This document shows, in pieces, positions 1 through 61,105 of a stretch of 61,105 bases of DNA. Made by a program: the position numbers and the translations under genes. The notes below the pieces were generated by a model, which was not told the origin of the DNA, ran no database searches, and saw nothing but the letters and a program-made list of their open reading frames with translations. Numbering within the stretch: position 1 is the stretch's first letter; each line of letters opens with the position of its first letter. Source of the DNA: a virus; IMG/VR virus record IMGVR_UViG_3300025771_000029, positions 1 to 61,105 of that record; one strand, given 5' to 3'.

Positions 1-1
1 A

Positions 2-2374
2 TGGCAACCGGCTGATTCATCTGCTGGCGTCACGGTTTACGCAACGATTAACGATCTGCCTTTGAGTGGAGTGGCAGAAGGGTCGATGGCGCTAGTCGAT
101 TCTACGGACAAGCTCTATATCTTCAGTGATTCGGGTTGGTACTCAATCAGCATAGTGAACACTACGCCGTCTATCAGCGGCGTTAATGCTACTTACACTC
201 TTGCCGCAGATGGCACGGCCACGGTTGTTACGGTTACTGCAACTGACCCCGAAGGCATACCGCTCACTTACAGCATTGTCAGCGATACGTCGGGGAATAT
301 TGCGACGGTTACCCAAGGCACTGGAGCGAATACTAATCAGTGGACAATTACGCCAAGCACTAATACGGCGAACGCCGGTAACTTTACGTTGGTATTTAGA
401 GCTAGCGATGGCACCAACATCGCATCAGCAAGCTCTACGTTTACGCTTCAGTTTACAGTTGAGAACAGTAACTACACCACAGCGCTGATTACTTCAGTAG
501 GCGCAAATAACGCAGTTAACAATTCGTTTACTGATAGCTCATCAAATTCTCACACGATTACCGCTAACGGTAACGTAACTCAGAACACATTTAGCCCTTA
601 CCGTCATGGTGGGTATTCGACTTATTTTGATGGCAACGGTGACTATCTTGGCTCGTCTTCTAGCTCTGACTTTGCTTTTGGCACCGGAGACTTTACCGTT
701 GAATTTTGGTTTTATGCTACTAGCATTCCAAGCGCAGTTAATATTGTGGATATGAGAAACGGGTCTTCGGGTTTTGTAATAAATTTTCCTAATGGTGTTT
801 TAGGTTTTTATTCAGAGCCTTCTTCTTCTACCTTAAAGCAATCATCAACATTAAATGCCCATGAGTGGTATCACGTTGCCGCTGTAAGAAACGGAACAAA
901 CTTTGATCTTTATGTTAATGGGACAGCTATTGGAAGTTCAGCTACCGATTCGTCTAATTTTTCAGCTAACACTACCGTAACAATAGGCGCTAGATACACT
1001 AGAGATCAACAGTATTTTCCCGGTTATATATCTAATGTTCGTTTAGTAAAAGGCACAGCTGTATATACCTCCGCTTTTACACCACCAACAGAACGCCTTA
1101 CAGCAGTAACAAACACCAGCTTGCTTACCTGCCATCTCCCGTATATAGCAGACGGCTCAACTAACAGTCACTCTATAACTGTAAACGGCAACACCAAAAC
1201 AGAGCCATTCTCACCATACGACTACGGTAGCTATTCGACTGCCGACAACGGGGGGTCGATTTATTTTGATGGGACGGGTGATAGTTTAACTATTCCTGCA
1301 TCTGCGAATTTTGCGTTTGGAACTGGTGATTTTACGATTGAATTTTGGGGTTATTTTTCCGCAATAGATAATTTTGACACTATTTATATTCATAGTAGTA
1401 CAAGCGGAACTATTCAGTTATTCTTTGTTAGTGGAAAATTAAGATATAACAACAATTCCGTTGCCGCTATTTTAGATACAGCAACAACAATCCCAACTAA
1501 TCAATTGATGCATTTTGCATTAGTGCGTTCTAGCGGAACTTCTAAATGGTATTTGAATGGTGTTGAGGATAGCTCTGTTTCTGATACTACAAACTGGACA
1601 AATAGTGCTACAAATTTAACAATTGGTCGTGACCCTATAAGCGGACGAGATATGTCAGGGTATCTTTCCGATTTTCGTGTCGTAAAAGGCACCGCTGTCT
1701 ACACCTCTGCCTTCACCCCGCCCACAGCACCACTAACAGCTATCACTAACACCTCCTTGCTCCTCAACTGCACAGACGCAGGGATTATCGACAAGTCTCA
1801 GTCTGTCAAAGTGGTTACGTTGGACGGGAGCGCTAAGTCATCGACAACTCAAACTAAGTACCTGACCTCGTCTATGTCTTTTGCGGCGCAAACAGACTTC
1901 TTAAAGGTTGAGCTTCCCAGCACACTTGGTACTGGAGATTTTACTATTGAGTGGTGGGCGTACTTTACAAATATAAATCCAGGGGGAACAAATTACCGAG
2001 CCATCCTAGACATGCGCCATTCTGGCGATACGACTAATTTGTGGCTGCAGCAAAGTGGTGACGGGTCGTGGCTTTATTATCCTAACTATCCAACGACAGG
2101 TTTCACCTCTTCAACTTTTAGTAATAACACTTGGTATCACATCGCCATTGCTCGGGAAAATGGGACTATTCGTTTTTACGTTGATGGGTCACTGACGGGA
2201 AGTGGATCAGATAGCTTTGACTACGACTCTGTCTTTTTAACTTTAAACCATTACTCCACTAGTAGCAGGAGGTGGACAGGGTATGCCTCAGATTTGAGAG
2301 TCACCAAAGGCTTGGCACGTTACACCGCCGCAGACGAAACCGCCAACATTCCATCAGCCGCTCTAGGGGGTTAA
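2..2374 (+). CDS. Tail fibre protein with three LamG-like domains (5' part outside window start)
   Basis: The frame is open from base 2; the first start-like codon inside (TTG at 62) is internal, because the same frame continues from the gene that starts at 60740 if the map is circular. Order visible: a short linker with a DLPLSG motif, a cadherin/Ig-like segment (NTTPSISG..TDPEGIPLTYSI..RASDGTN), then three concanavalin/LamG-like repeats, each with a FDGxGDxL start, GTGDFTxEFW core and a closing RVTKG..YT..FTPPT signature. LamG domains are beta-sandwich glycan-binding folds, so it probably contacts host surface sugars as a virion appendage. It ends 3 bases before a paralogue at 2378 with the same plan. 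Family call is firm; the ligand is unknown. Confidence 0.85.
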   Translation, partial: WQPADSSAGVTVYATINDLPLSGVAEGSMALVDSTDKLYIFSDSGWYSISIVNTTPSISGVNATYTLAADGTATVVTVTATDPEGIPLTYSIVSDTSGNIATVTQGTGANTNQWTITPSTNTANAGNFTLVFRASDGTNIASASSTFTLQFTVENSNYTTALITSVGANNAVNNSFTDSSSNSHTITANGNVTQNTFSPYRHGGYSTYFDGNGDYLGSSSSSDFAFGTGDFTVEFWFYATSIPSAVNIVDMRNGSSGFVINFPNGVLGFYSEPSSSTLKQSSTLNAHEWYHVAAVRNGTNFDLYVNGTAIGSSATDSSNFSANTTVTIGARYTRDQQYFPGYISNVRLVKGTAVYTSAFTPPTERLTAVTNTSLLTCHLPYIADGSTNSHSITVNGNTKTEPFSPYDYGSYSTADNGGSIYFDGTGDSLTIPASANFAFGTGDFTIEFWGYFSAIDNFDTIYIHSSTSGTIQLFFVSGKLRYNNNSVAAILDTATTIPTNQLMHFALVRSSGTSKWYLNGVEDSSVSDTTNWTNSATNLTIGRDPISGRDMSGYLSDFRVVKGTAVYTSAFTPPTAPLTAITNTSLLLNCTDAGIIDKSQSVKVVTLDGSAKSSTTQTKYLTSSMSFAAQTDFLKVELPSTLGTGDFTIEWWAYFTNINPGGTNYRAILDMRHSGDTTNLWLQQSGDGSWLYYPNYPTTGFTSSTFSNNTWYHIAIARENGTIRFYVDGSLTGSGSDSFDYDSVFLTLNHYSTSSRRWTGYASDLRVTKGLARYTAADETANIPSAALGG

Positions 2375-2377
2375 CAG

Positions 2378-4903
2378 ATGGCCGCGTATAACTTTCCCAA
2401 CTCACCTTCTGACGGCGATACGGTAACTTCAAACGGGATTACCTACACCTATAGCAGCAGCAAAACGCGCTGGGACGGTGCAGCACCATCAGGTTCAAGC
2501 ACCACGGTATATGCAACGATTGACGATTTGCCTCTATCCGGTGCATCAACCGGCGACCAAGCGTATGTATCAGGTAACAACCGCTTGTACATTTGGAACG
2601 GCACCGGCTGGTATAACATCGCGCTGATTAACACGACTCCCAGCATTAGTGGAGCATCCTCCGCTTATGATTTAGCGACTGACGGCACCGCTACAACAGT
2701 CACAATCACAGCTACCGATCCCGAAGGCATACCAATTACTTACAGCATTGCGTCGGATACCTCTGGCAACGTGGCGACTGTCACGCAGGGTACTGGGGCT
2801 AACAGCAACGTGTTTACGGTTACGCCGTCTACTAATACGGCTAATGCAGGCACGTTCAGCCTGACGTTTAGAGCGAGCGATGGGGTGAATATTGCGACAG
2901 CGGTCAGTAGTTTTACGCTTCAGTTTTCAGTTGAGAACAGCAACTACACCACAGCACTCATTACGTCTGTAGGCGCTAACAACGCAGTCAATAACTCCAT
3001 TGATGACGCCTCTACGAATAACCACACCATAACCGCTAACGGCAACGTGACGCAAAATACTTTTAGCCCTTACCGTCATGGTGGGTATTCGACTTACCAT
3101 GATGGTAGTGGGGATTACTTAACAGTTTCTAATCAGGCGGCAATAGCGTTAGGGTCTGGCGACTTCTGCGTAGAATGCTGGACGTATTTGAATAGTAGAG
3201 ATAACGATAGACCGGGGATTTGGTCGAATTATGGTGTTGGGGGTTTTGACGCATCCGCGCTTGCATTAATTGCGGGGCACGGAACCTCAACAACAACTCA
3301 GTATCAAGTTGCTGGAAATTACACTGGCGGCTCGTCTTTTATAATAAACGCAGGGACAATTTTATATAAGCAATGGGTGCATCTTGCTGTTGTCAGAAAT
3401 TCAGGAACTATATATTTGTATGTAAATGGCGTTGAAGAAGGATCTGCTAGTGTTTCTCAAAATTTCAATAAAGATGATATGTGGATTGGAGTAACTGGAG
3501 ACAACACCACGAAAGGTATAAATGGTTATGTGACTGATTTTAGAGTTGTAGTTGGTAGCTCAGTTTACACGTCCGCCTTCACACCCCCAACAGAACGCCT
3601 CACCGCAATAGCAAATACCAGCCTACTAACCTGTCATTTGCCCTACATCGCAGACGGCTCAACTAACGCTCACGCTATTACTGTAAACGGCAACACTAAA
3701 ACAGAGCCATTCGGCCCCTACGATCACGGTGTCTATTCGACTGCCGACAACGGCGGGTCGATTTATTTTGATGGGAGTGGGGATTATTTAAGTTCTACTA
3801 TTACTGGTCCAGGTACTGGTGATTTTACATACGAATTTTGGTATTACCCAACCAATAGTTCCTTTGATGGTACATCTTTTAATACACGATCGTCTGGAAA
3901 TTCTGGTGCTGACGGGTTTGATCTAAACCTAACCTCAACAGGCATTCAAGCTACATACACAAATGTAATATGGCTTAACGTTTCTACTTCAGCAATAAAG
4001 GCTTTTAATTGGAATCACATAGCATTAGTCAGAAACAGTGGTACAGTTACGATTTATGTAAACGGCACATCTGTTGGTACCGCCTCTCAAACTAGTAACT
4101 TCAGTTCAACATCATTTAACTTATTTGCCAACGTTTTAAATGGTACGGGTCTATCAGGACATGTTACTGATTTCAGGTATGCAACTACTGCAGTTTACAC
4201 ATCTAGCTTCACCCCACCCACAGCACCACTAACAGCAATCACCAACACGTCTTTGCTCCTCAACGGAACAGACGCAGGAATTATCGACAAATCACAGTCC
4301 GTCAAAACGATCACGTTAAACGGCGACGTTAAGTCGTCTACTACTCAGACAAAGTATTTAACTTCGTCAATGTATTTTGATGGGAGTGGCGATTCGCTCA
4401 CCATTGGAAACAATCAGGGGCTTCACATTGGCAGCGGAGATTTTACTATAGAGATGTGGTTCCGCGCAGCAGCAGTCAATACAAATCAGACTTTAATTAT
4501 AAGACGCTCTTCTGCCACTGCGAGGGGATTTGTAATAACTATAAACCCAGCGTCCGGGCCTAATAAAATAGGGTTTTTAGCAGGAGACACATCTGTTACA
4601 CCCGTTGCGTGGGACGTGTCGATAAACTCAACTTCAGATTTAAGCGCTGACACTTGGCATCACATTGCAATCGTTAGATCTGGAAATAATTTTTATTTAT
4701 ACCTAGATGGAACTCAAGAAACATCAGCGAGTTGGTCTGGAACCATTGCAGACGATACTAGCGACATGCACATTGGAGTTAATGATGCTGCAACAGTTTA
4801 TTTTACTGGGTATTTGTCTGACGTTCGCATCACCAAAGGCCTAGCCCGATACACAGCCTTAGACGAAACCGCAAACATTCCATCAGCCGCGTTGCAGGGG
4901 TAA
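2378..4903 (+). CDS. Tail fibre protein, LamG-domain paralogue
   Basis: 841 residues. The N-terminus (MAAYNFPNSPSDGDTVTSNG..) is the same short virion-attachment-like module found at 58135, 60057 and 60740. It is followed by an Ig/cadherin-like segment and three LamG-like sandwiches (FDGSGDYL, GSGDFCVECW, GTGDFTYEFW, GSGDFTIEMW). It shares near-identical DNA blocks with the preceding gene, for example around 567-634 versus 3031-3098, while the LamG interiors diverge. That is the pattern of recombining or diversifying receptor-binding paralogues. Likely role is adsorption. The start ATG lies 4 bases after the previous stop. Confidence 0.88.
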   Translation: MAAYNFPNSPSDGDTVTSNGITYTYSSSKTRWDGAAPSGSSTTVYATIDDLPLSGASTGDQAYVSGNNRLYIWNGTGWYNIALINTTPSISGASSAYDLATDGTATTVTITATDPEGIPITYSIASDTSGNVATVTQGTGANSNVFTVTPSTNTANAGTFSLTFRASDGVNIATAVSSFTLQFSVENSNYTTALITSVGANNAVNNSIDDASTNNHTITANGNVTQNTFSPYRHGGYSTYHDGSGDYLTVSNQAAIALGSGDFCVECWTYLNSRDNDRPGIWSNYGVGGFDASALALIAGHGTSTTTQYQVAGNYTGGSSFIINAGTILYKQWVHLAVVRNSGTIYLYVNGVEEGSASVSQNFNKDDMWIGVTGDNTTKGINGYVTDFRVVVGSSVYTSAFTPPTERLTAIANTSLLTCHLPYIADGSTNAHAITVNGNTKTEPFGPYDHGVYSTADNGGSIYFDGSGDYLSSTITGPGTGDFTYEFWYYPTNSSFDGTSFNTRSSGNSGADGFDLNLTSTGIQATYTNVIWLNVSTSAIKAFNWNHIALVRNSGTVTIYVNGTSVGTASQTSNFSSTSFNLFANVLNGTGLSGHVTDFRYATTAVYTSSFTPPTAPLTAITNTSLLLNGTDAGIIDKSQSVKTITLNGDVKSSTTQTKYLTSSMYFDGSGDSLTIGNNQGLHIGSGDFTIEMWFRAAAVNTNQTLIIRRSSATARGFVITINPASGPNKIGFLAGDTSVTPVAWDVSINSTSDLSADTWHHIAIVRSGNNFYLYLDGTQETSASWSGTIADDTSDMHIGVNDAATVYFTGYLSDVRITKGLARYTALDETANIPSAALQG

Positions 4904-4909
4904 GACTTT

Positions 4910-5377
4910 GTGGACCCTCTTTCGCTCATGGCAATGGCAAGCACTACGTTTAAGGGCTTGCAAGTGCTCGTTAGCAAAGGGGCGGAGATTGAGCATGTAG
5001 CGCAAAAGCTGGGTCATTGGTACAGCTTAGTAAGTGATCTTAGAGAGGCAGAGAAAGAGGCAGAAAACCCGCCGTTGTTTAAAAAAATGTTTGACGGCGA
5101 GTCGGTGGAGGAACAAGCGCTAAACGCAGTTATTGCAAAGAAAAAGATTGAAGAGCAAGAGAGAGAAATACGAGAGTTAATTACTTGGGCCTACGGTACT
5201 GAAACGTACAAAGAAATGATGCAAATGCGTCGCGATATCAAAGCGAAGCGGGAGAAAATGATCTACAAGCAAAGGCGCAGGCAGCGGCGAATGCTAGATG
5301 TATCTGCATTAACAATGGCTTCAATTTTTTGTGGGGGGATTGTCTACGGCACTTATTCAATCATTACTAGTGTCTGA
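4910..5377 (+). CDS. Conserved-type phage protein with charged coiled coil and C-terminal membrane segment
   Basis: 155 residues, GTG start (MDPLSLMAMASTTFKGL). The first 40 residues are mildly hydrophobic. The middle (60-130) is rich in Glu, Lys and Arg and predicts helix or coiled coil, with a basic stretch KQRRRQRR just before a C-terminal hydrophobic segment (MASIFCGGIVYGTYSIITSV). I do not recognise a named family. The position between fibre genes and another small membrane protein suggests a virion or lysis accessory role, which is inference only. No strong ribosome-binding site is seen before the GTG. Confidence 0.7.
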   Translation: MDPLSLMAMASTTFKGLQVLVSKGAEIEHVAQKLGHWYSLVSDLREAEKEAENPPLFKKMFDGESVEEQALNAVIAKKKIEEQEREIRELITWAYGTETYKEMMQMRRDIKAKREKMIYKQRRRQRRMLDVSALTMASIFCGGIVYGTYSIITSV

Positions 5378-5396
5378 CAGTATTAGTGTGGATAAT

Positions 5397-5594
5397 ATGG
5401 ATGATAAGTACTGGGAAGCGCTGAACCGAATCACGGCTCATGAAGCCATGTGCGAGGAGCGGTCTAAGACTATTTTTAACCGGCTCGAAAACATCGAAGA
5501 GGCGTTAAACCAAGTTCACAAAAATACGTTTCTCATTGGTGTCGCGCTCATTGGCGGTATGGGCGGAATTATCGTGACTTTAGCGTTGAAGTGA
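5397..5594 (+). CDS. Small XhlA/holin-like membrane protein
   Basis: 65 residues from ATG 5397 (MDDKYWEALNRITAHEAMCE). A GTG at 5388 is also possible; the longer frame from 5331 would overlap the preceding gene heavily and is rejected. An N-terminal amphipathic helix (residues 5-42) is followed by one transmembrane helix (FLIGVALIGGMGGIIVTLAL). This is the layout of hemolysin XhlA-type and other single-span holin-associated proteins. A second holin cluster sits at 53.4-54 kb, so this one may be accessory. Function is inferred from layout only. Confidence 0.65.
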   Translation: MDDKYWEALNRITAHEAMCEERSKTIFNRLENIEEALNQVHKNTFLIGVALIGGMGGIIVTLALK

Positions 5595-5600
5595 GAGGCC

Positions 5601-7370
5601 ATGACATATTTTAAGCGCACCAGATTTAGCGGTATTGCACCCGGCGTCGCGCCCCGTCTACTAGCAGAGCAATTTGGTCAAGAGGCCGAAAATCTAGACT
5701 TCGAGTCGGGAGAGTTTGCGCCTATCCCAATCGAAGGTTCTACCGCACATGTACTGTCTAACAGCCAGCGCCGCTCAATCTATTATTACGATAACAGCAC
5801 TAGTCCTATGTGGGTTGAATGGGATGAAGACGGCGTTAAAGCAGTAGAGGGTCCGATTCCCGGTGACGCTGATGACCGATTGTACTGGACTGGTGAAACC
5901 TACCCGCGAATGGGTACTTACACAGGACTATCTAACTGGGCAAACCGCGCCGATTACCGCCTGGGAATACCTGCGCCGCAAGCTGCACCTACTATTACTA
6001 TAACGGGCACCCTTGATACGACGGTCACTGCCGAAGAAACAGCGTGGGTATATACGTTTGTAAGTGAGTTTGGCGAAGAAGGACCGCCTAGCGAGGCGTC
6101 TTTGATCTACGAATTTACGCCGACTACAGACGGCGGCACAACAGGTCAGACTGCAACTATTAATATACCTAGTTACAACGTATCGGGTAATTTTGCGTTT
6201 GGCTCACCAGCAAGAAAACGTATTTATCGCGCCAACGTCGGTTCTAACGCAACAGAATTTCAGCTTGTACACGATGTAGCCTACACTGAGACTCAAAAAG
6301 ATGACTCAAAACAGGCGACTGAGCTTGCTGAAGTTCTTCCTTCCACAACATGGATTGGCCCGCCCGATGACGACACCACTAATTACCCTGATGGGCCGCT
6401 GCAAGGACTGACACCTGTAGCGAACGGCATTTTTGCCGGGTTTACAGGCAAGCGCTTGTGTTTAAGCGAAGCGTATCTGCCACACGCATGGCCTGTTGAT
6501 TATCGGATTACGTTGGAAAATGACATCGTTGCTATTGGCACAACTGCTAACGGCATTGTCGCCCTAACTGATGGCAAGCCGTATTTTGTAACAGGTGTCG
6601 ACCCCAGCGCCATGTCAGCGGTGCAGATTAATCTTGAACAGGGCTGCGTTAACCCGCGCTCGGTTGTAGATCTAGGAGACGTAGTGCTCTACGCCGGTCC
6701 TGATGGGCTGTGCGCGATTTCGGGCACCGAAGGCAGAGTAATCACGCGCGGCCTTATTTCGCCTACTCAGTGGAACGACGATTTTTACCCCGAGCAAATC
6801 CGTGCGTTTGAGCATGAAGGCACTTATGTTGCGTTTTACACGGATACTTTTACAAACACACATGCTGGTTGGGTTTACGATCCACGCGCGGAAGAAGCGG
6901 CGCTATCTACTATTACGGCTTCTGCCGAGCGGCGCGGGGGGTATAAAAATCCCAAGACGGGTGAGTTATTTCTGATCATAGGGGCGGCTGTTCAGCCTTA
7001 CCGTGGTAGCACTACAACTAATCGGCTGGGTAGGTGGAAATCAAAAAAGTACGTGACGCCTGTCCCAGTCAGCATGGGCTGGGTGTCATTAAAAGCAAAG
7101 CTTTACCCTAGTACAGGCACTAAAAACCGCGTTCTTGTTTGGGCAGACGGTACGTTGATCGCTGACTATTACATCACCTTTGACAGTAATACAAATACAT
7201 ACACTCAAGAAGTCAACACGCCTTCTGGTATATCAGATACAACGTTGTATGAACCTATTATGCGGCTCCCAGCGGTTGTAGGTTCTGAATGGGAAGTAGA
7301 GATCCGTGGCTCTGAACGGATACACGAGTTTTGTTTAGCGCAAAGTATGGATGAAATTAGACAGTCATGA
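5601..7370 (+). CDS. Virion structural protein, beta-rich (tail/fibre-region)
   Basis: 589 residues, ATG start 6 bases after the previous stop, preceded by GAGAGG. The sequence is Gly/Thr/Asp-rich with predicted beta structure. A segment around residues 270-340 (KRLCLSEAYLPHAWP..VVALTDGKPYFVTGVDP) resembles a widespread but functionally unassigned family of phage structural proteins encoded next to tail fibres. I recall the pattern but cannot name a Pfam family with confidence. It overlaps the next gene by 4 bases (ATGA), so the two are translationally coupled. A tail or baseplate component is the best guess. Confidence 0.7.
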   Translation: MTYFKRTRFSGIAPGVAPRLLAEQFGQEAENLDFESGEFAPIPIEGSTAHVLSNSQRRSIYYYDNSTSPMWVEWDEDGVKAVEGPIPGDADDRLYWTGETYPRMGTYTGLSNWANRADYRLGIPAPQAAPTITITGTLDTTVTAEETAWVYTFVSEFGEEGPPSEASLIYEFTPTTDGGTTGQTATINIPSYNVSGNFAFGSPARKRIYRANVGSNATEFQLVHDVAYTETQKDDSKQATELAEVLPSTTWIGPPDDDTTNYPDGPLQGLTPVANGIFAGFTGKRLCLSEAYLPHAWPVDYRITLENDIVAIGTTANGIVALTDGKPYFVTGVDPSAMSAVQINLEQGCVNPRSVVDLGDVVLYAGPDGLCAISGTEGRVITRGLISPTQWNDDFYPEQIRAFEHEGTYVAFYTDTFTNTHAGWVYDPRAEEAALSTITASAERRGGYKNPKTGELFLIIGAAVQPYRGSTTTNRLGRWKSKKYVTPVPVSMGWVSLKAKLYPSTGTKNRVLVWADGTLIADYYITFDSNTNTYTQEVNTPSGISDTTLYEPIMRLPAVVGSEWEVEIRGSERIHEFCLAQSMDEIRQS

Positions 7371-10300
7371 CTACTGAAGACGGACGCCGCAATCCGCGCT
7401 CGACGGTCGCGACTAAAGTCCCCGGTATACCTAAAGTCCCCACTAAGATATCTGCAGAGTTGCGTCAGTATCTTACGTCTCTTGGCGAGGCGCTTGAAAT
7501 ACGTCTTGGCCGGAAAGGTGATCCGCGCGACCGGGCTGTTACTTTACGTGAGTTAACTGACGGCGGTTTAAGCGGAGTGAATTTGCGCGTTGGCACAGTA
7601 ACTACTACTGGTCCACAAGACGATCCAAATGCAGATTTTCCAGTCGCACCCGTAGGTTTTATTGTAACCGGAGGTTTTTCTTATATATCGCTAAGATGGA
7701 ATTGGCCGGGACAGTCTTACTCAGGCCATTCTCTAACAGAAATATGGCGTAATACAGTAGATGATAGAACCGAAGCAGGTGGTAATCAAAGAATAGGTAT
7801 ATCACCTGGCACTACTTTTATTGATCGTGTAGGAAGCGACGCAAGTTTTTATTATTGGATTCGGCACGTAAATGTAAACGGCCAAGAAGGCCCATTTAAC
7901 GCTACAGCTGGAACGTTAGGCCAAACCCAACCCGACACCACATATCTTACCGGTTTGTTAGCGGGTGCAATTACGAGTACTGAACTTGCAACCGCGTTGT
8001 CTTCCTCTATTGCCGATATCCCAGACATAAAAACATTGGTTGATAACTGGGAAGTAACCATCCCACAAATAGAAGATATGCTTGGTTTTGATGCTACTGT
8101 TACTTACACAGGAGACAGCATCAAACAACGTATTATTGATGCCGAAGGTAATATCTCTACTTTAACAACCGATGTTTATGACAGTAACGGCACATTAAAA
8201 CTCGTTACTTCTTCTACTTATAACGCTGAAATATTTGATGCGAACGGCGTGTCAAGGCTTTCGGGCCTTGAATCAGAGCTTTATAACTCTGACGGGACGC
8301 TCAAGTTAGTATCTTCCGCTGTATTTAGCGCGGTAGAGGCGGAGGTTTTTCCAGATGGTACTAGCTCGGCATCCGCGCTAGACACCTTAAACTCTACTAT
8401 ATACAACTCAGATGGAACCCCAAAAGTCGACTCAACAGTTGTAGATCAACTAACAACAGAAGTGTTTCCAGATGGAACAAGCTCAGCGTCTGCTATAGAT
8501 GGTCTTAACTCTACTATTTACGACGCGAATGGAAACCCAAAAGTCGACTCAACAGTTGTAGATCAACTAACAACAGAAGTGTACCCAGATGGAACAAGTT
8601 CAGCGTCCGCTATTGCAGGTCTTAACTCTACTATCTACGACGCGAATGGAAACCCAAAAGTCGACTCAACAGTTGTAGATCAACTAACAACAGAAGTGTT
8701 TCCAGACGGTACAAGCTCAGCGTCTGCTATAGATGGTCTTAACTCTACTATTTACGACGCGAATGGAAACCCAAAGGTTGATTCAACTGTTGTAGATCTT
8801 CTTAAAACAGAAGTGTTTCCAGACGGTACAAGCTCAGCGTCTGCTATAGATGGTCTTAACTCTACTATTTACGACGCGAATGGAAACCCAAAGGTTGATT
8901 CAACTATTTTTAATCAGATGAAGACTGAGGTCTACCCCGATGGGACGACTTCAGCCTCCGCGATTGAAAACCTATCAAGCGGATACGATGACCCAGATGG
9001 GGGTACATCTAGTGTTACTCTGCAGCAGGCTATGGACACACAGGTCACGCTAAATGGAACACTAAAAGGTCAATACACGTTAAAAATCGATGCTGCGGGA
9101 ACTATTGCTGGTTTTGGTTTAGCTAATACGTCTAGTGCTTCAGGCAACGCAACGTCCGAATTTTTAATCCAAGCCGATAAGTTTGCATTGTTACCACCCT
9201 CTACGGTTGCAACCTCATTTCCAACTACTGGCAACTATCAGAATCGCACTATTTATCGGTCAGACTTGGATGAAACGTATTACTACAGCGTTACTGCTAA
9301 CAACAATGCGGGTGGCTGGGTAACGACTCCTGATAGTTTGCCTTTTATCGTGACGACTACCCCTACTACGTTGCAAGGTGAGACGGTTCCTGCCGGTGTT
9401 TATATTGATACTGCATATATGAATAAGGGTCGGGTACTTGATCTTGTAGCAGGCAGCGTTGTTGCTGACTACATATCCGCTACTGTTGCCATGGACGCGC
9501 CGTACTTGTTTGGCGGCACAATCAACGTAGGGCAGATAAATAAGCCCACCACCGATCCGCGTACATGGACCGTGTCTGGTAACACGCGCGTCAGTAACTT
9601 CTCTGTCGATGCACTTGGCGTGATGCATGCCAATTCTGCTGTGATGGAAGGCATCACAATCAAAGCTCCTGACGGTACAGTGCTTGTTGACGCAGGTGGT
9701 ATGACAGGGAGCAGCGGCGGCAACCTTGCTTACAACGCAAATTTTAGGCGTGGTGATCTTACCTTTAACTCAGCTACTTCGACATGGACTGAAGACGTTT
9801 ATTTAGTAGACGGCTTTGTTGAATATAATCCCAATACTAACCCTACCGTAAGCACTTTTCGAAAGGACTTAGGGTACATACGTTGCGGCGACAATGGTAG
9901 CGGAGATCCAGTTAACAATACAAAAGTTCCGTCTTATATAAGATCTAATAAACAACGGTTTCCTGTTGTGCCGGGCGAAACGCTGTATTTGTATGCACAA
10001 ACAAGTACATTGACTGGCTTGTGGATGGCTGTTGCTTACTATGATAACTCTGACGGGACAACTACGTCCGGCTTTGTTACCCCACAAGGTGCTGTGTCTA
10101 CTTCAAACAGCGATTTTGATTCTAAAAGTATTACAGCCGGGGGCAATTCAAGGCAATTTTCAATTGCTGCGGTAACTGTACCTGCTTCTGCTCAATACGG
10201 AGAGATTCGTTTTGGGTCAAATACTGGCGACTACGTTTATTTTTATAACGTAGGCGTGTCTCGCACTCCGCCTGAACTTACTCCTAAGTACGCAGCCACA

Positions 10301-10741
10301 TACATTCGTGATTTGTCAGTAGACACGCTGCAGATTGCGGGTAACGCGGTAACACTTGCTGATAGCTCAACAACTGGCCCTGTCAATACTGGTTCAAGTT
10401 ACACGACTCATACGCTTGAAACTGGATTAATGCCCGAAAATTCGTCTTTTGTGTGGTTTATAAATGCGATTGTAAACCAAGTTTCAGGAAACCCTTCTAC
10501 TTATGACCTAGTGGTTAAGTTTTACACTAAAACGGCTACTGGCTCCTATGTGCTTAATTCTACCGACACGATTTGGATTTATGCCTATGGCCTTGACGCG
10601 CGCATCTTAAAAAAATCATTCCCAGCCAGCCATGTTGGTGATGGATACATGAAATGTGAAGTAAGGCTTCAGCAACATAACTCAAGTAGTTTGGTTAGCT
10701 CTGGGTCAATTGAGATAGCTTACGTCGGAGCAAAAAAATAA
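7367..10741 (+). CDS. Large tail fibre/host-specificity-like protein with 39-residue tandem repeats
   Basis: 1124 residues. After a basic N-terminus there is a fibronectin-III-like segment (about 95-180), a long alpha/beta stalk with repeats of EVFPDGTSSASA..STIYDANGNPKVDST (about 325-525), then a region like the C-terminal part of lambda J-type and DUF1983 proteins (VVADYISATVAMDAPYLFGGTINVGQI, residues about 700-770), ending in a beta-rich tip. The architecture says trimeric fibre with a repetitive shaft and a receptor-binding end. It overlaps the preceding gene by ATGA and the following gene by one base. Whether it is central or lateral fibre cannot be decided. Confidence 0.8.
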   Translation: MTTEDGRRNPRSTVATKVPGIPKVPTKISAELRQYLTSLGEALEIRLGRKGDPRDRAVTLRELTDGGLSGVNLRVGTVTTTGPQDDPNADFPVAPVGFIVTGGFSYISLRWNWPGQSYSGHSLTEIWRNTVDDRTEAGGNQRIGISPGTTFIDRVGSDASFYYWIRHVNVNGQEGPFNATAGTLGQTQPDTTYLTGLLAGAITSTELATALSSSIADIPDIKTLVDNWEVTIPQIEDMLGFDATVTYTGDSIKQRIIDAEGNISTLTTDVYDSNGTLKLVTSSTYNAEIFDANGVSRLSGLESELYNSDGTLKLVSSAVFSAVEAEVFPDGTSSASALDTLNSTIYNSDGTPKVDSTVVDQLTTEVFPDGTSSASAIDGLNSTIYDANGNPKVDSTVVDQLTTEVYPDGTSSASAIAGLNSTIYDANGNPKVDSTVVDQLTTEVFPDGTSSASAIDGLNSTIYDANGNPKVDSTVVDLLKTEVFPDGTSSASAIDGLNSTIYDANGNPKVDSTIFNQMKTEVYPDGTTSASAIENLSSGYDDPDGGTSSVTLQQAMDTQVTLNGTLKGQYTLKIDAAGTIAGFGLANTSSASGNATSEFLIQADKFALLPPSTVATSFPTTGNYQNRTIYRSDLDETYYYSVTANNNAGGWVTTPDSLPFIVTTTPTTLQGETVPAGVYIDTAYMNKGRVLDLVAGSVVADYISATVAMDAPYLFGGTINVGQINKPTTDPRTWTVSGNTRVSNFSVDALGVMHANSAVMEGITIKAPDGTVLVDAGGMTGSSGGNLAYNANFRRGDLTFNSATSTWTEDVYLVDGFVEYNPNTNPTVSTFRKDLGYIRCGDNGSGDPVNNTKVPSYIRSNKQRFPVVPGETLYLYAQTSTLTGLWMAVAYYDNSDGTTTSGFVTPQGAVSTSNSDFDSKSITAGGNSRQFSIAAVTVPASAQYGEIRFGSNTGDYVYFYNVGVSRTPPELTPKYAATYIRDLSVDTLQIAGNAVTLADSSTTGPVNTGSSYTTHTLETGLMPENSSFVWFINAIVNQVSGNPSTYDLVVKFYTKTATGSYVLNSTDTIWIYAYGLDARILKKSFPASHVGDGYMKCEVRLQQHNSSSLVSSGSIEIAYVGAKK
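8340..8940 (+). repeat. 117-bp in-frame tandem repeats in fibre shaft
   Basis: About five units with an exact period of 117 bp (39 codons): the motif GAAGTGT..CCAGA recurs at 8461, 8578, 8695 and 8812, with degenerate copies at 8344 and 8929. The inner units are almost identical at DNA level, so they are recent duplications or are maintained by gene conversion. Unit-number change would lengthen or shorten the shaft without breaking the frame. Confidence 0.92.
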
Positions 10742-11325
10742 TGATCTATTATATTTTGCACAACGACGATGGCGAAGTTACAGCACGCCAAGCTAGAACT
10801 TTGCCGTTAACTGAAGGCATGGAGGCTTATGCCGCGCAAAAAATAGAAGTTAATGAGGAGCAATATCAACGCTCAACTGGCGAGTTTTGTTTTGTTGACA
10901 CTGAGGTTTTAGCCCTTGTTTTTCCCGTGGCACAACCGTCAAAGGATCATACTTTTGATTATGCTACAAAACAGTGGACAGTATTACTTGCTGATCAAAA
11001 AGCAACTAAATGGTCCGAGATTAAAGCCACTCGCGACTCAGAAGAATTTGGCACCTTTACATGGAGCACGCACACGTTTCAGTGTGATGAAACAAGTCAA
11101 CGGCGCATACAAGGCGCTGTCCAGTTAGCTCAGCTGGACTCAACTACTACCCTGGATTGGACATTAGCAGACAATTCAGTGCAGACTTTTAATGCTACGG
11201 AGCTGCAGCAAATAGGACAGGCGCTAGCAGCACACGTCAACGCATGTCACGTTAAATCTCGTACAAAACGTGGGGAAATAGACGCTGCAACAACTCAAGC
11301 CGCGCTTGACGCAATCACTTGGTAA
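10741..11325 (+). CDS. Tail fibre assembly/chaperone-like protein (DUF4376-type)
   Basis: 194 residues. ATG overlaps the fibre stop by one base (TAATG), implying coupled translation. The C-terminal half (KATRDSEEFGTFTW..FQCDETSQRRIQGAVQLA..FNATELQQIGQALAAHVNACH) matches the DUF4376 pattern found in phage fibre-assembly proteins placed directly after fibre genes. Probable role is folding or attachment of the 1124-residue fibre. It is the last gene of the late region before attP. Confidence 0.75.
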   Translation: MIYYILHNDDGEVTARQARTLPLTEGMEAYAAQKIEVNEEQYQRSTGEFCFVDTEVLALVFPVAQPSKDHTFDYATKQWTVLLADQKATKWSEIKATRDSEEFGTFTWSTHTFQCDETSQRRIQGAVQLAQLDSTTTLDWTLADNSVQTFNATELQQIGQALAAHVNACHVKSRTKRGEIDAATTQAALDAITW

Positions 11326-11550
11326 TGACGCAGTTTGTGACGCAGTTGATGTCCTAGCATGTCTAATTAACCCCTGTAATGTTGTCCAGCAAAACCTGTT
11401 AAGTCTTAGAAAATGCTGATAAATCAGTCGATTACGATCTGATTCCGACCCGAGCCTCCATCAAAAATGGCGCTTGTAAGTGACTGTTTTACAGAAATAA
11501 AAAATCTTGTTATCGTTTTTCTCATGCAATGACGCAGTTTTGACGCACTT
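11307..11550 (+). other. attP: Phage attachment site attP: tRNA-Cys-like core with flanking arm-type integrase sites
   Basis: The core 11441-11460 reads GATTCCGACCCGAGCCTCCA. This is exactly the form of a tRNA 3' end: T-loop/stem CCGAC, acceptor strand CCGAGCC, discriminator U, CCA. The U73-CCA ending fits tRNA-Cys. The 5' half of the tRNA is absent. Direct repeats TGACGCAGTT lie at 11326, 11338 and 11530, with TGACGCACTT at 11541 and TGACGCAATC at 11307. They flank the core in pairs spaced 11-12 bp, as arm-type sites do. The integrase begins at 11563. Composition from a nearby integrase, tRNA end and arm repeats makes attP very likely. The host tRNA identity is inference. Confidence 0.82.
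11488..11516 (+). promoter_or_regulatory. Candidate integrase promoter
   Basis: TTTACA at 11488-11493 and TATCGT at 11511-11516 are separated by 17 bp. The predicted start site lies just before the arm-type repeats at 11530-11550, so bound integrase could repress its own gene. It lacks the TATTAG palindrome seen at the other promoters of this phage. Confidence 0.45.
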
Positions 11551-11562
11551 CATGAGGAAGCT

Positions 11563-12609
11563 ATGGCATCGATCCGCAACCGTAACGGGCGTTTTTACGT
11601 AGAGGTCCGAAAGGCTGGATACCCGGCTGTAAGCAAGACTTTTGATACTAAGACCGAGGCTCGTCAGTGGGCGAAGCGGACGGAAGCAGATATTGAGTCC
11701 GGCGCTTTGCTGGCACGCAAGCGACAATCTCAAAAGAAAACGACGTTTGGCGACCTGATTGATCGCTACATCGAAGAAGTCCACCCGCTCAACAACTTTT
11801 GCGAATCTAAGATTGCTACTTACCGTTTGACGCAACGCGACATCGGGCACTACAAGCTGCATGAAATTACGATTGAGAAAGTGTTGGACTATGGTCGGCA
11901 GCGTAGGCTTGGCACAGACGACAGGAAAGGTGTAGCACGAAGCACGCTTAATACTCAGCTGCAGTATATGGCGGAGCTCGTCGAGTTTGCTCGTATCTCA
12001 TGGGGCATGCCATTTGAAACAAACCCTGTGAGAGACGCGCGCTACGCGCTTGCGAAGATGAAGTTGGTGGGTCCGAGTCGCAAGCGTGCACGTAGGCTCG
12101 CCTCTGGTGAGTACGAAAAACTCATGGAAGCGTCAAAAGGGCACTGGATTTCGCACTTCATTGTTATTGCTGTGCATAACGCTATGCGTCTTGGGGAGAT
12201 ACATCGGCAGACGTGGGAGGACGTGGACTTTGAGAACCGCACACTCACGATACGTGATCGCAAAGATCCTCACGAGAAAGAGGGCAACGATGAAACAATC
12301 CCCATGCTCCATGAAACATGGACCCTGCTTCATGGTCTATGGTTGTGCAGCAAGCAGCGGGGCAGGGTGTTCTGTCAGGTAGCTACAGCAGGTGCTGTGT
12401 CAGACAAGTTTGCAGACGTAGCCCAGTTAGCCGGGTGTCCTGATCTGCGTTTTCATGATCTTAGGCACGAAGCGTGTAGCCGGTTGTTTGAGCAAAAGCT
12501 GTCAATAGAGCAAGTAGCGCTAGTTTCAGGTCACAAATCGTGGGACACGTTGAAGCGCTATACGCAGTTAAGGCCTGGAGAAGTGTTGGCTGCTATAGAG
12601 GGTAGTTGA
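11563..12609 (+). CDS. int: Tyrosine-family site-specific integrase
   Basis: 348 residues. Arm-binding AP2-like N-terminus (residues 1-50, GRFYVEVRKAGYPAVSKTF), SAM-like core-binding domain (about 60-160) and catalytic domain (about 175-348). The catalytic set is complete: R209 (AMRLGE), a Lys in the beta-hairpin near 234-239, H298 and R301 (HDLRH), H324 (GHKSW) and nucleophile Y333 (KRYTQL). It catalyses phage integration and, with an excisionase, excision. The start ATG follows GAGGAAGCT. Its 3' end overlaps the converging excisionase-like gene by 17 bp. attP lies immediately upstream. Confidence 0.97.
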   Translation: MASIRNRNGRFYVEVRKAGYPAVSKTFDTKTEARQWAKRTEADIESGALLARKRQSQKKTTFGDLIDRYIEEVHPLNNFCESKIATYRLTQRDIGHYKLHEITIEKVLDYGRQRRLGTDDRKGVARSTLNTQLQYMAELVEFARISWGMPFETNPVRDARYALAKMKLVGPSRKRARRLASGEYEKLMEASKGHWISHFIVIAVHNAMRLGEIHRQTWEDVDFENRTLTIRDRKDPHEKEGNDETIPMLHETWTLLHGLWLCSKQRGRVFCQVATAGAVSDKFADVAQLAGCPDLRFHDLRHEACSRLFEQKLSIEQVALVSGHKSWDTLKRYTQLRPGEVLAAIEGS

Positions 12610-12802
12610 TTACTTTGGATTCAAGGTAAGCCGCGACTTCGGGGGTTGGGAACAAATATTTTTTGCCGTGTTTAATGTACGGCAAATTTAGTTGGCCACG
12701 AGCGGCTTGTTTGTAGATTGCGTCATTTTGTACTTTAAGCAGCTGTGCGATTTCTGGCAGGTCCATGAAAGGACCATACTTTTCAATTAACAGTTGCTCC
12801 AT
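12593..12802 (-). CDS. Small helix-turn-helix protein, candidate excisionase
   Basis: 69 residues. MDLPEIAQLLKVQNDAIYKQAARGQL is a MerR/AlpA-like winged HTH with a following wing (LPYIKHGKKYLFPTPEVAAYLES). Such proteins act as recombination directionality factors or transcription activators. Placed convergent with and overlapping the integrase, excisionase is the natural reading. It also resembles pyocin-activator-type HTH proteins, so a regulatory role is the alternative. Confidence 0.65.
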   Translation of the reverse strand: MEQLLIEKYGPFMDLPEIAQLLKVQNDAIYKQAARGQLNLPYIKHGKKYLFPTPEVAAYLESKVINYPL

Positions 12803-12864
12803 CAGACAATACCTCGCTCAGAGGCATACCATTCATGTGTAGACCATATGTTTTTAAATGCCAT
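12802..12864 (-). CDS. Possible 20-residue mini-gene
   Basis: ATG at 12864 reads MAFKNIWSTHEWYASERGIV and stops so that its TGA overlaps the ATG of the HTH gene (TGATG). Its start sits inside the last codons of the DUF3310 gene. The coupling geometry matches the tight packing elsewhere on this strand. No homologue is recognised and it may be only a translational bridge. Confidence 0.35.
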   Translation of the reverse strand: MAFKNIWSTHEWYASERGIV

Positions 12865-13087
12865 CTTTAACCTCCTCTTGAGTTTTTATTAATTTTTCTA
12901 AGTACCACAGTGCTTTCTGTAAATCTTCAAGAGGTTTGCCTTTATACTGATAACGCCACAAATACTTAATGCAATTCCCTTTGCAATATCCTTGAAATTC
13001 AAGAGAAGACATAGATGCTTCGATTGCAGTGATGCATTCGATGCTTCCTGTATTGTAATGAGGGGGGCGCTGAACTGCGTCTGACAT
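12854..13087 (-). CDS. DUF3310 (SaV-like) protein
   Basis: 77 residues with the diagnostic pattern PPHYNTGSIECITAIEA..FQGYCKGNCIKYLWRYQYKGKPLEDLQKALWYLEKLI. DUF3310 proteins are common in phages of many hosts, usually near nucleotide-metabolism genes; their biochemical activity is not established. It is the first gene after the operator-promoter at 13105-13133, upstream of the HTH gene, so it may lead the lysogeny/excision operon. Confidence 0.85.
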   Translation of the reverse strand: MSDAVQRPPHYNTGSIECITAIEASMSSLEFQGYCKGNCIKYLWRYQYKGKPLEDLQKALWYLEKLIKTQEEVKDGI

Positions 13088-13104
13088 TGCTACCTCATGT
13101 AGGT

Positions 13105-13133
13105 TTATTAGAGCAACTAATAGGTAAAGACAA
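13105..13133 (-). promoter_or_regulatory. Promoter with palindromic operator (DUF3310/xis unit)
   Basis: Palindrome TATTAGAGCAACTAATA at 13106-13122 with perfect 6-bp arms. Read on the minus strand, TTGTCT (13128-13133) and TAATAA (13105-13110) are separated by exactly 17 bp, so the palindrome fills the spacer and the -10 box. The DUF3310 start codon lies 18 bases further on. Confidence 0.7.
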
Positions 13134-13158
13134 TACCAAAATGGAGTGCAAATGCAAG

Positions 13159-13761
13159 TTAATTTATAAGATACGCGACGATTGGGAGCAGTTTTGCATC
13201 TAGTTGATTTTTAGGCGTTTTATCGTCTGGCCCAACGATTTCTAACTTATTATTATTATTATTATTTTTCTTTTTGATAACCAACCACTGTGGAGTACGA
13301 ATGCTTGATTTGAGTTTTGGTTTAGGGTACTTGAGTAAGTCGTAGCAAAGTATTAGTTGGCCTGCGTAACCAAGTGGTGGAAGATCTTTTTCTAGCCTAA
13401 TAGCGCATACAGCTTTATACTGCTCATCAAACACAGAACCAATGGCGCGGCGTCTGTATTGGACTTCTGTACAAGTGCGTAAAGTTGTGCCGTGCACCCA
13501 AGTAACAGGAACGCGAAAGCGGTCTGCTTCTATGGGGCAGTAGTCTGGATCAATTTCATGGGGATCAACTTCAAGGAAATTAGCAAGTTTTGCTACGGCT
13601 TCGTCGTGTAGCTCGGTAATGTTGTTAAGATATTGACTAAACGCACCTTGGGTCCAACCTAATGCTTTAGCAGCTTCAGATTGATTAGTTTCAAGCGATC
13701 TTTTGCGCTCTTCCCATATGCGGCGAAGATTTTGTACTGCTGTTGGGAGTGTACCTCCCAT
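13159..13761 (-). CDS. XRE-family repressor-like transcription regulator
   Basis: 200 residues. The N-terminal lambda-repressor-like HTH (about 22-66) has NQSEAAKALGWTQGAFSQYLN. The C-terminal half lacks a recognisable Ser/Lys S24 protease dyad, so RecA-driven self-cleavage is not evident. A run of six Asn near residue 166 is encoded by an (ATT)n microsatellite at about 13246-13268. The start is set by AGGAGG nine bases before ATG. A variant of the dispersed palindrome lies 31-47 bases upstream, suggesting autoregulation. This is the best candidate for the protein that binds the palindromes genome-wide; that link is inference. Confidence 0.8.
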   Translation of the reverse strand: MGGTLPTAVQNLRRIWEERKRSLETNQSEAAKALGWTQGAFSQYLNNITELHDEAVAKLANFLEVDPHEIDPDYCPIEADRFRVPVTWVHGTTLRTCTEVQYRRRAIGSVFDEQYKAVCAIRLEKDLPPLGYAGQLILCYDLLKYPKPKLKSSIRTPQWLVIKKKNNNNNNKLEIVGPDDKTPKNQLDAKLLPIVAYLIN

Positions 13762-13765
13762 ATTG

Positions 13766-14161
13766 CTATCCTCCTGATAAGCAATGCCGCGTTATTAGCT
13801 CTGCTAACTCTTTAAACCGCAAGGCGTCGTGCACAAGCTCATCTTGTGTTGCTGATTTATGTACATGTGGTCCATAGAATACTTGCGCTGACTGCTCCCA
13901 CCCCACAGCCAGGATGGTAGTCTGTTGGAAATCACTCATTTTTGTCAACCAAATTTGCTGCAATTCGGATAAACCAAAGGTGACAACCGTTGTTTTGCGT
14001 TTAGGCAACTTTATGTACTTGTATTCAACCCATAAAGAACCGGCGGGTCCACAATAAAAAGCATCAGGGACGCCGCCGGTATAGGTATCGTGGATTTTCC
14101 AACGATACACTTCGGGTGAAAGATGCCGATGCACGGCTTTTATGAAGCCGTGCTCGTTCAA
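13766..14161 (-). CDS. PD-(D/E)XK (VRR-NUC-like) nuclease
   Basis: 131 residues. GVPDAFYCGPAGSLWVEYKYIK gives the catalytic Asp (residue 33) and the E-x-K pair (47-49) of small restriction-like or VRR-NUC nucleases. These often act as structure-specific endonucleases such as junction resolvases in phage recombination. The only plausible start is TTG at 14161, six bases after the upstream stop; no good ribosome-binding site is visible, so translation may be coupled. Its last codons hold the repressor operator. Confidence 0.75.
   Translation of the reverse strand: MNEHGFIKAVHRHLSPEVYRWKIHDTYTGGVPDAFYCGPAGSLWVEYKYIKLPKRKTTVVTFGLSELQQIWLTKMSDFQQTTILAVGWEQSAQVFYGPHVHKSATQDELVHDALRFKELAELITRHCLSGG
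13792..13809 (-). promoter_or_regulatory. Palindromic operator upstream of the repressor
   Basis: TATTAGCTCTGCTAACT (13793-13809): one perfect half-site and one with two changes. On the minus strand TAATAA (13792-13797) could be the -10 box; no good -35 is seen at 17 bp. It lies inside the 3' coding end of the upstream nuclease gene, 31 bases before the repressor start. Confidence 0.55.
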
Positions 14162-14167
14162 TCAGAC

Positions 14168-14854
14168 TTACTTATCGAATGGAGTATTTGCATACTCGTC
14201 GTAAATTTGTCCTGCTTTTTCGTAGGCTTCTTTCGTGGCCCAACCCAGTTTGTTGATAGTAATGTTCTGGTAGCTTGAGCCACCTGCTTTAGATGTCTTT
14301 AGCTCAGAACCGACTTCCCAGACTGTAGCAAAGCGGTCGCCGCCAATGTTACGAAGGTTGGTATTCCATAGCTTTGAAGTTTTGGCTTTGCTTTTGTTGA
14401 GATGAAACATGACTGGTTGATCTGCGACTTCTTTTGTCTTGGGATCAATAGTCAACACCATGTGAGCGTGGTTTTCGTATATCTCGTAGTTCTGCTTGTT
14501 TGCATCGTCAAGATTGTCGAGGTGTTCGTGCGCTTCAGCTTCTGTTTCGAAGTGATATGCACGGTAGTCATTGACTTGCACGCCATACTTTGGCTTGCAA
14601 GTCCAATAACAAAACACCGTGATGTTGAGGCAGGTAAAGCCTTTTGGAAATCGCTCGTCGGTTACGATATTGCGAAAATCACCCGGCTTCCAATCGCCTT
14701 CACCTTCTTGTACTACCTTAGATGAAGCATGAACCTGTACGATTTGCGGAATGATGACGTTGTTGCCAACGTTCTCATTACCACGACCGATGCCGTTCAT
14801 AACATCTTTGAGGTGAGCAGGGATTTTGTCGTCAAGAATTGCTAAATCATTCAT
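14168..14854 (-). CDS. Probable DNA-metabolism protein, possibly ssDNA-binding
   Basis: 228 residues. The pattern IIPQIVQVHASSKVVQEGEGDWKPGDFRNIVTDE..GFTCLNITVFCYW recurs in phage proteins lying among replication and recombination genes, but I cannot name a family securely. Acidic C-terminus (IYDEYANTPFDK) is reminiscent of phage ssDNA-binding proteins whose acidic tails contact partners. Neighbours are a resolvase-like nuclease, a coiled-coil protein and an SNF2 helicase. ssDNA-binding or annealing function is therefore a reasonable but unproved guess. Confidence 0.55.
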   Translation of the reverse strand: MNDLAILDDKIPAHLKDVMNGIGRGNENVGNNVIIPQIVQVHASSKVVQEGEGDWKPGDFRNIVTDERFPKGFTCLNITVFCYWTCKPKYGVQVNDYRAYHFETEAEAHEHLDNLDDANKQNYEIYENHAHMVLTIDPKTKEVADQPVMFHLNKSKAKTSKLWNTNLRNIGGDRFATVWEVGSELKTSKAGGSSYQNITINKLGWATKEAYEKAGQIYDEYANTPFDK

Positions 14855-14868
14855 CTTTGGTTTCCTAT

Positions 14869-15282
14869 TTACTTTCTACGAAAATTTACTTTTGCTTCTG
14901 TAAACACATCTACTCCAGGGATATCAGCGCCGCCGTCCCATATTTCTTTGCATGGCTTGACGTTTAAGCGGCGTTGAAAAAATGTCCCAACCGAATTAGT
15001 TTCGATTGCGTGTTGGATAAAGGTGTCCCAGTCAGTTACTTGCGGGCGTCGTTCTTCTGTAATGACTATAGACATCAGATCTGTAGAAGCTTTTGTTTGA
15101 CCTTCTTTTTTCATCAGAGTAATAAGAAGGCTGTCTAATTCTTGTTTGTATTTGTTTGCCTCTTTTAGAGTAGTGTTAATTTGATCAATTTGATTTTGAT
15201 TTTCTCGTTTAAGTTCAATGAGTTGACCAATTGTAATGTCTTCTGGAATTTCAACTGGATCAAATTTTGCTACGGCGTTCAT
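14869..15282 (-). CDS. Coiled-coil phage protein of unknown function
   Basis: 137 residues. An N-terminal coiled coil (about 18-60, QLIELKRENQNQIDQINTTLKEANKYKQ) is followed by a compact domain with WDTFIQHAIETNSVGTFFQRRLNVKPCKEIWDGGADIPGV. This second motif is recurrent in phage early proteins, but no activity is known to me. ATG overlaps the helicase stop as ATGA (15279-15282), so it is co-translated with the helicase and is probably a replication or recombination partner. Confidence 0.6.
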   Translation of the reverse strand: MNAVAKFDPVEIPEDITIGQLIELKRENQNQIDQINTTLKEANKYKQELDSLLITLMKKEGQTKASTDLMSIVITEERRPQVTDWDTFIQHAIETNSVGTFFQRRLNVKPCKEIWDGGADIPGVDVFTEAKVNFRRK

Positions 15283-16628
15283 GCTGTTTTCCTTAGTTCA
15301 TTAAGTTTATTGAGTACGTTTAGTAAGTCTTCCATTCGTCCAAGTTTGGTTTGTAACTTGTCGTAGACATCTGGCTCCCAAGTGTCGCGAGCCGCAATCT
15401 GAATCACTTCGGTCTTAGCTGTCTGACCGGCACGGTAGATTCGTCGATTGAACTGCTGATAGTGCTCAGCGTTGTAAGTGGGTGATGCCCAGATAACTGA
15501 TGTAGCGCGAGTTAACGTAAGACCGTGACCTGCAGACTGTGGGTGTGCATACACAACCTGCAGCTGACCTGACTGCATGTGATCAACGATGTCTTTGCGT
15601 TTGTTGGCAGGTGTGCTGCCGTCGATAAAGTCGTATTTGATACCGGCTTGTTTTGACAGCTCGGTTAACTTTTCGCGCTCGTGTCGCCAGTTGAAAGCAA
15701 CAAGCGAGTGCTCGCGTGCTTGTACAAGATCCAAGACCAGCTTATAGCGGTCATCATGTACCGTGATAGGTGTGCCATGGTCGTCGTAAATGGCACCGGT
15801 ACACAGTTGCAATAGCTTTTTAACTTTGGCACCAGCGTGGATTGCATTAATTGTGCCTTTGCCTGTGTACAGCACTGACTCGTCAGCAAGTGTGTTGTAT
15901 TGCTTGAGTATTTTAGGTGGCAGATCCACATACATGGTATGGACAGACTGCTCTGGCATATCAAGGCAGGCTTCCAAGGTGTAGCGGATGTTGATGTCTT
16001 TAATAGCAGCAGCAACAATTTCTTGTGCTTCGGGTTTGTCGACCCATACGTTGGCAAAGCCGTTGAATTGCGGTGTGCAAACAGCGTTACGGAAACCGTA
16101 GAACCTATGTCCGAGACGAGCGCCGTCATCGACTAGCAGGGTAGGGTGCCATACGTCGAGAATTGTGTTGCTATTAGGTGTGCCAGACATAGCAATGCGG
16201 TACTCAAACAGCTTTACTAGTTTTGCCATGGCTTTACTGCGCTGGCTGTCTTTGTTTTTGAACGCCGTAAATTCGTCGATACAAATGGTGTCAAAGCCAT
16301 CTAAGGCTTGCGGGTTTTTGACAAGCCACTTTACTGCGTCGTGATTAGTAATCACGATGTCTACGTCGGCTTTGAATGCGTCTGCCCGGTTGCGGGCGTA
16401 TGCGATGGAATACTTTAGTTTCGGTTGGAACTTAGTGCAGTCGTCTCCCCAGCTGGCACCGAGGATGCTAAGGGGGGCGAGAACGAGAAGCTTACCTCTA
16501 CGCCGTTGGGCGTATGCGTCGAGTACAGAACGTGTTTTGCCTGTGCCGGGATCGCTTGTGATGAGTACTCTGGGGTTATTGATAATGAATTGGGTTGTTG
16601 TTGCTTGGTGTTCAAACGGCTTTTGCAT
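15279..16628 (-). CDS. SNF2-like superfamily 2 helicase/translocase
   Basis: 449 residues, a compact single-polypeptide SF2 enzyme. Walker A SDPGTGKT (residues 25-32), DExx box CIDEF (117-120), motif III MSGTP (147-151), and a C-terminal RecA domain ending in the motif VI string QFNRRIYRAGQTAKTEVI, typical of SNF2/Rad54-type DNA translocases. It probably moves on dsDNA during replication or recombination. It heads a set with the coiled-coil protein, the putative ssDNA-binding protein and the nuclease. Confidence 0.9.
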   Translation of the reverse strand: MQKPFEHQATTTQFIINNPRVLITSDPGTGKTRSVLDAYAQRRRGKLLVLAPLSILGASWGDDCTKFQPKLKYSIAYARNRADAFKADVDIVITNHDAVKWLVKNPQALDGFDTICIDEFTAFKNKDSQRSKAMAKLVKLFEYRIAMSGTPNSNTILDVWHPTLLVDDGARLGHRFYGFRNAVCTPQFNGFANVWVDKPEAQEIVAAAIKDINIRYTLEACLDMPEQSVHTMYVDLPPKILKQYNTLADESVLYTGKGTINAIHAGAKVKKLLQLCTGAIYDDHGTPITVHDDRYKLVLDLVQAREHSLVAFNWRHEREKLTELSKQAGIKYDFIDGSTPANKRKDIVDHMQSGQLQVVYAHPQSAGHGLTLTRATSVIWASPTYNAEHYQQFNRRIYRAGQTAKTEVIQIAARDTWEPDVYDKLQTKLGRMEDLLNVLNKLNELRKTA

Positions 16629-16647
16629 TTTTCATTTCTCATATTTA

Positions 16648-16812
16648 TTAGCTTTTTCCAATTACTTTTAGTTTCTTTTGAGCTTCTTCAATTACTATTT
16701 CTTCAGGGTCAGGGTCTTCGCCTTCGTCGTATTCAGGTGCAAGAAGTTGTATTTGGAGGGTGCGGCCATCCCATTCATAGGCATCGAGATGTATCTCGAC
16801 TTTTATCCGCAT
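16648..16812 (-). CDS. Small acidic protein of unknown function (54 residues)
   Basis: Reads MRIKVEIHLDAYEWDGRTLQ then an acidic stretch (DEGEDPDPEEIVIEEAQ). It has a perfect AGGAGG Shine-Dalgarno seven bases before ATG and follows directly on the operator-promoter at 16833-16861, so it is very likely translated as first gene of the helicase operon. Function unknown. Confidence 0.75.
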   Translation of the reverse strand: MRIKVEIHLDAYEWDGRTLQIQLLAPEYDEGEDPDPEEIVIEEAQKKLKVIGKS

Positions 16813-16832
16813 ATGTCCTCCTGACTGCAGTA

Positions 16833-16861
16833 GTATTAGCCATGCTAATACTAGTGCTCAA
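16833..16861 (-). promoter_or_regulatory. Promoter with the best palindromic operator (helicase operon)
   Basis: TATTAGCCATGCTAATA at 16834-16850, extended to 10-bp perfect arms over 16831-16853. On the minus strand TTGAGC (16856-16861) and TAATAC (16833-16838) are separated by 17 bp. The AGGAGG of the 54-residue gene follows. The site overlaps the stop codon of the GP88-like gene. Confidence 0.75.
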
Positions 16862-17549
16862 AAAATACAACATTTTTATCCTGTGATTCCCAGCAAATTG
16901 TGCATGCTGCACAACTGGGAACTCGGCCAATTTGTTCAGGGCAGACTAGTTTGGTACGACCAAAGTGCCAGTCTTCTGGTCTGCCCTTAACACATGATGT
17001 GCTAAACAAAGTAGCAGTATCGTCCGAAAAGCGAACACGGCATCTCTCCTTATATTTGTTGTTCATTTTGACAATGGCATACCCAATATCTGAAAAATTT
17101 CGATGGTGGGTATAGCCATAGATATGTAAGTTGGATATGTGGTTGAGCATGCATCGCCACCACGCAACGTATTCTTTGCAGTAGAAGTCGCCAAGCACAT
17201 GCAGCCGGATCACGAAACCTGCTTCATGCTGCATGGATAATGTTTCAAGCTGCTTGCGAAGTAGGGGTAGAAACTCAGGGTGTGTATGATCGTAACGAAT
17301 TGCAAACGGCATGTTGTTACCGTAACAGTTGTCCCATTGTTCACAGTAGTCGGGGCAACTGTTACGTTCTTCGAGCGACAATGAGTACAGCGGCATTCCT
17401 TTCCAGCTGCCTTTAGTAATACGTGCGCCTAGTTTTTTGTTATTCCGTCCCGATTTCAGCATATTGGCTGCGGGCGGTTTGACGCTTTTTAAGTATTTTG
17501 TCCTGAGTCGACGGTTTGGGTTGGGTGTGTTCGCGATTAGTAATGTCAT
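16851..17549 (-). CDS. GP88-like cysteine-rich phage protein
   Basis: 232 residues. The core GARITKGSWKGMPLYSLSLEE followed by CPDYCEQWDNCYG, then FVIRLHVLGDFYCKEYVAWW and a late Cys cluster (CPEQ..CAACTIC), matches the phage gp88 family (PF17338) as I recall it. Conserved Cys suggests Zn or Fe-S binding; activity is unknown. The N-terminal 37 codons overlap the upstream gene by 110 bases in another frame. A shorter start at Met30 (17462) would cut the overlap but lacks a ribosome-binding site. Confidence 0.75.
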   Translation of the reverse strand: MTLLIANTPNPNRRLRTKYLKSVKPPAANMLKSGRNNKKLGARITKGSWKGMPLYSLSLEERNSCPDYCEQWDNCYGNNMPFAIRYDHTHPEFLPLLRKQLETLSMQHEAGFVIRLHVLGDFYCKEYVAWWRCMLNHISNLHIYGYTHHRNFSDIGYAIVKMNNKYKERCRVRFSDDTATLFSTSCVKGRPEDWHFGRTKLVCPEQIGRVPSCAACTICWESQDKNVVFFEH

Positions 17550-17754
17550 TACATATTTCTCTAGCTAATGCGTTTTTTGTTTGTCGGTCGTATTTGCCTA
17601 CGATTTTTACGTGTGCAGGTTTAAGCTTGTAGGTAGACCAAAAAACTGCTTCTGGCGGATCTGTTTTTAATTTGTATTCGACGGTAGTTCCGTCGTCTCG
17701 GATGAAGAAACATCTTGAGATACATCCGTCTGCGTCGAGCAATCCTGCGGGCAT
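17440..17754 (-). CDS. Hypothetical protein overlapping the GP88-like gene
   Basis: 104 residues (MPAGLLDADGCISRCFFIRD). The start is preceded by GGAGAG. The body has a basic, Lys/Arg-rich second half. Its 3' 110 bases are shared with the GP88-like gene and its 5' 88 bases with a 56-residue frame (17667-17837), so up to two frames may be used in each stretch. No family recognised. Confidence 0.55.
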   Translation of the reverse strand: MPAGLLDADGCISRCFFIRDDGTTVEYKLKTDPPEAVFWSTYKLKPAHVKIVGKYDRQTKNALAREICNDITNREHTQPKPSTQDKILKKRQTARSQYAEIGTE

Positions 17755-17837
17755 TGCCGTTCTCTCCGTGCTTGTGTGATAGCTTTGATAAGAAAAATAA
17801 TTTCAAGAGCTGTAAGAAGCCTTGATAGCCAGATCAT
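17667..17837 (-). CDS. Possible small membrane-anchored protein (56 residues)
   Basis: MIWLSRLLTALEIIFLIKAI gives one N-terminal membrane helix, followed by a Ser/Thr-rich tail. Its ATG overlaps the stop of the upstream membrane gene as ATGA, and GGGGGAC precedes it. Its 3' part overlaps the start region of the 104-residue gene in another frame, which lowers confidence. Confidence 0.45.
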   Translation of the reverse strand: MIWLSRLLTALEIIFLIKAITQARRERQCPQDCSTQTDVSQDVSSSETTELPSNTN

Positions 17838-18007
17838 TGGTCCCCCTTGTTGTGTTTTGCAAAGATGATTGTGCCGATTGCTAATAAGAAAAATAACGGA
17901 AAAACAAAGGCATACATTCCAGCAATCAAGATGTAGCTAAGATAAAAAATAATGAAGATTGCTGTTGCAGCTGCAAAATATTGCAGCGTTTGGATAAGCT
18001 GTTTCAT
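17834..18007 (-). CDS. Small double-spanning membrane protein (57 residues)
   Basis: MKQLIQTLQYFAAATAIFII and AGMYAFVFPLFFLLAIGTII form two hydrophobic segments separated by a short turn, with a charged KHNKGDQ tail. GAGG lies about nine bases before ATG. It is the first gene downstream of the terminator at 18022-18050. Function unknown; phage inner-membrane proteins of this size can be superinfection or lysis modulators. Confidence 0.65.
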   Translation of the reverse strand: MKQLIQTLQYFAAATAIFIIFYLSYILIAGMYAFVFPLFFLLAIGTIIFAKHNKGDQ

Positions 18008-18021
18008 ATAACGGCCTCACA

Positions 18022-18050
18022 TAAAAAAAGACCCCGCCGAAGCAGGGTCA
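18022..18050 (-). terminator. Rho-independent terminator after the replication operon
   Basis: On the minus strand GACCCTGC-TTCG-GCGGGGTC forms a stable UUCG-capped hairpin followed by seven U. It lies 46 bases past the stop of the Cas4/RecB-like nuclease gene and should end the primase/nuclease transcript. Confidence 0.9.
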
Positions 18051-18095
18051 AATACTTTTAGGAGTTCTCCCCCATGAGCAGAGGAGTTGGTCAGG

Positions 18096-18848
18096 CTATT
18101 CGACACCCCATTGGCATGCGGGATCGTCACCTTGTCTGTACGAACACCATCTGCATGCTGATTTAGATGGGTTCGGTTCAAAGTTAAACTCACTTGTCAT
18201 ACGTGTAGCGCGAGCATGAAACCCAGGAAAGAAGGCCATGGCTTCAGCTCGGGTGTACGATTGTTTAGTTGTTTCAGCGTGGTCGAGATACCACAGCTCG
18301 GTCTGCACATACTCTAAGTTCGAATACCGTATGAATGATGCAATGGCGTAGAGCAGCGCTTGTTGTGAATGGCCGATTTCGTTACCAAATTTTTTACCGG
18401 TTTTGTAATCGATAACGCGTGCGCTGGTATCTGATTCGTGCACTAACGCGTCAAGTTTGATGCGCGCCCATGTGCGGTTTTCAACCCAACCACATGGTTG
18501 CCACTCTTCGGTAAATGCCCATTCGCCTTCGAGCTCGACTTTTGCTTCTGCAAATAACTCTCGTAGCTCTTCAAACTCAGCTTTGAATTTTTTAAGCGAC
18601 TCGGGGAATTCACCTAGTGTGCCATTAACGTAGTCCTCAGCTTCTTGGTGTATTTGTGAGCCGCGATCTGCAGCAGGACTTGATGGTTCTGGTATGCGTT
18701 TAACGCGAGATAAAAATGTTCGGTAAGGACATTCTTCAAATACTTTGAGAGCAGAATAAGACCACGCAGTTACCGGGCCGAGTGGAGCTTTGTCAGTAAA
18801 GAGCTTATCTGCATCTGGTCGAGCGTCTTGCGTAAGAGCAACAGTCAT
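18096..18848 (-). CDS. Cas4/RecB-like PD-(D/E)XK exonuclease
   Basis: 250 residues from MTVALTQDARPD. WSYSALKVFEECPYRTFLSRV is the N-terminal RecB/AddB-type signature with a first Cys. The nuclease core has HQEAEDYV, KLDALVHE (Asp) and VIDYKTGK (D-x-K). A C-terminal Cys cluster (CRWCSYRQGDDPAC) completes a likely Fe-S site. Such enzymes resect DNA ends for recombination-dependent replication. An ATG at 18875 is possible, but it lacks a ribosome-binding site and falls inside the 18873-18889 palindrome, whereas ATG 18848 is preceded by GGTGA; I prefer 18848. Confidence 0.87.
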   Translation of the reverse strand: MTVALTQDARPDADKLFTDKAPLGPVTAWSYSALKVFEECPYRTFLSRVKRIPEPSSPAADRGSQIHQEAEDYVNGTLGEFPESLKKFKAEFEELRELFAEAKVELEGEWAFTEEWQPCGWVENRTWARIKLDALVHESDTSARVIDYKTGKKFGNEIGHSQQALLYAIASFIRYSNLEYVQTELWYLDHAETTKQSYTRAEAMAFFPGFHARATRMTSEFNFEPNPSKSACRWCSYRQGDDPACQWGVE

Positions 18849-18872
18849 ATTGTCACCAGTAATTTTTGCAGG

Positions 18873-18889
18873 CATTAGTGTAGCTAATT
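18873..18889 (-). promoter_or_regulatory. Degenerate palindromic operator at the nuclease gene
   Basis: CATTAGTGTAGCTAATT: each half keeps five of six consensus bases. It spans the stop codon of the primase gene and lies 25-41 bases before the preferred nuclease start. A TAATGC -10 is possible; no clear -35. Confidence 0.5.
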
Positions 18890-21376
18890 TTGCTGAGCAT
18901 GCAAGAGTGCAACATCTTGCTCTTTAAAGTATGTGTTAATCAGGCTTTGTATTTTTAAGTCGTCAGCTTGCCACTGAACTTCAACTCCACGGATCGCACT
19001 TTTTGTAGGATCAGAGCCTGTAGGGCGTTTACGTACAAAAACAATGTTGTTTCTTTGTAGGCGTTTTCTGAACTCGTGTAATGATAATTTTGCGTCAGCG
19101 TATACGTTAAACACATTTCTAAAGTGATCAATGGGTATAAGAGATGGCAGGTTCTGGTGCGCGTTAGATATCCACAGCTTTATGTGACGTTGCGCTGCAT
19201 CAATAGCGCCGCTGTTCATCACATCAGTTACATTGATGTCGAGTACTTCAGAAAAGTATTCTATGTTGCCGTCGCGTATAGCGTCGCAGTACTCTTCGAA
19301 AACGGACAGTGATGCAGTTTTCATCATTGTTTTTGCGTCGTTGTCGATAGGCATGCGGACAAGCGTCTCGTCATATTTGAATGTGGATAGCGCGCCTGCA
19401 AAGTGCAGTAGCTCGCGTGGTATCAGCTTGTCCATTGTTGCAACTAGCTCGGGATGCGCCTCAACTAGCTTTTTCTCTTGACGCGGTGCAATATTGTAGC
19501 GCCTGTCTCCCGGCTCAATACGTATTGCATCGACATGGTTTGTTAAGAAGATGAAACTTGTGTAGTTAGGCACTTCAACTTGATTGCTTCTCATCTTTCG
19601 GATTGTGACGCTGGGCTCAGTAATTTGGTTTTTGAGTTTGTTTGCAACTTTTTGCATAGCAGCGCTGCTTGCCATGTGAAACTCATCAACTACGCACAGC
19701 AAAGCTGTTTGTAAGTACGAGTTGAACTGCTCTTCAAGATTTTCAAGTGTTTTAACAGGCGCTTGGTCTTCGCTGAACAGCGGGCGCAGTACAGAGTACG
19801 CAAAGACACCTTTACCTGTGCCGGGTACGCCGCTGAGTACCCATGCTGTTTTGGCTTTCTTTTTGGTTTGATAAATGTAAGCAAGCCAGTTTACAAATCG
19901 CTCTATCTCTTGGTTACCGTCTCCTAGTATATGTTTAAGCAACGTGTAAATAGTCGGACATCGCTCTTGTATTTTGCATGCATAACCAATGCTCAATGGT
20001 TCTTCTGGTGCAATTGCGTTGAGCATATACATGGTTCGGCGGAACGTGTTGATGCGATACGGCAATGACGTTAGATCAACACTTGGTCCGTCGTGCGTTG
20101 GGTCAAAAGCCATGTTTGCGTCAGGCACGAAGTCTGGAGTAGGGCGTCCATGTGTCCGCATGAAGCCTTCAATAGAACTCATAGAGGTAGGTTTGAGTTC
20201 TGTAAATTCGTTTAGATTTGGATCAAAAATGCCGTTCCAATATACGTCAGTGTTAAAGTCGCGAAAGACTACCGGGTATTCTGGGCGGCCTTCTTTCTTC
20301 ATTTCTTCTTCGAACACATCAAAGATTGACTGATAGAAATCGGAGTCAGCTTTTTCAATCAAAAAGATTGGTTCGCCCTTAAAGTTATACATGTAGACGG
20401 GGTTATTAAGATTGAACCAGTAAGCGTTGCTATCGCCGCCGTTAATGTTGCAGCGTATGTATGGAGCAGTAGAAATATCTGCAATGCTGATAGACATCTT
20501 GTCTGGGTTAAGCAGCACTTCTTCTGATTGGTCACCAACTTGCATGACCTTTATCTTTTCTTCCTTCTTTGACAGTCCAGCTTTTTGACGCAGTTCGTTT
20601 TTAAACTTTTGCGATCTGTCATGCATGGCTTGTGCGCTAAGATGTGCCATCCTGCCCAGATCAAATGCGTCATGACTTTTTTTGACTAGAACAATGCGGT
20701 TGTCAGGAGAAGTAAACGGGTCTACTTCTGGTTTGTCGAAAGTAGGCGGGGCGATAAAAAGAATTTTGCTGTTATCTGCTACTGATGTGTCTAAGCCATA
20801 CTTTAATGACTGGCCGTTTGCAGACAGTCCAATCTGGTCTGCAAATACTTGCTGAGTATAGTTGACCTGCTGTAGCCACAGTTTGAGTGTCTTAGGTGGC
20901 ATTGGCACAGATAGCATCATAAATATGTGCATGCTGACCGTATTGTTTTTCAAGCCAATGCTAGATGAAGCTTGTGCTATGTAACTGATGTGTTGCAGCT
21001 CAGTAGGTAGCAGCGCAATCAGCTGTTCTGCCATTGCTTCTAGTTTATCTGCATCAATGTCTCGAAACGAAAGTGCGTCGAGTGTTGATAACGCAATGCC
21101 ATCGAAGTCGAGCGCTAAAAACTGCGTCAGTCCAGCGCGATCCGTTGCGCCTGCCCGGCTTTCGTCTTGTAGCTGCTTTCGCAAGTTGCCTTTAAGAAGA
21201 CAATTGCCTTGTGCTGCATGATGCACAATTGCCTGATGCATGTCTCCGATGCATGTTGCATTTACTTCATAGCTGTTAAAGTTTTTAACGTGTGGGTATG
21301 GTCGAAACTTGTTTTCTGAAGTGAAGTGTTTACTCAATCGGAGACCATTTGATGCCTCCAAAAACGTAAGCTTCAT
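18884..21376 (-). CDS. Primase-helicase (AEP-like primase fused to SF3/DUF5906-type helicase)
   Basis: 830 residues. The N-terminal half has a primase-polymerase look: FLALDFDGI (D90, D92) and SMHIFM (H150), consistent with an archaeo-eukaryotic-type primase. The C-terminal helicase has Walker A GVPGTGKG (516-523), Walker B CVVDEF (561-566) and the sensor FLTNH (610-614), as in D5/VapE/DUF5906 helicases. It would unwind and prime at the phage origin, with the family A polymerase nearby. GGAGAC precedes the start, and an operator-promoter lies directly upstream. Confidence 0.9.
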   Translation of the reverse strand: MKLTFLEASNGLRLSKHFTSENKFRPYPHVKNFNSYEVNATCIGDMHQAIVHHAAQGNCLLKGNLRKQLQDESRAGATDRAGLTQFLALDFDGIALSTLDALSFRDIDADKLEAMAEQLIALLPTELQHISYIAQASSSIGLKNNTVSMHIFMMLSVPMPPKTLKLWLQQVNYTQQVFADQIGLSANGQSLKYGLDTSVADNSKILFIAPPTFDKPEVDPFTSPDNRIVLVKKSHDAFDLGRMAHLSAQAMHDRSQKFKNELRQKAGLSKKEEKIKVMQVGDQSEEVLLNPDKMSISIADISTAPYIRCNINGGDSNAYWFNLNNPVYMYNFKGEPIFLIEKADSDFYQSIFDVFEEEMKKEGRPEYPVVFRDFNTDVYWNGIFDPNLNEFTELKPTSMSSIEGFMRTHGRPTPDFVPDANMAFDPTHDGPSVDLTSLPYRINTFRRTMYMLNAIAPEEPLSIGYACKIQERCPTIYTLLKHILGDGNQEIERFVNWLAYIYQTKKKAKTAWVLSGVPGTGKGVFAYSVLRPLFSEDQAPVKTLENLEEQFNSYLQTALLCVVDEFHMASSAAMQKVANKLKNQITEPSVTIRKMRSNQVEVPNYTSFIFLTNHVDAIRIEPGDRRYNIAPRQEKKLVEAHPELVATMDKLIPRELLHFAGALSTFKYDETLVRMPIDNDAKTMMKTASLSVFEEYCDAIRDGNIEYFSEVLDINVTDVMNSGAIDAAQRHIKLWISNAHQNLPSLIPIDHFRNVFNVYADAKLSLHEFRKRLQRNNIVFVRKRPTGSDPTKSAIRGVEVQWQADDLKIQSLINTYFKEQDVALLHAQQN

Positions 21377-21392
21377 GCAGGTAGTCTCCTAA

Positions 21393-21421
21393 ATATTACC
21401 TGGGCTAATACGATTAGCCAC
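21393..21421 (-). promoter_or_regulatory. Operator-promoter before the primase-helicase
   Basis: TATTACCTGGGCTAATA (21394-21410). On the minus strand TAATAT (21393-21398) is a good -10. The hexamer 17 bp upstream is GTGGCT, a weak -35. The start codon lies 17 bases beyond. It overlaps the 3' end of the csrA-like gene. Confidence 0.65.
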
Positions 21422-21590
21422 TTTTTTTCTGTTTGGGTTGGCGCATGATCCGTACAGTAGGGTCAGCTTCAAATGTTAAACGCACTTGGTTACGGTCAAT
21501 TTTCCCAACTGAAATGACAGCGATCTCTTCATCATTCTTTTGCAGAGTGATTTTATCGTTAGTTTTCTGTGTCAATACCAGTCGCGACAT
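21414..21590 (-). CDS. CsrA-like post-transcriptional regulator (58 residues)
   Basis: Reads MSRLVLTQKTNDKITL..EEIAVISVGKIDRNQVRLTF..DPTVRIMRQP. It aligns along its length with CsrA: the N-terminal LxLTxK strand, the central VxxxGKxxNQVRL strand and a C-terminal strand whose Arg50 falls exactly on the RNA-binding Arg44 of E. coli CsrA. CsrA dimers bind GGA motifs in mRNA leaders and block or stabilise translation. It sits between DNA polymerase (3 bases away) and primase-helicase, so it is made early and could retune host or phage translation. It is too short for common ORF cut-offs. Start ATG is six bases after a purine-poor leader, so the ribosome-binding site is weak. Confidence 0.82.
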   Translation of the reverse strand: MSRLVLTQKTNDKITLQKNDEEIAVISVGKIDRNQVRLTFEADPTVRIMRQPKQKKSG

Positions 21591-21593
21591 ATA

Positions 21594-23420
21594 CTACTTG
21601 CTGTAGTTTTTAGCGTAACCACCTTCTGCATCTAAAGGCAGGTCAGAAGCCCAAGATGGAGGGGTGCAAAGAGTGTTGATTACCTGTGACATTGTACCAT
21701 CAGGAGCCTTGTCCGAAGCAACCAAAACTATCTCATCGTGAACAGTTAGTGCAATTGCGGCGTCTGGTAGCTGTTGTTCAAGGCGTAACATGGCGTCTGT
21801 AATGACAATTCTTGATAGCGCCTGCACGACGTTCTCCGCAAGTCGCCCGCCATATGTTTTTTCTTTGCCGTTACGTCCTGTATAAACCAACTGTCCGTCT
21901 TGTAGCGTTAAATCTTGATATTTAAGCCACATTTTGTTAGGCAGCTGGATGTTACCGTTTTCAAATGACAGCACACGAAATGGCAGCGGTGGTTGGTTGC
22001 GTTGCAACGACATCATTAAGAAGTTCTCAAGGCGTCGCCATAGCAATGGAATTTTAGGGTATGACTGCCTGTATTTTGTGACAACAGATGCAGACTCAGC
22101 GTCTGTAAATTCTAGTGACGGACCAGCTGCTCCAGCTGCTAGTGTGTTTTGGAATTTTTTAGCGCCCATACCGTAACCAAGACCGAGAATTGCAGTTTTT
22201 CCAACGAATCTCTCAGTTGGATGGTCTGTTTTGTTAATGGGTTTGTTGTAAACAGTCGATGCAAAGTTTGAGTAGATGTCGTCTCCGTGTGCAAACTGCA
22301 TTAGTAGGTCGTCTTGGCCTGCAAGCCATGCAAGCATGCGTGCTTCGATGTTGCTAAGGTCTGCAACATATACCAGCTGCCCCGGCGGAGCGACGAGACA
22401 CTTCCGCAGCTCACTGCCACGCGGCAGGTTTTGCAGGTTAAGTTTTTCTGTGCCGCCAAAGCGGCCCGTGTGCGCTGCGTAATACCTAAGCGGAGCAGGT
22501 AATGTGTGGTCAACTGGGTCTGCTGCTGCAAGAAAACGCGAAGCGCGTGTCTCATTAATTCGTGACTTTACGGCAGTGCGCCCGTCCCAAATGTGTTGTA
22601 GGTCAGGATACATTTCACACATTTGTTTCCAGCCTGCGTCGTTTTTGCCAAGTGCAGGTATAGATAGTCCTGTTGTAGGGCTGATTTTTGTTGGCACGCT
22701 AATGTTATGGTCCGCCAACAATGCTGCAGTAAACTTTTGATTTGAGGCCAATACATCGCGCGTGTAACCTGATGCATGAATTGCTGTTTCACTCGCCATG
22801 ATTTCTGCTTCATGGTACGCGGTTAACCGTTCTCTATCGATACGCAAAGTCGGTTCGCAAAACATGCGGGTCGTGAGGTCGATCAAATTAAGCTCGGATT
22901 GCGGGAACGTTTCGTGTAGCTGCTTGTATATTGCATAAGTCAACGTCACATCTTGTATGCAGTATCCGGCGATCTGCTCTTCAATGTCAGGGGGTAAGTC
23001 AACGATGCCTTTTGCGTTGATGAGCTCGTCACCTTTACGCATTGTTTTGTCGTGGGGAAAGCAGCGCTCAGCAGTTGCACGCAGCGATGCAGACATGCCG
23101 GGCCAGTAGCCGCGCGACATAGCTGCAGTATCTAAGTAGTACGCAGGGCGATAGCCGTAATAGTGTGTCAACACAAAGCCGTCGAACGGCGTGTTGTGAC
23201 ACAGCAACTTCACGTCTTCCCAGTCAAACTCGGCGAGTGCATCGGCGACTTCATCTTCGCCAACCCAATACGGCTCGTCGTCGTTTACTTGGAGACCGAC
23301 ACCCCACACTTTGAACTTTGGAGCACGGACGTACTCCATTGTAGTGATTTTTGTTAGAGAAAGTTTGGTGTCGTAGTAGGTTTCAAAGTCAAGAGTCAGG
23401 AGCATCTTGCTCACTTGCAT
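21594..23420 (-). CDS. Family A DNA polymerase with 3'-5' exonuclease
   Basis: 608 residues from MQVSKMLLTLDFETYY; an in-frame ATG at 23471 would give 625. Exo motifs: LDFET (D11, E13), CHNTPFD and YCIQDV. Polymerase motifs: A DLSNIEAR (D354), B RFVGKTAILGLGYGMG (R404, K408, Y416) and C VHDE (561-563). No 5'-3' exonuclease domain, as usual in phages. The residue equivalent to E. coli Pol I Phe762 is Leu412 by strict R-x3-K-x3-L-x3-Y spacing. It overlaps the upstream small gene by 32 bases. This is the replicative polymerase acting with the primase-helicase. Confidence 0.96.
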   Translation of the reverse strand: MQVSKMLLTLDFETYYDTKLSLTKITTMEYVRAPKFKVWGVGLQVNDDEPYWVGEDEVADALAEFDWEDVKLLCHNTPFDGFVLTHYYGYRPAYYLDTAAMSRGYWPGMSASLRATAERCFPHDKTMRKGDELINAKGIVDLPPDIEEQIAGYCIQDVTLTYAIYKQLHETFPQSELNLIDLTTRMFCEPTLRIDRERLTAYHEAEIMASETAIHASGYTRDVLASNQKFTAALLADHNISVPTKISPTTGLSIPALGKNDAGWKQMCEMYPDLQHIWDGRTAVKSRINETRASRFLAAADPVDHTLPAPLRYYAAHTGRFGGTEKLNLQNLPRGSELRKCLVAPPGQLVYVADLSNIEARMLAWLAGQDDLLMQFAHGDDIYSNFASTVYNKPINKTDHPTERFVGKTAILGLGYGMGAKKFQNTLAAGAAGPSLEFTDAESASVVTKYRQSYPKIPLLWRRLENFLMMSLQRNQPPLPFRVLSFENGNIQLPNKMWLKYQDLTLQDGQLVYTGRNGKEKTYGGRLAENVVQALSRIVITDAMLRLEQQLPDAAIALTVHDEIVLVASDKAPDGTMSQVINTLCTPPSWASDLPLDAEGGYAKNYSK

Positions 23421-23598
23421 TACCTCGCATCTTGTTAGGCATAAACACAACGGCGTCTTCGTTCCATGCACTATCAGCCGTGGAAAGTTGAGTGATAGTG
23501 CCGCCGCGCTCTAAAAATGCTCTTGTGTCTTCTGCAATTTTTTTACTTGCTGCTTGTTTCTCCGGTGTCGGAGAAAGGGTTGGGCTTGCTCCAGGCAT
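23389..23598 (-). CDS. Small phage protein of unknown function (69 residues)
   Basis: From Met at 23598: MPGASPTLSPTPEKQAASKK followed by IAEDTRAFLERGGTITQLST, a motif (FLxRGGxITQ) common in small phage early proteins thought to be regulatory. The longer frame from 23721 lies wholly inside the neighbouring gene and is unlikely. It overlaps both the upstream gene (56 bases) and the polymerase start. Confidence 0.6.
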   Translation of the reverse strand: MPGASPTLSPTPEKQAASKKIAEDTRAFLERGGTITQLSTADSAWNEDAVVFMPNKMRGNASEQDAPDS

Positions 23599-23899
23599 CG
23601 TTGTATACAACAAGCCCTCTAATGAATGGGTGCTCATCAGAAAAATGTATCCATGCAATGTTGTTGCGTGCACAGCTTTGTAAAATCGAGGCGTAAGCAA
23701 AAGAGCAGCCGTCTCTGACAAGCTGCTGCAAATACTCCATATCTTCTTGCGGCACTCGTTTCCAAGCTGATCCCCCGTGGTATTGACTGTCTATGCCTAG
23801 ACAGATCCATTGCCAATCAGTTGGTGTTATATGGCGGCGATTTATTTGAATTGTTGTTAACAATGATTCTTTGAAATCTCTTGGCGGCGTCGTGCTCAT
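23543..23899 (-). CDS. Hypothetical protein (118 residues), first gene of polymerase operon
   Basis: MSTTPPRDFKESLLTTIQIN..WICLGIDSQYHGGSAWKRVPQEDMEYLQQLVRDGCSFAYASI. No family recognised. AGGAG precedes the start and a near-consensus operator-promoter (23923-23951) lies 24 bases upstream, so it leads the unit containing polymerase and probably the CsrA-like gene. Confidence 0.65.
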   Translation of the reverse strand: MSTTPPRDFKESLLTTIQINRRHITPTDWQWICLGIDSQYHGGSAWKRVPQEDMEYLQQLVRDGCSFAYASILQSCARNNIAWIHFSDEHPFIRGLVVYNDAWSKPNPFSDTGETSSK

Positions 23900-23922
23900 A
23901 TATCAATCTCCTATTGAAATTG

Positions 23923-23951
23923 ATATTAGCTCCGCTAATGCTTTAGTGCAA
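23923..23951 (-). promoter_or_regulatory. Operator-promoter before the DNA polymerase operon
   Basis: TATTAGCTCCGCTAATG (23924-23940). Minus strand: TTGCAC (23946-23951), 17-bp spacer, TAATAT (23923-23928). It lies between the stop of the VWA-metallopeptidase gene and the 118-residue gene and overlaps the former slightly. Confidence 0.75.
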
Positions 23952-25058
23952 CAAATAAGTTGTAATGCCCCATGGAGCTTCTTCGCTTGCATCGGTTGAA
24001 ACCCAAATAACAGGGTAGGGGGGCTCGTCAGGAAACTCATCGGACGGACGTAAATCTGTAAAGAACACCATACCTTCTGGCTCTATGTAGTTGTTAGTTA
24101 CCCAGTCAAATACGGGTTGGAACAAAGTGCCGCCGCCACCGGCTACGTTTAGGATACTTTGTGTGAGTTCTTCATCTGCTGTGACATCGACAATGCGCGC
24201 TTCGTCAACTTGAGTGTCGCATTGTATAAATACCATACGCTCGGGGCGCATATCGTTGTGAATAGCTACAATTTCTGACAAGAACTTGTGAATCTGATTG
24301 TAAGTAGAACCAGATGTGTCCATGGCAACAACGTATGTGCCCGGTCCCTCGTCGTGCATTGATGGAAAGTACTCGTCTTCGCTGATGTAGGCACGGTGGG
24401 GGCGTCGCCATGTGAAGTCGTTTTTGGTTGTTGCTGCAAAGAAAGGCCAGAGGTGATCGCGGAAGTCGATAGTAGCTTTGCCTAGCTTGTCGACAAGGCG
24501 TTCGATTGATCCCGGTAACTTACCGGCTTGTCGTGCAATCTCAGCTGCTTGTTGTACTGCAAGATTCCAGTCAACTTCAAGTTGGCCTGCATCAACGTCA
24601 ATGGCACTGTTGTCTGCATCTGTTACATGGCCCCATTTGCATGGATCACCTGCATCTTCGGGTAGCAATTCGTAAATTGCTTCAGCTGACATGTCGCGAT
24701 ACTGCGGATCATGTAATCCACCGTCAGGTAATACAAAGCCGCAGTCGAGCAGAATGTGGTTGATAGCATGGTCGCACGCAATGTTCCAGCGAGTTGGATC
24801 ACGTCCGTTGCGGCGAGTCATGTGGTTGTTAGCGCAGTGCAGTACTTCGTGTGCAATAAGTCCCAGTAACTGCGATGCATCTTGCTTCTCCACAAATTTA
24901 GCGTTGAAGTCTAAATGTGTGCCATCAGTAGACGCAGTCTTGCAGTCGTCGCGTTCGCGAACTTTTAGTTTGAGACTTAGCACGCCAAAGAACGGCTCGT
25001 TGAGAATAAGCTGCGACCGTGAGCTGGTCACAGCTTTGTAGGTTGGTGAATGTTCCAT
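23943..25058 (-). CDS. VWA-like protein with N-terminal HExxH metallopeptidase-like domain (DUF2201-type)
   Basis: 371 residues. Residues 60-110 carry IAHEVLHCANNH (H70, E71, H74) and CDHAINHILLDCG, the putative metallopeptidase domain. Residues 240-371 are the VWA-like domain with a MIDAS-type D-x-S-x-S (D247, S249, S251), GGGGT (307-311) and FFTDLRPSD. The known pairing of this two-domain protein with a MoxR AAA+ ATPase is reproduced here (25733-26734). MoxR-VWA pairs act as chaperone-like remodelling machines, for example inserting metal cofactors. The phage substrate is unknown. Start by ATG after the 25060 gene stop, which is immediately adjacent. Confidence 0.85.
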   Translation of the reverse strand: MEHSPTYKAVTSSRSQLILNEPFFGVLSLKLKVRERDDCKTASTDGTHLDFNAKFVEKQDASQLLGLIAHEVLHCANNHMTRRNGRDPTRWNIACDHAINHILLDCGFVLPDGGLHDPQYRDMSAEAIYELLPEDAGDPCKWGHVTDADNSAIDVDAGQLEVDWNLAVQQAAEIARQAGKLPGSIERLVDKLGKATIDFRDHLWPFFAATTKNDFTWRRPHRAYISEDEYFPSMHDEGPGTYVVAMDTSGSTYNQIHKFLSEIVAIHNDMRPERMVFIQCDTQVDEARIVDVTADEELTQSILNVAGGGGTLFQPVFDWVTNNYIEPEGMVFFTDLRPSDEFPDEPPYPVIWVSTDASEEAPWGITTYLLH

Positions 25059-25059
25059 G

Positions 25060-25722
25060 TTATGCCACCAGTTTGGAGGTAAGTACTACTTGGTTTAAGG
25101 AATCAATGTCGACGCCGGATGTGTCAATACGTCGTCTAGCTGCTTGTTTGCGAGTGATTTTCTCGTGCATCTGACGAATGTCATGAGGATCAACAAACTC
25201 TTTAGCAGCAGGCCACGATTCCAGCAGCTGCTTGAGTGTGTTGCATTCCAATAGAAGCTTTTTGGTTTGATTGTAAAACTCGTTGTAGCGGTCTGTTAGC
25301 TGATCAAACTGCGTTGCGTTGTCTCTAACTGCTTCTTCGATTTTGGCGTTGTCTTCATCTGAGTTACCGCCAAGTTTGCCATTGTGCAGACTGTGTACAT
25401 AAGCATTCCGCCCGCCAAACAACTTTCTTTCTGTGGGCCAATGGAAGTCTATTCCACGTTCTTTGTTGTCAAGTTTAAATTTGTAATTGACTCTGTCAGT
25501 TTCAACGTGAGTAATGTTGATCTGACGATCATTTAATGCAGAACGGTTGTCTTCGACAAATTGACGACAAGCAACTTGAATTGGATCTCCGTATGCACCT
25601 TGCCAGATTAGATTTTTGATTTCTGCTGACAGCGTTGGCTGCGGATTGGCTAGTTCAAATGCTCGAATAGCTTTGCGATGAATGTGGTTTTTACGATCTT
25701 TGGTAAGTCTTACTGAACCCAT
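25060..25722 (-). CDS. Coiled-coil protein between AAA+ and VWA genes (possibly Nmad5-like)
   Basis: 220 residues. MGSVRLTKDRKNHIHRKAIR at the start and a long helical C-terminal half (110-195, FDQLTDRYNEFYNQTKKLLLECNTLKQLL). The LTKxxRxxIxRKAIxxF opening recalls the Nmad5 nucleotide-modification-associated family, but I am not certain. Its conserved place between the MoxR ATPase and the VWA protein suggests an adaptor or the client of that pair. GGAGACC precedes ATG. Confidence 0.55.
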   Translation of the reverse strand: MGSVRLTKDRKNHIHRKAIRAFELANPQPTLSAEIKNLIWQGAYGDPIQVACRQFVEDNRSALNDRQINITHVETDRVNYKFKLDNKERGIDFHWPTERKLFGGRNAYVHSLHNGKLGGNSDEDNAKIEEAVRDNATQFDQLTDRYNEFYNQTKKLLLECNTLKQLLESWPAAKEFVDPHDIRQMHEKITRKQAARRRIDTSGVDIDSLNQVVLTSKLVA

Positions 25723-25732
25723 AGTGGTCTCC

Positions 25733-26734
25733 TTAGAATACGATGGATGCGTTGTCGGTAGTCCAGCTTTGAACAGCTGGTTCAGTGATTAGTGAACGGT
25801 CTTTGCCGATGATGTCTTTGACTGCGACAACCTGATACTCAGGCGGCAAACGACGCAGGTACGTAACGATTGGCTTGATGTCCTGCTGGTTTGCACGAGC
25901 AGACAGCGCGCCAGCTACGGCGTACAAGGTAGATGCAGACGTTGGAACACGCACACTGCCGGGGCTGCGAATAATCTGATCAATGTCAGGCAGCTCGTGG
26001 AAGATCTTCCGATGTGCAATGAACTCACCAGCTGCGCCGTCGCCGATGCTGGCTGCAATGCCGTGAAACTCGTCAGCAAGATGTGGCAGCTTACGGTTGA
26101 GTCGCATCCAGCTACGTGGCGTTGGAAACGCTTTTTCTTGCGTATCTGCGTCATGCAGCAAGTTGGGTCGGTAACGCAAGAACGAAGGAATCGATGGGTC
26201 GCAGCCGGTTTTGTATGCATACGCGCAGAAGTCGTCAACGTTTGGCTCGACAGTGTAGTGCTCGAAGCGATCTGCAACCGCTTGACCCATGTCGTTAGCA
26301 CCAGCGCGGTCGTATGTGCGGTTACCAGCAGCAATAATGATAGTGTTAGTCGGTAGCTCGTATGTACCGATGCGCTTCATCAACAGCAACTGAAGCAATG
26401 CGTTTTGCGTTGCTTTGGGTGCGTGTGTCAGATCATCTATGAAGAGAACAACAGTACCTGGGTAGTTACTATCGGGGTAATCTTCAGGCACGCCGTATCG
26501 GGTGCGGTATGAACCATCTACTTGTTCGACAACTTTGAGACCGCCGCGTACATCGACCGGGTCAAACAAATTGGCGCGGATTTCGTACAGCTTAGCGTTC
26601 TGTGACTTGGCGTATTGATACACCATTTCGGATTTGCCGATGCCCGGCGCACCCCAGATCATCATGGAAAGATCAGCCGTGGCACATGCTGCAATTTCTG
26701 CAGGCAGTTGGCTGGGTTTAATTGTCATGCTCAT
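25733..26734 (-). CDS. MoxR-type AAA+ ATPase
   Basis: 333 residues. Walker A GAPGIGKS (28-35), Walker B VVLFIDD (95-101), sensor-like AAGNRTYD near 150, and an arginine-finger region (DRFEHYTVEP). Sequence and length fit MoxR-family ATPases, hexameric remodellers that work with VWA proteins. AGGAG precedes the start by seven bases. The first 17 bases overlap the 62-residue gene upstream. It probably forms a functional module with the next two genes. Confidence 0.92.
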   Translation of the reverse strand: MSMTIKPSQLPAEIAACATADLSMMIWGAPGIGKSEMVYQYAKSQNAKLYEIRANLFDPVDVRGGLKVVEQVDGSYRTRYGVPEDYPDSNYPGTVVLFIDDLTHAPKATQNALLQLLLMKRIGTYELPTNTIIIAAGNRTYDRAGANDMGQAVADRFEHYTVEPNVDDFCAYAYKTGCDPSIPSFLRYRPNLLHDADTQEKAFPTPRSWMRLNRKLPHLADEFHGIAASIGDGAAGEFIAHRKIFHELPDIDQIIRSPGSVRVPTSASTLYAVAGALSARANQQDIKPIVTYLRRLPPEYQVVAVKDIIGKDRSLITEPAVQSWTTDNASIVF

Positions 26735-26906
26735 ACATATCTCCTCTTGAGAATTGCTCGGTTGTTAAGACTGTTAATATCTGCGTGAGCTCAGCAGGGT
26801 CTACTTGGATTGTCGTTGGGGGTTTGAAATCTGTAGCGGTGTGCTGCAAATGGTGATGCAGGTGCGTAAGACACCATTGAATTGCTTCTCTGCGGGTTTT
26901 GATCAT
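26718..26906 (-). CDS. Small hypothetical protein (62 residues)
   Basis: MIKTRREAIQWCLTHLHHHL.. with a His-rich helix. AGGA lies six bases before the start ATG, and the gene follows two bases after... the 54-residue zinc-ribbon gene upstream. It overlaps the MoxR start by 17 bases. No family recognised. Confidence 0.6.
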   Translation of the reverse strand: MIKTRREAIQWCLTHLHHHLQHTATDFKPPTTIQVDPAELTQILTVLTTEQFSRGDMYEHDN

Positions 26907-26911
26907 GTTTC

Positions 26912-27076
26912 CTATCCCATGTTGTCTGGTGCATGTTTCATGAACTGGTGGTCTGTGTAGTTTTCAAAGCAGTAACGACACCAGTATGTTTCGTCGCCCC
27001 AGTCTTCGATCTTGTCGTTAACATAGAGCATGTCTTCAGGGTGGTGTGTTTCACCGCAGGATTCGCAAGGACTCAT
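26912..27076 (-). CDS. Small zinc-ribbon-like protein (54 residues)
   Basis: MSPCESCGETHHPEDMLYVN..ETYWCRYCFENY: two C-x2-C pairs about 26 residues apart, a treble-clef or ribbon pattern. GGAGGAAGT lies just before ATG. Its start overlaps the stop of the next upstream gene as ATGA (27073-27076). Probably binds zinc and perhaps nucleic acid or a protein partner. Confidence 0.72.
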   Translation of the reverse strand: MSPCESCGETHHPEDMLYVNDKIEDWGDETYWCRYCFENYTDHQFMKHAPDNMG

Positions 27077-27264
27077 ACTTCCTCCACAGCTTCGTCAGTC
27101 CAATAATTTGAGTCGTGCAAAACGTCAGGCCTGTACATGGCAAGCTTGGCCTTGACACATCTAGTACAAACACGGCACAAATAAATGCCGCGCGCGTCGT
27201 ATTCTTCCCAGCTGTAGTCGACATCTGGGTCTTGCTTGCACATGTGGTATGAAAGGTCGCTCAT
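27073..27264 (-). CDS. Small Cys-rich protein (63 residues)
   Basis: MSDLSYHMCKQDPDVDYSWE..IYLCRVCTRCVKAKLA. A C-x2-C-x2-C cluster plus an early Cys suggests metal binding. ATGA overlaps on both sides tie it into the mini-gene operon. The paired arrangement with the zinc-ribbon gene hints at a related function. Function unknown. Confidence 0.65.
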   Translation of the reverse strand: MSDLSYHMCKQDPDVDYSWEEYDARGIYLCRVCTRCVKAKLAMYRPDVLHDSNYWTDEAVEEV

Positions 27265-27431
27265 AATTTGGCAATCTCTTGAATTGCAATGTGATGTTCA
27301 ACAAATTGCCCCATATGCTGATCCTCTATAATCTGTTCTTCAGCTGCGTTTCTAGCTGTAAGCGCGCAGTCGGCTTCAACTTTGATTATCCACACGTTGG
27401 TTTCTGCTATTTTGATTTCGTAGGTATTCAT
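27261..27431 (-). CDS. Small hypothetical protein (56 residues)
   Basis: From ATG 27431: MNTYEIKIAETNVWIIKVEA.. helix, a beta-beta-alpha-like layout. The start is fixed by ATGA overlap with the upstream stop (27428-27431); the longer frame from 27482 is not needed. No family recognised. Confidence 0.65.
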   Translation of the reverse strand: MNTYEIKIAETNVWIIKVEADCALTARNAAEEQIIEDQHMGQFVEHHIAIQEIAKL

Positions 27432-27574
27432 ACGGTCCGCTCCTGCAGCGTCTTGATCTCCTGCTCGACGCGTTCCTTCCACTCTTTTTCGGTACGCTTA
27501 CCTTTCCTGGTAAAGCTAGCGTTACGCAGCCGTTCGAGTGCAGCACGTCGGCGGTTTGCTTGGTTCTTTTTCAT
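27428..27574 (-). CDS. Small basic protein (48 residues)
   Basis: From ATG 27574: MKKNQANRRRAALERLRNAS, strongly basic first half and helical charged second half. ATGA overlap at 27571-27574 decides the start. It may bind nucleic acid; no family recognised. Confidence 0.6.
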   Translation of the reverse strand: MKKNQANRRRAALERLRNASFTRKGKRTEKEWKERVEQEIKTLQERTV

Positions 27575-27663
27575 AAAACTCCTCGCTCCCACAGTTGTGT
27601 GATGAAAGAAAATAGCCCGACTAATATCAGCGCCCACGCGTATTCTGGGATATCAGTATCCAT
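27571..27663 (-). CDS. 30-residue membrane peptide
   Basis: MDTDIPEYAWALILVGLFSF then ITQLWERGVL: acidic head, one membrane helix, charged tail. It starts inside the last 11 bases of the upstream gene and ends in an ATGA overlap with the next. Too small for routine prediction; its position in a gap-free coupled operon is the main support. Confidence 0.55.
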   Translation of the reverse strand: MDTDIPEYAWALILVGLFSFITQLWERGVL

Positions 27664-27931
27664 GGGACTTGCTTTTGTAGTCGTTGGGTTCATTAGGGTC
27701 AGGTTCGGGTGGTCCGGCACGATCGCGTTGCTCGCGGTAAGCGTCGAAGCAGTCTTCCTCTTCATGCTCCGCATACGGCCCCGTCCTGTCGTGCCAGTGT
27801 GAGTAGTCATTACTTGGGTCGTCCGTGATTGAGCACGGCATGCGACCCTCGGCAGTATCAAGTAACATGGCATATGCCTCCGTGTGGTCTTTGATTTGTT
27901 GGAGTAGGAGTTTGGTGATGTCAGTTGTCAT
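27653..27931 (-). CDS. Acidic hypothetical protein (92 residues)
   Basis: From ATG 27931: MTTDITKLLLQQIKDHTEAY.. then a strongly acidic middle (EHEEEDCFDAYREQRD) and Pro/Asp-rich tail. Acidic small early proteins in phages sometimes act as DNA mimics, but there is no specific evidence here. The first 11 bases overlap the upstream gene. Confidence 0.6.
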   Translation of the reverse strand: MTTDITKLLLQQIKDHTEAYAMLLDTAEGRMPCSITDDPSNDYSHWHDRTGPYAEHEEEDCFDAYREQRDRAGPPEPDPNEPNDYKSKSHGY

Positions 27932-28163
27932 CGTTATCTCCGGTGTAAGGATCACAATCAGTCCAAAAGTTGAAATCAGCGTTGCCGTCTTTGCCCCCGA
28001 TATCTCGGAGTTTTTCTACACAGTCCAAAACAATGTTTTCGGTAAGATGGCGTAGCTTTTCCATGGCTTCTTCTTCGGTATCTGCATGAATGTCAAAACA
28101 GATATCCAAGGTAGGCCAGCACATCCATGTCCATTGCGGTTTTGTGGCAATGTCATTCGTCAT
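27921..28163 (-). CDS. Small hypothetical protein (80 residues)
   Basis: MTNDIATKPQWTWMCWPTLD.. helix with EEEAMEKLRHLTENIVLDCVEKL and an acidic DNDDN tail. ATGA overlap with the upstream gene (28160-28163). The beta-alpha arrangement with EEEA resembles the neighbouring gene's SEAIEDALFGL helix, so the two may be distant paralogues. Confidence 0.6.
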   Translation of the reverse strand: MTNDIATKPQWTWMCWPTLDICFDIHADTEEEAMEKLRHLTENIVLDCVEKLRDIGGKDGNADFNFWTDCDPYTGDNDDN

Positions 28164-28345
28164 CCTTCCATCTCCATTAGCTTGTTTTCTATTGCTACTT
28201 CTCGCAGGCCAAATAACGCGTCTTCTATGGCTTCGCTTTCGGTTTTATTGTCGTCGCTAAAAGACGTGTATTCGTTACCTTCGTTGTCCCAAGCTCTAAC
28301 GTGCCAAGTGCCGTTAATTAGCTGGGGTTTTGTGTGGTTGTTCAT
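28160..28345 (-). CDS. Small hypothetical protein (61 residues)
   Basis: From ATG 28345: MNNHTKPQLINGTWHVRAWD.. helix KTESEAIEDALFGLREVAIE. ATGA overlaps at both ends (28342-28345 and 28160-28163) support this start over the longer frame from 28414. Beta-hairpin then helix; no family recognised. Confidence 0.62.
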   Translation of the reverse strand: MNNHTKPQLINGTWHVRAWDNEGNEYTSFSDDNKTESEAIEDALFGLREVAIENKLMEMEG

Positions 28346-28524
28346 GACGCTGTTTCCTTTGTTACATCTACAACGCGTGTATGGCTGGTCATTTTGTGGT
28401 GTCTGATCAGCCACATTTCTTTGTCCATTGCAGTTTTCTTGGGGCTAGGTTTCAGCAACATGTTTCTCCATTTGCCGTCACTGGATAACTGCTGGCATTG
28501 CCAAATGTGTTTGCGTTCGTTCAT
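28342..28524 (-). CDS. Small basic hypothetical protein (60 residues)
   Basis: From ATG 28524: MNERKHIWQCQQLSSDGKWR.., Lys/Arg/His-rich and Trp-containing. ATGA overlap at 28521-28524 decides the start. No family recognised. Confidence 0.6.
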   Translation of the reverse strand: MNERKHIWQCQQLSSDGKWRNMLLKPSPKKTAMDKEMWLIRHHKMTSHTRVVDVTKETAS

Positions 28525-28688
28525 GACGCCACTCCAAAAAGTAATTTGATGTGGTAACGCATTACGTCTATGGAGTCGGACATAAGACACAAAGCGCTGC
28601 CTTGCTCGGGGTAGTCTGCGGCTAGCTCATCTAGCTTTTCGTAGGCTTCATCGAGGTGATTTAAGATGGCCTGCGCTTCACTGCTCAT
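28521..28688 (-). CDS. Small helical protein (55 residues)
   Basis: MSSEAQAILNHLDEAYEKLD.. reads as one or two amphipathic helices, ending IDVMRYHIKLLFGVAS. ATGA overlaps with both neighbours (28685-28688 and 28521-28524) make it a convincing member of the chain despite its size. Confidence 0.62.
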   Translation of the reverse strand: MSSEAQAILNHLDEAYEKLDELAADYPEQGSALCLMSDSIDVMRYHIKLLFGVAS

Positions 28689-28990
28689 GACGCCACTCCT
28701 TTCGGATCGTGAGTGCGCCAGCCGAGCTTGCGGTAGGGAAACTTGTCGGTCTTGATCATGCCGTATGATTCATGGCGCATGGTTCGTTTCATGAAGAACA
28801 ACAGCACGCTGACAATAGTCCCGGCGGTGAGTGCTGCCATCATGCCGCTGAACGTGCCTGCGAGCAGGAACATAAGCAGCACAGTGACGAACAAATCGAC
28901 ATAGATGTCGTAGTTAATGACCCTGCGGACACCGAACTTGAACAACAGAAACAACATGCCCGCAGCGGCTATGAGTCCCGCTAATAACAT
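28685..28990 (-). CDS. Small integral membrane protein (101 residues)
   Basis: Three hydrophobic segments: LLAGLIAAAGMLFLLFKFGV, YVDLFVTVLLMFLLAGTFSG and MAALTAGTIVSVLLFFM, followed by a basic cytosolic-type tail. AGGAG precedes the start. Inner-membrane location is likely; function unknown. A weak operator-like match (28970-28986) lies in its first codons. Confidence 0.68.
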   Translation of the reverse strand: MLLAGLIAAAGMLFLLFKFGVRRVINYDIYVDLFVTVLLMFLLAGTFSGMMAALTAGTIVSVLLFFMKRTMRHESYGMIKTDKFPYRKLGWRTHDPKGVAS

Positions 28991-28993
28991 AAG

Positions 28994-29188
28994 TCACTCC
29001 TTGGTTTTGATTGGTGGGGTGCATAGAAAGTTGGTAAGAATGTCGCGTTTGTTAGCCGTGCTAGTACACAGCTCTATGATTAGTTTTTGGATAACTGGTC
29101 GGTTCTCTGCACGGACGCACGATTCAACGTGAGCTGCTGCCATATCAGTTAGCTTGGTCCATGGGTCATGGTTGAGGTTGTTAGTCAT
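28994..29188 (-). CDS. Small hypothetical protein (64 residues)
   Basis: MTNNLNHDPWTKLTDMAAAHVE.. mostly helical, Cys-containing, basic end (PPIKTKE). ATGA overlap with the upstream gene at 29185-29188; three bases separate it from the membrane gene. No family recognised. Confidence 0.58.
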   Translation of the reverse strand: MTNNLNHDPWTKLTDMAAAHVESCVRAENRPVIQKLIIELCTSTANKRDILTNFLCTPPIKTKE

Positions 29189-29481
29189 ATAGGTCTCCCG
29201 TAAATTAATGCGGTACTTGGTGTTAGTTCGTCAGGCGTGGGACATGGTGGGTGGTACGTGACCCATGGTTTACCAAGCCATTTGTTGTGGCAGGGTCTGT
29301 AGTAGACAGCGGCTTTTCCTTCTCGCAGTTTCTTTACTAAGTTTCCTGACTGAGACAACGTGTCGCATGTGTGCCGCACTTTGTTTATTGGCAGACCTAG
29401 ACGCGTTGCAATAGTCCATGCATCAAATTCTTCGCCGCTTCGATACAACCTTGTGTCGAGAATGCGTTCGGCAACAGTCAT
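29185..29481 (-). CDS. Winged-helix DNA-binding-like protein (98 residues)
   Basis: FDAWTIATRLGLPINKVRHTCDTLSQSGNLVKKLREGKAAVYYRPC is a typical winged helix-turn-helix: recognition helix INKVRHTCDTL followed by a wing. Probably a regulator of phage or host early genes. ATGA overlaps on both sides. Confidence 0.68.
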   Translation of the reverse strand: MTVAERILDTRLYRSGEEFDAWTIATRLGLPINKVRHTCDTLSQSGNLVKKLREGKAAVYYRPCHNKWLGKPWVTYHPPCPTPDELTPSTALIYGRPI

Positions 29482-29696
29482 GTGTCAGTTTTTGGTACGA
29501 CAGAGAGCACTTTGTTCGCGGCTTCCTGCAACTCTACGTTTGCTTCTTTAGCGTCGTTGAGTGCATCAAGTGCCAGTTGTAGGTCGTCTCTTACTGCTAC
29601 AAGACCCGCCTGCGTTTCTTTCATGAGGTTTATAAACTCTTCATCGGGGGTGAATTCGATTACAAATCCTTCGTTTTCTTCTCTAGGCATAACCAT
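29478..29696 (-). CDS. Coiled-coil hypothetical protein (72 residues)
   Basis: MVMPREENEGFVIEFTPDEE then a heptad-like helix (INLMKETQAGLVAVRDDLQLALDALNDAKEANVELQEAANKVL). ATGA overlap with the wHTH gene at 29478-29481; the start overlaps the preceding gene by 14 bases. Function unknown. Confidence 0.6.
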   Translation of the reverse strand: MVMPREENEGFVIEFTPDEEFINLMKETQAGLVAVRDDLQLALDALNDAKEANVELQEAANKVLSVVPKTDT

Positions 29697-30090
29697 GCTC
29701 CTGTAATAAAGGTGTGAATTCTTGGTTTTCGGTGACGTTGATAACCAGCACGATGTCGCCGGTTTGGGTTACGCGGTACGTGATGGCGACTGTGTCACCG
29801 ATACCAGCGAATGATTTGATGCCGCTGATGCTGAAACGTTTGTCGCCACGGTTACGTGTGCGGTAGAACATAAGCTGCGTTGCGTCACCCTCGACAAACT
29901 CAGCGTTTACCGCACGCTTTTCCCCCGGCTTCATGGTGTCGTAGTCGATACCAAGCAGCTTGGCGAAGGCACGTACTGATGCGTTGGCATCAATAATGTG
30001 TTTCTCAAGCATGGTGCGGGTTAGTTTGAGTACAGCAGGTGGGTTGCTGCCGAGTGTGACGACGTTACCGTCGTTGGTTTTAATGTTCAT
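29683..30090 (-). CDS. Hypothetical beta-rich protein (135 residues)
   Basis: From ATG 30090: MNIKTNDGNVVTLGSNPPAV, a helical middle (RTMLEKHIIDANASVRAFAKLLGIDYDTMKPGEK) and a beta-rich C-terminal half (GDTVAITYRVTQTGDIVLVINVTENQEF). Start fixed by ATGA overlap (30087-30090). No family recognised; NASVRAFAKLLGIDYDTM could be an HTH-like element. Confidence 0.6.
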   Translation of the reverse strand: MNIKTNDGNVVTLGSNPPAVLKLTRTMLEKHIIDANASVRAFAKLLGIDYDTMKPGEKRAVNAEFVEGDATQLMFYRTRNRGDKRFSISGIKSFAGIGDTVAITYRVTQTGDIVLVINVTENQEFTPLLQEHGYA

Positions 30091-30350
30091 GGTGGATAGT
30101 CCTCTGAAGTAAAAGCCCAATCGGCTACGATCTCTATAGGCCATTCAGTGCTGGGTTCTTTGTTGTCTTCGACGTTAGTAACAGTGATATCTGGGTCGTA
30201 AAAATCTAACCCCCTGTCTGTTATTAACAGATCGCCTACAATCTCATGCATATGTTTGTCGGCAATACGGAAAGCTTCGTCGTAGTTGTCGGCAATGACA
30301 TCTATAAACTTGTCAGTAATAAACTGGCCGTGAAATCGGTAGTAGTTCAT
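30087..30350 (-). CDS. Small hypothetical protein (87 residues)
   Basis: MNYYRFHGQFITDKFIDVIA..DEAFRIADKHMHEIVGDLL, a beta-alpha unit like those at 30347 and 27261, followed by an acidic region. ATGA overlaps at both ends. Function unknown. Confidence 0.62.
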   Translation of the reverse strand: MNYYRFHGQFITDKFIDVIADNYDEAFRIADKHMHEIVGDLLITDRGLDFYDPDITVTNVEDNKEPSTEWPIEIVADWAFTSEDYPP

Positions 30351-30505
30351 TGCTCCTCCACTTCGATTACTTCGTACTCGTCGCAGTTGAGGTGCTTGTA
30401 GCTGAAGTCGTCCCAGTAAATTTCTTCGGCTTCTTCAGGGCTATCAGCCTCCACGTAGTAAACGACTAGGTTGGTTTCTTTCACGTAGACTCTGTAATGG
30501 GTCAT
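30347..30505 (-). CDS. Small acidic protein (52 residues)
   Basis: MTHYRVYVKETNLVVYYVEA then DSPEEAEEIYWDDFSYKHLN: two strands and an acidic helix, a miniature of the 87-residue neighbour. ATGA overlaps 30502-30505 and 30347-30350. No known function. Confidence 0.62.
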   Translation of the reverse strand: MTHYRVYVKETNLVVYYVEADSPEEAEEIYWDDFSYKHLNCDEYEVIEVEEQ

Positions 30506-30648
30506 TCATCAATGCCCTCCGTTTCCCGAATAAAAAACTTGACGTGGATAAAGCCGCCCTGCATCGATGAGATGGCGTAATCAAATGGGCAGTTCTCTAC
30601 CCAGTTAAGGAAGCTTTGAATGTTTTTTGCTTGCAGTGTCAGTGCCAT
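30502..30648 (-). CDS. Small protein (48 residues), first recognisable gene of the mini-gene operon
   Basis: MALTLQAKNIQSFLNWVENC.. then FDYAISSMQGGFIHVKFFIRE. A GAGG lies about nine bases before ATG. It follows a 190-base stretch after the terminator at 30838-30872. ATGA overlap with the next gene. Function unknown. Confidence 0.6.
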   Translation of the reverse strand: MALTLQAKNIQSFLNWVENCPFDYAISSMQGGFIHVKFFIRETEGIDE

Positions 30649-30837
30649 GCTTCATGCCTCGTGGTTCAGAATTAGGTGCAACGATTTCGATCCACTGGGA
30701 CGTTGCCGACCAGTTGGCATCCAAACGCGAGCAGTTCTTTACGTTTGGCAGGATCTCCTCCTGTAGTTAGTTGCCCAGCACGCTATGGCCCCAGGCTCCC
30801 CCGGCCCCCGGTGTCGCCGGGTTCTCGGGTGTGAAAT
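30649..30837 (-). other. Non-coding or uncertain stretch upstream of the mini-gene operon
   Basis: The minus strand shows a GC-rich hairpin (CCCGG-N5-CCGGG near 30800-30825) and an ACTACAGGAGGAG motif at about 30763-30775. Two frames stay open for 33-48 codons after it but lack a normal start codon. No operator palindrome is seen. It may hold the leader of the downstream operon or an unrecognised small gene with an unusual start. Confidence 0.35.
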
Positions 30838-30872
30838 AAAAAAAACCCCGATGCCAACTAGTGGCACCGGGG
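30838..30872 (-). terminator. Strong Rho-independent terminator
   Basis: On the minus strand CCCCGGTGCCA-ctag-TTGGCATCGGGG followed by eight U: a long stem with one mismatch. It ends transcription coming from the 31049-31714 gene and the structured stretch after it. Confidence 0.92.
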
Positions 30873-31046
30873 TGGAGTGAATTGGTCAGGCTGGAGCGCT
30901 GTGATACTCCTGTAGTTATTGCCATGCCGCCTGTTGCATGGCTCACCAGCTGAACTGCACTGGTTCCTCCTGTGTAGTTGGTGCCAGATCTTTCCCGCCG
31001 GTCACAGCCAGCGGGACAGCGAGGTGTCTGGCGAAACCTCATGGTT
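30873..31046 (-). ncRNA. Candidate structured small RNA or 3' UTR RNA with ACAGGAG motifs
   Basis: Between the stop of the 221-residue gene and the terminator. Hairpins visible include GCCATGC-N8-GCATGGC (about 30922-30943) and CCCGC-N11-GCGGG (about 30995-31015). The minus strand carries AACTACACAGGAGGA and AACTACAGGAG; a third ACTACAGGAGGAG follows beyond the terminator. These contain the GGA core bound by CsrA-type proteins, and the phage encodes one. An open frame (30767-31042) crosses this region and the terminator and does not look like a protein. RNA function is inference. Confidence 0.35.
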
Positions 31047-31048
31047 GA

Positions 31049-31714
31049 TTAAGCGGCCAGTCGCGCGTCGAGCATCTTGGCGCGGTTAGCCATGAAGCCA
31101 GCGAGCTTGGTCGAGTTGTCCTTGGCTTTGAGCTCGTCGACTGTGTTCTGCATGACCTGCATGGCTTCGTCGTATGTAAACGCTGGCGTAGGCTTGAGCC
31201 ACTCACCAGTTGTCTCGTCGAGCACAGACGGGTTGAAGAACAGCAGGTCAATGTCGAATGCTTCGCCGTCGATGCCCAGCTCAGCCATGATCAGAGTCTG
31301 TGTCTGGAACAACAGCTCGTAGTCAGACTGGACAGCTTCCTTGATGCGCTCGGCAGGTACGTCGTGTACACCGACCTCGTCCATAGCGGACTGAGCAAGG
31401 TCAACGCCGTAGATGCCGCCGGACTCCGCTTCCTGTTGCGCCGCGCGTTGGAATGCAATGTCCAGCTTGCGAGCGTTCCACATGATGCGGTCCATGATGT
31501 TCTGGAAGAAACCAAGGACAGCAAATGTGGGGAACGGAGCTGACTCGCGGTCGCCGTTGCACTCGAAGGCGGCTTTGGCAAACGCTACGTCGATGGGCGT
31601 ATCGGCGTCGGTAAACCCAGCAATGTAGTTGGCAAGGTTGGTGTAGAAGGTGTTGCTCTTGCCTTGGCAGAGACGGGTCAACGCACCGGGGATGAATGAT
31701 TCTTTCATGTTCAT
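31049..31714 (-). CDS. Hypothetical early protein (221 residues)
   Basis: MNMKESFIPGALTRLCQGKS..FYTNLANYIAGFTDADTPIDV. Mostly helical with a hydrophobic central section (FPTFAVLGFFQNIMDRIMW). No family recognised. AAGGAG precedes the start, and a clear operator-promoter (31735-31763) lies 20 bases upstream. It is alone in its transcription unit before the strong terminator, so it is likely to be strongly and separately expressed on induction. Confidence 0.7.
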   Translation of the reverse strand: MNMKESFIPGALTRLCQGKSNTFYTNLANYIAGFTDADTPIDVAFAKAAFECNGDRESAPFPTFAVLGFFQNIMDRIMWNARKLDIAFQRAAQQEAESGGIYGVDLAQSAMDEVGVHDVPAERIKEAVQSDYELLFQTQTLIMAELGIDGEAFDIDLLFFNPSVLDETTGEWLKPTPAFTYDEAMQVMQNTVDELKAKDNSTKLAGFMANRAKMLDARLAA

Positions 31715-31734
31715 AAGAACTCCTTTCTGGTTTG

Positions 31735-31763
31735 AGATTAGTACTGCTAATAATGCAATGCAA
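31735..31763 (-). promoter_or_regulatory. Operator-promoter of the 221-residue gene
   Basis: GATTAGTACTGCTAATA (31736-31752). Minus strand TTGCAT (31758-31763), 17-bp spacer, TAATCT (31735-31740). The start codon is 20 bases beyond. Confidence 0.72.
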
Positions 31764-31767
31764 GAAA

Positions 31768-31911
31768 CTATGTCCTAGTAAAGTCTCCTGCATGCTCACT
31801 GGTAACGACCGGCTGCGAGGAACGAGCAGTCGTTGTGTCTTCGAATACGATGTCGCCGTCGTGTTCTGTGTGGTACACGAACGGTTGATCGTCGTCTGGT
31901 TCATGGCACAT
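31768..31911 (-). CDS. Small acidic protein (47 residues)
   Basis: MCHEPDDDQPFVYHTEHDGD.. with GGAG nine bases before ATG. It begins directly after the stop of the membrane protein gene at 31915. The initiation region GTGAACCATG repeats a word seen at several starts here (for example 32124). No family recognised. Confidence 0.55.
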   Translation of the reverse strand: MCHEPDDDQPFVYHTEHDGDIVFEDTTTARSSQPVVTSEHAGDFTRT

Positions 31912-31914
31912 GGT

Positions 31915-32124
31915 TCACATCTCCATAAACAGAAAGTCGACAAGAAGCGACAAAGGCAGTAGCCACCACATGTGACGTGCTACCCATACGCGCATACGGT
32001 TCTTGGTCCACCGAAGAGCCCTGATAACAGGGGTCATGACGGTGTACTTGGCGTCGATCCACCAGAACTTGAGCCCATAGCGGAAAAACAAACGCACATC
32101 CGTGCGAAGTTGGTTCATTGACAT
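31915..32124 (-). CDS. Small membrane protein (69 residues)
   Basis: MSMNQLRTDVRLFFRYGLKF..IDAKYTVMTPVIRALRW and a C-terminal hydrophobic stretch (MWWLLPLSLLVDFLFM). Basic and aromatic, with at least one membrane helix at the C-terminus. AAGGAGG lies ten bases before ATG. Function unknown. Confidence 0.6.
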   Translation of the reverse strand: MSMNQLRTDVRLFFRYGLKFWWIDAKYTVMTPVIRALRWTKNRMRVWVARHMWWLLPLSLLVDFLFMEM

Positions 32125-32137
32125 GGTTCATGCCTCC

Positions 32138-32500
32138 TTAAACGTTGACCACGCGTGTGATCAGGTTGTATTTGCTGGCCTGCTGAATCATGTGAGCAGT
32201 GCCGCGTGATTTGTTGTGAGAGAACGCAATAAGAGCGTCTGCGTACTCCGCCATTTTGACGTTGCGCTTATAACCAGCGCTCTTGCCGTAGGTGTTCCAC
32301 TGAGCAGGGAACAGAGTGAGTGCGTAGCCGTGATCTCTGGCGTACTTCTCGCCTAAACGATCTGCGCCTCTGGCATTACCAGAGACAATTTCAATTGGCT
32401 TCTTGGTTCGTGACAGGCACTCATCACAGGTGCGCTTGAGCAGATCGTAGTCGAGAAAGTCGCGAGATCCGGCGATGATGATGCGGTGAAAGTCGGACAT
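32138..32500 (-). CDS. SLOG-family protein (DUF2493/YspA-like)
   Basis: 120 residues from MSDFHRIIIAGSRDFLDYDL. The Rossmann-like GSRxF start, VSGNARGADRLGEKYARDHG and PAQWNTYGKSAGYKRN match DUF2493 of the SLOG superfamily, which binds nucleotides or related ligands and occurs in several anti-phage signalling systems. In a phage it might sense or remove a nucleotide signal; that is inference. GGAGGG before 32500 favours this ATG over 32515. Confidence 0.8.
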   Translation of the reverse strand: MSDFHRIIIAGSRDFLDYDLLKRTCDECLSRTKKPIEIVSGNARGADRLGEKYARDHGYALTLFPAQWNTYGKSAGYKRNVKMAEYADALIAFSHNKSRGTAHMIQQASKYNLITRVVNV

Positions 32501-32502
32501 GC

Positions 32503-32769
32503 TTAGTCCCTCCATTCCATGTAGGTGTGTGTTTCAGGGATGGGCTTCAGGTTGAGATGCTTGGCAAATGCCTCAGCTTCTTCTCGGGTAGCGAACTCTT
32601 TTGGCAACCATGAGTTCTCGTCCTCGTAATCGATGTAGTCCGTGTCAGGATCACCGATGTAGTGGCAGACAATGAAAGTGGTGCTAGTTGGGTCTTCGTG
32701 TGGACATGCGTACCACTTACGAAGCTTGCGAGTGTGGGCTTGGTAGCCGGGTTTGAAATCATGGTCCAT
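32503..32769 (-). CDS. Hypothetical protein (88 residues)
   Basis: From ATG 32769: MDHDFKPGYQAHTRKLRKWY.., then STTFIVCHYIGDPDTDYIDYEDE and a helix EEAEAFAKHLN. GAGG lies eight bases before this ATG; upstream Met codons at 32790 and 32814 are possible. It overlaps none of its neighbours. No family recognised. Confidence 0.58.
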   Translation of the reverse strand: MDHDFKPGYQAHTRKLRKWYACPHEDPTSTTFIVCHYIGDPDTDYIDYEDENSWLPKEFATREEAEAFAKHLNLKPIPETHTYMEWRD

Positions 32770-32889
32770 GAGAAATGCCTCGTGATTCATGGATCGATAT
32801 ACAGTGGTGTACATCGATACAGGTAAAAAATGGGTAAAAAGGGCAAAAATGGCTGTGGAGATCGACGAAGATCGCTACAAATAACTGCA
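32770..32889. other. AT-rich approach to the repeat region
   Basis: No gene is evident here unless the 88-residue gene starts earlier. It contains an ATCGAT pair (32793-32818) in palindromic context and a GGTAAAAA/GGGTAAAAA/GGGCAAAAA series (32822-32850). The AT-rich, repeat-flanking character fits part of an origin region. Confidence 0.4.
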
Positions 32890-33158
32890 TGTACCAGCAT
32901 GTACCAGCATGTACCAGCAATGTACCAGTAAAAAAGACAAAAAAGTTAATAAAAACAACTGTGTACCACTTGTACCAGCAAAAGTGAGTTTTACTCGTAG
33001 ATAAAACGTGTTTTTGAAAATCGGGTTATGTGTGAACCCAAAAAAGGTGGTACAAGTGGTACAAGTGGTACAAATGTGTGAAAAAGCAATTAAAACAACA
33101 GGTTACAGCTGTGCCAGAAGTGGTACAGAGCTGGTACAGAGCTGGTACAAGTGGTACA
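32890..33158. repeat. Two inverted clusters of TGTACCA iterons; candidate replication origin
   Basis: Six copies of TGTACCA in the left half (32890, 32900, 32910, 32921, 32962, 32971; the first three are perfect 10-bp tandems TGTACCAGCA). Seven copies of its reverse complement TGGTACA lie in the right half (33048, 33057, 33066 at 9-bp spacing; 33121, 33132, 33143 at 11-bp spacing; 33152). A degenerate pair GGTTACA/TGTGCCA lies at about 33101-33116. Between the clusters is an AT-rich 67-bp centre with a GGGTT-N7-AACCC hairpin. Copies phased to about one helical turn, in opposite orientation around an AT-rich centre and in a gene-free gap, are typical of protein-binding iterons at an origin or partition site. 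Confidence 0.85.
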
Positions 33159-33161
33159 GGC

Positions 33162-33323
33162 CTAGTCGGCGTCCTTGAACACGTCCAGCGTGAGGAACTG
33201 CCGCCGTGACAGGAGCACGTCTACAGGCACCATGTCGCATGCATCATGCTCCACGATCTCTGGTTCATGCACAGGGATGCATGGTTCATGGTCCAGTTGC
33301 AGGTCGAGTTGAGTCGGTATCAT
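33162..33323 (-). CDS. Small acidic protein next to the iterons (53 residues)
   Basis: MIPTQLDLQLDHEPCIPVHE.. ending SRRQFLTLDVFKDAD. AAGGAGAC lies seven bases before ATG. Stop lies 3 bases from the last iteron. Function unknown; its place beside the repeat array makes an iteron-related role worth testing. Confidence 0.6.
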   Translation of the reverse strand: MIPTQLDLQLDHEPCIPVHEPEIVEHDACDMVPVDVLLSRRQFLTLDVFKDAD

Positions 33324-33334
33324 GGCAAGTCTCC

Positions 33335-33541
33335 TTATCGGTAAGAGCGACGTTGTTCGGCGTCGAGTTCTGCGTTGAGCTCACGGAGCATCTCCATGGC
33401 GAGATCCCAGTTGCCGTGCTGTGCTTCATGCACCCAGCGACGACGCTTGATGGCACGTAGGACTGGAACGAAGATGAGGTTGGCGAGGAAACGTTCGATG
33501 GCAACGTAGATGTCAATTACGAAAGTGATGAGTTTGAACAT
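33335..33541 (-). CDS. Small membrane-associated basic protein (68 residues)
   Basis: MFKLITFVIDIYVAIERFLA.. LIFVPVLRAIKRRRW: hydrophobic first half with a basic stop-transfer, then an amphipathic helix (NWDLAMEMLRELNAELDAEQRR). AGGAG precedes ATG. First gene on the minus strand after the divergent intergenic region. Confidence 0.6.
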   Translation of the reverse strand: MFKLITFVIDIYVAIERFLANLIFVPVLRAIKRRRWVHEAQHGNWDLAMEMLRELNAELDAEQRRSYR

Positions 33542-33801
33542 GTTGTAACTCCTATCAATCGAGCGTCATTGCTCACAAAACAGACCGACCCACGACGACG
33601 AAGGAGGAGGGTTACTGCCAGACAAGGTTCGATGCATGCGTCATGAGACAAGGTTCATGTACCGCGATCCGGGGTTTGGGGTTGGTTGTGCACGGGCAGG
33701 GGAGACAATGAGTGAGTGATTTAGATAAATTTTTTCAAATTTTTTTCTAGCAAAAATTTTTTGCAGCCCTATCTTGTACTGCAAGCGCTGGGGGGCCGTT
33801 T
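33542..33801. promoter_or_regulatory. Divergent intergenic region between early and late strands
   Basis: 260 bases without a convincing gene. The right part is very AT-rich (33720-33765) with an imperfect inverted repeat AAATTTTTTCAAATTTTTTT/CAAAAATTTTTTG. No TATTAG palindrome is present, so promoters here would escape the dispersed operator. A repeated ACAAGGTTC word occurs at 33622 and 33648. Promoter positions cannot be fixed by eye. Confidence 0.4.
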
Positions 33802-34278
33802 GTGGATAAACAGTTGTGTACGCTCTGTAATGAAGAGCTACCAGTCAGTGAGTTCGAACAATACCCAAGCGGAAAATGGCGCATGCAATGTGAACCATGC
33901 CGCATAAAGCATAAGCAGCGTAAACGCCACATGGCTATGCAGCAGTCGCATGAGGCATATATAAGAAACCTGCACACGAAGCTTAAATCCACGCGTAAGA
34001 AAACCCATCTCTGGAACTTGGTTCCTGAAGACTTAATTGATATTTGGGCCGAACAGAAGGGTAAGTGCGCGGTATCGGGCGTTGCGTTGACACATCATCT
34101 GGATGGGTCAGGAGTCAAAGAGTTCAATGCGTCAATTGATCGCATCAACAATGATCAAGGTTATTCGCGAGAGAATGTTCGCTTAGTTGCCTACAGAATC
34201 AACATCATGCGACATACATTATCCACAGATATGTTTTGGTGGTGGGTCAAGACTATCCATGATCACTCTTGTGATTAA
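33802..34278 (+). CDS. HNH-type endonuclease with zinc ribbon
   Basis: 158 residues, GTG start. The N-terminal ribbon has C6/C9 and C30/C33. The HNH-like core is KGKCAVSGVALTHHLDG..NASIDRINNDQGYSRENVRLV. The C-terminus is aromatic (FWWWVKTIH). HNH proteins directly before terminase genes commonly assist terminase in genome cleavage or packaging; some are homing enzymes. It is the first gene of the plus-strand late region and ends just before the operator-promoter at 34269-34297. Confidence 0.8.
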   Translation: MDKQLCTLCNEELPVSEFEQYPSGKWRMQCEPCRIKHKQRKRHMAMQQSHEAYIRNLHTKLKSTRKKTHLWNLVPEDLIDIWAEQKGKCAVSGVALTHHLDGSGVKEFNASIDRINNDQGYSRENVRLVAYRINIMRHTLSTDMFWWWVKTIHDHSCD

Positions 34279-34297
34279 GTATTAGCGCAGGTAATAT
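34269..34297 (+). promoter_or_regulatory. Operator-promoter of the terminase operon
   Basis: TATTAGCGCAGGTAATA (34280-34296). TTGTGA (34269-34274), 17-bp spacer, TAATAT (34292-34297). Only seven bases separate the -10 box from ATG 34305, so transcription should begin at or next to the start codon. Confidence 0.78.
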
Positions 34298-34304
34298 TAG
34301 AGGC

Positions 34305-34586
34305 ATGTCCGATTACCAGACAGAAGCATACGCAATAGAGGGTCTGGCTGAAGCTGTCATCGGAATTGGACTTCGCGATTCGGGACGACAAGTTTTGGTC
34401 TACGACGCGATAAGTGTGCAAGACATATTGGAAAGCTCGGGTTCGGGACTTTCGTTTGGCGCGTTCTTAGAGGCTTTGAATATAGAGGGTCTCGGTGAGC
34501 GCGCACCTATGTTTATTTGGTTGGATGACGACATCAAATATGAGCTTAAAGCAGTTGGCGCAGGATCAGGCTATCGACTCCATTAG
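34305..34586 (+). CDS. Hypothetical protein upstream of terminase (93 residues)
   Basis: MSDYQTEAYAIEGLAEAVIG.. QVLVYDAISVQDILE..FIWLDDDIKYELK. No family recognised. The promoter geometry implies a leaderless or near-leaderless message. An AGAGG six bases upstream would then lie at the very 5' edge. It overlaps the small terminase gene by 47 bases. Confidence 0.65.
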   Translation: MSDYQTEAYAIEGLAEAVIGIGLRDSGRQVLVYDAISVQDILESSGSGLSFGAFLEALNIEGLGERAPMFIWLDDDIKYELKAVGAGSGYRLH

Positions 34587-35076
34587 TGATCCTGCGGAGT
34601 TAACGCATTCTGAGTTCCAGTCCCACCTACCTTATATGGGCTTGGACTTAAATTCCTTGACGGTGCAGCAAGAGAAGTTAGTCATGCTCGTTGCATCAGG
34701 TATGTCGATTGCAGCTGCTGGAAGAGCAGCGGGTTACTCGCATAGCAACAAAGTTTATGACGCGATGGCACGGCCCGAATGTAAGCGGGCGCTAGAGTAC
34801 TTTCGTGAGCAGGCGCGAGAGAAGGTCAATTTCACGGTGGCTAACGCACACTCTATGTATATGGAGGCGTACTCCGCATCTGCTACCGCGACCGAGATGA
34901 AGAATACGACGGACAGTCTCGTCAAGTTGCATGGGCTGGTGCAGAACGAGCCGCAGACGCAGGTCAACGTGCAGATAAATGCATCGGCTAAGCAGCTGGA
35001 GCGGCTGTCGGACGAAGAGCTGATAAAGCTGGTGGGAAAAGACGAGCACTACTTGGAGCCTGTCGTTGGAGGTTGA
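34540..35076 (+). CDS. terS: Terminase small subunit
   Basis: 178 residues from MSLKQLAQDQAIDSISDPAE. HTH-like DNA-binding part LVASGMSIAAAGRAAGYSHSNKVYDAM, then an oligomerisation helix (ALEYFREQAREKVNFTVANAHSMYMEAYSAS..EMKNTTDSLVKLHGLV). Size and position just before the large terminase fit. It recognises phage DNA for packaging. Alternative upstream Met codons (34495) would deepen the overlap with the 93-residue gene. Confidence 0.82.
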   Translation: MSLKQLAQDQAIDSISDPAELTHSEFQSHLPYMGLDLNSLTVQQEKLVMLVASGMSIAAAGRAAGYSHSNKVYDAMARPECKRALEYFREQAREKVNFTVANAHSMYMEAYSASATATEMKNTTDSLVKLHGLVQNEPQTQVNVQINASAKQLERLSDEELIKLVGKDEHYLEPVVGG

Positions 35077-36721
35077 AAAACGAGAATGCAGCGTCTGCAG
35101 AACGTTTCAGCCTGAGACGCTGTTCGCAAGCTCTGAAAGTAACGACTGTGTGTATTGCGTAGCTAAGCAGCAAGAGGCTCTTCCTGCTGCGAAAGAGAAA
35201 GAGGAAGAAGAGCCGCCCAAGGAGGAGATGAGCCTTGAAGATAAAGCTAAAGCAGAACTGGCGCTACGCATCCTTACTAGAAAGCGTCTGCTCCCGTTTG
35301 TCGAACGCTTTAACCCCGATTACAGCGCTGGCTGGGTCCATAAAGACATCTGTCGTCGGCTGGAGCAGTTCAGTCGCGACGTGGCTGAAAAGAAAAGTCC
35401 AAGACTTATGCTCTTTATGCCGCCTCGACACGGCAAGAGTACGCTTGCGTCGATTGCGTTCCCGGCTTGGCATCTGGGTCGACACCCTGACCACGAATTT
35501 ATTTCTTGCTCGTACTCAGGTTCGCTTGCGATGGGCTTCAGTCGTAAGGTCCGTTCGCTACTACGTGATCCTTCCTATAAAACAGCGTTTAAGACGCGCC
35601 TTGATCCAGATTCGCAAAGCGCGGAAGCGTGGCTTACTACCGGTGGCGGCGGGTATGTTGCTGCTGGTGTTGGCGGCGGTATTACTGGTAAGGGAGCTCA
35701 TGTTCTCGTCATCGACGATCCAGTAAAGAACCGTGAAGATGCTGAAAGCCAGAATAATCGCGAAGCTAACTGGGACTGGTACACGTCGACTGCTTATACG
35801 CGTCTCGCTCCTGGTGGTGGCGTACTTGTCATTCTCACTCGCTGGCATGATGACGATCTTGCTGGAAAGCTCCTTCGAGCGGGTTCCGAAGGTGGTGATG
35901 AGTGGACCGTTGTTAAGTACCCCGCAATTGCCGAAGAAGACGAAGAGTTCCGCACCACTGGAGATGCACTACACCCAGAGCGGTATGACGTAGAGGCGCT
36001 GCAGCGTATTCAGCGCGCAGTTGGCCCAAGAGATTGGTCGGCGCTGTACCAGCAGAACCCGGTTGCAGACGATGGTGATTACTTCTCACGAAGCATGATC
36101 CAGTACTACGACTCAGACGACATAGATTTGGATCGGATGAAGTTCTACTGCGCGTGGGACTTGGCGATTGGTAAGAAGGATCGTAACGACTACTCGGTTG
36201 GCATGGTGGTCGGCATCGATGAGATGGAACATATATATGTTGTAGATGTAGTGAGAGGGCGGTTCGACGGCTTTGAGTTGGTCGAGCAGATTCTCGACAT
36301 GTACGAGCTGTGGCGTCCGTCCATTGTGGGTATTGAGAAGGGTCACATTGAGATGGCGCTAGGGCCGTTCCTAGAGAAGCGGGTCAGAGAGCGCGGTTTA
36401 TATGAAGCGTATTTCAAAGATCTGAAAACAGGTAGGCGGGATAAGGAGGCGCGGGCCAGAGCCATCCAAGGACGTATGCAGCAGGGCATGGTGCACTTTC
36501 CGCGCAATGAGATATTTACCGGGCCGTTGGTTGCAGAGTTGCTGCGTTTCCCCAACGGGGTGCATGACGATCAGGTTGATGCGTTGGCATGGCTCGGTCT
36601 CATGATGACGGAATTTGCGGTCTTTACCGCGCCAGTAATTAGAGAGCCATCTTGGAGAGACCGGCTTGACTACTTAGTGAAAGGATCTGCGACTAGGTCA
36701 CGATCCGCGATGAGTGCTTGA
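35066..36721 (+). CDS. terL: Terminase large subunit with N-terminal zinc ribbon
   Basis: 551 residues, TTG start overlapping the small subunit by 11 bases. Residues 8-31 form C8-x2-C11..C28-x2-C31, similar to the ribbon of the HNH protein. ATPase: Walker A MPPRHGKST (118-126), Walker B VLVIDD (213-218), coupling motif ILTRWHDDD. RNase H-like nuclease: WDLAIGKKDRNDYS (D365), GIEKGH and HDDQVDALAWL. It powers DNA packaging and cuts the genome. The fused ribbon is unusual for terminases. Confidence 0.96.
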   Translation: MEVEKRECSVCRTFQPETLFASSESNDCVYCVAKQQEALPAAKEKEEEEPPKEEMSLEDKAKAELALRILTRKRLLPFVERFNPDYSAGWVHKDICRRLEQFSRDVAEKKSPRLMLFMPPRHGKSTLASIAFPAWHLGRHPDHEFISCSYSGSLAMGFSRKVRSLLRDPSYKTAFKTRLDPDSQSAEAWLTTGGGGYVAAGVGGGITGKGAHVLVIDDPVKNREDAESQNNREANWDWYTSTAYTRLAPGGGVLVILTRWHDDDLAGKLLRAGSEGGDEWTVVKYPAIAEEDEEFRTTGDALHPERYDVEALQRIQRAVGPRDWSALYQQNPVADDGDYFSRSMIQYYDSDDIDLDRMKFYCAWDLAIGKKDRNDYSVGMVVGIDEMEHIYVVDVVRGRFDGFELVEQILDMYELWRPSIVGIEKGHIEMALGPFLEKRVRERGLYEAYFKDLKTGRRDKEARARAIQGRMQQGMVHFPRNEIFTGPLVAELLRFPNGVHDDQVDALAWLGLMMTEFAVFTAPVIREPSWRDRLDYLVKGSATRSRSAMSA

Positions 36722-36722
36722 T

Positions 36723-38885
36723 ATGGCTACCTATAAAGCTGTGGAGAAGATGACACCCGCCGAACAGCAGGAGGTCTCGTCTAAACAGTGGGATCGTTAC
36801 GTTCGCGCCCGTGATAACGGCCACCTTGAATACGTTGAGATGGCTAAGAAGTGCGATGCCTTCTATCGCGGGGACCAGTGGGATGAGTCGGATGTAGCTG
36901 CACTAGATGCAGAGGGTCGGCCCGCTTTGACTATTAATACGGTGCTGCCGACTGTAAACACGGTGCTTGGCGAACAGTCCACGCGGCGTGCAGATGTGCA
37001 GTTCAAACCGCGCCGTGGCGGCGACGAAGCGGTCGCGCACACGCTGACAAAGTTGTACATGCAGATCGCTGACAACAACAAGCTCGACTGGGTTGAGCAG
37101 CAGGTCTTCAGCGACGGTTTGATCCTAGACGGGCGCGGCTACTTCGACGTTCGTATTGATTTCAGCGACCACGTCGAAGGTGAGATCCGCATCACCGCCA
37201 AAGATCCGCTCGACATTCTTATTGATCCCGACGCCAAAGAGTCTGACCCCAAGACGTGGAACGAAGTCTTCGAAACGAAGTGGATGACGCTGGATGAGAT
37301 CGAAGAACTCTACGGTAAGAAGAAAGCGGAAGAGCTGCGTTTCATCGCCGAGAACGGTAACGGCTACGGGCGGGATTCAATTGAGTACGAGGAGAATCGC
37401 TATGGCGATCTCGATAGTACTGACGATTATCTAGGGGCTGGTATTCCCGGCGACGATGAATATCGCAACGTGCGGGCGCTTCGGGTCATCGAAAGACAGC
37501 ACAAACGAATGACCCGTGTGATGTGCTTCGTGGACCCTGAAACAGGCGACACGAGAGATGTACCAGAACCATGGTCCGAGGCAAAGGCCAAGAAGTTTGC
37601 CAAGCAGTACAGCTTAAACCTAATCCGAAAAGTTAAACGAAAAGTCCGATGGACAGTGACATGCGACAAAATAGTACTTCATGACGACTGGTCTCCTTAT
37701 AACGATTTTACCATTGTGCCTTACTTTGCTTATTTTAGGCGCGGTAGACCTTTCGGTATGGTGCGTAACCTCCTTTCGCCGCAGGAACAGCTAAACAAAA
37801 TAGCCAGCCAAGAGCTGCATATCGTTAATACCACAGCTAATAGTGGCTGGATGGTAGAAAGCGGATCGCTGGTGGGTATGTCAGCCGATGACTTGGAAGA
37901 GCACGGCGCTGAGACCGGTCTGGTACTTGAGTACAACCGTGGCTCTACACCGCCCGTGAAGATACAGCCAAACCAGATCCCTACTGGTCTGGATCGTATC
38001 AGCCAGAAAGCGGCGCTAAATATTAAAGCTATTAGTGGTATCAACGATTCGATGTTGGGCACCGACAGTGCCGAGGTATCGGGCGTTGCTATTCAGGCCA
38101 AGCAGAACCGTGGCGCGATAATGATCCAAGTGCCGCTGGACAACCTGCGTAAGACTCGACAGTACCTCGCCGAGAAGATTTTAGACTTGGTGCAGACGTT
38201 CTACACAGAGCGGCGCGTCATCATGATCACCAACGAAGAAGACCCGCTTAAACCACGCGAGCCGATGGTCATCAACGAGATGACACCCGAAGGGCAGATC
38301 ATTAATGACCTGACTATCGGTGAGTACGACGTAGTTATCTCCACCGCGCCCGCGCGCGACTCGTTTGATGAGGTGCAGTTTGCCGAGGCGCTTAACTTGC
38401 GTCAGGTTGGGGTCGCCATCCCAGACGACGCCATTATTGAATACTCGCATCTGGCGAGAAAGCAGGAGCTTGCGAAGCGCATCCGTGTACTCACCGGTCA
38501 GGAACCACCGACACCGGAGCAGGCGGAAGTTATGGCGATGCAGCAGCAGATGGCTATGCAGCAGTTGCAGCTTGAGATTGCCAAGCTCGAAGCGGAAGTC
38601 CGTAAGTTGCAGTCCGACGCGGCGGTCAACATCGCCAAGGTACAGGATATGACTGACGTACAGCCGCAGCTGCGCCTCACCGAGCTGCAAAGTCAGATTG
38701 ACACCAAGATGGAAGAACTCCAGTTGCGTCGTGATCTGGCGGATCTTACGAATCAGACGCGTCAGTCCCAGGCGGAGACTAATGCTGCAACACGAATCGC
38801 TGCAACGGCGATGCAGACCGCTGCTAAGAAGCAGTCTGCAAGGCCGGGGCCGGTAAACATCCCTAACTCGCCTAACAATCAATAG
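36723..38885 (+). CDS. Portal protein (P22-like large portal)
   Basis: 720 residues from ATG 36723; GTG at 36714 is possible. Recognised by AFYRGDQW..GRPALTINTVLPTVNTVLGEQSTRR, DPLDILIDPDAKESD, PEQQLN-type SPQEQLNKIASQELH and the long C-terminal helix rich in Gln and Met (PEQAEVMAMQQQMAMQQLQL), which may form a barrel extending into the capsid. Forms the dodecameric DNA gate at one capsid vertex. Follows the terminase stop by one base. Confidence 0.93.
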   Translation: MATYKAVEKMTPAEQQEVSSKQWDRYVRARDNGHLEYVEMAKKCDAFYRGDQWDESDVAALDAEGRPALTINTVLPTVNTVLGEQSTRRADVQFKPRRGGDEAVAHTLTKLYMQIADNNKLDWVEQQVFSDGLILDGRGYFDVRIDFSDHVEGEIRITAKDPLDILIDPDAKESDPKTWNEVFETKWMTLDEIEELYGKKKAEELRFIAENGNGYGRDSIEYEENRYGDLDSTDDYLGAGIPGDDEYRNVRALRVIERQHKRMTRVMCFVDPETGDTRDVPEPWSEAKAKKFAKQYSLNLIRKVKRKVRWTVTCDKIVLHDDWSPYNDFTIVPYFAYFRRGRPFGMVRNLLSPQEQLNKIASQELHIVNTTANSGWMVESGSLVGMSADDLEEHGAETGLVLEYNRGSTPPVKIQPNQIPTGLDRISQKAALNIKAISGINDSMLGTDSAEVSGVAIQAKQNRGAIMIQVPLDNLRKTRQYLAEKILDLVQTFYTERRVIMITNEEDPLKPREPMVINEMTPEGQIINDLTIGEYDVVISTAPARDSFDEVQFAEALNLRQVGVAIPDDAIIEYSHLARKQELAKRIRVLTGQEPPTPEQAEVMAMQQQMAMQQLQLEIAKLEAEVRKLQSDAAVNIAKVQDMTDVQPQLRLTELQSQIDTKMEELQLRRDLADLTNQTRQSQAETNAATRIAATAMQTAAKKQSARPGPVNIPNSPNNQ

Positions 38886-38896
38886 GAGATTGCAAA

Positions 38897-39910
38897 ATGG
38901 CTAAGAAAGAAACCCCTGAAGAGCAGTTTGATACGGTATTTGACGTAATGCCCGGTGCAGAGCGCGATACTGAAGAAGTCGAAGCAGTAGATATGAACTT
39001 TGGGCTGGGCGAAGAGGAGCCAGAACCCGAAGAACCCGAAACCGAGGAGCAGGAGGAGCCGGTTGCGGAGGCTGAAACGCCTGAAGAAGAGCAGGAGGAA
39101 GAGGAGGTAGTTGCCGAAGAGACCGAAGAACCGGTCGCAGAGGCTGAATCTGAGCCAGAACCCGAGCCAGAACCCGAGAAAAAAGAGCACATGGTCCCTA
39201 AATCTCGGCTGGACGAGGTGTTGCAGAAGCAGAAAGCCCTGCAAAAGCAGTTGGAGGACATGAAAAAAGCGCAGGAACCCCCTGCAAACGCGCCTGATCC
39301 TTACGATTTTGACTCAAAAGAGCGCGAGTACATGAATTTGGTGCTCGATGGCAAGGAAGCAGACGCGGTCAAGCTCCGCCAAGAGATCCGAAACGCCGAA
39401 AAAGCGCAGCTTGAGTTCGATATGAACGAAAAAATGCAGCAGACCGTGCAGCACAACGCACAAGCTACAGCGTTACAAGCGGCTGCAAACGAGTTAGAGG
39501 CGCAGTTTCCGGTATTTGACCAGAATTCTGAGGCTTATAACGAGGGTTACACGCAGGAAGTCATCGGTTTGCGTGACGCGTTCATCATGCAGGGCTACGA
39601 CGCGGTAGATGCGTTGACTAAAGCGGCAAATTTCGTCATTAAAACAAACGATTTGGCCGCTCCAGAGCCTACAAGTAGCACTTTGGATGCACGAACTGCG
39701 CCGAAACAGAAGCCTGTGGACGAAGTTGCAAAAAAGCGGGCTGAAGTGAGCAAAAAACTGAAGGCTGCAGAGTCACAGCCGCCCGAATTACCCGGTGAGA
39801 GTTCTGCCGCGCGGGGCGAAAGGGCCGTGGACGTATCCACCATGTCTGAGGACGAGTTTAACGCTCTGCCAGACGCCACAATCAAACGATTACGAGGGGA
39901 TATTTTGTAA
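38897..39910 (+). CDS. Capsid scaffolding protein
   Basis: 337 residues. The first 100 are extremely acidic (long Glu/Pro runs such as EEEPEPEEPETEEQEE), followed by a coiled coil (VPKSRLDEVLQKQKALQKQLEDMKK) and a mixed C-terminal region. Low-complexity acid-rich helical proteins between portal and capsid genes are scaffolds. It guides procapsid assembly and exits before maturation. AGGAG precedes the start. Confidence 0.88.
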   Translation: MAKKETPEEQFDTVFDVMPGAERDTEEVEAVDMNFGLGEEEPEPEEPETEEQEEPVAEAETPEEEQEEEEVVAEETEEPVAEAESEPEPEPEPEKKEHMVPKSRLDEVLQKQKALQKQLEDMKKAQEPPANAPDPYDFDSKEREYMNLVLDGKEADAVKLRQEIRNAEKAQLEFDMNEKMQQTVQHNAQATALQAAANELEAQFPVFDQNSEAYNEGYTQEVIGLRDAFIMQGYDAVDALTKAANFVIKTNDLAAPEPTSSTLDARTAPKQKPVDEVAKKRAEVSKKLKAAESQPPELPGESSAARGERAVDVSTMSEDEFNALPDATIKRLRGDIL

Positions 39911-40221
39911 TGGCTGAGAAAAAAGACTCCCGGCTCGCGAGGGCGGGTGTGTCTGGGTACAACAAACCCAAACGCACTCCGTCTCATCCCACTAAGTCAC
40001 ACATTGTTGTGGCTAAGTGTGGTGGCAAGGTCAAAACCATACGTTTTGGTCAGCAGGGGGTCAAAACCAACCAGACGGTTGGGCAGCGCAAGGCGTTTAA
40101 GTCGCGCCACGCTAAGAACATAGCCAAAGGTTGCCTTTCAGCGGCTTACTGGGCTGACAAGGTGAAGTGGTCGCCCAGTAAGACGAAGTCGTCATCAACC
40201 AAGTGGAAGAAAGGGAGTTAG
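39910..40221 (+). CDS. Small basic phage protein of the DUF6321 type
   Basis: 103 residues. SRLARAGVSGYNKPKRTPSHPTKSHIVVAK..IRFGQQGVKT..FKSRHAKNIAKGCLSAAYWADKVKW is a distinctive pattern found in many phages between portal/scaffold and capsid genes (DUF6321 from memory). Basic charge suggests DNA or capsid-interior association, but function is not established. Start overlaps the scaffold stop (TAATG). Confidence 0.8.
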   Translation: MAEKKDSRLARAGVSGYNKPKRTPSHPTKSHIVVAKCGGKVKTIRFGQQGVKTNQTVGQRKAFKSRHAKNIAKGCLSAAYWADKVKWSPSKTKSSSTKWKKGS

Positions 40222-40223
40222 TT

Positions 40224-40313
40224 ATGCACGACGGAAAACCATGCAGCGCAAAGCGCGGCAAGAAGAAAGCCTCGACTAAGAAGAAAGCGAAGGCTAAAAA
40301 AACGGCAAAGTAG
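40224..40313 (+). CDS. Lysine-rich 29-residue peptide
   Basis: MHDGKPCSAKRGKKKASTKK then KAKAKKTAK: about half Lys/Arg. GGGAG lies eight bases before ATG, two bases after the previous stop. A peptide this basic beside capsid genes could neutralise DNA or bind the procapsid interior. It is too short for automatic callers; translation is likely from the ribosome-binding site. Confidence 0.6.
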   Translation: MHDGKPCSAKRGKKKASTKKKAKAKKTAK

Positions 40314-40322
40314 CGTTAGGTC

Positions 40323-40351
40323 TTGCGCTTAAATATTACCGGCGCTAATAT
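40323..40351 (+). promoter_or_regulatory. Operator-promoter of the major capsid gene
   Basis: TATTACCGGCGCTAATA (40334-40350). TTGCGC (40323-40328), 17-bp spacer, TAATAT (40346-40351). Predicted start near 40358, giving a leader of about 207 bases before the capsid ATG. Confidence 0.78.
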
Positions 40352-40560
40352 ATAGTTAAGATTCGTATGCCTAAACGATAGAAGGCCGTGTCGTACACGT
40401 TAAAACCGACCTCCGCCTGCACAGGCGTTAAACCTGCCGAGGTCGCGCCTCGCTAATAAGCGCTAGTTCGTCGCCTCACGATACGGGGAAACGGATTAGC
40501 CGCTCCATAAGTCGGCTATGAGTGGGCGTATGCCCGTCGTATTTATCGCAAAAGGAGGCC
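40352..40560 (+). promoter_or_regulatory. Structured 5' leader of the major capsid mRNA
   Basis: No gene is convincing here. Several nested hairpins are visible: CGTG-TCGTA-CACG, GACCTCCGCCTG paired with CAGGCG..GAGGTC (about 40411-40446), and GGGCGTATGCCC just before the ribosome-binding site. AAGGAGG precedes ATG 40565. A long folded leader may stabilise the capsid message or regulate its translation; function is inferred from structure only. Confidence 0.5.
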
Positions 40561-40564
40561 TATC

Positions 40565-41710
40565 ATGGCTTTAACTAATTTTGCGGCGCTGACTACTGAA
40601 CAGTTAACAGCATGGAGCCGCGATTTTTGGCGTGTTGCTCGCAACGCATCTTTCATTAACCAGTTCGCCGGTAGTGGCTCTAACGCCATGGTCCAGCGAG
40701 TCACTGAACTCACCAAGTCTGAGAAGGGCACCCGCGCTGTATTGACCTTGCTCGCCGACATGACCGGAGACGGTATCACTGGTGACAACACTCTGGAAGG
40801 TAATGAAGAAGCTCTCAGAAGCTACGACATTACTATTCAGCTTGATCAGCTGCGTTTCGCGAACCGAATCGCTGGCCGACTGGCTGACCAGAAGTCTGTC
40901 GTCAACTTCCGTGAGACCTCTCGCGACATGCTGGCGTATGCCATGGCTGACCGCATGGACCAGCTAGGGTTCTTGACGCTGTCTGGTGTTGCTTACACGC
41001 ACAAGACGAATGGTGGTCTGCGCCCCACTTCAGCATCCGCTGGGCATGAGTTGGTAGACCTAGAGTACGCGTCTGATGTATCTGCGCCTACTGCTAATCG
41101 TCACCGCCGTATTTCAGGTAACGACATCGTTGCTGGAGATACCACGGCTGTAACGGCTACCGACAAGCTGGGCTATCGCCACATTGTAGAGTTGAAGGCT
41201 TACGCCAAAGACAACTACATCCGTGGTCTGCGAGGTCAGGGCAATCAGGAGCTGTTCCACCTGTTTGTCACTCCGCAGCAGATGGCTAACTTGAAGCTTG
41301 ACGCTGACTTCCTCGCTAACGTTCGTAACGCTGGCGTTCGTGGTCCTAACAACGAGCTGTTCTCAGGCTCTGCTTCACTGATGGTTGATGGTGTGATGGT
41401 CCATGAGTTCCGCCACGTCTTCTCAACCGAAGGTGCGACGACCGGTACTTCCGGTAACGCTGGTGCCGCTGGCTATAAGTGGGGTGCTGACGCTGACGTA
41501 GTTGGTGCACGCGCGCTGTTCTGTGGTGCTCAAGCGCTCGCCATGGCTGACATCGGTCTCCCAGAGATCGTAGAAGATACTTTCGATTACGAGAACCAAG
41601 CTGGTATCTCAATCGGCAAGATCTTCGGCCTGCGTAAGCCTAAGTACAACAGCGACTACAACGGCTCTGTTGAAGACTTCGGAGTTATCTGTCTCGACAC
41701 TGCTCAGTAA
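40565..41710 (+). CDS. Major capsid protein, N4-gp56/DUF4043-like
   Basis: 381 residues. MALTNFAALTTEQLTAWSRD, NASFINQF, VTELTKSEKGTRAVLTLLADM and RFANRIAGRLADQKSVVNFRETSRDMLAYAMADRMDQLGFLTLSG match the N4 gp56-like HK97-fold capsid family. It forms the icosahedral shell. It has its own operator-promoter, a long leader with a strong ribosome-binding site, and a strong terminator 10 bases after its stop, so it can be made in excess as a monocistronic message. Confidence 0.94.
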   Translation: MALTNFAALTTEQLTAWSRDFWRVARNASFINQFAGSGSNAMVQRVTELTKSEKGTRAVLTLLADMTGDGITGDNTLEGNEEALRSYDITIQLDQLRFANRIAGRLADQKSVVNFRETSRDMLAYAMADRMDQLGFLTLSGVAYTHKTNGGLRPTSASAGHELVDLEYASDVSAPTANRHRRISGNDIVAGDTTAVTATDKLGYRHIVELKAYAKDNYIRGLRGQGNQELFHLFVTPQQMANLKLDADFLANVRNAGVRGPNNELFSGSASLMVDGVMVHEFRHVFSTEGATTGTSGNAGAAGYKWGADADVVGARALFCGAQALAMADIGLPEIVEDTFDYENQAGISIGKIFGLRKPKYNSDYNGSVEDFGVICLDTAQ

Positions 41711-41719
41711 ACCTGATCA

Positions 41720-41746
41720 CCCCCTCTTCGGAGGGGGTTTTTCTTT
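41720..41746 (+). terminator. Rho-independent terminator after the capsid gene
   Basis: CCCCCTC-TTCG-GAGGGGG stem with a UUCG loop, followed by TTTTTCTTT. It lies ten bases past the capsid stop and 12 bases before the next start; read-through must supply the downstream morphogenesis genes unless another promoter exists. Confidence 0.95.
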
Positions 41747-41758
41747 AAGGATTAAGTG

Positions 41759-42118
41759 ATGAAAGTGATTTCCGACAAAGATTTACGAGTGACGACGCTA
41801 GGTGGTACGGCGGTGTTACTCCAAGCCGGGGTTCCACGAGAACTCGGAGACGACATAGGCCTGAAGGCCATAACCATGGGTGCAAGACGTGCAGATGAGC
41901 CTTTAGTCACCCATGAAGTCGTGATCGATGAACCATTAATCACGAAGGATGAAGAGGAAGCATTAGTCGGAGTCATGAATGATCTGATCGATTCAGCTGA
42001 CCCTGACAACTTTAAATCAGACGGCACTCCGAAAGCGGCTGTCGTAAATAAAGCAGCCGGTAGGACAGTCCCACCGGAAGAGCGCGAACAGGCTTGGGAA
42101 CAAGCGCTTAATTCTTAA
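41759..42118 (+). CDS. Hypothetical head-region protein (119 residues)
   Basis: MKVISDKDLRVTTLGGTAVL.. PRELGDDIGLKAITMGARR. AAGGA lies ten bases before ATG 41759. Acidic C-terminus (EEREQAWEQALNS). No family recognised, but proteins of this size right after the capsid gene are often head completion or decoration factors; that is inference. Confidence 0.65.
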   Translation: MKVISDKDLRVTTLGGTAVLLQAGVPRELGDDIGLKAITMGARRADEPLVTHEVVIDEPLITKDEEEALVGVMNDLIDSADPDNFKSDGTPKAAVVNKAAGRTVPPEEREQAWEQALNS

Positions 42119-42130
42119 CGAGGAAAGATA

Positions 42131-42844
42131 ATGGCCGTTTCAGTAGCAAGTGTTATCGATAGAGTTCAAGTTACCTTGCAGGATACAACTGGTATCCGGT
42201 GGCCCGAAACGTCCGAGCTCATTCTTTGGGTGAACGACGCGCAGCGTGAAATAGCGCTGCTAAAGCCCGACGCATCTGCCACTAATGACACGATTACGCT
42301 TGTCACTGGAACAAAGCAGTCGATCCCAAGCGCGGGGAACCGGCTGTTGCGCGTGGTACGTAACATGTCTGCTGCGAGCGGGGGTACTGGAAAGCGTTCT
42401 ATTCGGTTAGTTTCGCGCGAGATTCTTGATGCTCAGACACCTGATTGGCACGACCCGACTGTATCAGGCGATGCAGCACATGGATCTGTCGTCAAACACT
42501 ACATGTACGACGAGCAAGACCCACGTAATTTTTATGTGTACCCCGGCGTAAGTGGGAGTGCTTATATAGAAATTGTCTATTCTGCTAATCCAACTACTGT
42601 CACCGCAAGCGACAATCTGTCTATCCCAGATATTTATGCCAATGCGGTTATGAACTACGTGCTGTATATGGCTTACATGAAGGACGCGGAATACGCAGGT
42701 AACAGCCAGCGTGCCGCGAATCATTTCCAGCTATTTACAGCGTCTGTAACAGGCAAAGCGCAGGTTGATCTCATCACAACGCCGAACGCCGAGTCACGTT
42801 CAAATCCTAATCTGACTGCCGGTGGGCAGATGATGGCTCAGTAA
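42131..42844 (+). CDS. Head-tail adaptor-like protein (DUF6682-type)
   Basis: 237 residues. IRWPETSELILWVNDAQREIALLKPDA, LLRVVRNM and DPRNFYVYP..AYIEIVYSANP with IPDIYANAVMNYVLYMAYMKDAEYAGNSQRAANHF match adaptor proteins of short-tailed phages (DUF6682 from memory). It would form the ring below the portal. AGGAAAG precedes ATG. Confidence 0.8.
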   Translation: MAVSVASVIDRVQVTLQDTTGIRWPETSELILWVNDAQREIALLKPDASATNDTITLVTGTKQSIPSAGNRLLRVVRNMSAASGGTGKRSIRLVSREILDAQTPDWHDPTVSGDAAHGSVVKHYMYDEQDPRNFYVYPGVSGSAYIEIVYSANPTTVTASDNLSIPDIYANAVMNYVLYMAYMKDAEYAGNSQRAANHFQLFTASVTGKAQVDLITTPNAESRSNPNLTAGGQMMAQ

Positions 42845-43534
42845 ATGGCGATACTTTACGAATCGTTACTCCCCGAGGTCATCCCTATGGTGCCGGGGTG
42901 CCCCGATACGCTAATCGAAAGCAATATTCGAGCGGCGGTGATAGAGCTGTGTGAAAAGGCGGGGGTATATCAGGCTGAACTTGACCCAGTGACTACTGTA
43001 GCGGGGCTGTACGAGTACGACCTTGAACCCCCCGCGAACACGGTAGTAGAAAAGGTTCTGTGGGTAGTACACAAGGGCAAGGATCTAGAGCCGATATCTA
43101 CTGGTCTCTTGGAGCAACGTAAACCCAGCTGGCGGGATGCGGATAAGCGCGGCGAGCCCGAGTATTTCGTGAAGCCCTCGCAGGCGCTGTTTTGGCTAGT
43201 GCCTGTCCCAGACGAAACCATTGTATCTAGCACTGTGCTCCGTGTGCAGCTGAAGCCAACGCATACTTCGACAGCATGCGAAAACGAGATCATGGACGAC
43301 TACCGAGACACCATTATCAATGGAGCGCTGTTCCGTTTGCTTCGTCTGCCAAGCAAAGAGTGGACGGACTACGCGGGCGCGCAGGTGTACGGCAGTTTGT
43401 TCCAGCAAGGCATCAAAGATGCTGAAACAAAAGCGCGACATGGCGACATGCCTATCGCAAGGAAGGTCCGGTACGGAGGAGTTCACCGGTCCTATGGTCT
43501 TTCTAGGAAGAAGTATGGACGAGAAATCGCGTGA
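42845..43534 (+). CDS. Tail/adaptor structural protein
   Basis: 229 residues. PEVIPMVPGCPDTLIESNIRAAVIELCEKAGVYQ..YEYDLEPPANTVVEKVLWV..LPSKEWTDYAGAQVYGSLFQQGIKDAETKA is a helix-plus-beta layout resembling the preceding adaptor and T7-like tail-tube components. Its ATG follows the adaptor stop with no gap. Probably the second connector ring or nozzle piece. Confidence 0.72.
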   Translation: MAILYESLLPEVIPMVPGCPDTLIESNIRAAVIELCEKAGVYQAELDPVTTVAGLYEYDLEPPANTVVEKVLWVVHKGKDLEPISTGLLEQRKPSWRDADKRGEPEYFVKPSQALFWLVPVPDETIVSSTVLRVQLKPTHTSTACENEIMDDYRDTIINGALFRLLRLPSKEWTDYAGAQVYGSLFQQGIKDAETKARHGDMPIARKVRYGGVHRSYGLSRKKYGREIA

Positions 43535-43943
43535 CCCAGTTATTGCAGATATTCGCGAGCATTGGGGTTGGGTTAGGCCGGGGCTTGAAGAGATTCTTAA
43601 TGAAGATCCCTTTATTGATGTCATCCCCGAAGACGTTTTTACGGCATGCAAAACAGAGTCTGCACATCTGTGGGTTACAGATGATGGGTTTGTGGTAACG
43701 ACGGGGTTGACTGACCCTTACAGCGGTAAACGAACATTGCTGATTTGGTTCGCTTGGGCAAAAAAGAAAGGCATGAACATAGCGGCACAGTGCGTAGGGT
43801 TTTTTGAGCAAGTTGCTTACGACGCGGGTTTTAGTTCTATCGAAGTAAGAACCCGCCACGAGCAACTAGGTGAGTACATAGAACAGTCTGTTGGTTGGGA
43901 AAAAGAGACAGTTGTCTACAGAAGAGATTTGAGAAATGGGTAG
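43515..43943 (+). CDS. GNAT-like protein, T7 gp13-like internal protein candidate
   Basis: 142 residues from MDEKSRDPVIADIREHWGWV. The core AHLWVTDDGFVVTTGLTDPYSGKRTLLIWFAWAKKKGMNIAAQCVGFFEQVAYDAGFSSIEVRT resembles a degenerate acetyltransferase fold used in podovirus internal proteins. AGGAAG precedes ATG; the longer frame from 43320 overlaps the previous gene and is rejected. Ahead of three internal-virion-type genes, a virion role is likely. Confidence 0.65.
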   Translation: MDEKSRDPVIADIREHWGWVRPGLEEILNEDPFIDVIPEDVFTACKTESAHLWVTDDGFVVTTGLTDPYSGKRTLLIWFAWAKKKGMNIAAQCVGFFEQVAYDAGFSSIEVRTRHEQLGEYIEQSVGWEKETVVYRRDLRNG

Positions 43944-44571
43944 TACACCAAGTCAATCCGATTACAAACCAAGCGAAGCTGACAAGGCGAACGCATCGGT
44001 TGCCATGGCTGAGTATCGGTTCTTCAAGCAGAACTATGACCCACTTCTGCAGCAGATGCGCGACAAGTCTATGAACGAGGACTTTTCAGCAACGCTGCGG
44101 GGCCGTGCTAATGCCGACACGATGCAAGCGTTAACGCCGTCTGGCTACAGAAGTACCCAGATGAGTGATTTACCTAGCGATATAAACACGGCGTTGCAAG
44201 GACAGCTGCAAGGAGCCAGCGCCGCCGGTAAAGAGATCCAGAATACGATGCAGACTAACGTACTTGGTACAGCGCGCGGACAGGCTGCGGACGCACAAAC
44301 AGGCATGGCGCAAGCAGCGCGGTTAGGCACATCTGAAGCGCTTGCTAGAGCGCAAGCTAAGCAGACCGAAAAAGACGCGTTGTACGGAGCCGCTGCCCAA
44401 TTAATTACATCTGCTGCGCTGCAGGGCTTTGACAATATGCAGACGAGCGGCACAAAAGTAAATATGGGTCCGTCTACCAAGGTTCAGGGCTCGTTCTTCA
44501 CGCCAGTTGATAAGCAAGGCAAGCCGATCACAGGGTTTAAAAACAGGTTCACTTACGGGACGGGTGGCTAA
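43936..44571 (+). CDS. Internal virion protein (gp14-like)
   Basis: 211 residues. Ala/Gln-rich helical sequence (QLQGASAAGKEIQNTMQTNVLGTARGQAADAQTG) with a Gly-rich C-terminus. Position after the connector genes and before two larger helical proteins corresponds to T7 gp14, an ejection protein. Similarity is in composition and order, not in detectable motifs. Overlaps the previous gene by 8 bases and the next by one. Confidence 0.65.
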   Translation: MGSTPSQSDYKPSEADKANASVAMAEYRFFKQNYDPLLQQMRDKSMNEDFSATLRGRANADTMQALTPSGYRSTQMSDLPSDINTALQGQLQGASAAGKEIQNTMQTNVLGTARGQAADAQTGMAQAARLGTSEALARAQAKQTEKDALYGAAAQLITSAALQGFDNMQTSGTKVNMGPSTKVQGSFFTPVDKQGKPITGFKNRFTYGTGG

Positions 44572-45317
44572 TGATTAGTTTAGGCAATCTAGGCAATATA
44601 GATGCTGCGCGCGTAAGAGCGATTCAAGACTCATACATGACGGGCGCTGTAGATCCAGAGGATGGGGGGATTGGTGCTGGCGCTGCTGGGGTAACTGGGA
44701 CTACTGCCGGAACGACCGCAGGCGCCGCAACAGGCGGCGGGACAGGGTATACCGGCCCACGCGGTGGATACCCCGGTATTTACAACACCGGCAATAATCT
44801 GCCAGCTGTTTCTGATCCCGACAAGGCTTACGCTGATCTGACTCGGCAAGAGTATCTCGACTACATCACGAACTACCGTGATTTTGAGCTTGACCTGATT
44901 AATAAAGCGACGACGGACACGAGCCTGATTGATCAAGCGAGAGAGGACCGCGAGAAAGCTTCGGCGCTTACTGCAGGCATGGCTGAACGAAATCGTAGTC
45001 GGTACGGGGCGGCGTTGACACCCGTGCAGCAACAGCAGCAGGACCGGCGGCTGCAGTTAGGTAACACCCTGGGGGGTATACAGGCGGTGAGCGACGCCAA
45101 AATTGCTCAGCGAGAGTCGAATACGCGGCTGTTGTCTGACTTGATAAATATCGGGCAGGGCGTAAACCGCTCCAGTCAGCAGCAGCTTGCGACATCTGCT
45201 GCTAACAAGGTGCAGTTAGATAACGCATACCGTCAGGCCAAAGCGAATTCCCGAGCACAAACCTACAGCACCCTAGGCACTTTGGGCGCTATGGCAATTT
45301 TTGCGTTCGCGTTTTAA
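44571..45317 (+). CDS. Internal virion protein candidate (248 residues)
   Basis: Gly/Ala/Thr-rich low-complexity segment (residues 30-70, GAGAAGVTGTTAGTTAGAAT), then a long helical part (EYLDYITNYRDFELDLINKA..QARED) and a C-terminal hydrophobic end (TLGTLGAMAIFAFAF). Start overlaps the previous stop (TAATG). Probably part of the DNA-ejection set. Confidence 0.65.
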   Translation: MISLGNLGNIDAARVRAIQDSYMTGAVDPEDGGIGAGAAGVTGTTAGTTAGAATGGGTGYTGPRGGYPGIYNTGNNLPAVSDPDKAYADLTRQEYLDYITNYRDFELDLINKATTDTSLIDQAREDREKASALTAGMAERNRSRYGAALTPVQQQQQDRRLQLGNTLGGIQAVSDAKIAQRESNTRLLSDLINIGQGVNRSSQQQLATSAANKVQLDNAYRQAKANSRAQTYSTLGTLGAMAIFAFAF

Positions 45318-45324
45318 GGGGTAA

Positions 45325-47409
45325 GTGATGTCAATTGCTGAAGGGGCTACCAGCGCGATTTCTATGTTTCAAGCTATGCAGAGAAACCGCATGGCTAGGG
45401 ACGAGCTTGAGTATCAGCGGCAGCAGGATGCGATAAATCGTGCGGATCGGCTAGCAGAATCACGGGCGCTTGCTGAATATCGGAGAGATATTTTAGATGG
45501 GCAAGAAGCAACGAGGGCGTTAGCAGAAAGACAATACGACGAAGCAGCTCCGTTTCGGGCACAAAACTTACGTAAAACAACGGCTGAAGCTGACCGCGCA
45601 GAGGTACAGGCCAGATCTGAACTGCTTACACACGATACCCGAGTAAACACGGATCTGATTGACGGGTGGACTAGTCAGAACCTTATAAATCCTAATGATT
45701 GGACTCTGCTAGACAAGCGTAGGCTAGCGGAAGGTATTCGAAATGGAGACAAGACCTCTACAGATTTAATACTTAGTCAAGCAAGTAGTCAGCTAGACCT
45801 ACCAACAGGTTCGACGGCTGTTGGGTTAGATCGACTACCGAATGGGAATTACGTCGTCAGAGTGAAGAATAGTGATGGGTCTCCAGGGGTTGTTACTGGC
45901 CCTGATGGTAGCAGTGACCCTAATGCTAAACCGGCTCAGTTTACTGCGGAGCAGTTAGCAGGCTTAGCTGAAGTGGGTTACCAGCTCGGTACGCTCGCAG
46001 CGAGCAAATATGACCCTATGCTGCTTCGCCAGTTACAAAATAAAATAGGCTTAGATGCGGATGCCGCTGAAATAGATGCCGCACTTAGCTCTGCTGCTTA
46101 CGGAAGTCAGGTGGTAAAAAGTTTGCCAGCCGAGGCGCAACGATCCGCTATGAGTGTGATCGCTGCTGCTGAGACGGTCGAAGAGCGCGCCGAAGTGATA
46201 GATGCGATAGCACAAGATGCCGGTATGCCGCCACAAGCGCAGGCTTTGTTAGAGCAGCGCAGACAGGCGCAAGAAAAAGGGAAGCTGGGCGGCAATCGGG
46301 AACGTACTACGGCAAGAATTGCTGAAATCGATGCAGAACTCGCTGAGCTTGGTTTTAACAGCAGTGGTGCTCGCACGGAGGCGGCGAATCTTGTTGCCGC
46401 CACAGAAAGTGCGTCTGCAGAAGAGCTAAGTCAGGCCATTCAAAGCGGGCAACTCAAAGTCACGCCAGAGGTCACTAAATTAACTGCGGATATGCTCCGT
46501 GGCAAAGGTATCGAAGAACTCCAGCAGCTCAAACGGCTCAACAACACTGAGCGCTCTTTAGCTATTGCGGTTATGGCGGCTTCGACAACAGATCCAGCAA
46601 CTCAGCGCGCTTTGTTAGACAACATAGATAACATCATGGAAACCGGCTCACCGTCCATGAGCCGGAAGGATAGTATTAGTGCCAGACAGACTGATGAGCA
46701 GATAACCCAAGCCGAGGAAAGGCTCGCTCAGTCGGAAGCGCGGTTACGGATTGATATGGCTAAATTTAGGCGCGAACTTTCGAAAGACGGTCAGGCTAGA
46801 ACTGATGGAATGGTTGAAGGCCTGCAAGAAATAAGAAAAACGACCGAAACTATGTTTTTCGATGAAAACGGAAAGTTCAGAGACCCGTGGTCCGGTTCTG
46901 CACCCATAGCAGACAAGTGGGCAAAAACAGTTTTGCCTGACCTTCAAGCACAGCTATCGAAGATAGAATTAGGTAGAGATGGACAGCCCATAAACCCTGA
47001 TCAAATAGCAGAATATCAAGCGCTGCGGGCCGCAATAACGCAAGGCGTTGGTCTGTCATTAGCCGCCTACGCAAATAATTTTGATTGGTTTACGTCTATT
47101 GGGGTTCTTCCGGTCCCAAATCTTGGCGACATATTGAATCTTAGAGGCTGGTTGCCGTTTGATCGCGGAGAAGCTGATCAGTCTGCGGTTTCCACTGATT
47201 TTATAGGCGACCGTATCGAATTGGTTACGGCAGACGGTAGCATCAATGGCCGACCTAAAACATTTTATTACCTCGACGTTAGGGGAAATCGTACAGACCG
47301 AGGCGTAGATGCAAGTGAAATAGAAGCAAATCTCGGGAAAGAAATGTATACCTGGATGGTAGACGCTGGGAGACGCCGGTTATCACGGATTGCAGAAGAG
47401 GGTAAGTAA
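45325..47409 (+). CDS. Internal virion/ejection protein (gp15-like, 694 residues)
   Basis: Almost entirely helical and Ala/Glu/Gln-rich: RDELEYQRQQDAINRADRLAESRALAEYRRD, later EERLAQSEARLRIDMAKFRREL. Size and place between a gp14-like and a giant gp16-like gene fit T7 gp15. It would assemble with its neighbours into the channel that spans the host envelope on ejection. No enzymatic motif is seen. Confidence 0.7.
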   Translation: MMSIAEGATSAISMFQAMQRNRMARDELEYQRQQDAINRADRLAESRALAEYRRDILDGQEATRALAERQYDEAAPFRAQNLRKTTAEADRAEVQARSELLTHDTRVNTDLIDGWTSQNLINPNDWTLLDKRRLAEGIRNGDKTSTDLILSQASSQLDLPTGSTAVGLDRLPNGNYVVRVKNSDGSPGVVTGPDGSSDPNAKPAQFTAEQLAGLAEVGYQLGTLAASKYDPMLLRQLQNKIGLDADAAEIDAALSSAAYGSQVVKSLPAEAQRSAMSVIAAAETVEERAEVIDAIAQDAGMPPQAQALLEQRRQAQEKGKLGGNRERTTARIAEIDAELAELGFNSSGARTEAANLVAATESASAEELSQAIQSGQLKVTPEVTKLTADMLRGKGIEELQQLKRLNNTERSLAIAVMAASTTDPATQRALLDNIDNIMETGSPSMSRKDSISARQTDEQITQAEERLAQSEARLRIDMAKFRRELSKDGQARTDGMVEGLQEIRKTTETMFFDENGKFRDPWSGSAPIADKWAKTVLPDLQAQLSKIELGRDGQPINPDQIAEYQALRAAITQGVGLSLAAYANNFDWFTSIGVLPVPNLGDILNLRGWLPFDRGEADQSAVSTDFIGDRIELVTADGSINGRPKTFYYLDVRGNRTDRGVDASEIEANLGKEMYTWMVDAGRRRLSRIAEEGK

Positions 47410-50400
47410 GTGGCCGTCGATCCGCTGCGTCAGTTTCTAGAGGCTGATTTTCCTGCGGATAATCAGGAGCCTATAGATCCGCAAGGTGTAAGCAATGCAC
47501 CGCGCGCAGCTTTACCGTTACCGGGAGTATTTGACGCGCAAGTCAAAGCCTCTACGGCGGGTTTTGAGGCTGATCTCGAATACTTTAAAGCATTGGGTAA
47601 TACACTCATAGGCGACGACGAGGCTGCAGTTGAAAATATTCGGCAGGCTCGTTACGACGAAGTCCGTGCGGCAAATGCTTCAGAGGGGATACAGCCTTTC
47701 GAAGAGTTTTTAGACGCGCCTACTTGGGAAGGATTTGCAACTCAACTAACCAAAGCACCTGCACAGCTTCTTCCGTATGCCTTAACTTCTATTGCGGGCG
47801 GTGTTATAGGCGGAGTAACGGCGGTGGCAGGCAAAGCTGCTTTCTCGACTGTCACGAAAAAAGCCGCCGAGAAAATTGTCAAAGATGCCCTTCGTAAAAC
47901 AGCCAATAAAACAGCCACGCCCGATGAGCAAAAACTAGCGCAAGCTGCCTACACTACATTCAAACGCGGGGCTATTACCGGTGCTTTCGGATCTGAGTTC
48001 GTGCCACTAGCAGGGTCGAATTTGTCCGAAGCGTTAGATTCCGGTCAGGAGTTGGACCGTGGTCAAGCTTTGCGAGCAGCGGGCGTTGCGGTCCCGCAAG
48101 CCGCATTAGGTGTTGGGGGGGATGTCGCTTTCCTAAAATTGTTGGGCGATGTTGCAGCGCGACGGACTGTAAAAGCAGACAGTATTTATGGTCAGTTAGC
48201 AGCAGATATTAGTCGTAGTGCCGGAAAAGGGGGCGTCATTCAAACAGCCTCTGAAATGGCCCAAGAAGAGATCGCCATACAAAATCGATTTGACCTCGAC
48301 GAAACCTACACACAGGAAGACGCAAATTTACGAAGATTAGAAACCGCGTTCACATCACTTATTGGAGGAACAGCGTTAGGTGGTACTACAGGAGCGGCTG
48401 GTTCTGTAGTTGGAAATCGTAATGAGATCGCGCAAGCTGTTGGTGAATCTCTGTCGCAGCCGGTGAAAGGTGCTACGGAACAGGTAGCGACAATATTTGA
48501 TAAAGCCCGCCGTTATATGGATGACGCTCAGACGCAACGCACTGAAGAGGCGATTGCTGAAGAGACGGTGGGCGACGTACCAGAGGGACAGACTCAGCCC
48601 GAAGCGGCGGCGGACATTAATGCTCAGCTGAGCGCAATGGTGAACCCAACCAGTAAGAAGCAAGCGGTATGGGTATCTGGTGATGAAGCTCAGTACAGCG
48701 CTCGCCCCAACAAATCCACTGAGATTACTGTAGATGGTCAGCTGGCATTTGCAGCTTTCATACCCGGTCGTGGGACAATCGTCAGTACTAGTCGGAAAAT
48801 AGTCGACGAGGTAGTAGCGTCTGGAGCTTCAGATGAGGCGGTCGGTGCCGCGCTTGGGTATAGCAACGTAAAACCCCAGAGTTTTGGAAGCGGTGAATCG
48901 TTGTTAGTAGCGCGGGCGCTAGATGCAGACGGTAACGTCGTCTCTGAGGAGCTAGCCAGCGAGGACACCATAGACGCGGCTATGGAGGCAGCGCGCGGCT
49001 TGATGCCAGAGGGCGGCAGCGTGCAGCGCGTCGATGCCGAACAAGCACTCGAAGAGCGCGCCAAGCGGTTTAATGGAGAGCGAGGACCGACTGTAGAGCC
49101 TGTCGATGACGACCCTGACTCTTTCGACGCTCCCGATCAAACAGAAACACCTACATTTGGCTCTGAGTTTGAAGAGTTGTCTGCCTTGAAGTCAGAGCTC
49201 GCGATGACTGAACAGGAAGGTGAGCGCACCATAGTCGAAACTTATGCGCCTAAGACTGATCCTGCGCGAACGTTCGACAACACTGAACAGGCTAGAGCAG
49301 ATTATGTAGCGGCGTTTGGTGAAACAGACTTCAATTCGCCAGAGTTTGCGGGCGTCAGTGAGTCTACGTTAAATCGCGCGGTCCAAGAGTCCCGAAATAA
49401 CCCGAACTCAATCGTTGAGATCACCAAGAACCAAGACGGGCAGTTTGAGGTTGTGCGGACAGATTTTGACAAGCTTTATCGGTTCCAAGCTGGCGGCAAA
49501 GAGCTGCGTCTTACGCTGCCTGAGTTTATTAGCCGGGCTATTACTAAGGCGAAGCAGGGCAAGTTCTCGCGTCAGTCTGGCGTTGTTTTAATCGCGCCTG
49601 ACGGTAAGACCCATCGCATCAATCTGGCAGACCTGACTTTCTCTGGGCAGAGGTTGGTAGAGAACAGAGAAGGTAAGCCCTTTGTCGGCGCAGAGCCGAT
49701 ACAGTCCGCACAGCAAGGCCTGTCAGAAGTGCTGGGTGACCTACTTCTTGAGGGGTATCAGGTTGAGGTGCTCGGTCAGCCTATAAATGAGGTGTTAAGT
49801 GGTCGGGTGGACGAGCGGTTAAATGTACCCGCCGCTAGGATCGCAGGGCAGACGGTTGGTCTCGCGGACCTGTTTAACGGTGTGAAAGATCCCGGCAAAC
49901 AGCGGTTCCTTACCGAAGATCAGAAGGCTGAAAATAAACGTCAGTTGCGTCAGACCTACAACGACCCCGCACTGCGGCAGATCGTGCCGTATCAAATGCC
50001 CCGCGAGACACGTAGCGAGGAAGTAGTCCCAGGTGACCCTGACTACGTTGAGGGACAACGTACCTTTAGGCAAGTGCCGATAGAACAAGCTGCCGAGGGA
50101 AGGACAGAGACAGAAGTTTTTGCTGGCGACCCCCGCGACGATATCGATCCTGATCGACGCACTGGCTCCGCACCTTCTACTGGTACAGGAGAGACAGCAG
50201 CGGACCCTGTGTCTGTGCCCCCACCGCGAGAAGATCCACAGGGCTTTGACGACCCTCTTGTGCGAAGCCTAATCAACGATGCGCTCGACGCCGTTAAGCT
50301 CGTAAACCCCCCGCGTATTTTTAATCTGGAGCGACTGACGCAGCTGTCGGACGCGCAGCTTTCTCGGTTGTTTTCCGAAGTCGAGCTTGTTGCAGTGCAG

Positions 50401-52992
50401 CGAATGATACAGCGGCAGCTAGACAATCTTGAAATTGGCGGCAGTTACGACGGCAAAGTAAATATCGCTGTTATTAACCCGACTGGCAACGCTCTTAGTG
50501 ATGCTATGACAGCTGCCCATGAAATCGGACACGCGGTGTATCAGCAGGAGCAACAGGCCGCGTTAGAGAACGACGCACTCCGACCACGGCTTGTTGAGTC
50601 TTACAAACGACATCCCAAGCATGATCGGTATGTCGAACTCTACGGCTTCGAGAAAGGCTTTGAAGAGTGGTACGCAGATCAGCTGTCTCGCTGGGCGACT
50701 AAGCGGTACGCAAATAAAGCCGCCAAAAATATGGTTGATAAGCATTTCAAAGAGCTTGTAGAAAAGCTCAAAAAAATGTGGCGAGCCATGAAGCAGGGAT
50801 TCCGAGCACGTAAAGGACCAAAATCACCCGAGTTTGAACAGTACATCGAAGGCGTGGTGGCTTCTAAGAAACAAAGCGCGTTCGTAAATGAAGTAGTGCG
50901 AGGGCAGGTTAAGTATCAGTACGGGGGCAGGCCAGCGCCTACCCAAATAACTGGGCAAGTTCAGGAAGATGCAGGTCCAGCACCCTCAGAGCCACCGCTT
51001 ACCTTTACCGAAAAAGCCATGCCGCATGCGGTTAAAGAGGCTGTCGTCAAAGAGGGCGGCGAAGCGTTGGCGCGCCACTGGGAACGCAGCATTAGCCGTG
51101 CGTCTCGACCTTTGATGAAGTTTGTTGCAACCGCAGACGGCGTGCTGCGAATGCATGCAGGAAACCGAGTCGCGGACATGTTTTACCGTCGCTCTCAAGA
51201 AGATGGGTCTGGCGGTAATTTAGGCATGTTGCGGGCATCGGCGTTGAAAGTGGCAGAGTTTCAGAACACATTCGAAGATACGGTCGGAAGTTTAGATGAC
51301 CCAGAGGTAAAGGATGCGTTGCGTGAGGCCGCGTCGTCTGACGCTACAGAGACGCTGTCTCCCAAGGCTCAGCAAGTGAGACAGTTTTTACAAGACGTGT
51401 ATACCGACTATATCCAGCCGTCGAATACAGACATCGGTTTCCAGAAAGATTACTTCCCGGTCTTGCTGAACATGCTGGAAATTGAAAACCGGACGGAAGA
51501 GTTCAAGAACTTGATTCTTGCTGAGCAGCAAGGCATCTCACCAGCCCGTGCAGAGGCGGCTATCTATCGGTTGCGACAGTACAGCCAAGCGATGCGCGAC
51601 GACAAGCCGGTTGATTATGACCCTACTAACCCAGCGGCAGGCGTTGAGCAGGACATTATGCTCACGCGCGGTATCGACCGTAAAACGCTACAAGACGCGG
51701 GCTTCCTGCAAGAACCAGAGGAAGCGTTGGTGTCCTATTTGCGCCACGTTGCAAAGCGTGTTGAGTTCAACAAAGCAACTAACAACGGCCTCGCGCTGAA
51801 AGAAGAGCTGTCGAAACTTTCTGAAGAGGATAGAGCGGCAACGCTAGAGGTGCTGAATGCTTACATGGGCTATCAGTCCAGTCCGATCAGCCCGCTATGG
51901 CGAAAGCTCAACAGCTACGGTCAGTTTCTGCAGTTCGTCACGATTCTGCCTTTTGCCACTATTGCGTCACTCACCGACCTTGCGGGTCCGGTAATCAACT
52001 CAAAAGAGTTTTCTCTTCATACCTTCGGTATGGCGATGAAACAGATCAAAGACGGCTTGCGTGATCCTGAAGAGCGAAGACAGTTTGCAAGGGATGTTGG
52101 GGTTGTAACGAACGAGACCGTCGCTAATGGCTGGGTCACTCAGGCCGAGCAGGATTACATGGACCCGAAAGTTCGAAAGCTGTCGGACGCGTATTTTAGG
52201 GTCATCATGCTGGATCAGTTCACGCGGTTTAGCCGTGAGTTTGCAGCAGGCATGGGTGCTTCATTTATCACGCACCATGCGCGGAACGAATTTGATAACC
52301 CCCGTTCTGAGCGCTACCTGCGTGAGCTCGGTCTGACTGCCGAAGATGTAAACAAGTGGAACAAAGAGGGCCGTAAGTTCTCGACCCCTGAAGGTAAAAA
52401 GGTGAAGCAGGCCATCCAGCGTTTCACTGAGTCTTCGATCCTGCGACCCAATGCTGCTGAGCGACCGATCTGGGCATCTGATCCACGGTGGGCGTTGGTC
52501 TGGCAGTTGAAGTCTTACTTCTACGCTTATTCAAAAGTCATCGGCGGCGGAATCGTTCGAGAAGCGCAGTCGCGGATGGCAGAGAACCCCGGCGAACTCA
52601 ACGCGGCGCAGATTAGCGCGACGCTGAGTGTGTTCGCATTGGCAGCGGTCGCAACGATGCCGCTCGCCATGTTGGGCATGGAACTGCGCGAGTACGCGAA
52701 GACAGGGCTAGCGTGGGCGCTCCCCGGTGTCGAGCCGAAAGCGCGGTACTTCAGAACCGACCGCATGGATTGGGACGAGTACCTGTTCGAGACCATTGAC
52801 CGGTCAGGTTTCTTAGGCCCGCTGTCACTTGGAGTAATGGCACATCAACAGTATGAATGGGATGGCCCGATTGGCGGGGCCACTTCAATTCTTGGTCCAA
52901 CTGCAGAAACGATCACAGAAGCGTTAGAGAACGGTTGGCGTGTAGATCGCACGTTAAAAGATCGCTTGTTACCTGTTTACAACGTCCTATGA
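47410..52992 (+). CDS. Giant internal virion protein with zinc-metallopeptidase motif (gp16-like)
   Basis: 1860 residues, GTG start one base after the previous stop. N-terminal region has an amphipathic/hydrophobic segment (ALTSIAGGVIGGVTAVAGKA, about 125-150). Long helical and beta stretches follow. At 1037-1041 AAHEIGHAV gives a gluzincin HExxH, with E1085/E1086 in FEEWYAD as third-ligand candidates. The C-terminal 700 residues are helical. T7 gp16 carries a transglycosylase instead; here a protease may cut peptide crosslinks or virion proteins during entry. The largest gene in the phage. Confidence 0.82.
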   Translation: MAVDPLRQFLEADFPADNQEPIDPQGVSNAPRAALPLPGVFDAQVKASTAGFEADLEYFKALGNTLIGDDEAAVENIRQARYDEVRAANASEGIQPFEEFLDAPTWEGFATQLTKAPAQLLPYALTSIAGGVIGGVTAVAGKAAFSTVTKKAAEKIVKDALRKTANKTATPDEQKLAQAAYTTFKRGAITGAFGSEFVPLAGSNLSEALDSGQELDRGQALRAAGVAVPQAALGVGGDVAFLKLLGDVAARRTVKADSIYGQLAADISRSAGKGGVIQTASEMAQEEIAIQNRFDLDETYTQEDANLRRLETAFTSLIGGTALGGTTGAAGSVVGNRNEIAQAVGESLSQPVKGATEQVATIFDKARRYMDDAQTQRTEEAIAEETVGDVPEGQTQPEAAADINAQLSAMVNPTSKKQAVWVSGDEAQYSARPNKSTEITVDGQLAFAAFIPGRGTIVSTSRKIVDEVVASGASDEAVGAALGYSNVKPQSFGSGESLLVARALDADGNVVSEELASEDTIDAAMEAARGLMPEGGSVQRVDAEQALEERAKRFNGERGPTVEPVDDDPDSFDAPDQTETPTFGSEFEELSALKSELAMTEQEGERTIVETYAPKTDPARTFDNTEQARADYVAAFGETDFNSPEFAGVSESTLNRAVQESRNNPNSIVEITKNQDGQFEVVRTDFDKLYRFQAGGKELRLTLPEFISRAITKAKQGKFSRQSGVVLIAPDGKTHRINLADLTFSGQRLVENREGKPFVGAEPIQSAQQGLSEVLGDLLLEGYQVEVLGQPINEVLSGRVDERLNVPAARIAGQTVGLADLFNGVKDPGKQRFLTEDQKAENKRQLRQTYNDPALRQIVPYQMPRETRSEEVVPGDPDYVEGQRTFRQVPIEQAAEGRTETEVFAGDPRDDIDPDRRTGSAPSTGTGETAADPVSVPPPREDPQGFDDPLVRSLINDALDAVKLVNPPRIFNLERLTQLSDAQLSRLFSEVELVAVQRMIQRQLDNLEIGGSYDGKVNIAVINPTGNALSDAMTAAHEIGHAVYQQEQQAALENDALRPRLVESYKRHPKHDRYVELYGFEKGFEEWYADQLSRWATKRYANKAAKNMVDKHFKELVEKLKKMWRAMKQGFRARKGPKSPEFEQYIEGVVASKKQSAFVNEVVRGQVKYQYGGRPAPTQITGQVQEDAGPAPSEPPLTFTEKAMPHAVKEAVVKEGGEALARHWERSISRASRPLMKFVATADGVLRMHAGNRVADMFYRRSQEDGSGGNLGMLRASALKVAEFQNTFEDTVGSLDDPEVKDALREAASSDATETLSPKAQQVRQFLQDVYTDYIQPSNTDIGFQKDYFPVLLNMLEIENRTEEFKNLILAEQQGISPARAEAAIYRLRQYSQAMRDDKPVDYDPTNPAAGVEQDIMLTRGIDRKTLQDAGFLQEPEEALVSYLRHVAKRVEFNKATNNGLALKEELSKLSEEDRAATLEVLNAYMGYQSSPISPLWRKLNSYGQFLQFVTILPFATIASLTDLAGPVINSKEFSLHTFGMAMKQIKDGLRDPEERRQFARDVGVVTNETVANGWVTQAEQDYMDPKVRKLSDAYFRVIMLDQFTRFSREFAAGMGASFITHHARNEFDNPRSERYLRELGLTAEDVNKWNKEGRKFSTPEGKKVKQAIQRFTESSILRPNAAERPIWASDPRWALVWQLKSYFYAYSKVIGGGIVREAQSRMAENPGELNAAQISATLSVFALAAVATMPLAMLGMELREYAKTGLAWALPGVEPKARYFRTDRMDWDEYLFETIDRSGFLGPLSLGVMAHQQYEWDGPIGGATSILGPTAETITEALENGWRVDRTLKDRLLPVYNVL

Positions 52993-53002
52993 GGGGAAGG
53001 TC

Positions 53003-53383
53003 ATGAAAAAAACAGCACTAGCAGCATTACTCGCGGCAAGCGCCGCGTCAGCGGAAACCGTTATTAACTATGACGACGGGTCTACATACACGCTGAAAAC
53101 TAATCAGGAGATTTACATCAGCACTCCAAATAGCGCTTTATTCAAGCGGCAACTGATGAAGAACAAGGATACGTTTTTTCGTGTCCAAAAGCCTTGGTCT
53201 AAGCGTGATTATGTCCCCGATCCAGATGGTACTGATGACATGGCTATAGGCTCCCATGAATGGTGTAAAGCCTATATCCCATGGCACGAAGGTTTAACTT
53301 TCGACATGATTTCGTGGCAGCGGGCGTGTGACACCAACAACGACGGCAAATACGACGAAAATGATGACGGTTGGGGTGAGTAA
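53003..53383 (+). CDS. Secreted protein with EF-hand-like loop (126 residues)
   Basis: MKKTALAALLAASAASAETV is a textbook signal peptide with cleavage after ASA. The mature part is polar, with two Cys and a C-terminal Ca-binding-like loop DTNNDGKYDENDDG. AGGGGAAGG precedes ATG. It sits between the virion genes and the holins and overlaps the holin start by one base. It may act in the periplasm during lysis or alter the lysogen surface; function unknown. Confidence 0.7.
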   Translation: MKKTALAALLAASAASAETVINYDDGSTYTLKTNQEIYISTPNSALFKRQLMKNKDTFFRVQKPWSKRDYVPDPDGTDDMAIGSHEWCKAYIPWHEGLTFDMISWQRACDTNNDGKYDENDDGWGE

Positions 53384-53784
53384 TGCTTGAAGCATTAATC
53401 GGCCCCGTCACGGGGCTTCTCGACAAGTTCATCCCTGACGCAGATGAGCGTAATCGTTTGGCCCATGAGATCGCCACCATGTCCGAACGCCATGCTCACG
53501 AACTGGCGAAAGGTCAAATTGAGATAAATAAGGCCGAAGCAACGCACAAATCGATCTTTGTGGCGGGCTGGCGTCCGGCAACCGGCTGGTGCTGTTCAAT
53601 CGCCTTATTCTGGCATTTCGTTTTACAGCCATTGGCTACGTTTGTGATTGCGTACACGGGTGTGGAAGCGCCCCCGCTTCCTGAGTTTGACATGGACAGC
53701 TTGCTGACAGTGCTTCTCGGAATGTTGGGGCTTGGAGGTTTAAGGACGTTCGAAAAGACCAAAAGAGTGTCACGCGAGAAATGA
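53383..53784 (+). CDS. Holin (3TM phage holin family)
   Basis: 133 residues. The soluble N-terminal helix (DKFIPDADERNRLAHEIATMSERHAHELAKGQIEINKAEA) followed by GWRPATGWCCSIALFWHFVLQP and further hydrophobic spans (FVIAYTGVEAPPLPEF, LLTVLLGMLGLGGLRTFEK) is the 3TM holin (GTA-holin-like) signature. It permeabilises the inner membrane at lysis. Overlaps the next gene as ATGA. Confidence 0.9.
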   Translation: MLEALIGPVTGLLDKFIPDADERNRLAHEIATMSERHAHELAKGQIEINKAEATHKSIFVAGWRPATGWCCSIALFWHFVLQPLATFVIAYTGVEAPPLPEFDMDSLLTVLLGMLGLGGLRTFEKTKRVSREK

Positions 53785-53975
53785 CGCCCGAAAACCTTAA
53801 TGCTTGGCGAATCATCCCCAGGTTATTAATGCTGGCGATGGTCGTTATGACTTATCGGGTCGTCGAGTGGTTTATGACGCTGCCCGCGCCAATGCCCGAG
53901 CAGGCGGCGATGGTATCGGTTATGACCGGAGCGCTGACTGGGGCGTTTGGCCTGTTTTTAGGGAAAAAAGAATGA
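53781..53975 (+). CDS. Second holin-like membrane protein (64 residues)
   Basis: IPRLLMLAMVVMTYRVVEWF and MVSVMTGALTGAFGLFLGKK are two membrane helices separated by a Pro-rich turn. It is coupled by ATGA to the holin before and the endolysin after. Such proteins are holin partners or antiholins in many marine-type lysis cassettes. Confidence 0.8.
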   Translation: MTPENLNAWRIIPRLLMLAMVVMTYRVVEWFMTLPAPMPEQAAMVSVMTGALTGAFGLFLGKKE

Positions 53976-54325
53976 GCGCGTTTAAATACTTCAAGCTGAG
54001 CGATTTTAACTGCCAAGAGACGGGTGAGAACGAGATGGATCTTGACTTCATTATGAGCTTGGATGAATTGCGAGAAGCGTGTGGCTTTCCATTTGTCATT
54101 ACTTCTGGTTATAGATCTCCCAGACACAGCCTCGAAGCTAAAAAAAGTTCCCCCGGTCAACATGCTCAAGGGATTGCAGCAGATATAGCGGTAAGTGGTG
54201 GGGCGCAGCGATGGACTATCGTAACAAAGGCGATAGAGCAAGGATTTACCGGAATTGGAGTAGCAAAAACCTTCATCCATGTGGATCGGCGTGATAGTTC
54301 TCCGATGCTATGGACTTACGTTTGA
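53972..54325 (+). CDS. Endolysin, peptidase M15-like (L,D/D-Ala peptidase)
   Basis: 117 residues from MSAFKYFKLSDFNCQETGEN. M15 zinc site: SPGQHAQGIAADI (H64, D71) and FIHVD (H103). Expected to cleave peptidoglycan peptide crosslinks. The N-terminal half has FVITSGYRSPRHS, typical of M15_3 phage endolysins. ATG overlaps the previous stop (ATGA); the frame from 53804 is not used. Ends directly before the tail operator-promoter. Confidence 0.92.
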   Translation: MSAFKYFKLSDFNCQETGENEMDLDFIMSLDELREACGFPFVITSGYRSPRHSLEAKKSSPGQHAQGIAADIAVSGGAQRWTIVTKAIEQGFTGIGVAKTFIHVDRRDSSPMLWTYV

Positions 54326-54344
54326 CTATTAGCAGTGGTAATAT
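54316..54344 (+). promoter_or_regulatory. Operator-promoter of the tail operon
   Basis: TATTAGCAGTGGTAATA (54327-54343). TTACGT (54316-54321), 17-bp spacer, TAATAT (54339-54344). ATG 54350 begins five bases after the -10 box, so the start codon coincides with the expected transcription start. Confidence 0.72.
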
Positions 54345-54349
54345 AAGAT

Positions 54350-54724
54350 ATGGCTTACTCGGATACACTCGAACTCGTTCAGGGAGATACGCTGCCAAGG
54401 GTAGTAGTTACTCTGAAAGACGCTAGCGAAGCTGCTTCGGGGGCTACGCTCGACCCTAATAATCCCGATACTTGGGCTCCCATTGACCTCAACGGGGCCA
54501 CTGTACGATTACGTATCAGGGAGCTTGGATCATCAACGGTCAAGTCGACTTTGACGATGACCATTAGTGATGCTGACAACGGGGTTGCGACGACAGATTT
54601 TCCTGCACCTGCGTTAGATACAGCGGGGATTTTCGAAGGAGAAATCGAAGCCACATTCCAAGACGGATCAATCCAGACAGTAGTTGACCTACTGAAATTA
54701 AAGGTTAGAGCCGCTTTCGGATGA
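54350..54724 (+). CDS. BppU-N-like tail/baseplate protein (124 residues)
   Basis: LVQGDTLPRVVVTLKDA..DLNGATVRLRIRELGSSTVKSTLTMTISDADNGVATTDFPA..AGIFEGEIEATFQDGSIQTV is the N-terminal immunoglobulin-like domain of baseplate upper proteins. In short-tailed phages it likely anchors appendages. No ribosome-binding site precedes the start, in keeping with a leaderless message. Ends in an ATGA overlap with the next gene. Confidence 0.75.
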   Translation: MAYSDTLELVQGDTLPRVVVTLKDASEAASGATLDPNNPDTWAPIDLNGATVRLRIRELGSSTVKSTLTMTISDADNGVATTDFPAPALDTAGIFEGEIEATFQDGSIQTVVDLLKLKVRAAFG

Positions 54725-56001
54725 TTCGCGCTTTCATACAGCAAGCACTGCTTAGAGCAATTAGCGAGGCTAATGCACAGATTAGCCTTGCGGACGTTCG
54801 CACAGCAGAAATGATTGCTACAAACGTGCATTTGGACTCTGGATCGTTGTTTGTCGGTAAGATTATTTCTCTAACTGATGAAATGTTATTGGCCGATCTT
54901 ATGCGAGTCGCAGTGGAAAAAGCCATTATCGATTCGGCAGGCAGTTCTGATCTTTACGTTGCTCACTTGTTCAAAAATGTTTCTGACGTGGTGTCCACGG
55001 GCACGGTTCTGGACGCCGCCGCTGTTCAATTTGCAAAGAATGTCTCAGAAATGGCTGAGGCTAGCGATAGCTTTAGTTTTGACCTCGATACTGTTTACGC
55101 AGACGCGTGGTCGGCGACTGATATAGCTCAGATATATTTTCAGCCTGCGTACTCAGACGCCGCGTCTAGTACTGACAGCTATCTATGGAGTTTTTCTAAA
55201 AATCTGTCAGAAGCTCCACAAATTACTGACGCGCAAATATTTACAGTCAATAAAAGTTTAACTGATACGCCCGTAGCTGCAGACGTGTTTTCCCGTGTAG
55301 TACAGTACGTGCGAACGTTTAGCGACTCAGTTAGTGTTGGAGACTCAATTTCTCCTTCAATAACTGAGGGCTTAAATCAGTTCCCCCAAAATACGGCGGG
55401 AGCAACAGACGTTGCTGCTTTAGGTTACAGCAAGTCTATTTCCGAAAGCCCGTCAGCAACGGATGTTCACTCTTACACATTCAGCAAGACCCTTAGCGAA
55501 GCCCCGTCAATATCAGAGCAGGTAGGCAAAACACCCAGCTTGGTTAAGTCGGATGGCGCGGACGCCGCTGACAGCCCGCTACTCCTGCTTGAGAAAAACT
55601 TTGGCACCGGCCTTCAGACAGGAAACACGGCAGAAGTTAGTGAGAGTACTGTGTTCTCTCTGTCTCTTGTCAGGACCGAAACGCCTTCGGTTGCCGACGT
55701 GTTCGCCAAGTCGATTTCCAAAGTTATTGCTGACACCGCTGACATCTCGGATGCGTTCTCACTTGAGGAAGTGGTTAACCCCAGCAACACAGCCAATGCG
55801 ACAGACGCTGCTGCTTTCTCCTTCGGCGCGAACAAATCAAACACTTTCGATGCGGCGGATGCTTACGTTGCCGCATTCTCCAAGACCCTAGAAGACCCCG
55901 CTAACTGCTCCGACACGGGCGTTCTTCTGGCTCAGGGCTACGTCAGTAGCACTGACTATTTCAGCGACGACTTTGTCGGAGTCAAACGAACCCTAACCTA
56001 A
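54721..56001 (+). CDS. Repetitive tail appendage protein (426 residues)
   Basis: Built mainly from degenerate repeats of about 20-25 residues of the form FSKxLSEAPxxxDxxxxxxxKSLTDTPxxxDVF, Ser/Asp/Ala-rich. Such repeats predict an elongated fibrous stalk. The first 60 residues are helical and non-repetitive and may attach to the virion. Co-translated with the BppU-like gene. Related repeats occur in aquatic phage tail genes; no enzymatic motif. Confidence 0.7.
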   Translation: MIRAFIQQALLRAISEANAQISLADVRTAEMIATNVHLDSGSLFVGKIISLTDEMLLADLMRVAVEKAIIDSAGSSDLYVAHLFKNVSDVVSTGTVLDAAAVQFAKNVSEMAEASDSFSFDLDTVYADAWSATDIAQIYFQPAYSDAASSTDSYLWSFSKNLSEAPQITDAQIFTVNKSLTDTPVAADVFSRVVQYVRTFSDSVSVGDSISPSITEGLNQFPQNTAGATDVAALGYSKSISESPSATDVHSYTFSKTLSEAPSISEQVGKTPSLVKSDGADAADSPLLLLEKNFGTGLQTGNTAEVSESTVFSLSLVRTETPSVADVFAKSISKVIADTADISDAFSLEEVVNPSNTANATDAAAFSFGANKSNTFDAADAYVAAFSKTLEDPANCSDTGVLLAQGYVSSTDYFSDDFVGVKRTLT

Positions 56002-56013
56002 AGGAACTAAGCC

Positions 56014-56460
56014 ATGATCATCGATGGACTCAAAGCTAAGGGAACACTGGACATCATTGTTCGTGGCCCCGATGGAAGTATCAAAGACGAGAAGAAGGTT
56101 GAAAACCTGATTGTTGACACTGGACTGGACTACATTGCATCTCGCATGAGCGGTACGAGCGAGAACGTAATGAGCCACATGGCAGTGGGCACTGGCTCTA
56201 CTGCTGCGGCTGGCGCTGACACTGCTCTCGGCACCGAGCTGGATCGTAACGCCTTAACCAGCACCACGGTTACAGATAACGCTATTGCATATGTTTGTAG
56301 CTGGGCCGCAGGTGACGGAACTGGTTCATTGACCGAAGCCGGTATCTTCAATGCCTCTTCAGCAGGAACGATGCTCTGCCGTACGGTCTTTGGGACCGTC
56401 ACAAAAGCTGCTGATGACAGCATGACCATTACGTGGACTATAACGGTCTCAGCTTCCTAA
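56014..56460 (+). CDS. Tail protein (148 residues)
   Basis: MIIDGLKAKGTLDIIVRGPD, then KVENLIVDTGLDYIASRM and MAVGTGSTAAAGADTALGTELDR, and LTEAGIFNASSAGTMLCRTVFGTV: a pattern shared by many phage tail-tip or collar proteins. AAGGAAC precedes ATG. Probably a fibre-attachment or tip domain encoded as a separate protein. Confidence 0.72.
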   Translation: MIIDGLKAKGTLDIIVRGPDGSIKDEKKVENLIVDTGLDYIASRMSGTSENVMSHMAVGTGSTAAAGADTALGTELDRNALTSTTVTDNAIAYVCSWAAGDGTGSLTEAGIFNASSAGTMLCRTVFGTVTKAADDSMTITWTITVSAS

Positions 56461-56474
56461 TATAGGAAAACACG

Positions 56475-57362
56475 ATGGCAACCATTGTCACTCGTAGTGG
56501 AAAGGGTTCACCTCTGACTAACACAGAGGTGGACTCTAATTTCACTAATCTGAATACAGACAAGATCGAGGACGCTCCATCTGACGGAACCACTTATGCC
56601 CGTCAGTCTGGTGCGTGGACGGCGGTTACTGCTGCTGCGGCTACGATCACAACGTCTAGCACAGCACCGTCATCTCCATCTGATGGAGACGTTTGGTATT
56701 CAGAAAGTAATGGCGTTACTTACGTGTATTACGACGATGGAACATCTTCGCAGTGGGTGGCTACTGGTGCGCCGACTGGTTCGCTAGGTGGTTTCAGCAA
56801 TTTGTCTGAGATGAGTGACGTAGCAATCACGTCTGTCCAAGATAAAGACATTCTCGTTTATGACAGCGGCGCGTCCAAGTGGATAAACGAAACGCCTGTC
56901 ATTGAGCAGTGGGAAAGCGGAACGTTGACCTTCGGCGCGAGCACAAACTCCGTTGTTAGTTCAGGTTGGGCGCGGCAGACAAATATTAACGGCGCAATGA
57001 CGCAGACATCTGGTGTGTTTACCTTCCCTTCTACTGGTCATTGGCTTGTTAGAGCTGACTTTTCTTTTTATGGCACTTCCTCCTCAAATCGGACTGCAGC
57101 AATTCTTGGGGGAAGCATAGAAAAAACTACAGACGGCTCGACCTACTCGAACCTCACTGGAAATAGCTTTGCTGATAGATCACATCAGACTAGCTCTTCT
57201 AACACGGCGGAGCATAATTCAACAGCCACGCTTTCTTTTGTTTTTGATGTAACTAGCACTAGCACACATAAAATAAGGCTTAGAGCCAAATCAGACTCAA
57301 ACGCTGCCTCAAGTGACAAGTTAGATGTCCATGTGCTGTTTCAGCGACTAGGGGCAACCTAA
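56475..57362 (+). CDS. Tail fibre with C1q-like head
   Basis: 295 residues. N-terminal module SGKGSPLTNTEVDSNFTNLNTDK, then a SPSDGDVWYSESNGVTYVYYDDG repeat and a C1q/TNF-like beta-jellyroll C-terminus (GVFTFPSTGHWLVRADFSFY..HVLFQRLGAT). C1q-like domains trimerise and can bind surface ligands. One-base overlap with its paralogue downstream. Confidence 0.78.
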   Translation: MATIVTRSGKGSPLTNTEVDSNFTNLNTDKIEDAPSDGTTYARQSGAWTAVTAAAATITTSSTAPSSPSDGDVWYSESNGVTYVYYDDGTSSQWVATGAPTGSLGGFSNLSEMSDVAITSVQDKDILVYDSGASKWINETPVIEQWESGTLTFGASTNSVVSSGWARQTNINGAMTQTSGVFTFPSTGHWLVRADFSFYGTSSSNRTAAILGGSIEKTTDGSTYSNLTGNSFADRSHQTSSSNTAEHNSTATLSFVFDVTSTSTHKIRLRAKSDSNAASSDKLDVHVLFQRLGAT

Positions 57363-58135
57363 TGGCTACGGTTGTCACAGTATCAGGTAAAGGCTCGCCT
57401 CTCAGCGCCACTGAGATGGACGCAAACTTCTCTAACTTGAATACAGACAAGTTAGACGACGCGCCCTCAGATGGTACGCAGTACATAAGAGAAAACGGGT
57501 CGTGGGCTAATTTAGTTGCTGATTCATTTATAACAACCTCGTCTACCAAGCCATCAAACCCTATCGACGGTCAGCCTTGGTTCTCAGAGAGCAATGGGGT
57601 GACGTATGTTTACGACTCAGCGTCGGGTGACTGGGTTGCGGTGGGAACATCGTCTGGAGAGTCTGGTGTCCACTCTTTAGCCGCAATGCAGGATGTAGGC
57701 TTCACCTCCGCTGCAGCGGGCAGCTCTTTAAGTTACGAGAGCACGTCTTCTGACTGGCTAACTTCTGATAAAAACAGCTTTGTTCATGGTGTTGCGTTTG
57801 GAACTTATACCCTTTCGGCTGGAGCGTGGCTTGTTGATGTGAGGATGTCTATCGGAAAAAGCACGGCGTCTGGTGGTGTCCCCAGCGCCTCAGTACGACT
57901 GGAAACTAATGACGGAAATGGGTGGGTGACGCAGAACCCATACGACTTATGGTTCGGGGGTTTTGCAGCCACGGCAACAATTCGTGATAACTCGGCAGAT
58001 GAGCCTTTAGAAGGCGCTTGGGTGCGGCTTGTGTCTGTTAGCAGCTCTTATCAGATCAGGACTAGTTATGACCAATTTAATAGAACGGGCGATATTTCTG
58101 CTGAAGTAACAGCCGTCAAGGTCGGAGACGTTTAA
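57362..58135 (+). CDS. Tail fibre paralogue
   Basis: 257 residues. Same N-terminal module as the previous gene (VSGKGSPLSATEMDANFSNLNTDK) and a WFSESNGVTYVYD segment, but a different beta-rich C-terminus (LSAGAWLVDVRMSIGKS). Starts within the previous stop (TAATG), so translation is coupled along the array. Confidence 0.75.
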   Translation: MATVVTVSGKGSPLSATEMDANFSNLNTDKLDDAPSDGTQYIRENGSWANLVADSFITTSSTKPSNPIDGQPWFSESNGVTYVYDSASGDWVAVGTSSGESGVHSLAAMQDVGFTSAAAGSSLSYESTSSDWLTSDKNSFVHGVAFGTYTLSAGAWLVDVRMSIGKSTASGGVPSASVRLETNDGNGWVTQNPYDLWFGGFAATATIRDNSADEPLEGAWVRLVSVSSSYQIRTSYDQFNRTGDISAEVTAVKVGDV

Positions 58136-60057
58136 TGAATTTCCCAGACAACCCATCAGGCGGCGACCTTTTCAACGGATTTATCTATAACGCCACACTC
58201 GGCGTGTGGGACGTTGCCACATCTGACGGATACTTCGCTGTTACCAACAATGCTTCCAGTGCTTATGTCTTCAACGGATTCGGCACCGATAGCGACAGTA
58301 ACCCGACGCTTTACCTGCACAGGGGTAAGACTTACGAGTTTGCAGTAAACGCCACCGGCCATCCGTTCTACATCAAGACGGTATCTGGCACCGGCACGGG
58401 CAACGCTTACTCCGATGGTGTAACCAACAACGGAACTGCCAGCGGGACGATTAAGTTTGTTGTTCCGCAGGACGCGCCGTCTAAGCTTTATTACAACTGT
58501 TCTGCTCATGCTGCGATGGCAGGGGAAATTATCATCCCCAGGGCTGCACAAATTGATGATCTTAGTGATGTAGATACATCGACGACAGCGCCGACTGATG
58601 GGCAGGTTCTGACTTGGGACAATGCGAACAGTAAGTGGGAGCCTGCTACAGCGAGCGGCGGCATTGCGCTGACTGACATTTCTGTTACGACCAACACCGC
58701 AGGCACAGCGGCGCTTACATATACCAATAACACCGGGGTGTTTACTTATACACCTCCTGACTTATCGGGGTATCTGACAAGCATTTCAGGTCAGAGTATT
58801 GAGGACTTGTCTGATGTAAACACTATGGCCCCAACAGACGGTCAAGTGCTTACATGGGACAACGCAAACAGCCGCTGGGACGCGGCCTCGCCATCGGGCG
58901 GTAGTTATAACGACGCCAGTGTAGATACGCACCTCAATACCAGTACAGCCGCCACAAACGAAGTTTTAAGTTGGAACGGCACAGATTACGATTGGGTTGC
59001 ACAGTCGGGCGGTGGCGGCGGGGCGTCTGTAACCACCGCAGATACAGCACCAAGCTCCCCGTCTGATGGTGATCTTTGGTACGACACAACCACTCTGCGG
59101 CTTTACGTTTACTACAACGACGGATCTTCGTCGCAGTGGGTCAAGGCTAACCCCTCTGGTTCCCGCGATTCCAATACATCTGTGGCGATCCAAGAAACTG
59201 CGCCGAGCAACCCCAGCTCGGGGGATATGTGGTTCGACCCCAACGCGCTCAAGACCTATATCTATTACAACGACGGCGATTCAGATCAGTGGGTTCAGGC
59301 CAACCCGACAGGCGGCGGTGGTTCAGGGTCAGGCGGAGCGTCCGTCACTGTCTCAGATACGGCTCCTAGCAGCCCGTCCTCGGGAGATCTTTGGTGGCAC
59401 AGCACCGACTTGAAGTTGTACGTCTACTACACCGATGGCTCGTCTAACCAGTGGGTACAAACAAACCCGTCCGGCACTGTCTCTTTGGGTGTTGATGACT
59501 TAACTGACGTAGATACAACAACTGCTGCCCCATCTACGGGCGACCTATTGCAATGGAACGGAACTAATTGGGTGCCCTACACGCACACCAATGGGATTAC
59601 CGAAATAGATCAGTGGCGACTTACTGCGGATTTAACCTCAGACGCTGACCCTATTAGCGCGAACCTTGAAAGAGTAGATGATGCATCGTTTTCCAAGATT
59701 GGCACTGGAATGTCCGTCAGCAATGGCGTGTGGTCGTTCCCTAGCACTGGGCTGTGGAAAGTGAGCGTGAACGTCTCGTTTTATTTTACGGTGGTTGATT
59801 TAGCTATTCGCGTAATTATACAGGTGTCCTCAGATGGCGGCTCAAACTGGGATAACACTGCTCAAATGAAAGCGGGAACTGCTAGTGACGATAACTTTGC
59901 ACACGGCGCGGGAGAATGTTTCGTAAATTGCACAAGCACTAGCGACATAAAATTACGTTTTAGTTTCACTTCAATCTCATCTGGTAACCAAGTTATTGGG
60001 GAACCGGACACATCAGATACCTATTTCAGTTTTATGAGATTAGGGGATAGCCAATAA
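58135..60057 (+). CDS. Long tail fibre with cupredoxin-like N-terminal domain
   Basis: 640 residues. The MNFPDNPSGGD start is the common attachment module. Residues 32-136 look like a cupredoxin: HRGKTYEF, GHPFYI (H76) and LYYNCSAHAAMAGEI (C122, H125, M128), the full ligand set of a type 1 copper site. Then come three or four repeats of SPSDGDLWYDTTTLRLYVYYNDGSSSQWV, and a C1q-like C-terminus. The last third is nearly duplicated in the next gene at a constant offset of 683 bp. Confidence 0.8.
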   Translation: MNFPDNPSGGDLFNGFIYNATLGVWDVATSDGYFAVTNNASSAYVFNGFGTDSDSNPTLYLHRGKTYEFAVNATGHPFYIKTVSGTGTGNAYSDGVTNNGTASGTIKFVVPQDAPSKLYYNCSAHAAMAGEIIIPRAAQIDDLSDVDTSTTAPTDGQVLTWDNANSKWEPATASGGIALTDISVTTNTAGTAALTYTNNTGVFTYTPPDLSGYLTSISGQSIEDLSDVNTMAPTDGQVLTWDNANSRWDAASPSGGSYNDASVDTHLNTSTAATNEVLSWNGTDYDWVAQSGGGGGASVTTADTAPSSPSDGDLWYDTTTLRLYVYYNDGSSSQWVKANPSGSRDSNTSVAIQETAPSNPSSGDMWFDPNALKTYIYYNDGDSDQWVQANPTGGGGSGSGGASVTVSDTAPSSPSSGDLWWHSTDLKLYVYYTDGSSNQWVQTNPSGTVSLGVDDLTDVDTTTAAPSTGDLLQWNGTNWVPYTHTNGITEIDQWRLTADLTSDADPISANLERVDDASFSKIGTGMSVSNGVWSFPSTGLWKVSVNVSFYFTVVDLAIRVIIQVSSDGGSNWDNTAQMKAGTASDDNFAHGAGECFVNCTSTSDIKLRFSFTSISSGNQVIGEPDTSDTYFSFMRLGDSQ

Positions 60058-60073
60058 TGGCCGTTAACTTTCC
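59554..60073 (+). repeat. Segmental duplication between adjacent fibre genes
   Basis: Three blocks repeat exactly at +683 bp: 59554-59616 with 60237-60299 (63 bp), 59645-59722 with 60328-60405 (78 bp), and the gene-end/gene-start junction from 60038 with that from 60721 (through the start of the next gene). Intervening DNA has diverged. This shows duplication of a C-terminal domain plus junction followed by selective divergence or gene conversion. Confidence 0.92.
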
Positions 60074-60740
60074 AAACAGCCCCTCGAACGGAGATACCTT
60101 CACCTCTGGCGGTATCTCGTTTACCTACAACTCAACAGACGGGACATGGGCTAGCAGCACCTCGGCGTCTGGGATCAACGGTCTTAGCGATGTTGATACG
60201 TCTACTAACGCTCCAACTACGGGTCAGCTCCTTCAGTGGAACGGAACTAATTGGGTGCCCTACACGCACACCAATGGGATTACCGAAATAGATCAGTGGA
60301 GGATTACGGCTGATCTATCTGTAGATACTGACCCTATTAGCGCGAACCTTGAAAGAGTAGATGATGCATCGTTTTCCAAGATTGGCACTGGAATGTCCGT
60401 CAGCAGTGGGATATGGACGTTTCCTACTACAGGACTTTACGAAATTGCTACACAAGCACTTTTTTATAACACAGCCACCGATGGCTTTATGTCTCTCACA
60501 ACGTGGGTGTCTACGGACGGGGGGGTTAATTGGGATACCACCAATGAAGCCGTAACTCAGTACACCGGAAAGTGGGGGCAGATAATGGGATCGGGTTGCA
60601 ATTATGTGAATGTCACAGATGTCTCGAATGTGAAACTTAAATTTTCATTGGACAACATGGTATCTGGAAACGTGCTCAAGGGCGCTACAAACCATAATAG
60701 GACAGCTTTCACCTTTAAAAGATTAGGGGATAGCCAATAA
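60057..60740 (+). CDS. Tail fibre paralogue with C1q-like head (227 residues)
   Basis: MAVNFPNSPSNGDTFTSGGI module, a GLSDVDTSTNAPTTGQLLQWNGTNWVPY linker and a jellyroll C-terminus (GIWTFPTTGLYEIATQALFY..FTFKRLGDSQ). Its C-terminal region duplicates the end of the preceding gene. One-base overlaps at both ends. Confidence 0.8.
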   Translation: MAVNFPNSPSNGDTFTSGGISFTYNSTDGTWASSTSASGINGLSDVDTSTNAPTTGQLLQWNGTNWVPYTHTNGITEIDQWRITADLSVDTDPISANLERVDDASFSKIGTGMSVSSGIWTFPTTGLYEIATQALFYNTATDGFMSLTTWVSTDGGVNWDTTNEAVTQYTGKWGQIMGSGCNYVNVTDVSNVKLKFSLDNMVSGNVLKGATNHNRTAFTFKRLGDSQ

Positions 60741-61105
60741 TGGCCGTTAACTTTCCAAGCAACCCTACTAACGGACAAACCATTACCGTTAGCGGAATCA
60801 CTTACGCTTACGACTCTACGCAGGGCGTTTGGTCTGACAGCCCGCAGGGTCTTACTCAGGCAATCGACGCGCTGACAGACGTAGATACGTCCACAGTAGC
60901 GCCCACTAACGGGCAAGTGCTGCAATGGAATAGCACGGATAGCGAATGGCAACCGGCTGATTCATCTGCTGGCGTCACGGTTTACGCAACGATTAACGAT
61001 CTGCCTTTGAGTGGAGTGGCAGAAGGGTCGATGGCGCTAGTCGATTCTACGGACAAGCTCTATATCTTCAGCGATGCGGGGTGGTATTCAATTACCCTGG
61101 TAAAC
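60740..61105 (+). CDS. Tail fibre N-terminus, cut by the window end (continues at base 2 if circular)
   Basis: MAVNFPSNPTNGQTITVSGI module, the ALTDVDTSTVAPTNGQVLQW linker, then residues encoded identically by bases 2-126 at the other end of the window. The last 34 bases differ from 127-160 at nine positions, all in frame. Either this gene and the LamG gene are one and the sequences come from two variants, or this is a separate close paralogue. Confidence 0.8.
   Translation, partial: MAVNFPSNPTNGQTITVSGITYAYDSTQGVWSDSPQGLTQAIDALTDVDTSTVAPTNGQVLQWNSTDSEWQPADSSAGVTVYATINDLPLSGVAEGSMALVDSTDKLYIFSDAGWYSITLVN
60946..61071 (+). repeat. 126-bp exact terminal overlap with window bases 1-126
   Basis: Bases 60946-61071 equal 1-126. 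Reading frame and domain order are continuous across the join. Best explained as the overlap of a circularly mapping genome assembled through a variable fibre gene. A true terminal repeat of packaged DNA would not be expected to be followed by 34 divergent bases. Confidence 0.85.

Follow-up and report, generated by a model that had tools for sequence, protein, structure and literature searches.

A mirrored iteron array, probably a replication origin, changes its motif together with the wing of a candidate initiator across a phage family

A gene-free stretch in the genome of an uncultivated phage carries two mirrored sets of short repeats (iterons) around an AT-rich centre, and we consider it very probable that this array is the replication origin of the phage, opened by an initiator-helicase with a C-terminal winged helix, folded by IHF and used bidirectionally. 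Judged by its sequence features, it would be an iteron origin with a self-loading initiator-helicase, of the broad P4/SaPI kind, in which the symmetric, IHF-containing layout and the rapid concerted switching of the motif are new. An origin and its probable initiator would thereby be assigned for a large, mostly uncultured phage family.

Results

An array of mirrored heptamers in a gene-free stretch

Coordinates refer to the window, the whole 61,105-bp stretch of DNA that was analysed, which is an uncultivated virus record without end repeats. Six forward copies of TGTACCA (starts 32890, 32900, 32910, 32921, 32962 and 32971, + strand) are followed by seven copies of TGGTACA as read on the + strand (starts 33048, 33057, 33066, 33121, 33132, 33143 and 33152), and a count of the sites bore out exactly the thirteen perfect heptamers in 269 bp that a first-pass annotation of this DNA had described. 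The array (32890-33158) holds 13 of the 23 copies of the heptamer in the whole window, for which dinucleotide shuffling of the 61 kb gives an expectation of 6.5. No other heptamer in the window clusters in a similar way (at most 7 copies per 269-bp stretch), and no second iteron cluster was found in it, the array being a single locus.

By direct sequence count, the left half begins with an outer cluster of four TGTACCA (32890-32927, +), followed by a spacer of 21% GC with only two-mismatch matches to the IHF consensus (32928-32961) and by an inner pair of TGTACCA 9 bp apart (32962-32977, +), a pair that is conserved in relatives. The centre (32978-33047), the presumed melting region, spans 70 bp at 36% GC, a value equally low in 4% of 70-bp windows. 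To its right lie an inner triplet of TGGTACA 9 bp apart (33048-33072, - strand), a second spacer and an outer cluster of four TGGTACA (33121-33158, -). The right spacer contains an IHF-like site, AAACAACAGGTTA (33093-33105, +), with one mismatch to WATCAANNNNTTR, and a 14th, degenerate site, a lone forward TGTGCCA (33110-33116, +), which is the exact iteron of the nearest sister phages of the window. The orientation thus switches at the AT-rich centre as the annotation had proposed, with forward sites up to 32977 and reverse sites from 33048, and the helical phasing that it had noted is apparent in steps of 10, 10, 11 and 9 bp on the left and of 9, 9 and then 11, 11 and 9 bp on the right.

The array occupies the space that separates two minus-strand ORFs (32503-32814 and 33162-33323) and therefore lies just inside the leftward gene block, with the first rightward gene (33802) about 0.65 kb to its right; both the lack of genes and the proximity to a divergent boundary had been recognized before. 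AT skew changes sign at the array together with gene direction. The GC-skew check that had been suggested, on the other hand, revealed no change of sign at the array and lends no support to an origin.

Among its other genes the window encodes tail and terminase proteins, an integrase, a repressor-like HTH protein, an SNF2-like helicase, a PD-(D/E)XK exonuclease, a PolA-type polymerase and an 830-aa primase-helicase. A small gene between those for the primase and the polymerase (21414-21590, -), present in several relatives, encodes a 58-aa protein matching CsrA (PF02599, E 4.7e-8), and a conserved pair (23943-25058 and 25733-26734, -) encodes a DUF2201 (metallopeptidase/VWA-like) protein and a MoxR-like AAA ATPase. 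The integrase gene could be taken to suggest that the repeats are recombination arm sites of an attP-like intasome, as attP also unites short arm repeats and IHF sites; the gene is, however, 20 kb from the array, a homologue was not detected in several array-bearing relatives, and the array centres showed no conserved core sequence on inspection by eye. Nor was a sigma-70-like promoter found in 32400-34400, which speaks against a regulatory operator array. We regard either function, operator or recombination, as extremely unlikely.

The layout is conserved among relatives and the heptamer is not

A nucleotide search of the array region in phages returned zero matches, and relatives were gathered by TerL and primase searches (80 loci each). 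An array of the same layout was found in each relative whose contig includes the stretch 2-3 kb upstream of TerL. In a strict test, in which a mirror score of exact heptamers was calculated for 38 regions upstream of TerL and compared with 380 shuffles, the score exceeded the shuffle maximum in 35 regions; the remaining three, which have mixed words, contain at least 11 sites once hexamers are counted or a single mismatch is tolerated. The shared layout consists of an outer forward cluster, a spacer, an inner forward pair (9 bp), the AT-rich centre, an inner reverse pair or triplet (9 bp), a spacer, often with one lone forward copy, and an outer reverse cluster. In a set of 40 arrays, the inner sites flank a centre of 86 bp (median) with a mean of 31% GC, and neighbouring sites of the same orientation are mostly 9, 11-12, 19-22, 30-32 or 41-42 bp apart, distances that approximate full turns of the helix. 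Just 3 of the 40 arrays contain DnaA boxes, a scarcity that is neutral, neither for nor against, with respect to an SF3 helicase origin. In the distant relative Aeromonas phage phiA008 an array was looked for and none was recognised.

The heptamer itself varies by phage (TGGTACA, TGGCACA, TGACACA, TGTCACA, CTGCACA, GTGCACA, CGACACA, CGTCACA, TGCTACA and others), with largely one heptamer per genome and a few mixed arrays. TGGTACA is carried by the window and by two relatives (G004 and G016), whereas the nearest sisters of the window, 84-90% alike around the array, have TGGCACA in its place at identical sites. Absence from close relatives, which the first-pass annotation had named as an argument against an origin, was looked for, and the array was found to be present with its motif changed. 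Four further contigs, none of them with a primase, were found to carry TGTAGCA arrays. At least 119 stretches of viral contigs (L005-L123) contain triple TGTACCA repeats, in many cases spaced with a period of 9 bp, and CAGGCGG/CCGCCTG units in both orientations were seen near the contig end upstream of TerL in L200, L204 and G011 (38485-38600).

The 40 arrays contain 32 exact matches to the IHF consensus WATCAANNNNTTR, where dinucleotide shuffles predict 0.7. These matches lie mostly in the spacer between the inner and outer reverse clusters, where the one-mismatch site of the window is also placed, and several relatives have a site in the left spacer in mirror (-) orientation. Such a distribution suggests that the spacers may be occupied by IHF.

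The most serious rival to an origin is a packaging site (pac/cos) at which the small terminase would bind the iterons and IHF would bend the DNA as in lambda cosB, which likewise pairs short repeats with an IHF site. The genes terS and terL lie at distances of 1.3 and 2 kb from the array, and the contigs of many relatives end 1-3 kb upstream of TerL. These ends are nevertheless scattered, for which reason we rejected them as a genome terminus, and several contigs cross the array; many metagenome contigs of the relatives (L132-L211) are interrupted across a wide zone around it, which fits a region that varies between strains. Moreover, in the cultured Pseudomonas phage KPP25 (Kochitakasuvirus; L214, NC_024123) a similar array of mirrored TGTTACGA / TCGT[AG]ACA repeats with an AT-rich centre (26394-26830) lies in a non-coding stretch of the early operon, about 4 kb from the TerL-adjacent gene. 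Taken with the weaker tracking of the motif by TerS described below, this makes packaging an improbable function of the array.

A primase-helicase with a hypervariable wing is the best candidate binder

A separate DNA-binding protein had been thought to be implied by the repeats, and the best candidate for it, from sequence comparisons, is the 830-aa primase-polymerase/SF3 helicase encoded at 18884-21376 (-), 11.5 kb from the array, which lies on the upstream side of the gene. Its AEP motifs (D90xD92, S148xH150 and D196) and SF3 motifs are invariant in 77 of 77 sequences, and its helicase domain matches the NrS-1 primase in the PDB (E 2.6e-38). Two other conserved proteins were set aside as binders after inspection by eye, that of 31049-31714 because it looks acidic and that of 28685-28990 because it looks membrane-like.

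The last 145 residues (686-830; 18884-19321, -), proposed to read the iterons, were modelled as a winged helix (pLDDT 85.8) with helices at 749-759 and 766-775, strands at about 780-783 and 795-800, and the wing between the strands; a model of the whole protein was discarded (pLDDT 49.5). A PDB fold search with this domain found nothing at E <= 0.001, its weak matches being the NrS-1 C-terminal region (probability 0.91) and others that include ORC subunits. When variability was scanned in 165 recently diverged pairs, the most variable 12-aa stretch of the protein was 785-796, with 55% difference compared to a mean of 8.5%; the hypervariable wing comprises residues 784-795 (18992-19027, -). Residues 37-48 and 800-811 form two more fast-changing patches.

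Residues of the wing region co-vary with the heptamer

In 24 genomes for which both initiator and array are known, 601 variable columns of the protein were compared with the four variable motif bases (x1 to x4) and ranked for each base by normalised mutual information. The top-ranked column was 796 for x1, 782 for x3 and 793 for x4, and for x2 residue 796 ranked fourth. None of 300 label shuffles reached the value of the wing region for x1, x3 or x4, and 3 of 300 did for x2. When the maximum over the whole protein was considered, the observed value was reached in 1, 11, 20 and 5 of 300 shuffles for x1 to x4, figures to be read bearing in mind that the scan covers 24 genomes and that the wing had drawn attention before all columns were scanned.

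Individual substitutions follow the same pattern. Q782, in place of R782, is found in all three TGCTACA lineages, which require three independent changes on the protein tree, and is absent from the other genomes with a known array. Proline 793 is present in all TGGCACA genomes, plus some others, and changes to alanine along with the motif in the sister contrasts window/G001, G009/G036 and G065/G042. Residues 782, 793 and 796 are candidate specificity residues for a putative recognition code.

On a tree built from the rest of the protein, the nine motif types of the 24 initiators require about 15 changes, compared to a shuffled mean of 16.8; the motif is therefore almost unclustered on the tree, and the coupling is not accounted for by relatedness. 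The wing did not stand out in a plain partial Mantel test (r 0.04), a result probably due to saturation of the wing distances.

In the genomes shared by both proteins, the TerS maxima were below those of the primase for all four bases (for x1 0.59 versus 0.79, for x3 0.44 versus 0.58 and for x4 0.33 versus 0.57), and TerS has no variability hotspot comparable to the wing. An endonuclease VII-like protein (33802-34278, +) was below the primase for x1, x3 and x4, and above it for x2 (0.75 versus 0.60). This x2 value belongs to its residue 65 and exceeds that of every primase column, an association that reflects either chance or a second protein sensing the motif.

The co-variation also bears on a partition or maintenance (centromere-like) site of an extrachromosomal prophage, served by a dedicated DNA-binding protein, which the first-pass annotation had put on a par with an origin. 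Centromeres can hold iteron arrays with bending sites, and the integrase and the repressor-like HTH protein make a prophage state possible. Because the motif co-varies with a replicative primase-helicase, that parity has lost its support, and none of the scanned proteins was recognisably ParA/ParB-like; we consider a partition site very unlikely. A genome scan found no prophage relatives.

Discussion

The conserved layout, the helical spacing and the co-variation of wing and motif make a symmetric origin loaded from both sides, as originally suggested, the best-supported reading of the array. Weighing against an origin are the GC skew without a switch, the distance to the initiator gene and the mismatch in the IHF site of the window. 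In the mechanism that we propose, the C-terminal winged helix of the initiator would bind the heptamers, with the inner mirrored pairs each seating an oligomer, so that two oligomers of opposite sense would flank the AT-rich centre, and IHF or a similar bending protein in the spacers would fold the phased outer clusters back onto the inner pairs. The centre would then melt, each strand would receive one helicase ring, and bidirectional synthesis would begin from primers made by the initiator itself.

Across the family, the wing of the initiator and all iterons of a genome would change jointly, which would give each phage type a private origin specificity. It is possible, though we hold it only tentatively, that this joint switching is driven by an arms race, be it with competing phages, satellites or origin-cutting nucleases, and that concerted evolution keeps the iterons uniform. 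If so, co-infecting relatives would be unable to use, or attack via, each other's origins, by virtue of a dozen or so iterons across about 300 bp, and the family would offer a setting where phages may compete over replication origins. A full origin would here be seen switching specificity many times, giving a natural record of a DNA-binding protein and its target switching in step. This repeated switching makes directly testable the long-standing question of how a protein and a dozen or so obligatory sites change jointly without loss of function.

Comparison with known systems

We found no prior description of this family of arrays in the literature searched, mostly open-access papers. A related case is found in PLEs, where the DNA-binding domain of RepA and the origin iterons co-vary and swap, thought to be driven by the origin-targeting phage nuclease Odn (PMC8263062). 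In PLEs the exchange involves entire modules and a binder of the RepA_N type, in contrast to the change of wing and iterons in the window family; by analogy, PLEs may serve as a precedent for an arms-race driver, not as evidence for one here.

In its repeats, the array resembles ori and crr of P4, where short xxxxACA-type words (GGTGAACA) run in either orientation at intervals of 9-11 bp, with mirrored pairs in crr. According to PMC4234260 (citing Yeo 2002), P4 alpha is a single protein that acts as primase and helicase and binds the origin through a C-terminal winged helix, and its primase is of the Toprim type (PMC4234260). The C-terminus of P4 alpha hits Pox_D5 (PF03288), whereas the window domain has no PF03288 match, and a profile comparison of the two C-terminal domains detected no homology, the sequences not being alignable. 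P4 also has two separate loci, ori and crr, where the window has one single 14-site array.

In SaPI/PICI origins two iteron sets flank an AT-rich region (PMC6092414), and the Rep helicase recognises the iterons via its C-terminal domain (PMC7581432). These origins belong to small satellite islands, where they directly follow rep, whereas the array of the window is 11.5 kb from its candidate initiator gene in a 61-kb phage and, unlike them, has phased outer clusters and IHF-like spacers.

The primase-polymerase of NrS-1, whose helicase domain is homologous to that of the window initiator, has been assigned two 8-nt recognition sites as a possible origin (PMC7102993). Directly after the primase-polymerase gene of NrS-1 (L363, AB746912), at 17061-17371 and inside an annotated small ORF, we observed 12 repeats of the AAAGTGTAACC type in both orientations, which are not mentioned in the relevant passages of the NrS-1 paper and which likely form an origin array. 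This array adjoins the primase gene and differs from that of the window in motif and layout. Finally, replicons of the pRN1 type, with AEP primase, SF3 helicase and winged helix, have the same domain order as the window initiator (PMC4234260), but their origin, beside the initiator gene, is a long stem-loop with no iterons, whereas the site in the window is an iteron array.
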